DNA from: Brevundimonas vancanneytii | Lineage (GTDB): Bacteria > Pseudomonadota > Alphaproteobacteria > Caulobacterales > Caulobacteraceae | Assembly (NCBI GenBank): GCA_945861515.1 | Contig: CAMAVA010000009.1 | Span: 1-38,280 of the forward strand | Direction of reading: 5' to 3' | DNA length: 38,280 nt | Shown here: positions 1 to 38,280 of the stretch, in pieces | Layout of the letters: each line of letters starts with the position of its first letter | How positions within the stretch are numbered: position 1 is the stretch's first letter | Notes under the pieces: generated by a model | Told to the model about the DNA's origin: nothing | The model's database searches: none | The model's input: the letters and a program-made list of their open reading frames with translations, nothing else | Made by a program: the position numbers and the translations under genes

Positions 1-593
1 ATGCCATCCGGGTCGCAGTTGGTGTCGAGGATCGCGATGACCGGAATGTTCAGCTTGCGGGCTTCCTGGATGGCGATCGCTTCCTTGTTGGTATCGATCA
101 CGAACATGATGTCGGGAATGCCGCCCATGTTCTTGATGCCGCCAAGCGAGAGTTCCAGCTTCTCCCGCTCGCGGGTCAGCTGTAGCCGCTCTTTCTTGGT
201 GCGGCCCGAGCCGCCTTCAGTGTCCAGCACGCCTTCGAGCTCGCGCAGGCGGGCGATGGAGCCTGAAATGGTGCGCCAGTTGGTCAGAGTGCCACCGAGC
301 CAGCGGTGGTTCACGTAATACTGGGCGCAGCGCTTGGCGGCTTCGGCCACAGGATCAGATGCCTGACGCTTGGTGCCGACGAACAGCACCCGACCGCCAG
401 CGGCCGCGACTTCACGCACCTTGACCAGGGCCTGGTGAAGGAGCGGGATCGACTGCGAAAGGTCGATGATGTGGATGTTGGACCGCGAACCGAAGATGAA
501 GCGGTCCATCTTCGGGTTCCAGCGGTGAGTCTGGTGTCCGAAGTGAGCGCCGGCTTCCAGCAGCTGACGCATTGAAAAATCGGGAAGAGCCAT
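1..593 (-). CDS. rpsB: 30S ribosomal protein S2, 3' end cut by the window edge
   Basis: Encodes the N-terminal 197 residues of ribosomal protein S2, a component of the small subunit that is assembled late and helps recruit S1. The start is ATG at 593-591, giving [20 protein letters not shown]. The family hallmarks [22 protein letters not shown] and [12 protein letters not shown] follow in order. The coding sequence runs off the left edge, so roughly the last quarter is missing; this is a window truncation, not a gene defect. It is preceded by a 209-bp non-coding leader after dnaE with two stem-loops and a candidate promoter, so it is probably transcribed independently of dnaE. In most bacteria tsf follows, which would lie outside the window. 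Identification is secure. Confidence 0.97.
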
Positions 594-637
594 AGGCCTG
601 TTTGTCCTTCTTCCGGTTGGCGCCTCCGCGAGCAACC

Positions 638-688
638 CCGGACCTGATGGTCCGGACCGGAACGGAACCGGCAGGATGTCTCCCTGCC
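638..688 (-). promoter_or_regulatory. Two stem-loops in the rpsB 5' leader
   Basis: The leader RNA can form two hairpins. One is GGCAGG/CCTGCC (670-675 with 683-688, 7-nt loop). The other, nearer the start, is a perfect 7-bp stem CCGGACC/GGTCCGG with a 4-nt loop (638-655). No T-run follows either on the minus strand, so they do not look like terminators. S2 is known to regulate its own operon through the leader in other bacteria; whether these stems do that here is inference. Confidence 0.4.
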
Positions 689-722
689 CGTCCCGAACGC
701 CCGCGTGCGTGATGGGGGCGGC

Positions 723-750
723 AGTTAGGCGCAATGTCCGGGAAAAGCAA
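723..750 (-). promoter_or_regulatory. Candidate rpsB promoter
   Basis: On the minus strand a -35-like TTGCTT (plus coordinates 745-750) and a -10-like CTAACT (723-728) are separated by 16 bp. Transcription would begin near 716 and leave an untranslated leader of about 120 nt before the rpsB ATG. The match to the Caulobacter GCTANAWC -10 is only partial, so this rests on spacing and position between dnaE and rpsB. Confidence 0.4.
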
Positions 751-802
751 GTCTGGCGTGACATCCATCCCGGTCTGGAGCGCGGAGAGAGAGGCCTTGA
801 GC

Positions 803-3800
803 CTAGACTTCCTCCAGAAAGGCGACCCCGGGAGAGGTTTTCAGCGCCCCCCGCAGGGACGCGTCGAGGGAATAGAACCCGGGGAGCTTCAGTTCCACCT
901 CTCGCCCACCGCCCAGACCCGCGACCAGAATGATCTCTCCGCCCCGAGGTGAAACGGCCCCGGTGAGCCGCTTCTTCAGGGCCTCGATCTCGGTGGTGCC
1001 AGGAGAGACATGGACCCTCAGGCCCGCCGCCACGGCCTCGATCGACTTGTCCACAGTCTCCGCGTCATCCCCGAAGAACCGGACCTCGCCGTCGCGGGAC
1101 TTGGCCCGGACCCTCAGCACCACGGCCTTGCCGGGTTCCAGGATGTCCCGGCACTTGCGAAGCGCTTCGGGGGGAAACAACACTTCGTATTCACCGGTCG
1201 GATCGGACAAGGAGACGAAGGCGAATTTCTCCCCGCTGGGGCTGGCCCGTTCCTGACGGCGGCGCACCATGCCGGCCATCTTGAAAGCCTCGGCGCCAGC
1301 TTCGGCCTGAGGAATGGCGTCGGCCAGCAGGGTGACCCGCCGGCGCCGCAGAACTTCCACCATGTCTTCGAGCGGATGGCCCGTCAGGTAGAAGCCGACG
1401 GCGGACAGTTCTTCATCGAGCCGTCGGATCTGGTCCCAGGGTTCGGTGCGCGGCAGCCTGGGTCGCGATGCCTCCGACTGTTCTCCGCCAAACAGACTGA
1501 CCTGCGCCGAGGCGCGGTCGGCGGCCAGGCTCTGGCCATGGGCCATGAGCATGTCGGCCGACGCGATCACCTGGGCGCGGTTGGGATGGATGCTGTCGAG
1601 CGCCCCGGCCCGGGCCAACCCTTCCAGGGCCCGCTTGTTGACCTGTCGTGGATCCACCCGCTCGATCAGGTCAAACAGATCGACGAAGGGACCGCCCTCC
1701 CGCCGCACCGAGACCAGATGTTCCATGGCCGACAGTCCGACATTGCGGATGGCGCCGAGGGCATAAAGGACGGCCCCGTCCTCCACCTCGAAATCGGCCC
1801 CGGACCGGTTCACGTCCGGAGGCCGGACCGGAACGCTGCAGCGACGGGCGTCCTGATAGAAGATCGCCAACTTGTCGGTATTGGAGATATCCAGGCTCAT
1901 GGACGCCGCCATGAACTCGACCGGCGCATTGGCCTTGAGCCAGCCGGTCTGGTAGGAAATCATCGCGTAGGCGGCGGCGTGGCTCTTGTTGAAGCCGTAT
2001 CCGGCGAATTTTTCCACCAGGTCGAAGATCGATTTGGCCTGGGTGGCATCCACGCCCCTTTCCGTCGCCCCGGCGACGAACCGGGCCTTCTGCTGGGCCA
2101 TCTCCTCAGGCTTCTTCTTGCCCATGGCGCGGCGCAGGAGGTCGGCTTCACCCAGGCTGTAGCCCGCAAGGATCTGGGCGATCTGCATCACCTGTTCCTG
2201 GTAGACGATGATGCCGAAGGTCTCCTTCAACACCGGCTCCAGAGTGGGATGGAGATAGTCCACCGGCTTTCGCCCGAACTTGCAGTCGACAAAGCTGTCG
2301 ATGTTGTCCATCGGCCCCGGCCGATAGAGCGAGATCAGGGCGGTGATCTCCTCGATGGTGGTCGGCCGCAGCTTGCGCAGGGTGTCGCGCATTCCCTGGC
2401 TTTCCAGCTGGAACACACCGACTGTCTGGCCATTGGCCATCATCTCGTAGGAGGGCGCATCGTCCAGGGCCAGTGTCGACAGGTCGATCTGGGCCCCGCG
2501 CTTGGCCATGTGCTTCAGGGCGCGGTCGATGACGGTCAGGGTCTTGAGGCCGAGGAAGTCGAACTTCACCAGACCCGCGCTTTCGACCCATTTCATGTTG
2601 AACTGCGTGGCCGGCAGTTCGGATCGCGGATCCTTGTAGAGGGGCGTCAGCTGGGTCAGGGGCCGGTCACTGATCACTACCCCTGCCGCGTGGGTCGAAG
2701 CGTTGCGGAACAGGCCCTCAAGGCGAAGCGCCACATCCAGGCAGAGCTTGACCGAAGGATCGCTGTCGCGCGCTTCCTTCAGCCGAGGCTCGATTTCAAT
2801 GGCCTTGGCCAGGGTCGTCGGATTGGCCGGATTGTTCGGCACCATCTTGCAAAGCCTGTCTACAAGGCCCAGCGGCAGCTGCATCACCCGGCCGACGTCC
2901 CGCAGAACGGCCCGAGCCTGCAGTGTGCCGAAGGTGATGATCTGGGCGACCCGGTCCTGGCCATACTTGTGCTGGACGTAGGAAATGACCTCTTCGCGTC
3001 GCTCCTGGCAGAAATCGATATCGAAGTCGGGCATCGAGACCCGCTCGGGATTGAGAAACCGCTCGAACAGCAGGCCAAAGCGAAGGGGGTCCAGATCGGT
3101 GATGGTCAGGGACCAGGCCACCAGAGAACCAGCCCCCGAACCACGGCCAGGCCCCACGGGAATGCCATGGGCCTTGGCCCATTTGATGAAGTCCGAAACG
3201 ATCAGGAAATAGCCCGGGAACCCCATGGTCTGGATCACCCGAACCTCATGCTCGAGGCGCGCCCAGTACTCTTGCTCGGGAGCGGCCAGTTCGACGCAGG
3301 CCAGGCGGGCCTTCAACCCTTCCCGGGCCTGGTGTTCCAGCTCATCGGGCTCGCTTCGACCGGCGCCCGTATCGAACCTGGGCAGGATCGGATCACGTTT
3401 CCTGACCATGAAGGCGCAGCGTCTGGCGATGTCCAGGGTCTGGTCACAGGCTTCAGGCAGGTCTGCGAATAGCGCCCGCATCTCGGCGGCCGACTTGAAA
3501 TAGTGCTCCGCCGTAACTCTGCGCCGCTCATCCTGTCCGACAAAGGCGCCGTCGGCGATACAGAGCAGGGCGTCATGCGCCTCGTGCATGGTTCGGTCGG
3601 CAAAGAAGACATCATTGGTCGCCGCGAGCGGCACATCATGGGCATAGGCCCAGGCCACCAGCGACGGCTCAGCCGCCGCCTGGACCGGCAGGCCATGGCG
3701 TTGCAATTCGACATAGAGCCGATCCCCGAACACCCGGTGCATTTCCGCCAGGGCCCGGTCGCCCTCGGCGGTCTTGCCGGCAGCATAGAGGGGGTCGATC

Positions 3801-4234
3801 GGACCATCCGGCCCACCGGACAGCAGGATCAGTCCCTGGCTGTGTTGCGCGACCCGGTCCCAACTGACCGAAGGCTCACTCATTCCGTCGCCTTCCAGAT
3901 AGGCAGCGGACGAAAGTTCGGAGAGATTGAGGTAGCCGGTTTCGTTCTGGGCCAGCAACAAGAGGGTCGGCTTGCGCGCCCACCGCTCAGGAGGGCCTTC
4001 CCCGAGGCCTGTCACGGGAAGTGCGCAGCCCACCAGGGGCTGGACGCCCGCGTCCTTGGCTGCAACGGAAAATTCCAGGGCGCCAAAGAGATTGGCGCGG
4101 TCGGCGATCGCCACCGCCGGCATGTCCGCCTTGGCCGCCAGCAAGGACAGGGCATCGGCCTTGATCGCCCCCTCGAGCAGGGAATAGGCCGAACGGACCC
4201 GCAAATGGACAAAGCCGTTCGCCAGGTCCGCCAT
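803..4234 (-). CDS. dnaE: DNA polymerase III alpha subunit
   Basis: Replicative DNA polymerase catalytic subunit, 1143 aa, normal for DnaE1. An N-terminal PHP domain begins at [15 protein letters not shown] (residue 8 on). The polymerase palm carries [16 protein letters not shown] and the active-site PDFDIDF with D403 and D405; the third catalytic Asp is D559 in [10 protein letters not shown]. Tandem HhH and an OB-fold form the C-terminal third. Two PHP metal ligands look lost (R14 where active PHP sites have His in HxRxH, and D45-R46 where active sites have D-H-G), so the domain is probably structural and proofreading is left to DnaQ. The ATG at 4234 has GAGGGAG about 8 nt upstream. It lies 40 bp after the SidA-like gene with no obvious promoter between, and ends 209 bp before rpsB. 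Confidence 0.97.
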
Positions 4235-4274
4235 CGGTCAATGCTCCCTCATTCAATCGGGCCCCATGGCCGAC

Positions 4275-4364
4275 TCAGGCCGCCATATAGGCCACAGAAC
4301 ACATCATCCAGACAAAGCCGACCACTGATGCCAGGGCCAGTGTTTCGCGAGCAATCTTGGCCAT
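4275..4364 (-). CDS. sidA: SidA-like SOS-induced cell division inhibitor (29 aa)
   Basis: A 29-codon gene starting MAKIARETLALA and ending CSVAYMAA, with one predicted membrane helix covering about residues 8-28 and a short basic N-terminus. The ATG at 4364-4362 is preceded by a strong GGGGAGG 5 nt away, much better than chance for so short a frame. Caulobacter crescentus SidA is also a 29-aa single-span inner membrane peptide; it is LexA-regulated and blocks division by contacting FtsW and FtsN (established knowledge). Here the length, topology, SOS boxes upstream and position beside dnaE all agree, so I infer orthology although I could not align sequences. dnaE begins 40 bp downstream. Alternative: an unrelated small membrane peptide that is SOS-controlled. 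Confidence 0.8.
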   Translation of the reverse strand: MAKIARETLALASVVGFVWMMCSVAYMAA

Positions 4365-4383
4365 TCCTGCCTCCCCGTTCCGA

Positions 4384-4398
4384 GTTCCGGGTTTGTTC
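4384..4398 (-). promoter_or_regulatory. Perfect LexA (SOS) box
   Basis: GTTC-CGGGTTT-GTTC (plus strand) is an exact match to the alphaproteobacterial/Caulobacter SOS box GTTC-N7-GTTC. It covers the -10 hexamer (4396-4401) and the expected start site of the promoter driving the SidA-like gene, the classical position for LexA repression. A further GTTC lies at 4377-4380. Confidence 0.8.
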
Positions 4399-4424
4399 CT
4401 ATTCTTGTTTTGTTCCACAGGCAA
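4396..4424 (-). promoter_or_regulatory. Promoter of the SidA-like gene
   Basis: Minus-strand -35 TTGCCT (4419-4424), 17-bp spacer, -10 TAGGAA (4396-4401). The -35 is good and the -10 weak. The promoter is overlapped by both LexA boxes and lies about 30 bp upstream of a strong ribosome binding site and ATG. Confidence 0.5.
4401..4415 (-). promoter_or_regulatory. Second, near-perfect LexA box
   Basis: ATTC-TTGTTTT-GTTC (plus strand) matches GTTC-N7-GTTC at 7 of 8 fixed bases. It starts 17 bp from the start of the perfect box and fills the -35/-10 spacer of the same promoter. Two adjacent boxes suggest tight or cooperative LexA repression. Confidence 0.6.
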
Positions 4425-4468
4425 GAGGCATTCTTCGGTATCAACCCGTATGGCTCGGCGCCTGTGGA

Positions 4469-4789
4469 TCAGTCCCCGGACTCGCTGTTCATGGTCGGCT
4501 GATGAAGGGCCACGATATCGGCCAGTTCCGCCTCCCTCACCGTACGGGTGACGTTGAGACGGACGAAGATGGTGTTTGCGCCATGCGCCTTGCGGGCTCG
4601 GTCCCAACCGCTGTGCACGCCCTTGTGAAGACATTCCGTCTCGCCGGCGAAGACGATCGTCTTTTCATCTCCCTTCAGTTTGACGAACAGGAAATTGGCT
4701 CCTGTGGGAGAAATGGGTCCAGGGCCGTCCAGGGGCTGATACCGGTAACCATTGCCGGATTTGCCGCCGAATTCGAACTGGTGGGTCAT
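4469..4789 (-). CDS. Conserved-looking hypothetical protein, possibly GIY-YIG-like
   Basis: 106-aa soluble protein that I do not recognise with certainty. It starts at ATG 4789 with GAGGGAG about 8 nt upstream; a 6-bp hairpin (GCTCCG/CGGAGC, 4805-4820) sits directly before that site. The order of elements, an aromatic/glycine-rich start, IVFAGET, a central WDRAR, then REAELAD and a terminal HQPTMN, recalls the small GIY-YIG nuclease fold (Y-x-G-x-T, Arg helix, Glu, terminal P-x-N), but the canonical GIY and YIG tyrosines are not obvious, so this is weak. No membrane segment or signal peptide. It lies upstream of the SidA-like gene, with a 104-bp gap containing that gene's promoter, and downstream of two palindromic repeats. 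It may be a separate transcription unit. Confidence 0.75.
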   Translation of the reverse strand: MTHQFEFGGKSGNGYRYQPLDGPGPISPTGANFLFVKLKGDEKTIVFAGETECLHKGVHSGWDRARKAHGANTIFVRLNVTRTVREAELADIVALHQPTMNSESGD

Positions 4790-4882
4790 ACGCTACGCTC
4801 CCTCGCTCCGGATACGGAGCCTTTAAGGCCTCCGCACCATGGCGAAAACGGGGCGAGCGGGCGCCAGCCATGGGGCGGGCTC

Positions 4883-4934
4883 TAGAGCATGTTCCGATAA
4901 GTGTGAAGCGGTTATCGGATCGAAACATGCTCTA
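4883..4934. repeat. Palindromic repeat element 1
   Basis: Imperfect palindrome: outer arms TAGAGCATGTT (4883-4893) and AACATGCTCTA (4924-4934), inner arms CCGATAA (4894-4900) and TTATCGG (4912-4918), with an 11-nt loop and a 5-nt asymmetric bulge. It has the look of a dispersed intergenic palindrome (AGAGCATG type) that I associate with alphaproteobacterial genomes. Copies elsewhere cannot be checked here. Confidence 0.75.
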
Positions 4935-4947
4935 ACACTTTGAATCG

Positions 4948-4995
4948 GAGCCTGTTTTTCCGCTATGATCGGTTCGATCATAGCGGAACAGGCTC
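4948..4995. repeat. Palindromic repeat element 2
   Basis: Palindrome 13 bp from element 1: outer arms GAGCCTGTT (4948-4956) and AACAGGCTC (4987-4995), perfect 12-bp inner stem CCGCTATGATCG/CGATCATAGCGG (4960-4971 with 4975-4986), loop GTT, and an extra TTT on one side. It ends 43 bp downstream of the lolD stop codon and may act as an mRNA 3'-end stabiliser or terminator for the proS-lol transcript. The outer arms share the AGC-TGTT theme with element 1. Confidence 0.8.
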
Positions 4996-5038
4996 TAACG
5001 GGTTTGTCAGCACAATACGAGCCGCAAGCGGCGGGTGA

Positions 5039-5725
5039 TCAGAGTACCCGCTCTTCCAGATGTCCGTCCTTGAGGGCGAACACCCGGTCCATGTATCGCG
5101 CCAGTTCAAGATTGTGGGTCGCGATAAGCGCAGCGACGCCCTGCTGGCGGGCAGCGTCATAAAGCGCCTGGAAGACCTGGGCGGCCGTTTCTGGGTCCAG
5201 GTTGCCGGTCGGCTCGTCGGCCAGCAACAGGATCGGCTCATTGGTCAGAGCCCGGGCAAGCGCCACCCTCTGCTGTTCGCCGCCTGACATCTGGGCCGGT
5301 TGATGTTCCAGCCGGGCGGCAAGACCCAGCTGGGTCAGAAGCGCCTCGGCCCGATCCCGCGCCCATGCCTTGTTGCGGCCGGCAATCAGGGCCGGCATGG
5401 CGACGTTTTCAAGGGCGGTAAACTCGGGCAACAGATGGTGGAACTGATAGACAAAACCGATGGAGGACAGCCTTGTCAGAGTGCGGGGCCGATCAGCCAT
5501 CCGGCTGCAGTCCTGTCCGGCGATGAAGACGGAACCTTCGGTCGGGTGCTCCAGCAGACCTGCAGCGTGGAGCAATGACGATTTTCCGGACCCGGAAGGC
5601 CCGATGAGACCGACAATCTCGCCCGGCATGACATCGAGATCGACACCCTTGAGAACGGTCAGCTCAACGGTTCCGGTATGGTAAGTCCGCTTGACGCCCC
5701 GAAGGGACAGGGTGGGTTCACTCAT
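5039..5725 (-). CDS. lolD: Lipoprotein-releasing ABC transporter ATP-binding protein
   Basis: ATPase of the Lol system, which extracts mature lipoproteins from the outer leaflet of the inner membrane and hands them to LolA. 228 aa, the usual size. Walker [10 protein letters not shown] (residues 42-50), Q-loop Q94 in [16 protein letters not shown], which is the LolD-specific stretch, ABC signature MSGGEQQR (146-153), and Walker [14 protein letters not shown] (165-177). ATG at 5725 overlaps the 3' end of lolC/E by 8 bp, so translation is coupled to the membrane subunit. No gene follows for 249 bp apart from the two palindromes. Confidence 0.96.
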
Positions 5726-6992
5726 AGCGAAGCGCCTCCACCGGATCGAGCCGAGCGGCCCGCAGCGCCGGCGGCAGTGTGGCCAGGAAGCTGACCAGCA
5801 GCGACCAGCCGGTGATCATCGCAACCTCTCGCCACTCGATACGGGCGGGAATGTGGGTCAGGAAATAGACGTCTGCATTGAAGACCTCGGCGCCGGTGAC
5901 ACGCTCCACGAGATGCTGGATGCCGGCAATGTTCAGACAGAACAACACTCCCAGAACCAGCCCGGCGAATGTTCCGGCAACCCCGATGGCCGCGCCGGAC
6001 ATGAAGAATATCCGCAGAATCCCGGCCCGGCTGGCGCCCATGGTGCGCAGGATGGCAATGTCCCGTCCCTTGTTCTTCACCAGCATGATCAGGCCAGAAA
6101 TGATGTTGATCGCGGCGATCACCACTATGAACATCAGGATCAAGCGCATCACGTTGCGCTCGATCTGCAAGGCATTGAAAAAACTCTGGTTCTTTTCGGT
6201 CCAGTCAGTGATGACGGCTCCGGGCCCGGCGGCCCGCGCAATTTCGGCCTTCATGTCCGGCGCCCGATCCGGGTCCGTCAGCTTGACCTCGATGACATCG
6301 ACCGCGCCTTCCTTTCCGAAGAACAGCTGGGCCTGTTCGAGCGGCATATAGGCGAAGGCCTGATCATATTCGCTCATGCCCACCGCAAAGAGGCCGCCAA
6401 CGGTGTAGTCCTTCTGGGCCGCGGAAACGCCGAAGGCGCTTGTGGATCCGCTGGGCGAAATCAGGGAAACGGCATCGCCGGGGCCGACCCCCAGCGAAAG
6501 CGCCAGTCGCTGGCCCAGCAGAATGATGTCACCGCCGTAGTCGCCTTCTCCATAGCCCTCCAGCGAGCCAGGCTTGATGTTCTCCGAGACGATTTTCGTC
6601 GCCTTGACGTCCTCGCGCGAAACGCCTCGGACGATGGCCCCGCTGATCTGGCCGCGACCGATCACCATGGCCTGGGCCTCGACCATGGGGGTCACCTGTG
6701 TGACCCCGGGAACCGCTCGCAGTCGCTTGACGGTCTCAGAACGTTGCTGATCGCTCAGCGGCGCTCGGGCCACATAGAGGTGACCGTTGAAGCCAAGGAT
6801 CCGCGACAGCAGTTCTGTACGGAAGCCATTCATCACGCTCATCACGACGATCAGGGCGAAGACCGCCGCCGTGATCCCCAGAAATGCCAGGATGGAGATC
6901 AGCGCGACCCCGGCGTCCCGGCGGCGTGCCCGCAGGTAGCGGCCTGCCAGGGCCCGCTCCCAGAGACTGAACGGCGGCGCTGCATTAGCCAT
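5718..6992 (-). CDS. Lipoprotein-releasing ABC transporter permease (LolC/LolE family)
   Basis: 424-aa membrane subunit of the Lol complex. Layout is typical: a cytoplasmic N-terminus with an alternating basic patch (RYLRARRRD), the first helix at about residues 28-52 ([19 protein letters not shown]), a large periplasmic domain, then an FtsX-type three-helix bundle (about 275-300, 315-350, 380-405). The motif [19 protein letters not shown] after helix 1 is characteristic. Only one LolC/E-type gene is present here, so either the complex is a homodimer of this protein or the partner is elsewhere; I therefore give no C or E symbol. It starts 15 bp after proS and overlaps lolD by 8 bp. Confidence 0.92.
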
Positions 6993-7007
6993 GCTGGCGA
7001 ATTCCCA

Positions 7008-8327
7008 TCACGCCCTGGCCAATCGGTCGACAACCTCGGTCAGGGGCTGCGTCGACCGCTCGCCATTTGCCCGGTTCTTGATCTCGACATTACCCTCGGC
7101 GATGGACTTGGGCCCGACAACGATCTGCCAGGGTATGCCGATCAGATCCATGGTGGCGAACTTGGCTCCGGCCCTTTCGGCCGTATCGTCATACAGCACC
7201 GAGCGACCAGCAGCGGTGAGGGCCGCATAGGCCTGTTCACAGGCCGCATCGCAGGCGGCGTCGCCGGCTTTCAGGTTGAGGATACCCACGTCGTAAGGGG
7301 CCACCGATTCCGGCCAGATGATGCCGGCGTCGTCGTGGCTGGCCTCGATGATGGCGCCCAGCAGCCGGGACACGCCGACGCCGTAACTGCCCATATGGAC
7401 CGGGCGTTCCTGTCCGTCCGGGCCGGTGACATTGGCCTTCATGGGCCGGGAGTATTTTTCGCCGAAATAGAAGATATGGCCCACTTCGATCCCGCGGGCG
7501 GAAAGCTGCTTGTCTTCCGGCACGGCGGCAAACGCCTCCGGATCGTGCATTTCCTCGGTCGCGGCATAGAGGGCCGTGCGGGAGTCGACGATGGCCTGCA
7601 GGTCGCCATCCCAGTCCTGATCCGGGCCGGGCGCGCCCATCTCGACCAGGTCCTTGTGGCAGAAGACCTGACTCTCGCCGGTCTCGGCGAGGATGATGAA
7701 CTCGTGGCTCAGATCCCCTCCGATAGGCCCGGTGTCAGCCTTCATGGGAACGGCCTTCAGCCCCATCCTGGCAAAGGTGTTCAGATAGGCCACGAACATC
7801 CGGTTGTAGGCCCGGCGAGCTCCGGCTTCGTCCAGATCAAAGCTGTAGGCGTCCTTCATCAGGAATTCGCGACCGCGCATGACGCCAAATCGCGGCCGGC
7901 GTTCGTCACGGAACTTCCACTGGATATTGTACAGGTTCAGCGGCAGGTCCTTGTAACTCTTCACCGAGGCCCGGAAGATGTCGGTGACCACTTCTTCGGC
8001 GGTGGGCCCGTAGAGCAGGTCCCGCTTGTGACGGTCAGTGATGCGCAGCATCTCCTCACCGTAGTCATCATATCGCCCGCTTTCGCGCCAGAGGTCGGCA
8101 AGCTGGAGCGTCGGCATCAACAGTTCGACGGCGCCAGCCCGGTCCATTTCCTCGCGGACGATCTGTTCGACCTTGCGCAGGACCCGAAGACCCAGCGGCA
8201 ACCATGCATAGATGCCCGCTGCTTCCTGACGGATCATGCCGGCCCGCAGCATCAGCTGGTGGGAAACGATCTGGACGTCCGCCGGGACTTCCTTGAGCAC
8301 CGGCAGAAAAAAGCGCGACAGCCGCAT
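7008..8327 (-). CDS. proS: Prolyl-tRNA synthetase (short alphaproteobacterial form)
   Basis: Charges tRNA-Pro with proline. 439 aa, about 130 shorter than E. coli ProRS because the INS editing domain between motifs 2 and 3 is missing or minimal, as is usual in alphaproteobacteria. The class II core is clear: [20 protein letters not shown] (motif 2 region), GGDLSHEF, and motif 3 [14 protein letters not shown], followed by an anticodon-binding domain ending in [13 protein letters not shown]. The frame is open further upstream, but the ATG at 8327 ([13 protein letters not shown]) matches the family N-terminus and has AGGGGAC about 6 nt upstream. It is followed after 15 bp by lolC/E. Loss of INS editing implies that misacylated Ala-tRNA-Pro must be cleared by a free-standing ProXp or YbaK-type protein outside the window. 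Confidence 0.95.
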
Positions 8328-8354
8328 GGTGTCCCCTGAAAAACTGTGGCGCTG

Positions 8355-8383
8355 ACTTAGCCGTTCACCCCCTTGATTGGCAA
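8355..8383 (-). promoter_or_regulatory. Candidate proS promoter
   Basis: Minus-strand TTGCCA (8378-8383) and CTAAGT (8355-8360) are 17 bp apart; the -10 in context, GCTAAGTC, matches 7 of 8 positions of the Caulobacter consensus GCTANAWC. Transcription would start near 8348, about 20 nt before the proS ATG and downstream of the terminator at 8390-8426, which fits an independent proS-lolC/E-lolD unit. Confidence 0.55.
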
Positions 8384-8389
8384 CGCGGA

Positions 8390-8426
8390 CGGCGAAAAGA
8401 AGGCCGCCGGGGAAACCGGCGGCCTT
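8390..8426 (-). terminator. Strong intrinsic terminator of the birA/rnj/mce transcript
   Basis: Perfect 11-bp stem AAGGCCGCCGG/CCGGCGGCCTT (8400-8410 with 8416-8426) with a 5-nt loop. On the minus strand it is followed by a T-rich tail (CTTTT), the layout of a Rho-independent terminator. It lies 189 bp after the DUF1467 stop and just before the proS promoter. A weaker stem (ACCCG/CGGGT followed by TTTT) occurs at 8540-8554 and may assist. Confidence 0.8.
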
Positions 8427-8614
8427 ACAGGTCGATCGTCGGGAACATACGCCACCCCGCGACAGCGAAACACTTGCCGTCCGGATGAAGACCAAGGTGC
8501 GCTGGCCGGGCCTGATGTCCCAGAGGGGAAGCACAGCCAAAACCCGATTCGGGTCGTTTGCCCGTCAATCGGGCGCCCGGCTCCGATCTCAGCGCAAAGC
8601 CGCAATGGGCGACA
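8427..8614. other. Non-coding gap between the DUF1467 gene and the terminator
   Basis: Frames here have no family features or ribosome binding sites, and I see no tRNA or other RNA gene. It contains a short palindrome ACCCGATTCGGGT (8542-8554) that can form a weak 5-bp hairpin with a T-tail on the minus strand. It is most simply the 3' untranslated region of the upstream operon. Confidence 0.5.
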
Positions 8615-8875
8615 TCAATAGTTGGCCGGAAGCGACGGAAGAGTGATCAAGCCAAACTTGATCACGATCATCAGCACCAGCCAGATCGAGGCGGAAACCC
8701 AGGTTGTGGTGATGAATTTCTTCTTGAGATTGGGGTTTACCGGCGCTCCGGGGTCGCCCCCGTCCTTCACGTCCAGTCCAGCCTCGGCATAGGTCTGGGT
8801 GCCCAGCGGCAGGACGGCAAAGAGCACCGTCCACCAGATGGTCAGAAAAACGGCGCCGGCGGTGATCGGTCCCAT
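8615..8875 (-). CDS. DUF1467 family small membrane protein
   Basis: 86-aa protein of unknown function with two predicted membrane helices (about residues 5-25 and 58-80) joined by a short soluble loop of about 30 residues containing YAEAGLDVKDGGDPGAP and NPNLKKKF. This layout and the IWW/LPLG opening are typical of DUF1467 proteins, which in alphaproteobacteria are often found next to methylmalonyl-CoA epimerase. The ATG at 8875 overlaps the mce stop by one base (TGATG), so it is translationally coupled to mce. It is the last gene before the intrinsic terminator. Confidence 0.85.
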   Translation of the reverse strand: MGPITAGAVFLTIWWTVLFAVLPLGTQTYAEAGLDVKDGGDPGAPVNPNLKKKFITTTWVSASIWLVLMIVIKFGLITLPSLPANY

Positions 8876-9294
8876 CAGTGGGCGCCCTCCCTGGGCGTTT
8901 CCATGAGTTCGACAAGCACGCCGCCCATGTCTTTTGGATGCACGAAGATGATGGGCGTGCCATGGGCCCCGATCCGTGGCTCGCCCAGCACCGTCGCGCC
9001 CTTCGCCTTCATGGCGTCACGGGCGACCAGGATGTCTTCGACCTCGAAACAGATATGGTGCTGGCCGCCCCTCGGGTTCTTGGCGAGGAAGCCGTGGATC
9101 GGCGAGTTTTCGCCGTAGGGTTCGATCAGTTCGATCTGGCTGTTGGGCAGATTGACAAAGCAGACCCAGACACCCTGTTCAGGCATGGCCCATTTGTCGG
9201 TCGCAGAGGTGGCGCCGAGAAGGTCGCGATACATCTTGACCGCATCGTCGATCGAGGGAGTGACCACGCCGACGTGGTTGAGCTTGCCGATCAT
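8875..9294 (-). CDS. mce: Methylmalonyl-CoA epimerase
   Basis: 139-aa VOC-superfamily protein that interconverts (S)- and (R)-methylmalonyl-CoA, the step between propionyl-CoA carboxylase and methylmalonyl-CoA mutase in propionate and odd-chain/branched-chain breakdown. Two beta-alpha-beta-beta-beta modules are visible. Likely metal ligands are H7 in KLNHVGV, the glutamate in QIELIEP, His in GGQHHICFEV (79/80) and E129 in VLVELMETP. The terminal FVHPKDMGGVLVEL is a family hallmark. It starts 38 bp after the rnj stop and overlaps the DUF1467 gene. Glyoxalase I is a paralogous alternative but the FVHPKD motif favours the epimerase. Confidence 0.93.
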   Translation of the reverse strand: MIGKLNHVGVVTPSIDDAVKMYRDLLGATSATDKWAMPEQGVWVCFVNLPNSQIELIEPYGENSPIHGFLAKNPRGGQHHICFEVEDILVARDAMKAKGATVLGEPRIGAHGTPIIFVHPKDMGGVLVELMETPREGAH

Positions 9295-9332
9295 TGCCTT
9301 GTCCGTTCCAGCTATCGTCTTTGAAGGAGTTT

Positions 9333-11027
9333 CTATACCCGAAGGATAATGGCCTCCACCACCGGGCGTCGCTCCCAGAGGCGATAGGCTGCTTTCTTGA
9401 CGACCCGGCAGATCGCCTGTTCCACAATTTGATCGTGGGACCGTTCTTCGCCAGGGATCTTGCGGATGGCCTGTTCGGCCTCGTCCGCCAGGGCGTCCAG
9501 GGCGTCTTCCAGCGGTGATTGGGCATCGCCGGGCAGGCCAATCGCCCGCACATCCGGTCCGGACAGAAGCTTTCCCCTGGCGTCCAGAACCACGGACACC
9601 GTCAGGGCGCCGTTATAGGCGACGTGCCGCCGTTCCTTCAGGGCCTCGCCGTTCTCCGGCGTGACCACGCCGCCGTCGACATAGAGACGGCCGGCCGGCA
9701 CCTCATCAATGATCTCCGGATGTCCGGGAGCCAACCGGACCATGTCGCCGTTTCGCGGTGCGATGGCGAACGGCACCTGAAGGTCCTTGGCGAGCGCCCG
9801 ATGCTCCAGGAGGTGCCGTCGCTCCCCATGGGTCGGCACCGCGATCTGGGGCCGGGCCCATTGGTACATCTGCTTCAGTTCATCCCGGCATGGATGACCT
9901 GAAACATGGATACCCGGGTGATCCCGCTCGGTGTAGAGGCGCACGCCCCGGTCCGCGAGCCGATTCTGCAGGGTCCGGATCGCAACCTCGTTGCCTGGAA
10001 TGACGCGCGACGAGAAGACGACGTGATCGCCCTGCCCAAGGCTGACATGGGGGTGGGTTCCCTCGGCAATCCGGGCCAGCGCAGCCCGGGGCTCACCCTG
10101 GCTTCCCGTGCAAAGGTACAGGATCGTGTTGTCAGGGAAGTAGCCGGCTTCCTTGTCGGTCACAAAGTCCTTCACGCCTTTCATCAGGCCGACGGACCGG
10201 GCGGCGGCGGCCATACGGTGCATGGACCGGCCCGCCAGACAGACACGGCGCCCGGCGTCCTCCGCTGCGCGGATGACCGTATCCATCCGGGCGACATTCG
10301 AAGCGAAGCAGGCGACGGCGACCTTGCCCTTCAGGCCCTTGATCAGGGCCTTCATCGCCACCCGGACATCGGCCTCAGAACCCGCCATGCCGTCGACGAA
10401 GACGTTGGTGCTGTCACAGACCATGGCCAGGACACCCTCGTCCCCCAGGACGCGGATGGCTGCGGCATCGGTCACATCCCCCAGCAAGGGGTCCGGGTCG
10501 ATCTTCCAGTCGCCGGTGTGAAGAATAGTGCCCAGCGGCGTGCGGATCGCAAGGCCGTTCGGCTCGGGGATCGAATGGGTCAGGGTGATCAGGTCCAGGC
10601 TGAACGGGCCCAGTTCTATGGTCCCGCCGAGGGGCACTTCGGTGATCTCGACCTGGTCGAGGAGCCGGGCGTCCCGCAGCTTTTCGCGCAGCAAAAAGGC
10701 CGTAAACGGCGTGGCATAGACTGGCGCCTTCAGTCTCGGCCAGAGCCAGGCCACTGCGCCGATGTGGTCTTCATGGGCGTGGGTGAGGACGATGCCCAGA
10801 ATGTCGTCGGCATAGGTCTCGATAAACTCTGGGTCAGGCAGAATGACCTCCACGCCGGGCGTGGTCTGGTCGCCAAAGGTGATGCCCAAGTCAACCACGA
10901 TCCATTTGCGATTATCCTCAGGGCCGTAGCCATAGAGGTTGAAGTTCATCCCGATCTCGTTCGAACCGCCCAGGGGCAGGAAGATCAGTTCGTCGCTCGG
11001 ATGTGGTTTGGTCATGCTCTGGGTCAA
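9333..11027 (-). CDS. rnj: Ribonuclease J
   Basis: Metallo-beta-lactamase/beta-CASP nuclease with endo- and 5'-3' exonuclease activity on mRNA and rRNA precursors. The N-terminal [13 protein letters not shown] and the zinc motif HAHEDHIG (H83, H85, D87, H88) are diagnostic, followed by [20 protein letters not shown] and the beta-CASP elements; the C-terminal domain ends VEAIILRV. The frame's first start is TTG at 11027, overlapping the coaX stop as TTGA and with AGGA 7 nt upstream; an ATG four codons later (11015) has no clear ribosome binding site. I chose TTG on that basis; the ATG would give 560 aa. Order birA-coaX-rnj-mce downstream of nuo is an alphaproteobacterial pattern. Confidence 0.94.
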
Positions 11028-11797
11028 ATGGTGTTCCTGCGGTGAATTTCGAGGAGTCCGCGGATGGTAAGATCGCCGTCAAAATGGTCGATGGAGTCCG
11101 TTGCGCCCTCGAAGAGGGAGAAAACGCCGCCCGTGGCGATGACGGTCAGATGCCCGCCCCGCTCATCCTTGATGCGTTGGACCAAGCCTTCGATCAGGCC
11201 GATATAGCCCCAGAACACGCCCGACTGCATGGCCGTGACGGTGTCAGTGCCGACAACACGGTTGCGCTCGGGACGCTGGATGGCGATACGCGGCAGCTTG
11301 GCAGCGGCGTCATGCAGGGCCTGCATGGACAGATTGATGCCGGGAGCAATCACCCCGCCCTCAAAACCGCCATCGGCCCCGATGACGTCAAAGGTGGTGG
11401 CCGTGCCGCTGTCGATGACAATCAGGGGGCCGGGATAGACAATGTGGGCCCCTATGGCGTTCACCAGCCGGTCGGCGCCGGCCTCCGACGGCTTGTCGAT
11501 CCTGACAGGAATACCGAGCTCGGCGTTTTCGCCGATGACCAGCGGCTCAACCTTCAGATAGCGCCGGGACAGGTTGCGCAGATTGAAGAGCGACTGTGGC
11601 ACCACGCTGGATATGATGCAGGCGCTCAAGGCGTCGAGGCTCATGCCCGACATGGATAACAACTGCACCAGCCACACGGCGTACTCGTCTGCTGTCCGCG
11701 AGCTTTGCGTTGCCGTCCGCCACTGTGCGATCCAGGTCGAGCCATCATGGACAGCAAAAAGCGTATTGGTGTTGCCCTGTTCGATGGCGAGCAGCAT
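11024..11797 (-). CDS. coaX: Type III pantothenate kinase
   Basis: First step of coenzyme A synthesis, ATP-dependent phosphorylation of pantothenate. 257 aa, normal for CoaX. ASKHA-fold motifs are in order: [11 protein letters not shown] at the N-terminus (phosphate binding), [13 protein letters not shown] with the catalytic Asp, and [11 protein letters not shown], with [11 protein letters not shown] after it. The first motif has Glu at residue 6 where most PanK-III enzymes have Asp (D-x-G-N-T). The start codon at 11797 coincides with the birA stop region, and the stop overlaps the rnj TTG, so the genes are tightly coupled. Being type III, it should escape CoA feedback inhibition (family knowledge). 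Confidence 0.95.
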
Positions 11798-12534
11798 CAG
11801 GACTCTCCGAAAAAAACATCACCCGCCGTGATGCGGCGCAATGACCCATCTGACAACCGAAGTCTGAGGGCGCCGTCAGTGTCGAGGCCCTCGGCAATCC
11901 CTGAGAGGGTCTCGGACCCCAGGCGGGCCTGGCATGCCTGGCCAAAGCCGTGGGCGCGCTGGGTCCAGGCCCCGGCAATGGCTTCGAAACCCACCCGTTC
12001 CCAGACGTCCATCCACAGGACAAAGGCTTCGGACAACGCCTGTAGGGCCGCCATCGGCATAGGCGGCGGGCCGGCCATATGGGCGGCCAGGGTCGTGGCC
12101 GGGCGTTCTGCAGCGACGGGGGCTTCTGCCAGATTCACCCCGATCCCGACGGCTAGCCAAAGACCGCCTGCCGGAGCCGGGCCGGACTCGATCAGGATCC
12201 CGCTGGCTTTCCGTCCGGAAATCATCGGATCGTTAGGCCATTTGAGACTGATCAGGGAGGCTGGCACGAAAGCTGCCGCCATGTCTGCAACCGCAAGGGC
12301 GGCAACGAAACTGATTTGCGCCGCCTCTGCCGGAGGGCGCGAAGTCACAAGGAGCAGGGTCGTGGCGAGATTTCGGCCCTGCCCCGTTTCCCAGGCCCGG
12401 CCGCGACGCCCACGACCGGCTGTCTGTCGTTCGGCTGTCAGCCAAAGCGGTCCCACATCCCCCGCCTCGGCCCTCCGCCGGGCCTCAGCATTGGTGGAAT
12501 CGATCTCGGCGAAGACCTCGATGCGCGGGGTGAT
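11797..12534 (-). CDS. birA: Biotin--[acetyl-CoA-carboxylase] ligase, start codon uncertain
   Basis: Attaches biotin to the carboxyl carrier protein of biotin-dependent carboxylases. The family core begins [14 protein letters not shown], then [17 protein letters not shown] (biotin-AMP binding), [20 protein letters not shown] and GIGVNL, and ends in a small C-terminal domain. No DNA-binding HTH is present, so it is a ligase only, not a repressor. The start is a problem: no ATG, GTG or TTG lies near the family N-terminus. In-frame options are TTG at 12651 or 12636, both deep inside nuoN and without clear ribosome binding sites, a CTG about 40 nt upstream of the core, or a non-canonical ATC at 12534, which I use as the boundary. 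Translation probably depends on coupling with the nuoN stop at 12539-12541. Confidence 0.85.
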
Positions 12535-12538
12535 GGGC

Positions 12539-13960
12539 CTATCCCAGGACCGCTGCAGCGGCCTTCGCCAGCGGGTCCAGCCAGACCAGCGCCAAAAGCA
12601 CCGCCGGGAAACTGAACAGGGCCGCGACCACGGCAATCGAACGCGCTTCAAAGGGCGGACGTTCGGTGGATCCGACGGCAGGATCGAACCACATCACCTT
12701 GATCAGGCGCAGATAATAGAAGGCTGCCACAACGCTGCCGACCAGACCCAGCACAGCCGCTACGGTCAGTCCGCCGCCGATCGCCGCCTTGAACACATAG
12801 TATTTCGCCCAGAAGCCGGCGAAGGGCGGCAGGCCGAGGGCCGACAGGGCAAAGGCGGTCAGGGCCAGGGCCAGGGCCGGGCGTTCCTTGATCAGGCCGG
12901 CCATGTCGTCGATGGTTTCCATCGGCTTGCCGTCCCGCTGCAGGGCGCAGAGACAGGCGAAGAAGCCGGTAACGTCGACCATGTAGAGGACCATGAACAG
13001 CAGCATGGACTGTACGCCAACCTCGCCGCCCGCCGCCAGGCCGAGCAGGGCATAGCCGATATTGGCGATCGAACTGTAGGCCCAGAGCCGCTTGAGGTTC
13101 CGCTGGGCAAGACCCGCGAAGGCCCCAACGAAGATGCTGATCAGGGCGATGGCGACGATGACCTGGCGCCATTGCTCCAGGGCGGTTCCAAACCCTTCCG
13201 ACAGGACACGAGCCAGCAGGACCATGGCCGCCAGCTTGGGCGCGGCTGCGAAGAAGCCGACCACCGGGGTCGGGGCGCCTTCATAGACGTCGGGGGTCCA
13301 CATGTGGAACGGCGCAGCGGACACCTTGAAAGCGATGCCGCAGATCAGGAAGACTAGGCCGAACAGCACGCCGCCGCCGGCGCCCTGGCTGACCGCCTCG
13401 GCGATCACCGGGAACTGGGTCGAGCCGGCGAAGCCATAGATCAGGGAACTGCCATAAAGCAGCAGGCCCGAAGACAGGGCCCCGAGGACGAAATACTTGA
13501 GGCCCGCCTCCGATGCCTTCGCGTCATCGCGGCGGAACGCGGCCAGCACATAGAGGGCCAGCGACTGCAGTTCGATGCCGATATAGAGGGCGATCAGGTC
13601 GCCGGCCGACACCATCATCCCCATGCCGAGCGCGGCGAGGATGATCAGGACGTTGAACTCGAACTTGCAGTCGCCCCGGCGCATCAACCAGCGCTCGCCC
13701 AGCGGGATTGCCAAGGCCGAGAAGCCGTAGATGAACACCTTGGCGAAGGCCGACAGGTCGTCGGCGATCAGTCCGCCCGAGAATATCCGGCCCTGCATTC
13801 CGAATGCAGCCGCAGCGGCTGCAGCGACGAGCGCCAGAACGGCCGCCGCGCCATAGGCGAAATTGGACCTTCCCTGAAAGGCGCCCCACATGAGCAGCAG
13901 GAGCGCCGAACCGGCAAGGATCAGTTCGGGGGCGGCGACATTGAGATCAGACAGGGTCAT
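12539..13960 (-). CDS. nuoN: NADH-quinone oxidoreductase subunit N
   Basis: Membrane antiporter-like subunit of complex I, 473 aa, about 14 helices. Proton_antipo_M features are visible: YIGIELQSLALYVLAAF with the conserved Glu, KYFVLGALSSGLLLYGSSL, a FKVSAAPFHMWTPDVYEGAP segment with the conserved Lys, and LAQRNLKRLWAYSSIANIGY. It is the last nuo gene, 10 bp after nuoM; its 3' end reaches the birA frame. Start ATG at 13960 (MTLSDLNVAAPEL). Confidence 0.97.
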   Translation of the reverse strand: MTLSDLNVAAPELILAGSALLLLMWGAFQGRSNFAYGAAAVLALVAAAAAAAFGMQGRIFSGGLIADDLSAFAKVFIYGFSALAIPLGERWLMRRGDCKFEFNVLIILAALGMGMMVSAGDLIALYIGIELQSLALYVLAAFRRDDAKASEAGLKYFVLGALSSGLLLYGSSLIYGFAGSTQFPVIAEAVSQGAGGGVLFGLVFLICGIAFKVSAAPFHMWTPDVYEGAPTPVVGFFAAAPKLAAMVLLARVLSEGFGTALEQWRQVIVAIALISIFVGAFAGLAQRNLKRLWAYSSIANIGYALLGLAAGGEVGVQSMLLFMVLYMVDVTGFFACLCALQRDGKPMETIDDMAGLIKERPALALALTAFALSALGLPPFAGFWAKYYVFKAAIGGGLTVAAVLGLVGSVVAAFYYLRLIKVMWFDPAVGSTERPPFEARSIAVVAALFSFPAVLLALVWLDPLAKAAAAVLG

Positions 13961-13970
13961 GAAAGTCGCC

Positions 13971-15455
13971 TCATCCTCCGATCGCGGCGCGGTAGGCGCT
14001 GACCAGCGCCTGGACCGAGGCCTCGGTGATGTTGAAGATACTGGCCGGATAGATGCCCAGATACAGGGTCGAGACGATCAAGGGCGTGAAGATGGCGACT
14101 TCCCGCCAGTCCAGGTCCTTGATCCCGGCCAGGGCCGGATTGCTGAGTTCGCCGAACATGACCCGGCGATAGAGGCTCAAGGCATAGACGGCCGAAAGAA
14201 TCACCCCGGTCGTAGCCAGCAGAGCCGTCCAGGTCGAGACCTGATAGGTCCCGGTCAGGGTCAGGATTTCTCCGACGAAGCCGCTGGTGCCGGGCAGGCC
14301 GACATTGCCCATGGTGAAGAGCAGGAGGACCGCCGCATACCAGGGCATGCGCTGGGTCAGGCCGCCATAGAAGGCGATCTCGCGGGTGTGCATGCGGTCA
14401 TAGACCACCCCGACACAGAGAAAGAGGGCGCCGGAGATGACGCCGTGGCTGATCATCTGGAACAGGGCGCCCTGCTCGCCCTGAACATTTCCACTGAAGA
14501 TGCCCATGGTCACGAAACCCATGTGGGCGACGGAGCTGTAGGCGATCAGCTTCTTGATGTCGGTCTGCCGGAAGGCGACCAGGGAGGTGTAGATGATGGC
14601 GATGGCCGAGAGTCCAAAGACCAGCGGAGCCCAGAGTTCTGACGCCTGGGGGAACATGGGCAGCGAAAAGCGCATGAAGCCGTAGCCGCCCAGCTTCAGC
14701 AGGATCCCGGCCAGGATCACCGATCCGGCGGTCGGGGCTTCCACGTGGGCGTCGGGTAGCCAAGTATGGACCGGCCACATGGGCATCTTCACGGCGAAGG
14801 AGGCGAAGAAGGCCAGCCACAGCCAGGTCTGGAGCATCGGGTCGAACTTGTAGGTCATCAACTCCGGAATGGAGGAGGTGCCGGCGATCCCGATCATCCC
14901 CAGTACGGCGGCCAGCATGAGGACGCTGCCCAGCAGGGTGTAGAGGAAGAACTTGAAGGCGGCGTAGATCCGCCGCTTGCCGCCCCAGATCCCGATGATC
15001 AGGAACATCGGGACCAGGGAGAACTCGAAGAAGACGTAGAAGAGAATCAGGTCCAGCGCCGTGAAGACGCCGATCACCAGCACCTCCAACACCAGGAAGG
15101 CGATCATGTATTCGCCCACCCGGTTCTCGATGGTCTTCCAGGAGGCCGCGATGCAGAGCGGCATCAGGAAGGCTGTCAGCACCACGAACAGCACGGAGAT
15201 ACCGTCCACGCCCATCCGGTAATGCAGGCCCGAGAAGGCCGCGAAATCTTCCATGAACTGGAAGCCGCTGGCGCTGTTGTCAAAGCTGGACAGCATCAGG
15301 ACCGACAGGGCGAAGGTCGCCAGGGTGGTCGCAAGGGCGATCCAGCGCACAGCCGCGTCGGTGTTTACGCCTGGCCGAGCCAGGCCGCGGACGACCAGGA
15401 TCGCGAGCACGCCCAGCAGCGGCGAGTAGGTGATGAGGGAGAGAATGCCGGTCAT
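13971..15455 (-). CDS. nuoM: NADH-quinone oxidoreductase subunit M
   Basis: Second large antiporter-like subunit of complex I, 494 aa. Features: [40 protein letters not shown] with the essential Glu of helix 5, [20 protein letters not shown] with the conserved Lys-Pro, and [18 protein letters not shown]. Start ATG at 15455 follows the nuoL stop by 10 bp; the gap to nuoN is also 10 bp. It acts in the inner membrane as one of the proton-pumping modules. Confidence 0.97.
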
Positions 15456-15465
15456 GGTCCTGGCC

Positions 15466-17550
15466 CTACCCGCGGAACTGGAAGAGCGCGAAGGTCAGCA
15501 GACCCGCAATGCCCAACAGCATGACGAAGGCGTAGTGATACACGTAGCCGGTCTGAAGTCGGCCGGTTCCCTGCCCCACCGCCAGCGAGACTGCGGCAAC
15601 CCCGTCGGGTCCCAGGCCATCGATGATCTTCTGATCGCCGCCCTTCCAGAACAGGTCGCCCAGAAGACGGGCGCCGCGTACGAACGTGGCCTCGTAGATC
15701 TCGTCGAAAAACCACTTGTTGTAGAGGAAACGCCATAGCGGGCCTTCCCGCGCGGCAATCCGGGCGCCCATGCCCTCGTTCAGAACATAGACGTACCAGG
15801 CGATGAACAGGCCCGTCGAGCTGACCGCCAGGGGGGCCCAGACAACCCACGCTGGGGCCTCGTGGGCTTCGTGAAGGATGTGGTTGGTCGCCACATTGAA
15901 GATGGAGCCATGCCAGAACTCGCCCTGGTGATGGCCAACGAAATACTCGACGAACGCCCAGCCGGCCGCCAGGGCGCCCACCGACAGCAGGATCAGCGGC
16001 GCCAGCATGGGCCAGGGGCTCTCATGCGGCTTGAGGTCGTGGCCGTGGTGGCCGTGGTCATCATGGGCATGGGACGATGCGTCGGCGTGAACATGGTCTT
16101 CATGGGCGGCGCCGTGGGCATGATCGTCATGGCGATGGTCGGCATGGGAAGCAGCCTCGCCCCACTTGGCCTTGCCGTGGAAAGTCATGAAGGCCAGTCG
16201 CCAGCTGTAGAAGGCGGTCAGACCTGCCGCAAAAAGGCTGACGACAAAGGCGAACTGGGCTGCGGGGTTTTCCCGCCCGGCCGCCCAGCTGGCCTCGATA
16301 ATGGTGTCCTTGGAATAGAAACCGGCAAAGCCGAGATCGATGCCGGGAATGCCAAAGCCGGTAATGGCCAGGGTGCCGATGACCATGACGGCATAGGTCA
16401 CGGGCAGGAGCTTCCAGAGCGCCCCCATCTTCCGCATGTCCTGCTCATGATGCATGCCGTGGATCACCGATCCGGCGCCCAGGAACAGCAGGGCCTTGAA
16501 GAAGGCATGGGTGAACAGGTGGAACATGGCCGCCTGGTAGGCGCCGACGCCGGCGGCAAAGAACATGTAGCCGAGCTGTGAGCAGGTCGAATAGGCGATG
16601 ACCCGCTTGATGTCATTCTGGGCCAGACCAACCGTCGCGGCAAACAGCGCCGTCACGGCCCCGATCACCGTCACGATGGTGCGGGCCATGGGCGCATATT
16701 CGAACATGGGCGACAGAAGGCAGACCATATAGACGCCGGCCGTCACCATGGTGGCGGCGTGGATCAGGGCCGACACCGGCGTCGGCCCCTCCATGGCGTC
16801 AGGCAGCCAGGTGTGCAGGAAGAACTGGGCCGACTTGCCCATGGCGCCAATGAACAGCAGGACGCAGGCAAGGTCGATGGCGCTCCAGTCACGGCCGACA
16901 AAGGACCAGGTGGTCCCGGCCCGGGCGGCGATCTGCGGGAAGATCTCCGCGAACTCGACCGACTTGAACATCCAGAAGCAGGTCATGATGCCCAGTGCGA
17001 ACCCGAAGTCACCGACCCGGTTGACAACGAAGGCCTTGATGGCGGCAGCGCTGGCCGTCGGCTTCTTGTACCAGAAGCCGATCAGCAGATAGCTTGCGAG
17101 GCCCACCCCTTCCCAGCCGAAGAACAGCTGCATGAAGTCGGCAGCCGTCACCAGCATCAGCATGGCGAAGGTGAAGAGCGAGAGATAGGCGAAGAACCGC
17201 GGACGGCTGTCGTCCTCGGCCATGTAACCCCAACTGTAGAGGTGAACCAGGGCCGAGACCGTGGTCACCACGATCAGCATGACCGATGACAGCGTGTCGA
17301 TCCGGATCGACCACGCCGACTGGAAATCCCCGACATTGATGAAGGGCAACAGCTTGACCGTGAAGTCAGGGACATCCCCGAGCGCGACGCCCAGGAAGGT
17401 GGTCCAGCTAAGCGCGCAGGCCAGGAACAGCAGACCGGTGGTGACCGACTGACTGGCGAGATTGCCGATCCGTCGGCCGCTCAGGCCAGCGATCGCCGCC
17501 CCAAGCAAGGGGGCGAACACAAGCAGCGTAACGAGAAGCTGGGGGGTCAT
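15466..17550 (-). CDS. nuoL: NADH-quinone oxidoreductase subunit L, with a His-rich insert
   Basis: Distal antiporter-like subunit of complex I with the long lateral helix. 694 aa, about 80 longer than E. coli NuoL. Conserved elements: [39 protein letters not shown] with the catalytic Glu, [20 protein letters not shown] with Lys/His, and [21 protein letters not shown]. The extra length is explained largely by residues 469-509, where 15 of 41 residues are His, interspersed with Asp, Ala and Gly. It is in frame and flanked by normal sequence (KAKWGEAAS before, [13 protein letters not shown] after). Start ATG at 17550, 7 bp after nuoK. Confidence 0.97.
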
Positions 17551-17557
17551 GAGTCCG

Positions 17558-17863
17558 TCAGCCCTTCATGACGCTGGCGTCGTCCACGGCGATATCGCCG
17601 CGGTTGCGGAAGAAGGTGACCAGGATCGCCAGGCCGACAGCCGCCTCAGCGGCCGCGACGGTCAGGACGAACATGGCGAAGATCTGCCCCACCACATCGT
17701 GGAGATAGACCGAGAAGGCCACCAGGTTGATGTTCACGGCCAGCAGGATCAGCTCGATCGACATCAGGATAACGATGATGTTCTTGCGGTTCACGAAGAT
17801 GCCGAACACCCCGATGGTGAAGAGCATCGCCGCCAGGGTGAGGTAGTGTGACAGGCCGATCAT
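17558..17863 (-). CDS. nuoK: NADH-quinone oxidoreductase subunit K
   Basis: 101-aa three-helix membrane subunit of complex I (ND4L homologue). The family core [20 protein letters not shown] contains the conserved Glu of helix 2, and [13 protein letters not shown] carries the second conserved Glu. The ATG overlaps the nuoJ stop as ATGA, so the two are translationally coupled. Confidence 0.97.
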
Positions 17864-18477
17864 TCGCCTTCTCCGGCGCCGGGCAGGATATCGACGATCC
17901 GCATGCCGCTCTTTGGGTTTCGGGCTGTCTGGGCCGACACATCCTGTCGGCGGACCCCCGGCTTGTGCCTGAGGGTCAGGACGATCGCCCCGATCATCGC
18001 GACCAGCAGCACAAGTCCGGCCGCCTGGAAGAAATAGACATAGTCGGTGTAGAGGACCCGGCCGATGGTTTCTGCATTGGTCACATCCGGCAGCGACGCC
18101 TGGGGACCGGAAAGCTTTGAGGCCGCCCCCTTGGTGGCGATCATGGTGGCCACGACGATCATTTCGAGGGTCAGGATGCCGGCCACAACCCCGCCGATCG
18201 GTAGATACCGGGCAAAGCCCTGACGCAGAGCGACAAAGTCAACGTCCAGCATCATGACGACAAACAGGAACAGGACCGCGACGGCCCCGACATAGACCAC
18301 CACCAACAGCATCGCCAGGAACTCGGCGCCGAGCAGGACGAACAGTCCCGCCGAACTGAAAAAGGCGGTGATCAGAAACAGGACCGAATGAACCGGGTTC
18401 CTGGCCAGGACGACGGCGAGCGCCGCCGCCACGGTCACGGTCGCCATCAGATAGAAGGCTATCGCTTGCAAGGCCAT
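17860..18477 (-). CDS. nuoJ: NADH-quinone oxidoreductase subunit J
   Basis: 205-aa membrane subunit of complex I (ND6 homologue) with five helices. Core features: [39 protein letters not shown] with the pi-bulge helix, and [14 protein letters not shown]. The ORF opens 7 codons earlier at a TTG, but the ATG at 18477 ([11 protein letters not shown]) starts directly at the first helix and has GGAAGGGG about 10 nt upstream. A Pro/Gly/Arg-rich cytoplasmic tail of about 35 residues follows the last helix. The gap to the upstream nuoI is 158 bp and contains no gene. Confidence 0.95.
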
Positions 18478-18635
18478 GCGGCCCGTACCCCTTCCCAAAT
18501 TCCGTCACCCGCAGGACTGCTCCTGCAAGTTGGCCGAACCAGACCCCTTGGGGCCGATTCGGCCGTCATGACCGGCCGGTGGTGTCCCCCCGGCCAAAAT
18601 GGACAAATGCCCCGTTTCGAAACTGCGCCGTCCCC

Positions 18636-19127
18636 TTAACGGTAGGGGGCGTCGAGTTCCAGATTCTTTGCGATCTCACGCTCCCAGCGGTCGCCGTTGT
18701 CCAGCAGTCTCGCCTTGTCGTAATAGAGTTCCTCGCGCGTTTCTGTCGCGTATTCGGTGTTCGGCCCCTCGACAATCGCATCGACCGGGCAGGCCTCCTG
18801 GCACAGACCGCAATAGATGCATTTGACCATGTCGATATCGTAGCGGGTCGTCCTGCGGCTGCCGTCTTCCCGGGGCTCGGCCTCGATATAGATGGCCTGG
18901 GCAGGGCAGATGGCCTCGCAAAGCTTGCAGGCGATGCAGCGCTCTTCGCCGGACGGATAGCGGCGAAGCGCATGCTCGCCCCGAAACCTTGGCGACTGCG
19001 GCCCACGCTCGTTGGGATAGATGATCGTCTTCTTGGGGGCGATCAGGTACTTCATGGCCAGGCCAAAAGCCCCCACGAAATCCAGAAGGGCCGCGCCCCG
19101 GATCGCCTGCCCGATTCGCTGGATCAT
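18636..19127 (-). CDS. nuoI: NADH-quinone oxidoreductase subunit I
   Basis: 163-aa iron-sulfur subunit holding clusters N6a and N6b that pass electrons towards NuoB. Two complete ferredoxin motifs: C64-C67-C70-C74 ([12 protein letters not shown]) and C103-C106-C109-C113 ([12 protein letters not shown]). An amphipathic N-terminus ([21 protein letters not shown]) anchors it to the membrane arm. The ATG at 19127 overlaps the stop of the upstream lipoprotein gene as ATGA; a 10-codon upstream extension of the frame would overlap that gene further and is not needed. Confidence 0.96.
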
Positions 19128-19369
19128 TGGGACTTCCCCCCGGCAGGGATCACGCACTGATAATTGCTCATCTGGGCCGTGTCGCCGCCTTCATTCTTGG
19201 GGCGAACGGCCCCGCCGTCGGCCGCGCATTGGTCCTTGGCCCGCCGCATGACGTCATAGTTCACCAGTCCACGCCCGAGGGTGTAGGTGCCCGGGTTGGC
19301 TGGTCCCGACTGGCTGGCGCAGGACGTCAGGCCGGCAAGGACGACGCAAAGGGCGAGGCGCACGATCAA
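19124..19369 (-). CDS. Small lipoprotein encoded inside the nuo operon
   Basis: 81-aa protein of unknown function. A signal peptide ends in the lipobox L14-T15-S16-C17, so the mature lipoprotein is about 65 residues, begins at Cys17 and has Ala at +2, which favours outer membrane sorting. The mature part contains [17 protein letters not shown], two further Cys ([15 protein letters not shown]) that could form a disulfide, and no membrane helix. The start is TTG at 19369, overlapping the nuoH stop as TTGA, with GGGGGAG 6 nt upstream; a GTG two codons later is the alternative. It is coupled to nuoI by an ATGA overlap. I do not recognise a named family. Its place suggests co-expression with complex I but not necessarily a role in it. 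Confidence 0.8.
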
Positions 19370-20445
19370 AGCCCGCTCCCCCCACCGTAGACCCGCCAGC
19401 CCGCAACCAGGGCCACGGCGACCAGCGAGGTCGGCAGGAAGATCTTCCAGCCCAGGCGCATGAGCTGGTCATACCGGTAGCGCGGCACGATGGCCTTCAC
19501 CATGGCGAACATGAAGAAGAAGAAGATGGTCTTCAAGAAGAACCAGAAGAAGCCAAAGAAGCTGGCCGCCGTGGCCGGCCAGTCGGCCAGCCACGGGGTC
19601 GGGAACGGCGCCTGCCATCCCCCAAAGAACAGGATGGTGATCAGGGCGCACATCAGGACGATGTTGGCGTACTCGCCGATCATGAAGAGCAGATAGGGCG
19701 TGGAACTGTACTCCACCTGATAGCCGGCAACCAGTTCCGACTCGGCCTCTGGCAGATCGAAGGGCGGGCGGTTGGTCTCGGCCAGCGCCGAGACGAAGAA
19801 GATCACGGTCATGACCAGCATTACCGGCAGGATCGGCAGGTTCTTGAGACCGCCGCCAAGGAAGTTCCAGTTCCAGAAACCGCCAGCCTGCTGCTCGATG
19901 ATCTGCTGCAGGTTCATGGTCCCGGCTAGCAGGATCACCGTGATGATCACAAAGCCGATGGACACTTCATAGGAGACCATCTGGGCCGCAGAACGCAGGC
20001 CGCCGAGGAAGGGATATTTCGAGTTGGACGCCCAGCCGCCCATGATGATCCCGTAGACCCCCAGCGAACTGACCGCGAAGATATAGAGGATCGCCACATT
20101 GACATCGGCGATCACCCAGCCTGGCGCCAGCGGCACCACGGCCCAGGCGGCGAAGGCGAGGACGAAGGTCAGGAGCGGCGCCAGAAGGAAGACCGTCTTG
20201 TCGGCGCCAGCCGGGATGACGATTTCCTTTAGCAGGAATTTCAGGAAGTCGGCGAAGGATTGAAGCAGGCCGAAGGGCCCGACCACATTGGGCCCCTTGC
20301 GCATCTGCACCCCGGCCCAGATCTTGCGATCGGCCAGCAGCAGGAAGGCGAGGCTGAGCAGGATCCAGACCGTCACGGCCAGAATTTGCAGGGTGCTGAG
20401 GGTGAACCAGCCCAGCGGCGTCGCCCAGAAATCAGTTGCAGGCAC
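19366..20445 (-). CDS. nuoH: NADH-quinone oxidoreductase subunit H
   Basis: 359-aa membrane subunit (ND1 homologue) forming the base of the quinone chamber. Signature stretches: [20 protein letters not shown] near the N-terminus, the loop around [20 protein letters not shown], and [20 protein letters not shown] with the conserved acidic residues facing the E-channel. Eight helices. ATG at 20445, 3 bp after the nuoG stop; the stop overlaps the TTG of the lipoprotein gene. Confidence 0.97.
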
Positions 20446-20448
20446 GGG

Positions 20449-22509
20449 CTACTCCGCCGCCATCTTGGCGCCGGCGGAAGCCAGGGCCGCACATTCGGCC
20501 ATGGTCACGCTGGCGCGCGCAATTGGATTGGTCAGGTGGAACGCCTCGACCATACTCTTGAAGGGAGCGTCCGAAAGCTCTCCCTCAGCGCCGAGGCCGG
20601 AGAGATCAAAGACCGTGGGGATCGACCCCGGCGCAAAATCGATCTGGCCAAAGGTCGGATGGTCGGCAAAGAGCCGCGCCCGCAGTTGGTCCAGGCTGTC
20701 ATAGGGCAGAGTCTTGCCCAGACGGTCGGAGAGCGCCCGCAGGATGGCCCAGTCTTCCCGCGCCTCGCCCTTGGGAAACACCGCCCGCTCGCCCATCTGG
20801 ACGCGGCCTTCGGTGTTCACATAGAGGCCGTTCTTCTCGGTATAGGCGGCGCCTGGCAGGATGACGTCGGCCTTGTGGGCGCCGCGGTCGCCGTGGCTGC
20901 CGAGATAGACGGTAAAGGCGCCGGAGACCGAGGCCTCGCATTCATCGGCGCCGAGCAGGAACAGGACATCCAGGGCGCCGGGCTTTAGCATGTCCGCTGT
21001 CGCCAGGCCGCCCTCCACGGGCACAAACCCGAGGTCCAGGCCCGCAACCCGGGCCGCAGCCGTGTGCAACAGGTTCCAGCCATTCCAGCCTTCGCGAACA
21101 AGGTTCACGCTCGTTGCGAGTGCAGCGAGGGCCTTCAGCACTGCGGCGCCGTCTTCGCGGGCCAGAGCGCCCTGCCCGATGATGATGGCAGGGCGCTCAG
21201 CCGCCCTGAAGGCCTTGGCGAAATCCGAATCCGAATTGGAAAGGCCGACGACCGAAGCCGGCCCAGCGCCCAGATAGTCGTACTGATAGGTGAGATCAGC
21301 CTGCTGGCCGATGACGCCAATCCGGCTCTTTCCGGCGACCCACTGCTTGCGCAGGCGGGTATTGAACACCGGGGCCTCAAGACGGGGATTGGCCCCGACG
21401 ATCAGCACCACATCGGCGGACTCGATCCCGGCGAGAGTCGAATTGAACAGCCAGCTCTCACGGGATCCGGCGCCCAGCGCGGATCCATCCTGCCGACAGT
21501 CCAGGTTCTTCACGCCAAGGGCCGTGAACAGGTCGAGGGCCGCCTTCATGGACTCTGCGTCCTGAAGGTCGCCTGCAACGACGCCGATCTTCCCGGGCGC
21601 GGTCACAGCAACCTTTTCCGCGATCGCGGCGAAGGCCTGAGGCCAGCTGGCGGCCGCAAGCTTTCCGTCCTTGCGCACATAGGGCCTGTCGAGACGCTGG
21701 CGGCCCAGGCCGTCCACTGCGTAGCGACTCTTGTCGCTCAGCCACTCTTCATTGATGTCTTCATTGATCCGGGGAAGCACCCGCAACACCGAGGCCCCAC
21801 GGCTATCGACCCGGATAGCGCTGCCCAGCGCATCCATGACATCGATGCTCTGGGTCTTCTTGAGTTCCCAGGGGCGATAGTTGAAGGCCCAGGGCCTGTG
21901 GGTCAGGGCCCCGACCGGGCAAAGGTCGTTGACGTTGCCGCTCAGTTCGCTGGTCACTGCCGCGCCCAGATAGGTGGTAATCTCGACATCCTCACCCCGG
22001 CTGATCAGGCCGATCTCGGGGACACCAGCCACCTCGGTGATGAACCGCACACAGCGCGTGCACTGGATGCAGCGGGTCATCACGGTCTTGATCAGCGGGC
22101 CCATTTCCTTTTCTTCGACGGCCCGCTTGTTTTCTTCATAGCGGGTGTCGTCGCGGCCATAGCCCATGGCCTGATCCTGCAGATCACATTCCCCGCCCTG
22201 GTCGCAGATTGGGCAATCCAGTGGATGGTTGATCAGAAGGAACTCCATCACCCCTTCCCTGGCCTTCTTGACCATCGGGGTGCGGGTGAAGATTTCCTGG
22301 TTGTCGGCGGCCGGCAGGGCGCAGCTCGCCTGGGGCTTGGGTGGACCCGGCTTCACCTCGACCAGGCACATGCGGCAGTTGCCGGCGATCGAAAGACGCT
22401 CATGGTAGCAGAAGCGCGGAATCTCTTCCCCGGCCAGTTCCGCCACCTGCAGAACCGTCATGCCGGGTTCGAATTCGACCTCGACGCCGTTGACCTTGGC
22501 TTTGGGCAT
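20449..22509 (-). CDS. nuoG: NADH-quinone oxidoreductase subunit G
   Basis: 686-aa iron-sulfur subunit of the NADH dehydrogenase module. N-terminal 2Fe-2S ferredoxin domain with C34, C45, C48, C63; a His-Cys3 4Fe-4S site with H95, C99, C102, C108 (HPLDCPICDQGGECDLQD); a second 4Fe-4S site starting C147-x2-C150-x2-C153 with its fourth Cys in DLCPVGALT. The remainder is a molybdopterin-oxidoreductase-like fold without cofactor function. ATG at 22509 has a modest GGACGAG site. Unlike most nuo genes here it is preceded by a 102-bp gap, which follows the toxin-antitoxin-like pair; TTGACG at 22610-22615 could be a -35, but I see no convincing -10. Confidence 0.96.
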   Translation of the reverse strand: MPKAKVNGVEVEFEPGMTVLQVAELAGEEIPRFCYHERLSIAGNCRMCLVEVKPGPPKPQASCALPAADNQEIFTRTPMVKKAREGVMEFLLINHPLDCPICDQGGECDLQDQAMGYGRDDTRYEENKRAVEEKEMGPLIKTVMTRCIQCTRCVRFITEVAGVPEIGLISRGEDVEITTYLGAAVTSELSGNVNDLCPVGALTHRPWAFNYRPWELKKTQSIDVMDALGSAIRVDSRGASVLRVLPRINEDINEEWLSDKSRYAVDGLGRQRLDRPYVRKDGKLAAASWPQAFAAIAEKVAVTAPGKIGVVAGDLQDAESMKAALDLFTALGVKNLDCRQDGSALGAGSRESWLFNSTLAGIESADVVLIVGANPRLEAPVFNTRLRKQWVAGKSRIGVIGQQADLTYQYDYLGAGPASVVGLSNSDSDFAKAFRAAERPAIIIGQGALAREDGAAVLKALAALATSVNLVREGWNGWNLLHTAAARVAGLDLGFVPVEGGLATADMLKPGALDVLFLLGADECEASVSGAFTVYLGSHGDRGAHKADVILPGAAYTEKNGLYVNTEGRVQMGERAVFPKGEAREDWAILRALSDRLGKTLPYDSLDQLRARLFADHPTFGQIDFAPGSIPTVFDLSGLGAEGELSDAPFKSMVEAFHLTNPIARASVTMAECAALASAGAKMAAE

Positions 22510-22611
22510 ATCTCGTCCGGGACCCTGAATTGGCGCGGTTCGTGAACCAGTTTCCCCCCGGGTTCAAGGGGGCGGAATGCATTGAGAACCGTTCGCAAAA
22601 TGTACCGCCCG

Positions 22612-22938
22612 TCAACGAACTTCGACGACAGCATCTCCATCGCTCAAGGATGCCGCGACCTCTGTCCAGACCGCCTCAAGTCGCGCCAAAAGACGGGGAG
22701 TCGCGATGTTGCCGACCCTGATCCAGACGATCTGGAAGTTCGGTTGTCTCAGCCTGATATCGAGGAAATCGCTGTCTTTGGTCAGAATGACGCCCCCCTC
22801 GGCGCCGACCCTTAGGCTGATTTCCAGATCAGAAGATGATTTCAAGCCAAGTTCGCGAATGTGGGCCGCCTCGAGGCCCCTCTCCCTCAGCCAGAGCGCC
22901 AAGCTGACCGGCAGTTGCTCATCAACGTAGTACGTCAC
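22612..22938 (-). CDS. DUF5615 PIN-like protein, probable toxin partner
   Basis: 108-aa protein with the DUF5615 (Mut7-C/PIN-like) pattern: YYVDEQLPVSLALWLRERG, HIRELGL, and VILTKDSDF. The acidic residues expected in a PIN-type metal site are present at D6, D37, D55 and D57, so a nuclease active site looks intact. The start is GTG at 22938, overlapping the DUF433 stop as GTGA, the usual antitoxin-first coupling. DUF433/DUF5615 pairs are annotated as VapBC-like toxin-antitoxin modules (family knowledge); toxicity is inferred. The pair sits between TM2-protein and nuoG genes in the middle of the nuo operon. Confidence 0.85.
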   Translation of the reverse strand: MTYYVDEQLPVSLALWLRERGLEAAHIRELGLKSSSDLEISLRVGAEGGVILTKDSDFLDIRLRQPNFQIVWIRVGNIATPRLLARLEAVWTEVAASLSDGDAVVEVR

Positions 22939-23159
22939 TCTGCCGCGAGGATGCGATGATCGAGCTGGGATGCGGCAAACATCAGCGCTGCAGGGAAGTC
23001 TTCCGGTTCCAGATCGGGATAATCCGACAGGATTTCCTGCTCGGTCATTCCACTCGCGAGGATCTCAAGGACATCCTTCACCCTGATGCGGAGCCCCCGG
23101 ATACAGGGCCTCCCACCCATCTTCCCCGTTTCAACGGTTATGCGATTTGCGATGTACAT
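22935..23159 (-). CDS. DUF433 protein, probable antitoxin
   Basis: 74-aa protein matching DUF433 (VapB45-like): RITVETGKMGGRPCIRGLRIRV, LEILASGMTEQEILSDYPDLEPEDF, then an Ala-rich C-terminal helix. The family has a winged-helix-type DNA-binding fold, which would allow autoregulation, plus a toxin-binding tail. The ATG at 23159 has no ribosome binding site and lies 6 nt after a candidate -10, suggesting a leaderless mRNA. It is followed by the DUF5615 gene with a GTGA overlap. Confidence 0.85.
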   Translation of the reverse strand: MYIANRITVETGKMGGRPCIRGLRIRVKDVLEILASGMTEQEILSDYPDLEPEDFPAALMFAASQLDHRILAAE

Positions 23160-23165
23160 CTTCGG

Positions 23166-23194
23166 ACCATAGCAAAATTCGCGCCGAGCGTCCG
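23166..23194 (-). promoter_or_regulatory. Candidate promoter of the DUF433/DUF5615 pair
   Basis: On the minus strand an extended -10, TGCTATGGT (hexamer TATGGT at 23166-23171), is 17 bp from a -35-like CGGACG (23189-23194; 4 of 6 matches to TTGACG). The hexamer ends 6 nt before the ATG, so the predicted first transcribed base is at or next to the start codon. Confidence 0.45.
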
Positions 23195-23202
23195 GCTGTC
23201 GA

Positions 23203-23658
23203 TCAGAACCAGCTCTTGTTGCCCACCACGTAGTCCTGATGGAACTGCTGGTCCGACTTCACCAGATAGATGATGAATTCGATGAAGGCGATGATCCCGA
23301 CCACAAGGGGCGGTATAGCAAACAGGATCCAGCCGATGGTGCCACACAACAGCATGATGATCCCGGCATTGGTCTTGCCGAGGTAGAACTTGTGGATGCC
23401 CAGCATGCCGAGGAAGAAGGCCAGCAGCGCGGCGACAATCTTGTTCTTGTCGCCGGAAAGACCCGCAAAGGGAGCTGTGGTTACAAAGACGCTGCGGGCC
23501 GCGCCCTCGGAAACCTCGAAATCGACCTCTGTGCCCGGGATGACGCTGCGCACGTCATTGCCCAGATCGCCCCGGGTGAAGGGATAGCGATGGCCATCAT
23601 CACCGCTGATCAGCCCGGATCCGTCCAGATCGCTGTAGCTCAGAACCTTGCCGCGCAT
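23203..23658 (-). CDS. TM2-domain membrane protein with a cold-shock-like N-terminal domain
   Basis: 151-aa protein. Residues 1-60 resemble an OB/cold-shock-type domain (GKVLSYSDLDGSGLISGDDG, then RYPFTRGDL and PGTEVDFEVSEG). A TM2 domain follows: AALLAFFLGMLGIHKFYLGK, a second helix at about GIIMLLCGTIGWILFAIPPL, and a third hydrophobic stretch VVGIIAFIEFIIYLVKS. The start is ATG at 23658 with GGGGGAA about 4 nt upstream; the much longer open frame upstream overlaps nuoF and is not coding. TM2 proteins have no general assigned function. It lies 116 bp after nuoF and 43 bp before the DUF433 gene, and may be co-transcribed with nuo. Confidence 0.85.
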   Translation of the reverse strand: MRGKVLSYSDLDGSGLISGDDGHRYPFTRGDLGNDVRSVIPGTEVDFEVSEGAARSVFVTTAPFAGLSGDKNKIVAALLAFFLGMLGIHKFYLGKTNAGIIMLLCGTIGWILFAIPPLVVGIIAFIEFIIYLVKSDQQFHQDYVVGNKSWF

Positions 23659-23774
23659 CTCGTTCCCCCGCAAATTGACATCGGCCGCATGCGGGCGCGA
23701 TTCCGAGAGGATACTCGTCGGCCCTGTCTGCGCATGCAATGACATGACGCGGTCGTGATAATGACCGGATTGCC

Positions 23775-25100
23775 CTATTCTGCGGCGATCAGGGTCGCGC
23801 CCTGCACATGCGGTCGTCCGGCGCGATAGGCCGTGATTCGATCCTCGACCTCGTGGCGGAAGTGGCGGAACAGGCCCTGGATCGGCCAGGCGGCTGCGTC
23901 GCCAAGAGCGCAGATGGTGTGGCCCTCCACCTGTGTCGTCACGTCCAGCAGGGTGTCGATTTCCCGCATGTCCGCCTCGCCGGTCGCCATCCGCTCCATG
24001 ACCCGCCACATCCAGCCGGTGCCTTCCCGGCAGGGTGTGCACTGGCCGCAGCTCTCGTGCTTGTAGAAGTAGCTGAGGCGCGCGATGGCGCGGACAAGGT
24101 CGGTGTCCTTGTCCATCACGATGACGGCGGCTGTGCCCAGTCCCGATTTCAGCTCGCGCAAGGCGTCGAAATCCATCGGCAGATCTTCGCACTGCTCGGC
24201 CGGAATCATCGGCACGGAAGACCCGCCTGGGATCACGGCCTTGAGGTTGCCCCAGCCGCCGCGGATGCCGCCGCAATGGGCTTCAATCAGCTGCCGGAAG
24301 GGGATGCTCATCGCCTCCTCGACATTGCAGGGCAGGTTCACATGGCCTGACACGCAGAACAGCTTGGTTCCGGTGTTGTTGGGACGGCCGAACCCGGCGA
24401 ACCAGCCTGCGCCCCGGCGCAGGATCGTGCCGACGACGGCGATCGATTCCACATTGTTGACCGTGGTCGGACAGCCATAGAGGCCGGCCCCGGCCGGGAA
24501 CGGGGGCTTCAGGCGCGGCTGACCCTTCTTGCCTTCCAGCGATTCCAGCAGCGCCGTTTCCTCGCCGCAGATATAAGCGCCGCCGCCATGGTGCACGAAC
24601 AGGTCGAAGTCCCAGCCGTGGATGTTGTTCTTGCCGATCAGCCGGGCCTCGTAGGCCTGACGGATCGCAGCCTCCAGCACCTCGCGCTCGCGGACATATT
24701 CGCCGCGGATATAGATGTAGCAGCTGTGCGCCTGCATCGCGAAACTGGCGATGAGGCAGCCTTCGATCAGCAGATGGGGATCATGCCGCATGATCTCCCG
24801 GTCCTTGCAGGTGCCGGGCTCGGACTCATCGGCATTGACCACCAGATAGTGAGGACGGCCTTCCTTGACCTCCTTGGGCATGAAGGACCACTTCAGGCCG
24901 GTGCCGAAGCCCGCGCCGCCACGGCCGCGAAGGCCGCTGTTCTTGACGTTGTCGATGATCCAGGCGGCGCCGTTGTCCAGCATGTCGCGGGTCGCGTTCC
25001 AGCAACCCCGCGCCCGTGCGCCATCCAGCCCCCAATCCTGAAGGCCATAGAGATTGGTAAAGATGCGGTCCTTGTCTTCAAGGACGCCATGGGTGGTCAA
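23775..25100 (-). CDS. nuoF: NADH-quinone oxidoreductase subunit F
   Basis: 441-aa flavoprotein that oxidises NADH with FMN and holds 4Fe-4S cluster N3. NADH-binding glycine-rich [22 protein letters not shown]-binding [19 protein letters not shown], a central SLBB region, and cluster ligands in [15 protein letters not shown] plus CALGD. The frame is open for 670 bp upstream, but the family N-terminus ([15 protein letters not shown]) is reached from a TTG at 25100 that has a textbook AAGGAG 8 nt upstream; I use that start. No ATG is available in frame nearby. An Ala/Pro-rich N-terminal extension is possible but unlikely. The preceding 487 bp hold no gene I can support. Confidence 0.95.
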
Positions 25101-25587
25101 GGTTCCGACTCCTTCGCCTCCGCGCCGGACCTCTCGTCCGGAACGGCGTCGACGCACGACTTCCTCTTCATCCCGTCCCAGGGCGACCGGGCGGCTGGCA
25201 GGCTCCGCCGGCTGTTGAGGGCCTGGCGAGGGCGCGGCCGGCCCGGCGGGCGGAACGGTCGGAGTCGACGTCTGGCCGGACATAGCCGCTCCGTAGCCGG
25301 AGACCAACGACGAAGTTGCTCCCTGCACAGATGGCGCTCCGGCCGGCGCCGGACCGGCCAGGGCAAGTGCGCCCGCTGCGTTCATGACCAGGCCCAGCCG
25401 GTTGAGCACCCTCGGCCGTCCAGGCCTGGAGCGAAAGGTCAAGGATCCCTGGCGGCTGGTCAGTCTGGGCCTCATGGCCGAACGCTCCGACGCGGACGCC
25501 ACCCCGCTGGCGACCGCCCAAGACCTTGGCGCATCTGTTGGACGGGCGCATGACAGAGCGCGCAGATGGCGAGCGCCAGCACAGAAA
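25101..25587. other. Gene-free tract between the small membrane protein gene and nuoF
   Basis: No gene can be supported over 487 bp. On the minus strand the nuoF frame stays open throughout and reads as an Ala/Pro/Gly-rich stretch (for example [15 protein letters not shown]) ending in a charged [15 protein letters not shown]; its third codon positions are less GC-rich than those of the neighbouring genes, so I judge it non-coding or a decayed gene. No terminator, RNA gene or repeat was recognised. The AAGGAG site for nuoF lies at its left end. Confidence 0.5.
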
Positions 25588-25854
25588 TCAGGCTTCGGGG
25601 TTGAATGGATTGGCCCGTCGCCAGGCGGTTCGGCGCCAGATGACATAGACAAACAATAGCCAGCCTGCTGCAAGCAGACCGTATCCAGACCAGACGAGGC
25701 CCGCCGGAAACCCTGGGACATAGCGGGAGAGGACCAGAAGTGCGGCTCCGGCCAGGATTGTGCCGAAGCCAATCCATCGCTCGCGTCTGTACAGACGGCG
25801 CAAGCTATCCAGATAGGCGATGCGCTTCTGGTTCAAGGACAGTTCATCGATCAC
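25588..25854 (-). CDS. Small two-helix membrane protein, unknown
   Basis: 88-aa protein with a charged N-terminus ([25 protein letters not shown]) and two membrane helices (about residues 28-48 and 55-75), ending in a basic tail [16 protein letters not shown]. The start is GTG at 25854, overlapping the stop of the preceding gene as GTGA. The frame is open further upstream but that part overlaps the neighbour and is a shadow. No family recognised. With its partner it forms a two-gene insertion between nuoE and nuoF. Confidence 0.7.
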
Positions 25855-26099
25855 TTGACTATTCGCCGGTCCGCGGGCCCATCCTTGATCCGCTTGTATG
25901 TCCACATGTAGTGCATGAAGACGGCCCCGAACGGCAGAACACCCGCGAAGATCAGACCCATGGGGATCAAGGCGTCCGCGCTCCTCGTCAGCATGACGAG
26001 GGCCGCGACGATGCAACAGAGTTCCCAGACCCAGGCTGCGAGCAACGGAGGGTGCGAGATCAGCTCCCGGAAGCCCGCCTTCTCAAACCTTGGTATCAC
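25851..26099 (-). CDS. Small two-helix membrane protein, unknown
   Basis: 82-aa protein: a short N-terminus (IPRFEKAGFRELISHP), helices at about residues 18-39 (LLAAWVWELCCIVAALVML) and 44-66 (LIPMGLIFAGVLPFGAVFMH), and a basic tail with YKRIKDGPADRR. The start is GTG at 26099, overlapping the nuoE stop as GTGA; the stop overlaps the next gene's GTG the same way. Because the gene is coupled to nuoE it should be made together with complex I. No family recognised; assembly factor, minor subunit or unrelated passenger all remain possible. Confidence 0.72.
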   Translation of the reverse strand: MIPRFEKAGFRELISHPPLLAAWVWELCCIVAALVMLTRSADALIPMGLIFAGVLPFGAVFMHYMWTYKRIKDGPADRRIVK

Positions 26100-26773
26100 C
26101 TGACGGCTTCCGGTTCCGAAGCCTTGGCCGGCGCATTCGGCAGGGTGATGGGATGTGCAGCCGATCCGTCATAGAGTGCGGGATCGATCAGGGTGCCTAT
26201 TGCGCCCTTGGGTTCAGACGCCAGCCGGCCGTCATAGCTGCCCGGCTTGGGGGAGCCGCCGGCCGCGAAGTCATCGAGGATCTGGCCCAAGGATTCTGGC
26301 GTCAGGTCCTCGTAGTAATAGTCATTGATCGCCGCCATCGGGGCGTTGCAGCAGGCCCCCAGGCACTCGACCTCTTCCCAGCTGAACTTGCCGTCCGCGG
26401 AGACGTGGTTCTTGGGGCCGATCTTCGCCTTCAGAACCGACTTCAGATCATTGGCGCCGCGCAGCATGCATGGGGTGGTTCCGCAAAGCTGGACAAAGGC
26501 GACCTTCCCGACCGGCTCCAGCTGGAACATGGTGTAGAAGGTGGCGACCTCGAGAACACGAATGACCGGCATGTCCAGCATCTGGGCGATCAACCGGATC
26601 GCCGGCTCCGAAACCCATCCTTCCTGCTTCTGGGCGATCCAGAGCAGGGGAATCGACCCCGATTGCTTGCGCTCGGCCGGATACTTGGCCAGCCAGAAAT
26701 TCACGACCTCGATCGAGGCCGGAGTAAAGGCGAAGCTTTCGGGTTGATCTTTGGCAAGGCGGCGGACGGACAT
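26096..26773 (-). CDS. nuoE: NADH-quinone oxidoreductase subunit E
   Basis: 225-aa thioredoxin-fold subunit carrying the 2Fe-2S cluster N1a. Ligands C97 and C102 (CGTTPC) and C137 and C141 (CLGACC) are all present; VATFYTMFQLEPVGK precedes them. A C-terminal extension of about 50 residues (after DDFAAGGSPKPGSYDGR) makes it longer than E. coli NuoE (166 aa). Start ATG at 26773 (MSVRRLAKDQPESF) with GGAAGAGAG upstream. A 200-bp gap precedes it, with an 8-bp stem-loop, GGCGCCGA/TCGGCGCC (26835-26842 with 26858-26865), that is not followed by a T-run. Confidence 0.96.
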   Translation of the reverse strand: MSVRRLAKDQPESFAFTPASIEVVNFWLAKYPAERKQSGSIPLLWIAQKQEGWVSEPAIRLIAQMLDMPVIRVLEVATFYTMFQLEPVGKVAFVQLCGTTPCMLRGANDLKSVLKAKIGPKNHVSADGKFSWEEVECLGACCNAPMAAINDYYYEDLTPESLGQILDDFAAGGSPKPGSYDGRLASEPKGAIGTLIDPALYDGSAAHPITLPNAPAKASEPEAVR

Positions 26774-26973
26774 CGACTCTCTTCCACTTGCAGGGCGGCG
26801 GCGTTGAGGACTCTGGAGCCGATCCGCGAATTCAGGCGCCGATGTAGCCGGTCCGCTTCGGCGCCACAATGGCCGGACCGCCGCGACTGCTGGTCGGACA
26901 TTCGCCCGCGCTGCGACCCTTGGCCGCTCGTCTCCACCTGTCCTTTTGAGGCTCAGGGAGCCGACGGTTCAGA

Positions 26974-27306
26974 TTATTTGAGAAAATCGACCCGGACGAT
27001 TCGGTCGCCCCGAAAACTGTAGATGGCGACGACCTCGAACGGCTCCGACTCGGATTTCCGGTAGACCCGTTCATGATCCAGGACCCGCGCCCCGACGACG
27101 ATACGCGACAGCAGCTGAGCCTTGTTTTGCGGGAACGTCCCAAACAGTCCTTGATGCCGTTCGCGATAGCCCTCGATGCCCTTGAGATTGAGCGCTTCGT
27201 TGAGGTCAGCGATCTCGACATCCTCGGTATAGTATTGGCAGAGAGCGTCGATATCCTGAGCGTTGTAGGCGTCGAGCTGTGCCTGGACGATTTCGGCGAA
27301 AGTCAC
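26974..27306 (-). CDS. NTF2-like (SnoaL-type) protein
   Basis: 110-aa protein with the cone-shaped NTF2-like fold pattern: an N-terminal helix [37 protein letters not shown], and C-terminal strands ([21 protein letters not shown]). Family members include ketosteroid isomerases, SnoaL cyclases and many proteins of unknown role, so no substrate is proposed. The start is GTG at 27306, overlapping the nuoD stop as GTGA. It lies between nuoD and nuoE, followed by a 200-bp gap. Confidence 0.82.
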
Positions 27307-28517
27307 CGATCGACCTCGCCGAACACAATGTCCAGGCTGCCGAGGATGGCGCTGACATCGGCCAGCATGTGTCCGCGGTTCATCCAGTCCATCGCGGCCA
27401 GATGCGCGAAGCCCGGCGCCCGAATCTTGCAGCGATAGGGCTTGTTGGTGCCGTCGGAGACCAGATAGACCCCGAACTCGCCCTTGGGCGCCTCGACCAT
27501 GGCATAGACCTCGCCTTCGGGGGTGCGGAAGCCTTCGGTATAGAGTTTGAAGTGATGGATCAGGGCTTCCATCGACATTTTCATCTCGGCCCGGCGTGGC
27601 GGCGTGACCTTATTGTCCGTGGTCATCACTGGCCCACGCACGGTGCGCAACTTTTCGCAGGCCTGGCGGATGATCTTGGTCGACTCTCGCATCTCCTGCA
27701 TCCGGCAGAGGTAGCGATCATAGCAGTCGCCATTCTTGCCCAGCGGGATCTGAAAATCGAAGTCGTTGTAGCACTCGTAGGGCTGGTTCCGGCGCAGGTC
27801 CCAGGCGATGCCGGAGCCTCGCACCATCACGCCCGAGAAACCCCAGGCCAGGGCCTGTTCCTTGCTGACGACGCCGATATCGACGTTGCGCTGCTTGAAG
27901 ATGCGGTTGCCGGTGATCAGGGTTTCGATGTCGTCGCAGGCCTTTGGAAAGGCCTTGGCCCAGTTGTCGATGTCCTCGACAAGCTGATCAGGCAGGTCCT
28001 GGTGTACGCCACCCGGCCGGAAGAAGTTGGAATGGAGACGAGCGCCGCACGCGCGCTCGTAGAAGATCATCAGCTTCTCGCGCTCCTCGAAGCCCCAGAG
28101 CGGCGGTGTCAGGGCTCCCACATCCATCGCCTGGGCCGTAACGTTCAGCAGGTGATTGAGGACTCGGCCGATCTCGGAATAGAGCACCCTGATGATGCTG
28201 CCCCGGATCGGGACCTCGATACCGAGCAGCTTTTCGATCGCCAGGCAGAAGGCATGCTCCTGGTTCATCGGAGACACATAGTCGAGCCGATCGAAATAGG
28301 GCACGTTCTGAAGGTAGGTCCGCGCCTCCATCAGCTTTTCGGTGCCGCGATGAAGGAGTCCGATATGGGGGTCCACCCGCTCGACGACTTCCCCATCCAG
28401 TTCCAAAACCAGCCGCAGCACGCCGTGGGCGGCCGGATGCTGGGGACCGAAATTGATGTTGAATTTGCGGACGGGTGTTTCGGGGATCACGGCCAGGTTC
28501 GAGGCATCGTCAGCCAT
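27303..28517 (-). CDS. nuoD: NADH-quinone oxidoreductase subunit D
   Basis: 404-aa 49-kDa-type subunit that forms the quinone-binding site with NuoB and NuoH. Hallmarks: [20 protein letters not shown] with the quinone headgroup His, [35 protein letters not shown], and the C-terminal [13 protein letters not shown] form (here [13 protein letters not shown]). The ATG at 28517 ([11 protein letters not shown]) has GGGAG about 8 nt upstream; an upstream extension of 27 codons in the open frame is not family-like. NuoC and NuoD are separate, unlike the fused E. coli NuoCD. Confidence 0.97.
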
Positions 28518-28560
28518 CAGAAAACTCCCTGGGCAATCGGGTTCAGCATGCTGGCCGGCA

Positions 28561-29178
28561 TCATTTCGATTCTGCCTTTTGGTCGCCCGGCAAAACATAA
28601 CTCGCCCCTTCCCAGGGGCTCAGGAAGTCAAAGGCGCGGAACTCGGCGATCTTTACCGGCTCATAGACAACCCGCTTCAGCTCGTCGTCATAACGAACCT
28701 CGACATAGCCGGTCATGGGGAAGTCCTTGCGCAGCGGATGCCCGTGGAAACCGTAGTCGGTCAGAATGCGGCGCAGGTCGGGATGTCCCTCGAAGAAGAT
28801 ACCAAACATGTCGAAGGCTTCACGCTCGAACCAGTCCGCCACAGGAAAAACGCCAGTGACGCTGGGGACCGGCGTATCCTCGTCCGTCGAAATCTTGAGC
28901 CGCACCCGGTGGTTCTTCACCATCGACAGCAGGTGATAGACGACTTCGAACCGTTGACGGCGTTCGGGATAATCGACTCCGCACAGGTCGATCAGCTGAT
29001 GAAACCGGCCGTCAGCATGATCCCGCAGCAGGGTCAGGGCCTCGACCACCCGGTCGCGGGGCGCGGTCAGGGTCAGTTCGCCAAACGCCATCTCGGCGGA
29101 TGTGATGGCCCCGTTGGTGCTGGCGACCAGGGTTTGGCCCAGGGTTTCCAGGGCCGTGTCGGCGGCGGTCATGCTCAT
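28561..29178 (-). CDS. nuoC: NADH-quinone oxidoreductase subunit C
   Basis: 205-aa 30-kDa-type subunit of the complex I connecting arm. Conserved [11 protein letters not shown]-type strand ([13 protein letters not shown]), then [24 protein letters not shown] and [14 protein letters not shown], the family signature. Start ATG at 29178 overlaps the nuoB stop as ATGA. A 43-bp gap separates it from nuoD. Confidence 0.97.
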
Positions 29179-29753
29179 CGCTCGATCGTCCCGGTGCGAC
29201 GGATCTTTTTCTGCAGCTGCAGAACGCCATAGACCAGAGCCTCGGCGGTCGGCGGACAGCCTGGAATATAGATGTCGACCGGCACGATCCGGTCACAGCC
29301 GCGCACCACGCTATAGCTGTAGTAATAGTAGCCGCCACCATTGGCGCAGCTGCCCATGCTGATGACGTAGCGAGGCTCGGGCATCTGGTCGTAGACCTTG
29401 CGCAGGGCCGGGGCCATCTTGTTGGTCAGGGTGCCGGCGACGATCATCACGTCGCTCTGGCGTGGGCTGGCCCGGGGCGCGAAGCCGTAACGTTCCAGGT
29501 CGTATCGCGGCATGGAAGAATGCATCATCTCGACCGCGCAACAGGCCAGGCCGAAGGTCATCCACATGAGCGACCCTGTCCGGGCCCAGGTGATCAGGTC
29601 GTCTGCGGCCGCCACGACAAATCCCTTGTCGGCCAGGCGGTCGGAAATCGCATCGAAATAGGGGTCATGCAGGCGGGCGTCATAGCCCTCGACCGTGGTG
29701 CGCCCTGCGGACAGGGCCGGAGCCGTCTGACCGGCCGGAACGATTACTCCCAT
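29175..29753 (-). CDS. nuoB: NADH-quinone oxidoreductase subunit B
   Basis: 192-aa subunit carrying terminal cluster N2, which reduces quinone. Cluster ligands: adjacent C71-C72 in [11 protein letters not shown], a third Cys in [10 protein letters not shown] and a fourth in [10 protein letters not shown]. The ATG at 29753 lies 10 bp inside the 3' end of nuoA and has GAAGGG upstream; an ATG 7 codons earlier is in frame but its extra residues are not family-like. A proline/alanine-rich N-terminus of about 25 residues precedes the fold. Confidence 0.96.
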
Positions 29754-30121
29754 TCCAGGGCGCCCTTCTTCCATTCATAAACAAAGCCGATGGTGAGAAC
29801 GCCCAGGAAGGTCATCATCGACCAGAAGGCGAACTGCGAGACGTCCGGCGGTAATTTCATCAGGCTGACCGCCCAGGGAAACAGGAAGGCGACCTCCAGG
29901 TCGAAGATGATGAACAGGATCGACACCAGATAGAACCGCACGTCGAATTTCATGCGTGAGTCATCAAAGGCGTTGAACCCGCACTCATAGGCCGAAACCT
30001 TCTCCGGATCCGGCGCGCTCGGGGCCAGGATGGCTGCGCCGAAGAGGAAGACCAGACCCAGCACCGCCGCGATCCCGATGAAGATCACGATCGGCAGGTA
30101 CTCGAGAAGGAAGGCGTCCAT
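29744..30121 (-). CDS. nuoA: NADH-quinone oxidoreductase subunit A
   Basis: First gene of the nuo operon; 125-aa membrane subunit (ND3 homologue) with three helices. The conserved loop [23 protein letters not shown] contains the Cys that reports the active/deactive state in homologues, followed by [20 protein letters not shown] (here [20 protein letters not shown]). ATG at 30121; its end overlaps nuoB by 10 bp. A candidate promoter lies 27-55 bp upstream. Confidence 0.97.
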
Positions 30122-30147
30122 GGGATTTCCAGGCGGGAGTCGGGCGC

Positions 30148-30176
30148 GTTGTAGACCAAGCTTATCGGGGGTTCAA
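30148..30176 (-). promoter_or_regulatory. Candidate nuo operon promoter
   Basis: Minus-strand -35 TTGAAC (30171-30176) and a -10 TCTACAAC (30148-30155), which matches 7 of 8 positions of the Caulobacter GCTANAWC element; 16 bp separate the hexamers TTGAAC and CTACAA. Transcription would start near 30141, about 20 nt before nuoA. Upstream, the rest of the murB-nuoA gap contains a 6-bp stem CCTGCG/CGCAGG (30191-30213) without a T-run, so murB has no clear terminator. Confidence 0.55.
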
Positions 30177-30252
30177 AGGAGATTGCGGACCCTGCGACGA
30201 AGGAGGCCGCAGGAACGGGAAAGGCGCCTCGGCAAAAGGCTTGCAGACCTGG

Positions 30253-31146
30253 TCAGCGCCTGCCGATCCGCTTGATCTCCCATTCGAGCAGAATGCCGGT
30301 CTGCGACATGACGTCGGCGCGCACCTGCTCGCCGAGGTCTTCCAGATCGGCTGCCGTCGCCTCGCCGGTGTTGATCAGGAAATTGGCGTGCAGAGGTGAA
30401 AACATCGCGCCGCCATGCAGTTTTCCCCGCCAGCCGGCCTGATCGACCAGTTTCCAGGAGGAATGACCCGGCGGGTTCTTGAAGGTGGAGCCGCCGGTTT
30501 TGTCGCGGATCGGCTGGGTCGTCTCGCGCCGGGCTGTAATCTGGGTCATGCGGTCATGAATTGCTTCGGGCGCCTCGGCCGCGCCCTCGAAGACCCCGTC
30601 CAACACAATCAGTCCGGCGTCCTGCAGGGCGCTGTGGCGATAGCTGTAGCCAAAGCCCTCGCCGGAGATGTCATGCACCTGCCCCTGCCGGTCCATGACC
30701 CGCGCGGACCGGATGACCTGCATCGTCTCGGAGCCATAGCAGCCAGCATTCATGATCACAGCGCCGCCGACCGTACCCGGAATGCCGGCGTAGAACTCAA
30801 GTCCGGTGATCCCAGCGTCCGCCGCCCTGCGGGCCAGGATCGCGTCTGGGACGGCAGCGCCAGCCCTGAGGGACGTGGCATCCAAGATTTCGACGGTGTT
30901 GAAACCTCGACCCAGCCGGATCACCACGCCTTCGACGCCCCCGTCCCGAACCAGAAGGTTGGAGCCGACGCCGATCGTCAGGACCGGAACGGCCGGATCC
31001 AACGCGGCGAGAAACTCCGAAAGGTCTCCTTCGTCGGAAGGAAGAAACACCGCATCGGCCGGTCCCCCCACCCGAAGCCAGGTGAAGGGGGCCAGGGCTT
31101 CATCCCTGATCAGCTTTCCGCGGACAGGAGGCAGGTCCAGGCTCAT
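30253..31146 (-). CDS. murB: UDP-N-acetylenolpyruvoylglucosamine reductase
   Basis: Reduces UDP-GlcNAc-enolpyruvate to UDP-MurNAc with NADPH and FAD. 297 aa, type II-like short form. FAD-binding [47 protein letters not shown], the catalytic Arg in FGYSYRHS, the proton-donating Ser in GGSTFKNP and the C-terminal catalytic Glu in [10 protein letters not shown] are all visible. ATG at 31146 overlaps the stop of the preceding small gene as ATGA. It is the last mur gene in this block; nuoA follows 131 bp later instead of ddl-ftsQAZ. Confidence 0.96.
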
Positions 31147-31418
31147 CGCAGCGCCGCCGCCTTTCGCGCCGCCGTGTCGGCATGCCAGAGCACCAGGCGC
31201 ATGGCCTCGGCAGGGTCATAGGTCTCGAACACGGGCGTCCGGACCTGGCGTTCCATCAGGAACATTTCGAACCGGACGGTGGCGGGCGGAGAACTGACAT
31301 CCAGCCAGAAGCCGTCCGTATAGCCCCGCCCCTTGTCGAGCATCGGCAGAAAACGGCGCGGTATGCGCCTGCGGCCCGCCTCGTCCTCGATCTGACGAAT
31401 GAAGCTGGCGCTGTTCAT
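31143..31418 (-). CDS. Small conserved-position hypothetical protein between murC and murB
   Basis: 91-aa soluble, Arg-rich protein: [20 protein letters not shown], then [34 protein letters not shown], ending AARKAAALR. No signal peptide, membrane helix or motif I recognise. ATG at 31418 starts 10 bp after the murC stop, and the stop overlaps the murB ATG as ATGA, so it is tightly built into the mur operon. The frame opens 16 codons earlier, but that part overlaps murC. A cell-wall-related role is only an inference from position. Confidence 0.78.
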
Positions 31419-31428
31419 GCGGCGGCCA

Positions 31429-32850
31429 TCAGGCTTGCAGAGCCTGGAGCTGGGCCGGCAAGGCATAGGACCAGCCGGTTATGTCGCCAGCCCCAAGCAG
31501 GACCACCAGGTCGCCGGACCGCGCCTCTTCGGCCACCATGGAGGCCAGCTCGCCCGGGTTCGCCAGCGGCAGGGCGCGCCGGTGGCCAAACCGCTTCAGT
31601 CCCTCGATGAGAGCATCCCGGCCCACGCCGTCCAGCGGCGCTTCGCCGGCCGGATAGACGTCGGCCACAATGACCGTGTCGGCGTCATTGAAGCAGGCTG
31701 AAAACTCGGACATCAGATCCCGCAGCCGGCTGTAGCGATGGGGTTGCACCACGGCGATCACCCTGCCGCCTGGCGTCACCGCCCGGGCCGCCTTGAGCAC
31801 GCTGGAAATCTCCACCGGATGGTGACCGTAGTCATCGACGATCCGGACGCCGCCAACCACGCCGGTGGTGGTAAACCGCCGCTTGACCCCGCCAAACCCG
31901 GCCAGGCCCTTGCGGATGGATTCGTCGTCCACCGAGAGCTCCCGCGCCACGGTAATGGCGGCCAGGGCATTCAGCATGTTGTGGTCGCCGGCCATGGGCA
32001 GGGTCAGGCCCTGCAGCAGTCTCGAGGGGCCCTCGCGCGGCGTAAACTGCACATCGAATTTCGCCCCGTCTGGTCCCATGGAAACGTTCAGGGCCCTCAC
32101 CTCAGCCTGGGGATTGACCCCATAAGTCACCAGCCGGCGGTTTTCGACACGGGCCGCCAGGGCCTGGACCTCCGGATGGTCGAGGCAGACTGCGGCAAAG
32201 CCGTAAAAAGGTATGTTTTCGACAAAGTCCCGAAAGGCCCGCTTGACGCTCTCGAAGTCGCCATAGTGGTCCAGATGTTCCGGATCGATATTGGTGACCA
32301 CGGCGCAGGTGGATTTCAGTTTCAGGAAGGACCCGTCACTCTCGTCTGCCTCGACGACGATCCAGTCGCCCTCCCCTACCTTGGCGTTGGTGCCGTAGGC
32401 GTTGATGATGCCGCCATTGACCACGGTGGGATCCAGCCCGCCAGCATCCAGCAGGGCCGCAATCATCGAGGTGGTGGTGGTCTTGCCGTGGGTGCCCGCG
32501 ACGCCGATGGAAAACTGCAGCCGCATCAGTTCGGCCAGCATCTCGGCGCGGCGCACCAGCGGCAGTTTGCGCTCACGAGCGGCCACCATCTCCGGATTGT
32601 CGGCTTTGACGGCCGTGGAGTAGACGACGGCGGAAGCGGCCTCGACATGGGCCGGGTCGTGGCCGATGAAGATCCGAGCGCCCAGCTGCTCCAGCCGCTC
32701 CGTATTGGCCGAAGCCTTCACGTCGGAGCCCTGGACCACATAGCCGACCCGCAGCATGATCTCGGCGATGCCGCTCATGCCGATCCCCCCGATGCCGATG
32801 AAATGGACAGGACCGAGGTCGAAGGGAACAGGGCGGTGGCGCGCGATCAT
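31429..32850 (-). CDS. murC: UDP-N-acetylmuramate--L-alanine ligase
   Basis: Adds L-Ala to UDP-MurNAc, the first peptide step of peptidoglycan precursor synthesis, in the cytoplasm. 473 aa. Rossmann-like UDP-binding N-terminus [19 protein letters not shown]-loop [13 protein letters not shown] (117-129), [22 protein letters not shown], and [10 protein letters not shown] are all in place. I chose the ATG at 32850 ([10 protein letters not shown]); the only earlier start is a TTG 13 codons upstream, and neither has a strong ribosome binding site. A 69-bp gap separates it from murG. Confidence 0.96.
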
Positions 32851-32919
32851 GATTGGCGGATTAGAGGAAATTCGACGACGCCGCCACAACGTCGTTTGGG
32901 TGAAGGGATACCGGTCCGA

Positions 32920-34020
32920 CTAACGGCCGGATGCCGTCCGCTCAACCAGATCGGCAAGATCTTCCGCCGCTCGGGGCCTTGCCACGGAGCGGGCTCCAGC
33001 TGACATTCTCTCCAGCCAGACAGGGTCGGACAGCAACGCCTTCAGAGCGCCAGCCAGACTGTCGACCGTCAGTTCATCTTCAAGGGCCACGGCTGCGGCG
33101 TCAGCGTCTTCCAGCAGCCTTGCATTGAACCGCTGGTGATCATCGGCCGCGATCTTCAAGGGGACCAGAATCGAGGGCTTTCCGGCTACGGCCAGTTCGC
33201 AGACAGTCGAGGCGCCGGAACGCCCGATGACGATATGGGCGGCCCCCAGGCGGCTTGCCATGTCGCGGAAGAAGGGAGCGACCTCGGCCTTGACCATGGC
33301 GTTGGCATAGGTTCGCCGCGCCATGTCCATGGACTCCTTGCGGGTCTGCTGCTGCACATCCAGTCGAGCGCGGACCGCTTCCGGCAGCCGAAGGATCGCC
33401 TCGGGCGTCAGTTCGGACAGCAGCCGGGCGCCCTGGCTGCCGCCGGTGATCAGCAGACGAATAGGTGCATCGGCGGTCGGCGCTTCGTAGGGGCGATCGA
33501 ACAAGGCCCTGATCTCGGGGCGAACCGGATTGCCCACCACATGGGCCCGGTCCCGCACAGCCGGCTTTGCCAATTCCAGGGTCGGAAAGGCGCAGGCAAC
33601 CTGGGTTACGCGGGAGGCGAGGAACCGGTTGACCCGGCCCAGGACCGCGTTCTGCTCATGGATGACGGTCGGTCGCTTCTGGGCCAGCGCGGCCAACAGG
33701 GCCGGAAGGCTGGGATAGCCGCCGAAGCCGACGACGATCGCCGGGTCCAGTCTCTTGAACGCAGAGCGGGCCTGAAGGACGCCTTGCAAAACCGCCCAAC
33801 CTGCCCGGATCATGCCAAGGATATCCCCGGATCTGGCCGTGGCGGCTGACAGGGCGATCCGCTCATCGGCCGGGAACTTGTCGGCATAGAGGGCGCCGCG
33901 CTCATCGGTCGCCAGCACGACCCGCCATCCGCGGGCAATCAGCACCTCGGCCAGGGCCTGGGCCGGAAAAAGATGGCCTCCGGTGCCCCCGGCGGCGATG
34001 ACGGCGAGACGGGCTGGCAT
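32920..34020 (-). CDS. murG: UDP-N-acetylglucosamine--undecaprenyl-PP-MurNAc-pentapeptide GlcNAc transferase
   Basis: Converts lipid I to lipid II at the inner face of the membrane. 366 aa, GT-B fold. Gly-rich loops AAGGTGGHLFPAQALAE and VVGFGGYPSLPALLAA, then HEQNAVLGRVNRFL, LITGGSQGARLLSEL and GRSGASTVCELAVAGKPSILVP with the UDP-binding Ser/Glu. ATG at 34020, 8 bp after the ftsW stop. Confidence 0.97.
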   Translation of the reverse strand: MPARLAVIAAGGTGGHLFPAQALAEVLIARGWRVVLATDERGALYADKFPADERIALSAATARSGDILGMIRAGWAVLQGVLQARSAFKRLDPAIVVGFGGYPSLPALLAALAQKRPTVIHEQNAVLGRVNRFLASRVTQVACAFPTLELAKPAVRDRAHVVGNPVRPEIRALFDRPYEAPTADAPIRLLITGGSQGARLLSELTPEAILRLPEAVRARLDVQQQTRKESMDMARRTYANAMVKAEVAPFFRDMASRLGAAHIVIGRSGASTVCELAVAGKPSILVPLKIAADDHQRFNARLLEDADAAAVALEDELTVDSLAGALKALLSDPVWLERMSAGARSVARPRAAEDLADLVERTASGR

Positions 34021-34028
34021 CGCGACCG

Positions 34029-35198
34029 TCAGGCGTAGGCGCCGGCCAGGGGCGATGCCTCGCCCTGGTCGAACGCGCCTGGTCGGCGGCGTGTCAGGCC
34101 CAGCGCCATGCCCATGGTCAGTCCCATCGCCAGCATGGATGAGCCTCCGTAAGAGATGAAGGGAAGCGTCATGCCCTTGGTTGGCGCCAGGTTCAAGTTC
34201 ACAGCCATATTGATCAGAGCCTGCTGCCCGACGAGGACAAACAGCCCGGCCGCCGCAACCTGTTCGAATGGATCGGACAGCTTCATCGACCGATAGAGCC
34301 CGCGGACCATCAGAAAGGCAAAGACTCCGATCAGGGCCAGCGAAAACACCAGACCATATTCCTCGGCGGCGACTGAATAGATGAAGTCGGTCTGCAGGTC
34401 GGGAACGCCCTGCTTCATCACCCCTTCGCCCGGACCACGGCCGAAAAGTCCGCCATTGGCTATGGCTTCGGAAGCCTTGGTAATCTGATGAGTGTCGGCG
34501 CCCTCCGGAGACAGGAAACGGTCCACCCGGCTGCGAGCATGGGGAAGCAGCAGATAGATCGCGCCAAGTCCGGCGGCCGCCGAGCCGCCCATGATGGGGA
34601 TCCAGGATATGGGCACGCCGGCCATCCAGAAGGCCGCCCCGAAGGCGATGGTGATGAGGATGGTCTGGCCGACATCCGGCTGGATGATCAGAAGGGCGAC
34701 AGCCGTAAAGTAAAGGCCAAAGGCGATCGTCACGCCGGGCACGCCCTGCCCCTTCTGACCCTCCGCGAACATCCAGGCGACCAGCACGATCAGCGCCGGC
34801 TTGAGAAATTCAGACGGCTGAAGCGTAAAACCGGCAAAAGATATCCAACGGGTTGCGCCCTTTGCTTCGTGGCCCAGGAACGGCAGGGCCGCCATCACCA
34901 GGATGGCTCCGACATAGATGAAGAACGCTGCGCGCTTGATGCCGCGCGTGGAGAGGATCGAAACCAGCCCGACCAGTCCGCAGGCCCCGATGGCGAACAG
35001 ACACTGACGAACGGCGAAATGCAGCGGATCATCCAGTCGCAGTCGAACGGCTGCCGCCGGACTGGACGTGAAGGAAAGCAGGACGCCAAGTGCGATCAGG
35101 ATTCCGGTCGCGGCCAGAAGGCTGTGATCAACCGTCCACCACCAGTTGGCCAAGGGTGTCCGCTTGGTGCGGGAAACGAGATGCTGCTTGGCGTTCAT
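34029..35198 (-). CDS. ftsW: Peptidoglycan glycosyltransferase FtsW
   Basis: SEDS-family septal peptidoglycan polymerase of the divisome, 389 aa, about ten helices. Features: FLGHEAKGATRWISFAGFTL with the QPSEFLKPA that follows, IIQPDVGQTILI with the catalytic Asp, the long periplasmic loop around HARSRVDRFLSPEGADTHQI, and PDLQTDFIYSVAAEEYGL and MTLPFISYGGSSM near the end. ATG at 35198 overlaps the murD stop as ATGA. In Caulobacter FtsW is a direct target of the SOS inhibitor SidA, whose likely homologue lies in this window at 4275-4364. RodA is the paralogous alternative but the dcw context makes FtsW secure. Confidence 0.96.
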   Translation of the reverse strand: MNAKQHLVSRTKRTPLANWWWTVDHSLLAATGILIALGVLLSFTSSPAAAVRLRLDDPLHFAVRQCLFAIGACGLVGLVSILSTRGIKRAAFFIYVGAILVMAALPFLGHEAKGATRWISFAGFTLQPSEFLKPALIVLVAWMFAEGQKGQGVPGVTIAFGLYFTAVALLIIQPDVGQTILITIAFGAAFWMAGVPISWIPIMGGSAAAGLGAIYLLLPHARSRVDRFLSPEGADTHQITKASEAIANGGLFGRGPGEGVMKQGVPDLQTDFIYSVAAEEYGLVFSLALIGVFAFLMVRGLYRSMKLSDPFEQVAAAGLFVLVGQQALINMAVNLNLAPTKGMTLPFISYGGSSMLAMGLTMGMALGLTRRRPGAFDQGEASPLAGAYA

Positions 35199-36613
35199 GC
35201 CCTGACCTCCCGGGCGGCCTCGGTCCGACCGAGATTGAGAACGGCCTGCCGAAAGGCTTCGCCCCGCGCCTCGAAATCGGAAAACTGATCGAACGAGGCG
35301 GTGGCCGGCGATAGCAGAATGACGGCCTCCTCATCCGTGGAAGCAGCATCCGCAAAAGCAGCCGTGACCGCCGTGGTCATGTCCCCGCAGAGTCGATAGG
35401 CGGCTCTGCCTTCGAGCGTCAGGGCAAAAGCCTCCTGCGCCTCGCCGATCAGATAGGCCCTCTGGATTCTCGGAAACAGGTCGGACAGATCCTCGATCCC
35501 GCCGGTCTTGGCCCGTCCGCCAGCAATCCAGTAAACCCTTGCATAGCTGGACAGGGCCTGACGGGCGGCGTCGGTGTTGGTGGCCTTGCTGTCATTGACA
35601 AAGCGCACCCGGCCGATCTTCTCAACCGTCTCCATGCGATGCGCCAGGCCCGGGAAGGTCATCAGCCCGTTCGACGCCTCGTCCGGCGACAGGCCCAGGG
35701 CCAGGGCGGCGGCATAGGCCGCGGCGGCATTTTGCCAGTTGTGCTTTCCAGGCAATGACCGGGCGCCCGCCAGATCGGCGATATCCGAGGTTCGCTCGCC
35801 GGTGGCGTCATACAGGATGCCGGATAGAGCATAGACGCCCCGGCCCATGGCCTTGCCGGCGCTGATTGGCAGGATGGTGCGGCGGTTTGCAGCGGTTATC
35901 TCGGTGCAGATTCGCTGGCACCAGGAATCGTCCACCCCGATTATCGCGGTGTCCCCCTTGCCCTGATTCAGCAGGATCCGGCGCTTGGCGGCAACATAGC
36001 CTTCCATGTCGCCATGCCGGTCGAGGTGGTCCGGCGTGATATTCAGCAGAATGGCGGCGTCCGGCTTCAGAGAAGACGTCAGGTCCAGCTGGAAGCTGGA
36101 CAGTTCCAGCACATAGACCGCACCGCCATGCATATCGGGAAGGCCGAGCACGCCGTAGCCGATGTTGCCGCCGATGCGGGCGTCACGACCAGCTGACTTC
36201 AGGATATGACCCAGCAAGGCCGTGGTGGTGGACTTGCCGTTGGTTCCGGTAATGGCCGCCACCCGGGGGCGGCGATGGGCAGGCGCGGAATTGATGGTCC
36301 GGGCGAAGAGTTCAATATCGCCGACAATCTCGACCCCGGCTTCCCGCGCTCGAACCACGGTCCAGTGAGGCTTTGGGTGGGTCAGGGGGACGCCAGGCGA
36401 CAGCAGCAGGGCGGCAAAGTCCGACCAGTCCGCAGCCTGCAGATCCACCACGGTCAGACCTTCAGCCTCGGCTTCCTCCCGTCCCCTGGGATTGTCGTCC
36501 CAGGCGACGACCTTCGCCCCGCCGGCGATCAGGGCGCGCGCTGCGGTCAGGCCTGTGCGGCCGAGGCCGAACACAGCGACCTTGCGCCCTTCAAAGCCGG
36601 TGACGGGGATCAT
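35195..36613 (-). CDS. murD: UDP-N-acetylmuramoylalanine--D-glutamate ligase
   Basis: Adds D-Glu to UDP-MurNAc-L-Ala. 472 aa. N-terminal KVAVFGLGRTGLTAARAL, ATP-binding ITGTNGKSTTTALLG (121-135), the carbamylated-Lys/Glu region VLELSSFQLD, NITPDHLDRHG, and C-terminal FVNDSKATNTDAA and LLSPATASFDQFSDFEARG. ATG at 36613, 15 bp after mraY; the stop overlaps ftsW. Confidence 0.97.
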   Translation of the reverse strand: MIPVTGFEGRKVAVFGLGRTGLTAARALIAGGAKVVAWDDNPRGREEAEAEGLTVVDLQAADWSDFAALLLSPGVPLTHPKPHWTVVRAREAGVEIVGDIELFARTINSAPAHRRPRVAAITGTNGKSTTTALLGHILKSAGRDARIGGNIGYGVLGLPDMHGGAVYVLELSSFQLDLTSSLKPDAAILLNITPDHLDRHGDMEGYVAAKRRILLNQGKGDTAIIGVDDSWCQRICTEITAANRRTILPISAGKAMGRGVYALSGILYDATGERTSDIADLAGARSLPGKHNWQNAAAAYAAALALGLSPDEASNGLMTFPGLAHRMETVEKIGRVRFVNDSKATNTDAARQALSSYARVYWIAGGRAKTGGIEDLSDLFPRIQRAYLIGEAQEAFALTLEGRAAYRLCGDMTTAVTAAFADAASTDEEAVILLSPATASFDQFSDFEARGEAFRQAVLNLGRTEAAREVRA

Positions 36614-36628
36614 GACCTGCGGCGCCCC

Positions 36629-37741
36629 CTACCTTAGCTTCAGCGTGGCGAGACCCAGAAAGGCCAGGATCAAGGCCACAATCCAGAACCGGATCACGAC
36701 CGTGGACTCCGCCCAACCGAGCTTCTCGAAGTGGTGGTGGATCGGCGCCATAAGGAAAATCCGGCGTCCGGTTCGCTTGAAATAGGCGACCTGGATCATC
36801 ACCGACAGGGCCTCGACCACGAACAGGCCGCCGACGATTCCCAGAACGATTTCATGCTTGGTCGCGACAGCGATCGCGCCGAGAGCACCCCCCAGGGCGA
36901 GGGAGCCGGTATCACCCATGAAGATCTTTGCAGGCGGGGCATTGTACCAGAGAAAGCCCATGCCCGCGCCGATGATGGAACAGCAGACCACGGCCAGCTC
37001 CCCGACCCCGGGAACGAAATGCACCTGAAGATACTGGGCAAATACGAAATTCCCGACGAGGTAGGCGATCAGGCCAAAGGCCCCGGCTGCGATCATCACG
37101 GGGACGATGGCCAGGCCGTCCAGGCCGTCGGTGAGGTTCACAGCGTTGGAGGCTCCGACAATCACGAATCCGCCGAACAGCAGATAGAACCACCAAAGAT
37201 CGATCAGCAGCCGTTTGAAGATGGGAAACGCGACAGAGGTGGAGAGCGAGGGCGTCTCGGGCGAGGCCGGGGCCAGAAAGACCAGAACGGCGACGGCGAC
37301 GATGGCGACCAGGGTCTGGATCAGCAGTTTCATGCGGCCCGAAACGCCGTCAGTGGTCTGCTTGGTGACCTTGGCATAGTCGTCGAGGAAGCCCAGCAGT
37401 CCGAAGGCGCCGGTCACAAACAGAACCACCCAGACATGGATGTCGCTCAGATCGGCCCAAAGCAGCGTCCCCACCGTCAGACCGGCGAGGATCATGAACC
37501 CGCCCATGGTCGGGGTGCCGGCCTTTTCCAGCACATGCCGTTGTATCCCGTCGGCGCGGATCGGTTGGCCCTTGCCCTGCTTGGCGCGCATCCAGCGAAT
37601 GAAGCGGCTGCCCATGGCAACGGCCACAATGAAGCCTGTAGCAAGCGCCATTCCTGATCTAAAGCTCAGGTACTTGAACAGATTGAGCATAGGGAACACG
37701 TCCCCGTTCCGCTCGAGCCATTGATACAGCAGATAGAGCAT
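36629..37741 (-). CDS. mraY: Phospho-N-acetylmuramoyl-pentapeptide transferase
   Basis: Transfers phospho-MurNAc-pentapeptide to undecaprenyl phosphate, giving lipid I. 370 aa with ten helices. Conserved [11 protein letters not shown]-type start of the family core ([14 protein letters not shown]), catalytic Asp pair in [23 protein letters not shown] with the third Asp, [14 protein letters not shown], and [15 protein letters not shown] at 37741 overlaps the murF stop by one base (TGATG). Confidence 0.97.
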
Positions 37742-38280
37742 CAGCCCTCCCCTCCGGTCCGATACCGCTGCAGCAACGCCGCTGCGACCAGTCCCGCACG
37801 GGAACCGTTCGAGCCCTTGACCATGATCACATCCCCAGGCGACAGCGCTTCGGCCACCTTCGGCGCCAGCTCGGCTGCTGTCAGGGCGTAGCCGCCACGG
37901 CGAGTCGCCGGAAGGGCGTCCCAGAGTGATTTCATCTGGGGGCCAGCAACAAACACCTGGTCCACGTCCGCCTCAACCAGGGGATAGACCAGGGCGGCAT
38001 GCGTGGCCGGGCCGTCCGGCCCCAGTTCCAGCATGTCGGTCAACACCGCAATGCGTCTGCCGGTCACCAGCCTGGCCCCCAGGGTTCTCAGGGCGGCGGT
38101 CATCGAGAGGGGATTGGCATTGTAGCTTTCGTCGATCAGGGTGGCCGTTCCGCCAGCGATCTCAAGGAGCGCTTCTGCCCCCCGCCCCGCAAGCGGTTCG
38201 AAATCGGCCAGCGCCGCCAGGGCCGTCTGGCGGTCGACATCCATGGCCTCGAGCATCAGCAGGGCGCACAGGCCATTCAA
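37741..38280 (-). CDS. murF: UDP-N-acetylmuramoyl-tripeptide--D-alanyl-D-alanine ligase, 5' end outside window
   Basis: C-terminal 179 residues of MurF, which adds D-Ala-D-Ala to complete the UDP-MurNAc-pentapeptide. The visible part includes the end of the central ATPase domain ([13 protein letters not shown]) and the C-terminal Rossmann domain ([28 protein letters not shown]). The coding sequence enters from the right edge, so the ATP-binding P-loop is not in the window; this is a window truncation. Confidence 0.94.

Follow-up and report, generated by a model that had tools for sequence, protein, structure and literature searches.

What does a 29-codon reading frame with tandem LexA boxes in its promoter and dnaE directly behind it encode, and how far does this arrangement extend beyond the genus in which it is found? 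The window (the whole stretch of DNA that was analysed, 38,280 nucleotides) carries the frame on the minus strand at 4275..4364. It consists of 29 codons and a stop; its product, MAKIARETLALASVVGFVWMMCSVAYMAA, is predicted to cross the membrane once, as residues 8-29 can be read to contain no charged residue. A sequence-only reading of the window had described a single-span membrane peptide with a strong ribosome binding site, resembling the Caulobacter division inhibitor SidA, and had noted that so short a gene is easily missed. The mechanical ORF list indeed gives sidA merely as the tail of a 119-aa frame. The interval proposed for the locus, 4275-4424, fits the reading frame and its promoter; dnaE (803-4234) has to be added to it.

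The NCBIfam model NF033228.1, "cell division inhibitor SidA", is a curated equivalog model with a cut-off of 35 bits. It matches MAKIARETLALASVVGFVWMMCSVAYMAA with 56.9 bits over positions 1-29 of 29; no model was matched in a Pfam search of the same peptide. The proposed likeness to SidA is borne out by this full-length match and by orthologues across the family, and the sequence evidence for the identity of the gene (equivalog model, family-wide orthology and operator architecture) supports SidA. As a novelty the gene is ruled out, the family being already in NCBIfam (NF033228.1). The length, the predicted LexA control and the full-length model match are shared with SidA of C. crescentus, which excerpts of PMC4211646 describe as a 29-residue, LexA-induced inner-membrane protein that interacts with FtsW. 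SidA of C. vibrioides DSM 9893 is 62% identical to the window peptide. It had been suggested that the checkpoint might here be extended to another genus. This does not hold: the window genus (g1) is placed with named Caulobacter records, and by this placement the gene is the ordinary SidA of a Caulobacter species. In five loci (L017, L019, L024, L026 and L088, one of them from C. segnis) SidA has 30 residues and starts with MALR.

The start codon and the coding status were assessed with relatives from the window's family. Fifty-five family loci were used, 30 from the family tblastn set and 25 from a second set, after one spurious locus (L056) had been dropped. A Shine-Dalgarno sequence, GGGGAGG, can be read at 4370..4376 (minus strand), and 47 of the 55 sidA copies have GGAG, GAGG or AGGA no further than 16 nt from the start. 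Translation is taken to begin at this ATG because of the GGGGAGG and because the alignments of most relatives begin there; the earlier description of the peptide and its ribosome binding site is thereby confirmed. Among 25 same-genus copies, codon positions 1, 2 and 3 are variable in 16, 9 and 25 of 29 codons, and the median dN/dS is 0.12 (290 pairs). Both the codon-position pattern and the dN/dS support the coding status of sidA. Ten residues (A5, R6, L11, S13, V14, F17, W19, M20, C22 and A25) are invariant among 18 aligned SidA sequences.

Two LexA boxes precede the gene on the minus strand, as had been claimed. The perfect one (box 2) lies at 4384..4398 (forward GTTCCGGGTTTGTTC, coding strand GAACAAACCCGGAAC) and the other (box 1), with one mismatch and thus 7 of 8 positions, at 4401..4415 (forward ATTCTTGTTTTGTTC, coding strand GAACAAAACAAGAAT). 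The likely -35 hexamer, TTGCCT at 4419..4424, was identified by eye in a comparison with relatives, many of which have TTGACG, TTGACC or TTGCAA at this place. The likely -10 hexamer, TAGGAA at 4396..4401, overlaps both boxes. These two hexamers, also on the minus strand, are 17 nt apart, so box 1 would fill the spacer and box 2 would overlap the -10; a consensus promoter scan upstream of sidA reported no sigma-70-type site. Single boxes in the window are not clearly beyond chance: there are 36 sites with at most one mismatch against 25.4 expected, and 36 was reached in 4 of 100 shuffles. The tandem pair at sidA does exceed chance, since the pattern GTTCN7GTTC-N1-4-RTTCN7GTTC occurs once in the 3.42-Mb genome, at sidA, and its reverse not at all. 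A box with at most one mismatch lies within 120 nt of sidA in all 55 family loci; 52 have at least two boxes, 34 have a perfect one, and the reversed motif is found in 4. Some loci (L018, which is C. vibrioides OR37, and L021, L023, L031-L033 and L053) have at least three LexA-like boxes, of which one is perfect and lies at about -64.

Genome-wide there are 93 occurrences of GTTCN7GTTC and 54 of the reversed pattern. Twelve boxes, chosen by eye from the 93, were fetched and proteins were searched at five; SOS-type genes were recognised beside 5 of the 12. These include lexA with a box of its own (TIGR00498, 177.9 bits, cut-off 110.95), ssb (TIGR00621, 161.4 bits, cut-off 53.95) and a PA0069-family radical SAM gene (NF033668, 477.6 bits, cut-off 360). 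An ImuA-like gene (NF033429, 41.4 bits) stays below its cut-off of 150, and radA (TIGR00416) reaches 365.4 bits from an incomplete piece, the cut-off being 403.05. No SOS-type gene was recognised by eye at the boxes of L361, L364 and L367-L371, which may be chance occurrences.

The neighbours of sidA are all on the minus strand. Forty nucleotides downstream begins the gene for the replicative DNA polymerase III alpha subunit, dnaE (803..4234; Pfam PHP, DNA_pol3_alpha and finger). No intrinsic terminator was found between the two genes, the sole weak match lying inside sidA; because of this and the short gap, the SOS promoter probably reads into dnaE. Directly upstream of sidA is a gene for a 106-aa protein (4469..4789) with no Pfam or NCBIfam match, which is present in four of six Caulobacter sidA loci searched, at 49-74% identity. 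Then follow a LolD-like ABC ATPase (5039..5725; ABC_tran), named by resemblance and position, and a LolE-like permease (5718..6992; MacB_PCD, FtsX). A LolE-like sequence was found upstream in 9 of 19 short sidA or micropeptide loci tested, including loci of families f3, f4, f7, f95 and f98, which makes lolE-lolD-x-dnaE the probable ancestral order. Two adjacent inverted repeats (AGAGCATGTT... and AGCCTGTTTTTCCGCTATGATC...) were seen by eye at about 4884-4997, between the 106-aa gene and the LolD-like gene; they resemble an intergenic repeat element.

The presumed target of SidA is encoded in the same window, as had been pointed out: ftsW lies at 34029..35198 (minus strand; FTSW_RODA_SPOVE). 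It forms part of a cell-wall cluster at 29175-38280, within about 34 kb of sidA, the other genes of which were named by eye. Its nearness to sidA is probably a coincidence. The stretch 20-40 kb upstream of sidA was searched in six relatives of the genus and gave no match to ftsW, murC or mraY, so the gene order there differs from that of the window; the neighbours in these stretches can be read as nuo genes. A meaningful linkage of sidA and ftsW was rejected, as none was seen in these six stretches. According to excerpts of PMC4211646, the FtsW substitutions A31K, F145L and A246T suppress one or both of the inhibitors SidA and DidA to differing degrees. Residues A30, F144 and A245 of the window FtsW align with A31, F145 and A246 of FtsW of C. 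vibrioides DSM 9893. As the residues at the suppressor sites keep the wild type, the window FtsW fits the same mechanism, without this being a test of it. FtsW of C. segnis has G at the position of A31, yet the genome retains sidA.

Taken at the level of the single gene, the window very probably holds the Caulobacter sidA, kept off by LexA and encoding a damage-induced inhibitor of FtsW. Binding of LexA, induction by damage, insertion into the membrane and contact with FtsW would be carried over by analogy from SidA of C. crescentus to a gene whose boxes, coding status and orthology are established by sequence comparison, as is the presence of the target. In an undamaged cell, LexA would sit on the tandem boxes, cover the promoter from the -35/-10 spacer to past the -10, and keep sidA off. 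DNA damage would trigger cleavage of LexA through RecA and open the promoter. The 29-residue peptide would then insert its one span into the inner membrane and bind FtsW, and the FtsW/FtsI/FtsN complex would be held inactive, delaying septum closure until repair. By read-through, the same promoter would probably transcribe dnaE as well.

The sequence-only reading had named both FtsW and FtsN as partners of SidA. The first stands; the second is not borne out by the excerpts of PMC4211646, which assign FtsN to DidA and FtsW to SidA, though a contact of SidA with FtsN may have been reported earlier. The substitutions FtsN(L202P) and FtsN(F252L) are reported there to suppress DidA and not SidA. 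DidA of C. crescentus is also a single-span, damage-induced inhibitor of the FtsW/FtsI/FtsN complex (PMC4211646, same excerpts); unlike SidA it has 71 residues, is induced by DriD and not through LexA, and binds FtsN. Two further SOS-induced division inhibitors are YneA of Bacillus subtilis, which is reported to interact with FtsW, and SosA of Staphylococcus aureus. Both are larger than SidA and have parts outside the membrane.

Within the Caulobacteraceae, the window's family, sidA is widespread. A permissive tblastn search (E<=10) gave a match in 359 of 390 genomes. Ten of the 31 genomes without a match were looked at again: the start of dnaE was readable in six, and five of these have boxes and a similar micro-ORF, so at least some of the misses reflect lost sensitivity. 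The sixth (G197) lacks this combination before dnaE. A scan of named records gave 136 relatives, of which 80 loci were kept; their titles include Caulobacter, Phenylobacterium, Caulobacteraceae and broader names. Genus g6 is presumably Brevundimonas, and g4 presumably Asticcacaulis. All 28 members of a family-wide SidA alignment find NF033228.1 at a loose limit (E<=10); one divergent in-family copy (L203) matches neither this nor any other NCBIfam model. In all 53 family loci that could be checked, the next gene on this strand is dnaE, at a distance of 17-326 nt from the sidA stop; two further loci (L013 and L053) stop at contig ends and are outside this count. Second SidA copies in the MAGs G237 and G346 also lie by dnaE, and have the appearance of mixed strains or of contigs present twice.

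Beyond the family, the SidA profile alone finds nothing convincing. The 28-member profile matches 94 of 398 genomes of the order at E<=0.01, and 93 of these belong to the window's family; the remaining match (G622, E=0.008) falls in a 257-aa frame and looks spurious. The position upstream of dnaE is more informative. It had been proposed as the place to look in other Caulobacterales, and a boxed micro-ORF is present there in 15 of 20 loci, 14 of them with a perfect box; the other, L211, has boxes with one mismatch only. In three families (f3, f4 and f5, five of five genomes each) LexA-like boxes are followed by a hydrophobic ORF of 25-31 residues. In family f2, neither a perfect box nor a hydrophobic micro-ORF was found upstream of dnaE in five of five genomes.

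The survey was extended to the class with one genome per family. Two of 105 genomes had no dnaE match; the counts are for 101 other families, and in two of these 101 the region upstream of dnaE was shorter than 200 nt. A perfect same-strand box lies within 600 nt of dnaE in 14 of the 101, whereas 100 shuffles averaged 0.82 and never gave more than 4; the reversed motif turned up two times in total, and six loci have the motif on the opposite strand. In 12 of the 14 perfect-box families, and thus in 12 of the 101, the start of a hydrophobic micro-ORF is no more than 120 nt from the box. Counted over the last 450 nt before dnaE, with ATG, GTG or TTG as start, such an ORF is present in 12 of 14 perfect-box regions versus 3 of 87 without a perfect box (11 versus 2 with ATG only); over the whole region the counts are 12 of 14 and 13 of 87. 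The arrangement is patchy, as 87 of the 101 families have no perfect box and two (L303 and L329) have a box without the micro-ORF. By these criteria the boxed micro-ORF was not seen in 89 of the 101 sampled families.

The peptides from outside the Caulobacteraceae have 25-47 residues, with starts chosen by eye for L213, L235, L237, L238 and L287 among others. NCBIfam, including NF033228.1, matched none of nine such peptides. Three or four copies were compared in each of five families, and the variable codon positions (1/2/3) are 1/0/18 in f3, 7/1/15 in f5, 0/0/11 in f12, 5/2/16 in f64 and 3/0/16 in f95; because the variation is mainly in third positions, these peptides appear to be proteins under purifying selection. 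Two genomes of f98 (L372 and L373) have a micropeptide after LolE-like and LolD-like genes, where a sensor histidine kinase gene replaces dnaE; the LexA-like boxes of both deviate at one position.

Transfer on phages or plasmids was considered and rejected: 16 pattern matches in viral contigs included no confirmed relative, a single match (E=6) came from annotated phages, and plasmids gave none. A separate locus (L162/L171; G236:C3:315099-315185, minus strand) has a 37-residue SidA-like ORF that scores 31.6 bits with the SidA profile. It overlaps both of its neighbours by ATGA, and an integrase (PHROG 1) lies about 3.5 kb away; no perfect LexA box was found within 600 nt. This is possibly a mobile element with a SidA mimic.

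Are the distant peptides relatives of SidA? A profile was built from 22 of them (12 from the class survey, 10 from other Caulobacterales) with no SidA sequence in it. SidA peptides obtain 6 to 26 bits with it; 27 of 28 rank above all 117 negatives (best 6.3), and 26 of 28 outscore each of 200 shuffled versions of themselves. The negatives are 33-residue segments that begin with M and include a hydrophobic stretch; they partly overlap and are not proven membrane proteins. The reverse test is weaker: the SidA profile places 8 of the 22 distant peptides above every negative, and 6 outscore all 200 shuffled versions of themselves, while for several the real sequence does not exceed its shuffles. 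Twelve aligned distant peptides are 17-31% identical to the window SidA. A basic-acidic pair before the span and a tryptophan within it recur among the distant peptides, and what the dnaE-linked micropeptides share with SidA is a LexA box, a hydrophobic span, dnaE as neighbour and often this pair and tryptophan.

A joint profile was then run on 387 genomes of the class; 36 match at E<=0.05, a count in which seeds and family members take part. There were 38 rows, and eight without a locus were left out of the locus check. Thirteen of 20 new hits (outside the family and the seed genomes) lie upstream of dnaE on the same strand, with gaps of 58-221 nt, and 12 of these 13 have a perfect box. At E<=3e-4, 10 of 11 new hits are dnaE-linked; the eleventh is from f98. 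The 13 dnaE-linked hits are not fully independent, since nine come from the genus of a seed peptide. The other four are from non-seed genera: two from f12, and one each from f150 and f154, families that are absent from the seeds. Five hits were discarded as false positives. Three (L352, L354 and L358) are in 113-136-aa frames that read like the start of a larger membrane enzyme, and by eye these frames look DgkA-like; two (L355 and L359) are inside ORFs of more than 120 aa.

The locus is probably an entry to an alphaproteobacterial family of LexA-controlled micropeptides tied to dnaE. We lean, with some reserve, towards the stronger statement that SidA is no peculiarity of Caulobacter and would be the best-conserved branch of an ancient SidA superfamily of this kind, located between lolD and dnaE; in much of the class, SOS would then switch on a septum inhibitor and, by one shared transcript, the polymerase. 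Convergence is the competing account. It would have unrelated membrane spans arising in the same slot, perhaps with other divisome targets, and it concerns the wider family, not the identity of the window gene. It gains from the empty-handed search with SidA alone outside the Caulobacteraceae, from the minority of distant peptides that the SidA profile separates from negatives (8 of 22) and from shuffles (6 of 22), and from the spread of lengths and the low identities. However, a model that contains no SidA recovers nearly all SidA peptides (27 and 26 of 28 by the two comparisons), the slot and its neighbours are held in common, and the basic-acidic pair and span tryptophan recur. Convergence is considered possible, but the less probable of the two accounts. 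Homology to SidA is likely on sequence grounds for f3, f7, f12 and part of f4, because members of these beat all negatives and all shuffles; for others, such as f8, f55, f91 and f96, it is unproven.

The constant position before dnaE also permits a different view of the window gene, namely that the micro-ORF is a leader peptide or attenuator which tunes dnaE after damage, the membrane peptide being a by-product. The 53 checkable family loci, the 13 dnaE-linked class-level hits and the lack of a clear terminator between sidA and dnaE are all compatible with this. A leader would not account for selection on the amino-acid sequence, seen in the dN/dS of 0.12 and in the third-position variation in five other families, nor for the two f98 genomes which keep a relative behind LolE-like and LolD-like genes without dnaE; and SidA of C. 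crescentus acts as a protein on FtsW, as stated in the excerpts of PMC4211646. A leader function is therefore regarded as quite improbable. A membrane-depolarising SOS toxin of the TisB type, instead of a divisome inhibitor, would also be short, hydrophobic, single-span and placed under LexA boxes; curation of the family as SidA and a fixed residue pattern conserved in 18 sequences speak against it, and it is the most improbable of the readings considered. The inhibitor of FtsW remains the preferred reading of the window gene.

Among the open-licence PMC matches listed, judged by title and the start of the abstract, there is no description of SidA outside Caulobacter or of a dnaE-linked family; likewise, the open-licence matches listed hold no description of SOS division inhibition in alphaproteobacteria beyond Caulobacter. 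Most members of such a family would have escaped annotation through their length of less than 50 codons. The window gene is a known checkpoint in another Caulobacter species, and the result for the wider locus weighs more. A LexA box with a membrane ORF of 25-47 codons between lolD and dnaE provides a list of candidate inhibitors, and the diverged peptides would be natural variants with which to map how a single helix shuts off FtsW. If the family is real, alphaproteobacteria in which no SOS division inhibitor has been described would gain one, and a single operon would couple a division checkpoint with expression of the replicative polymerase.
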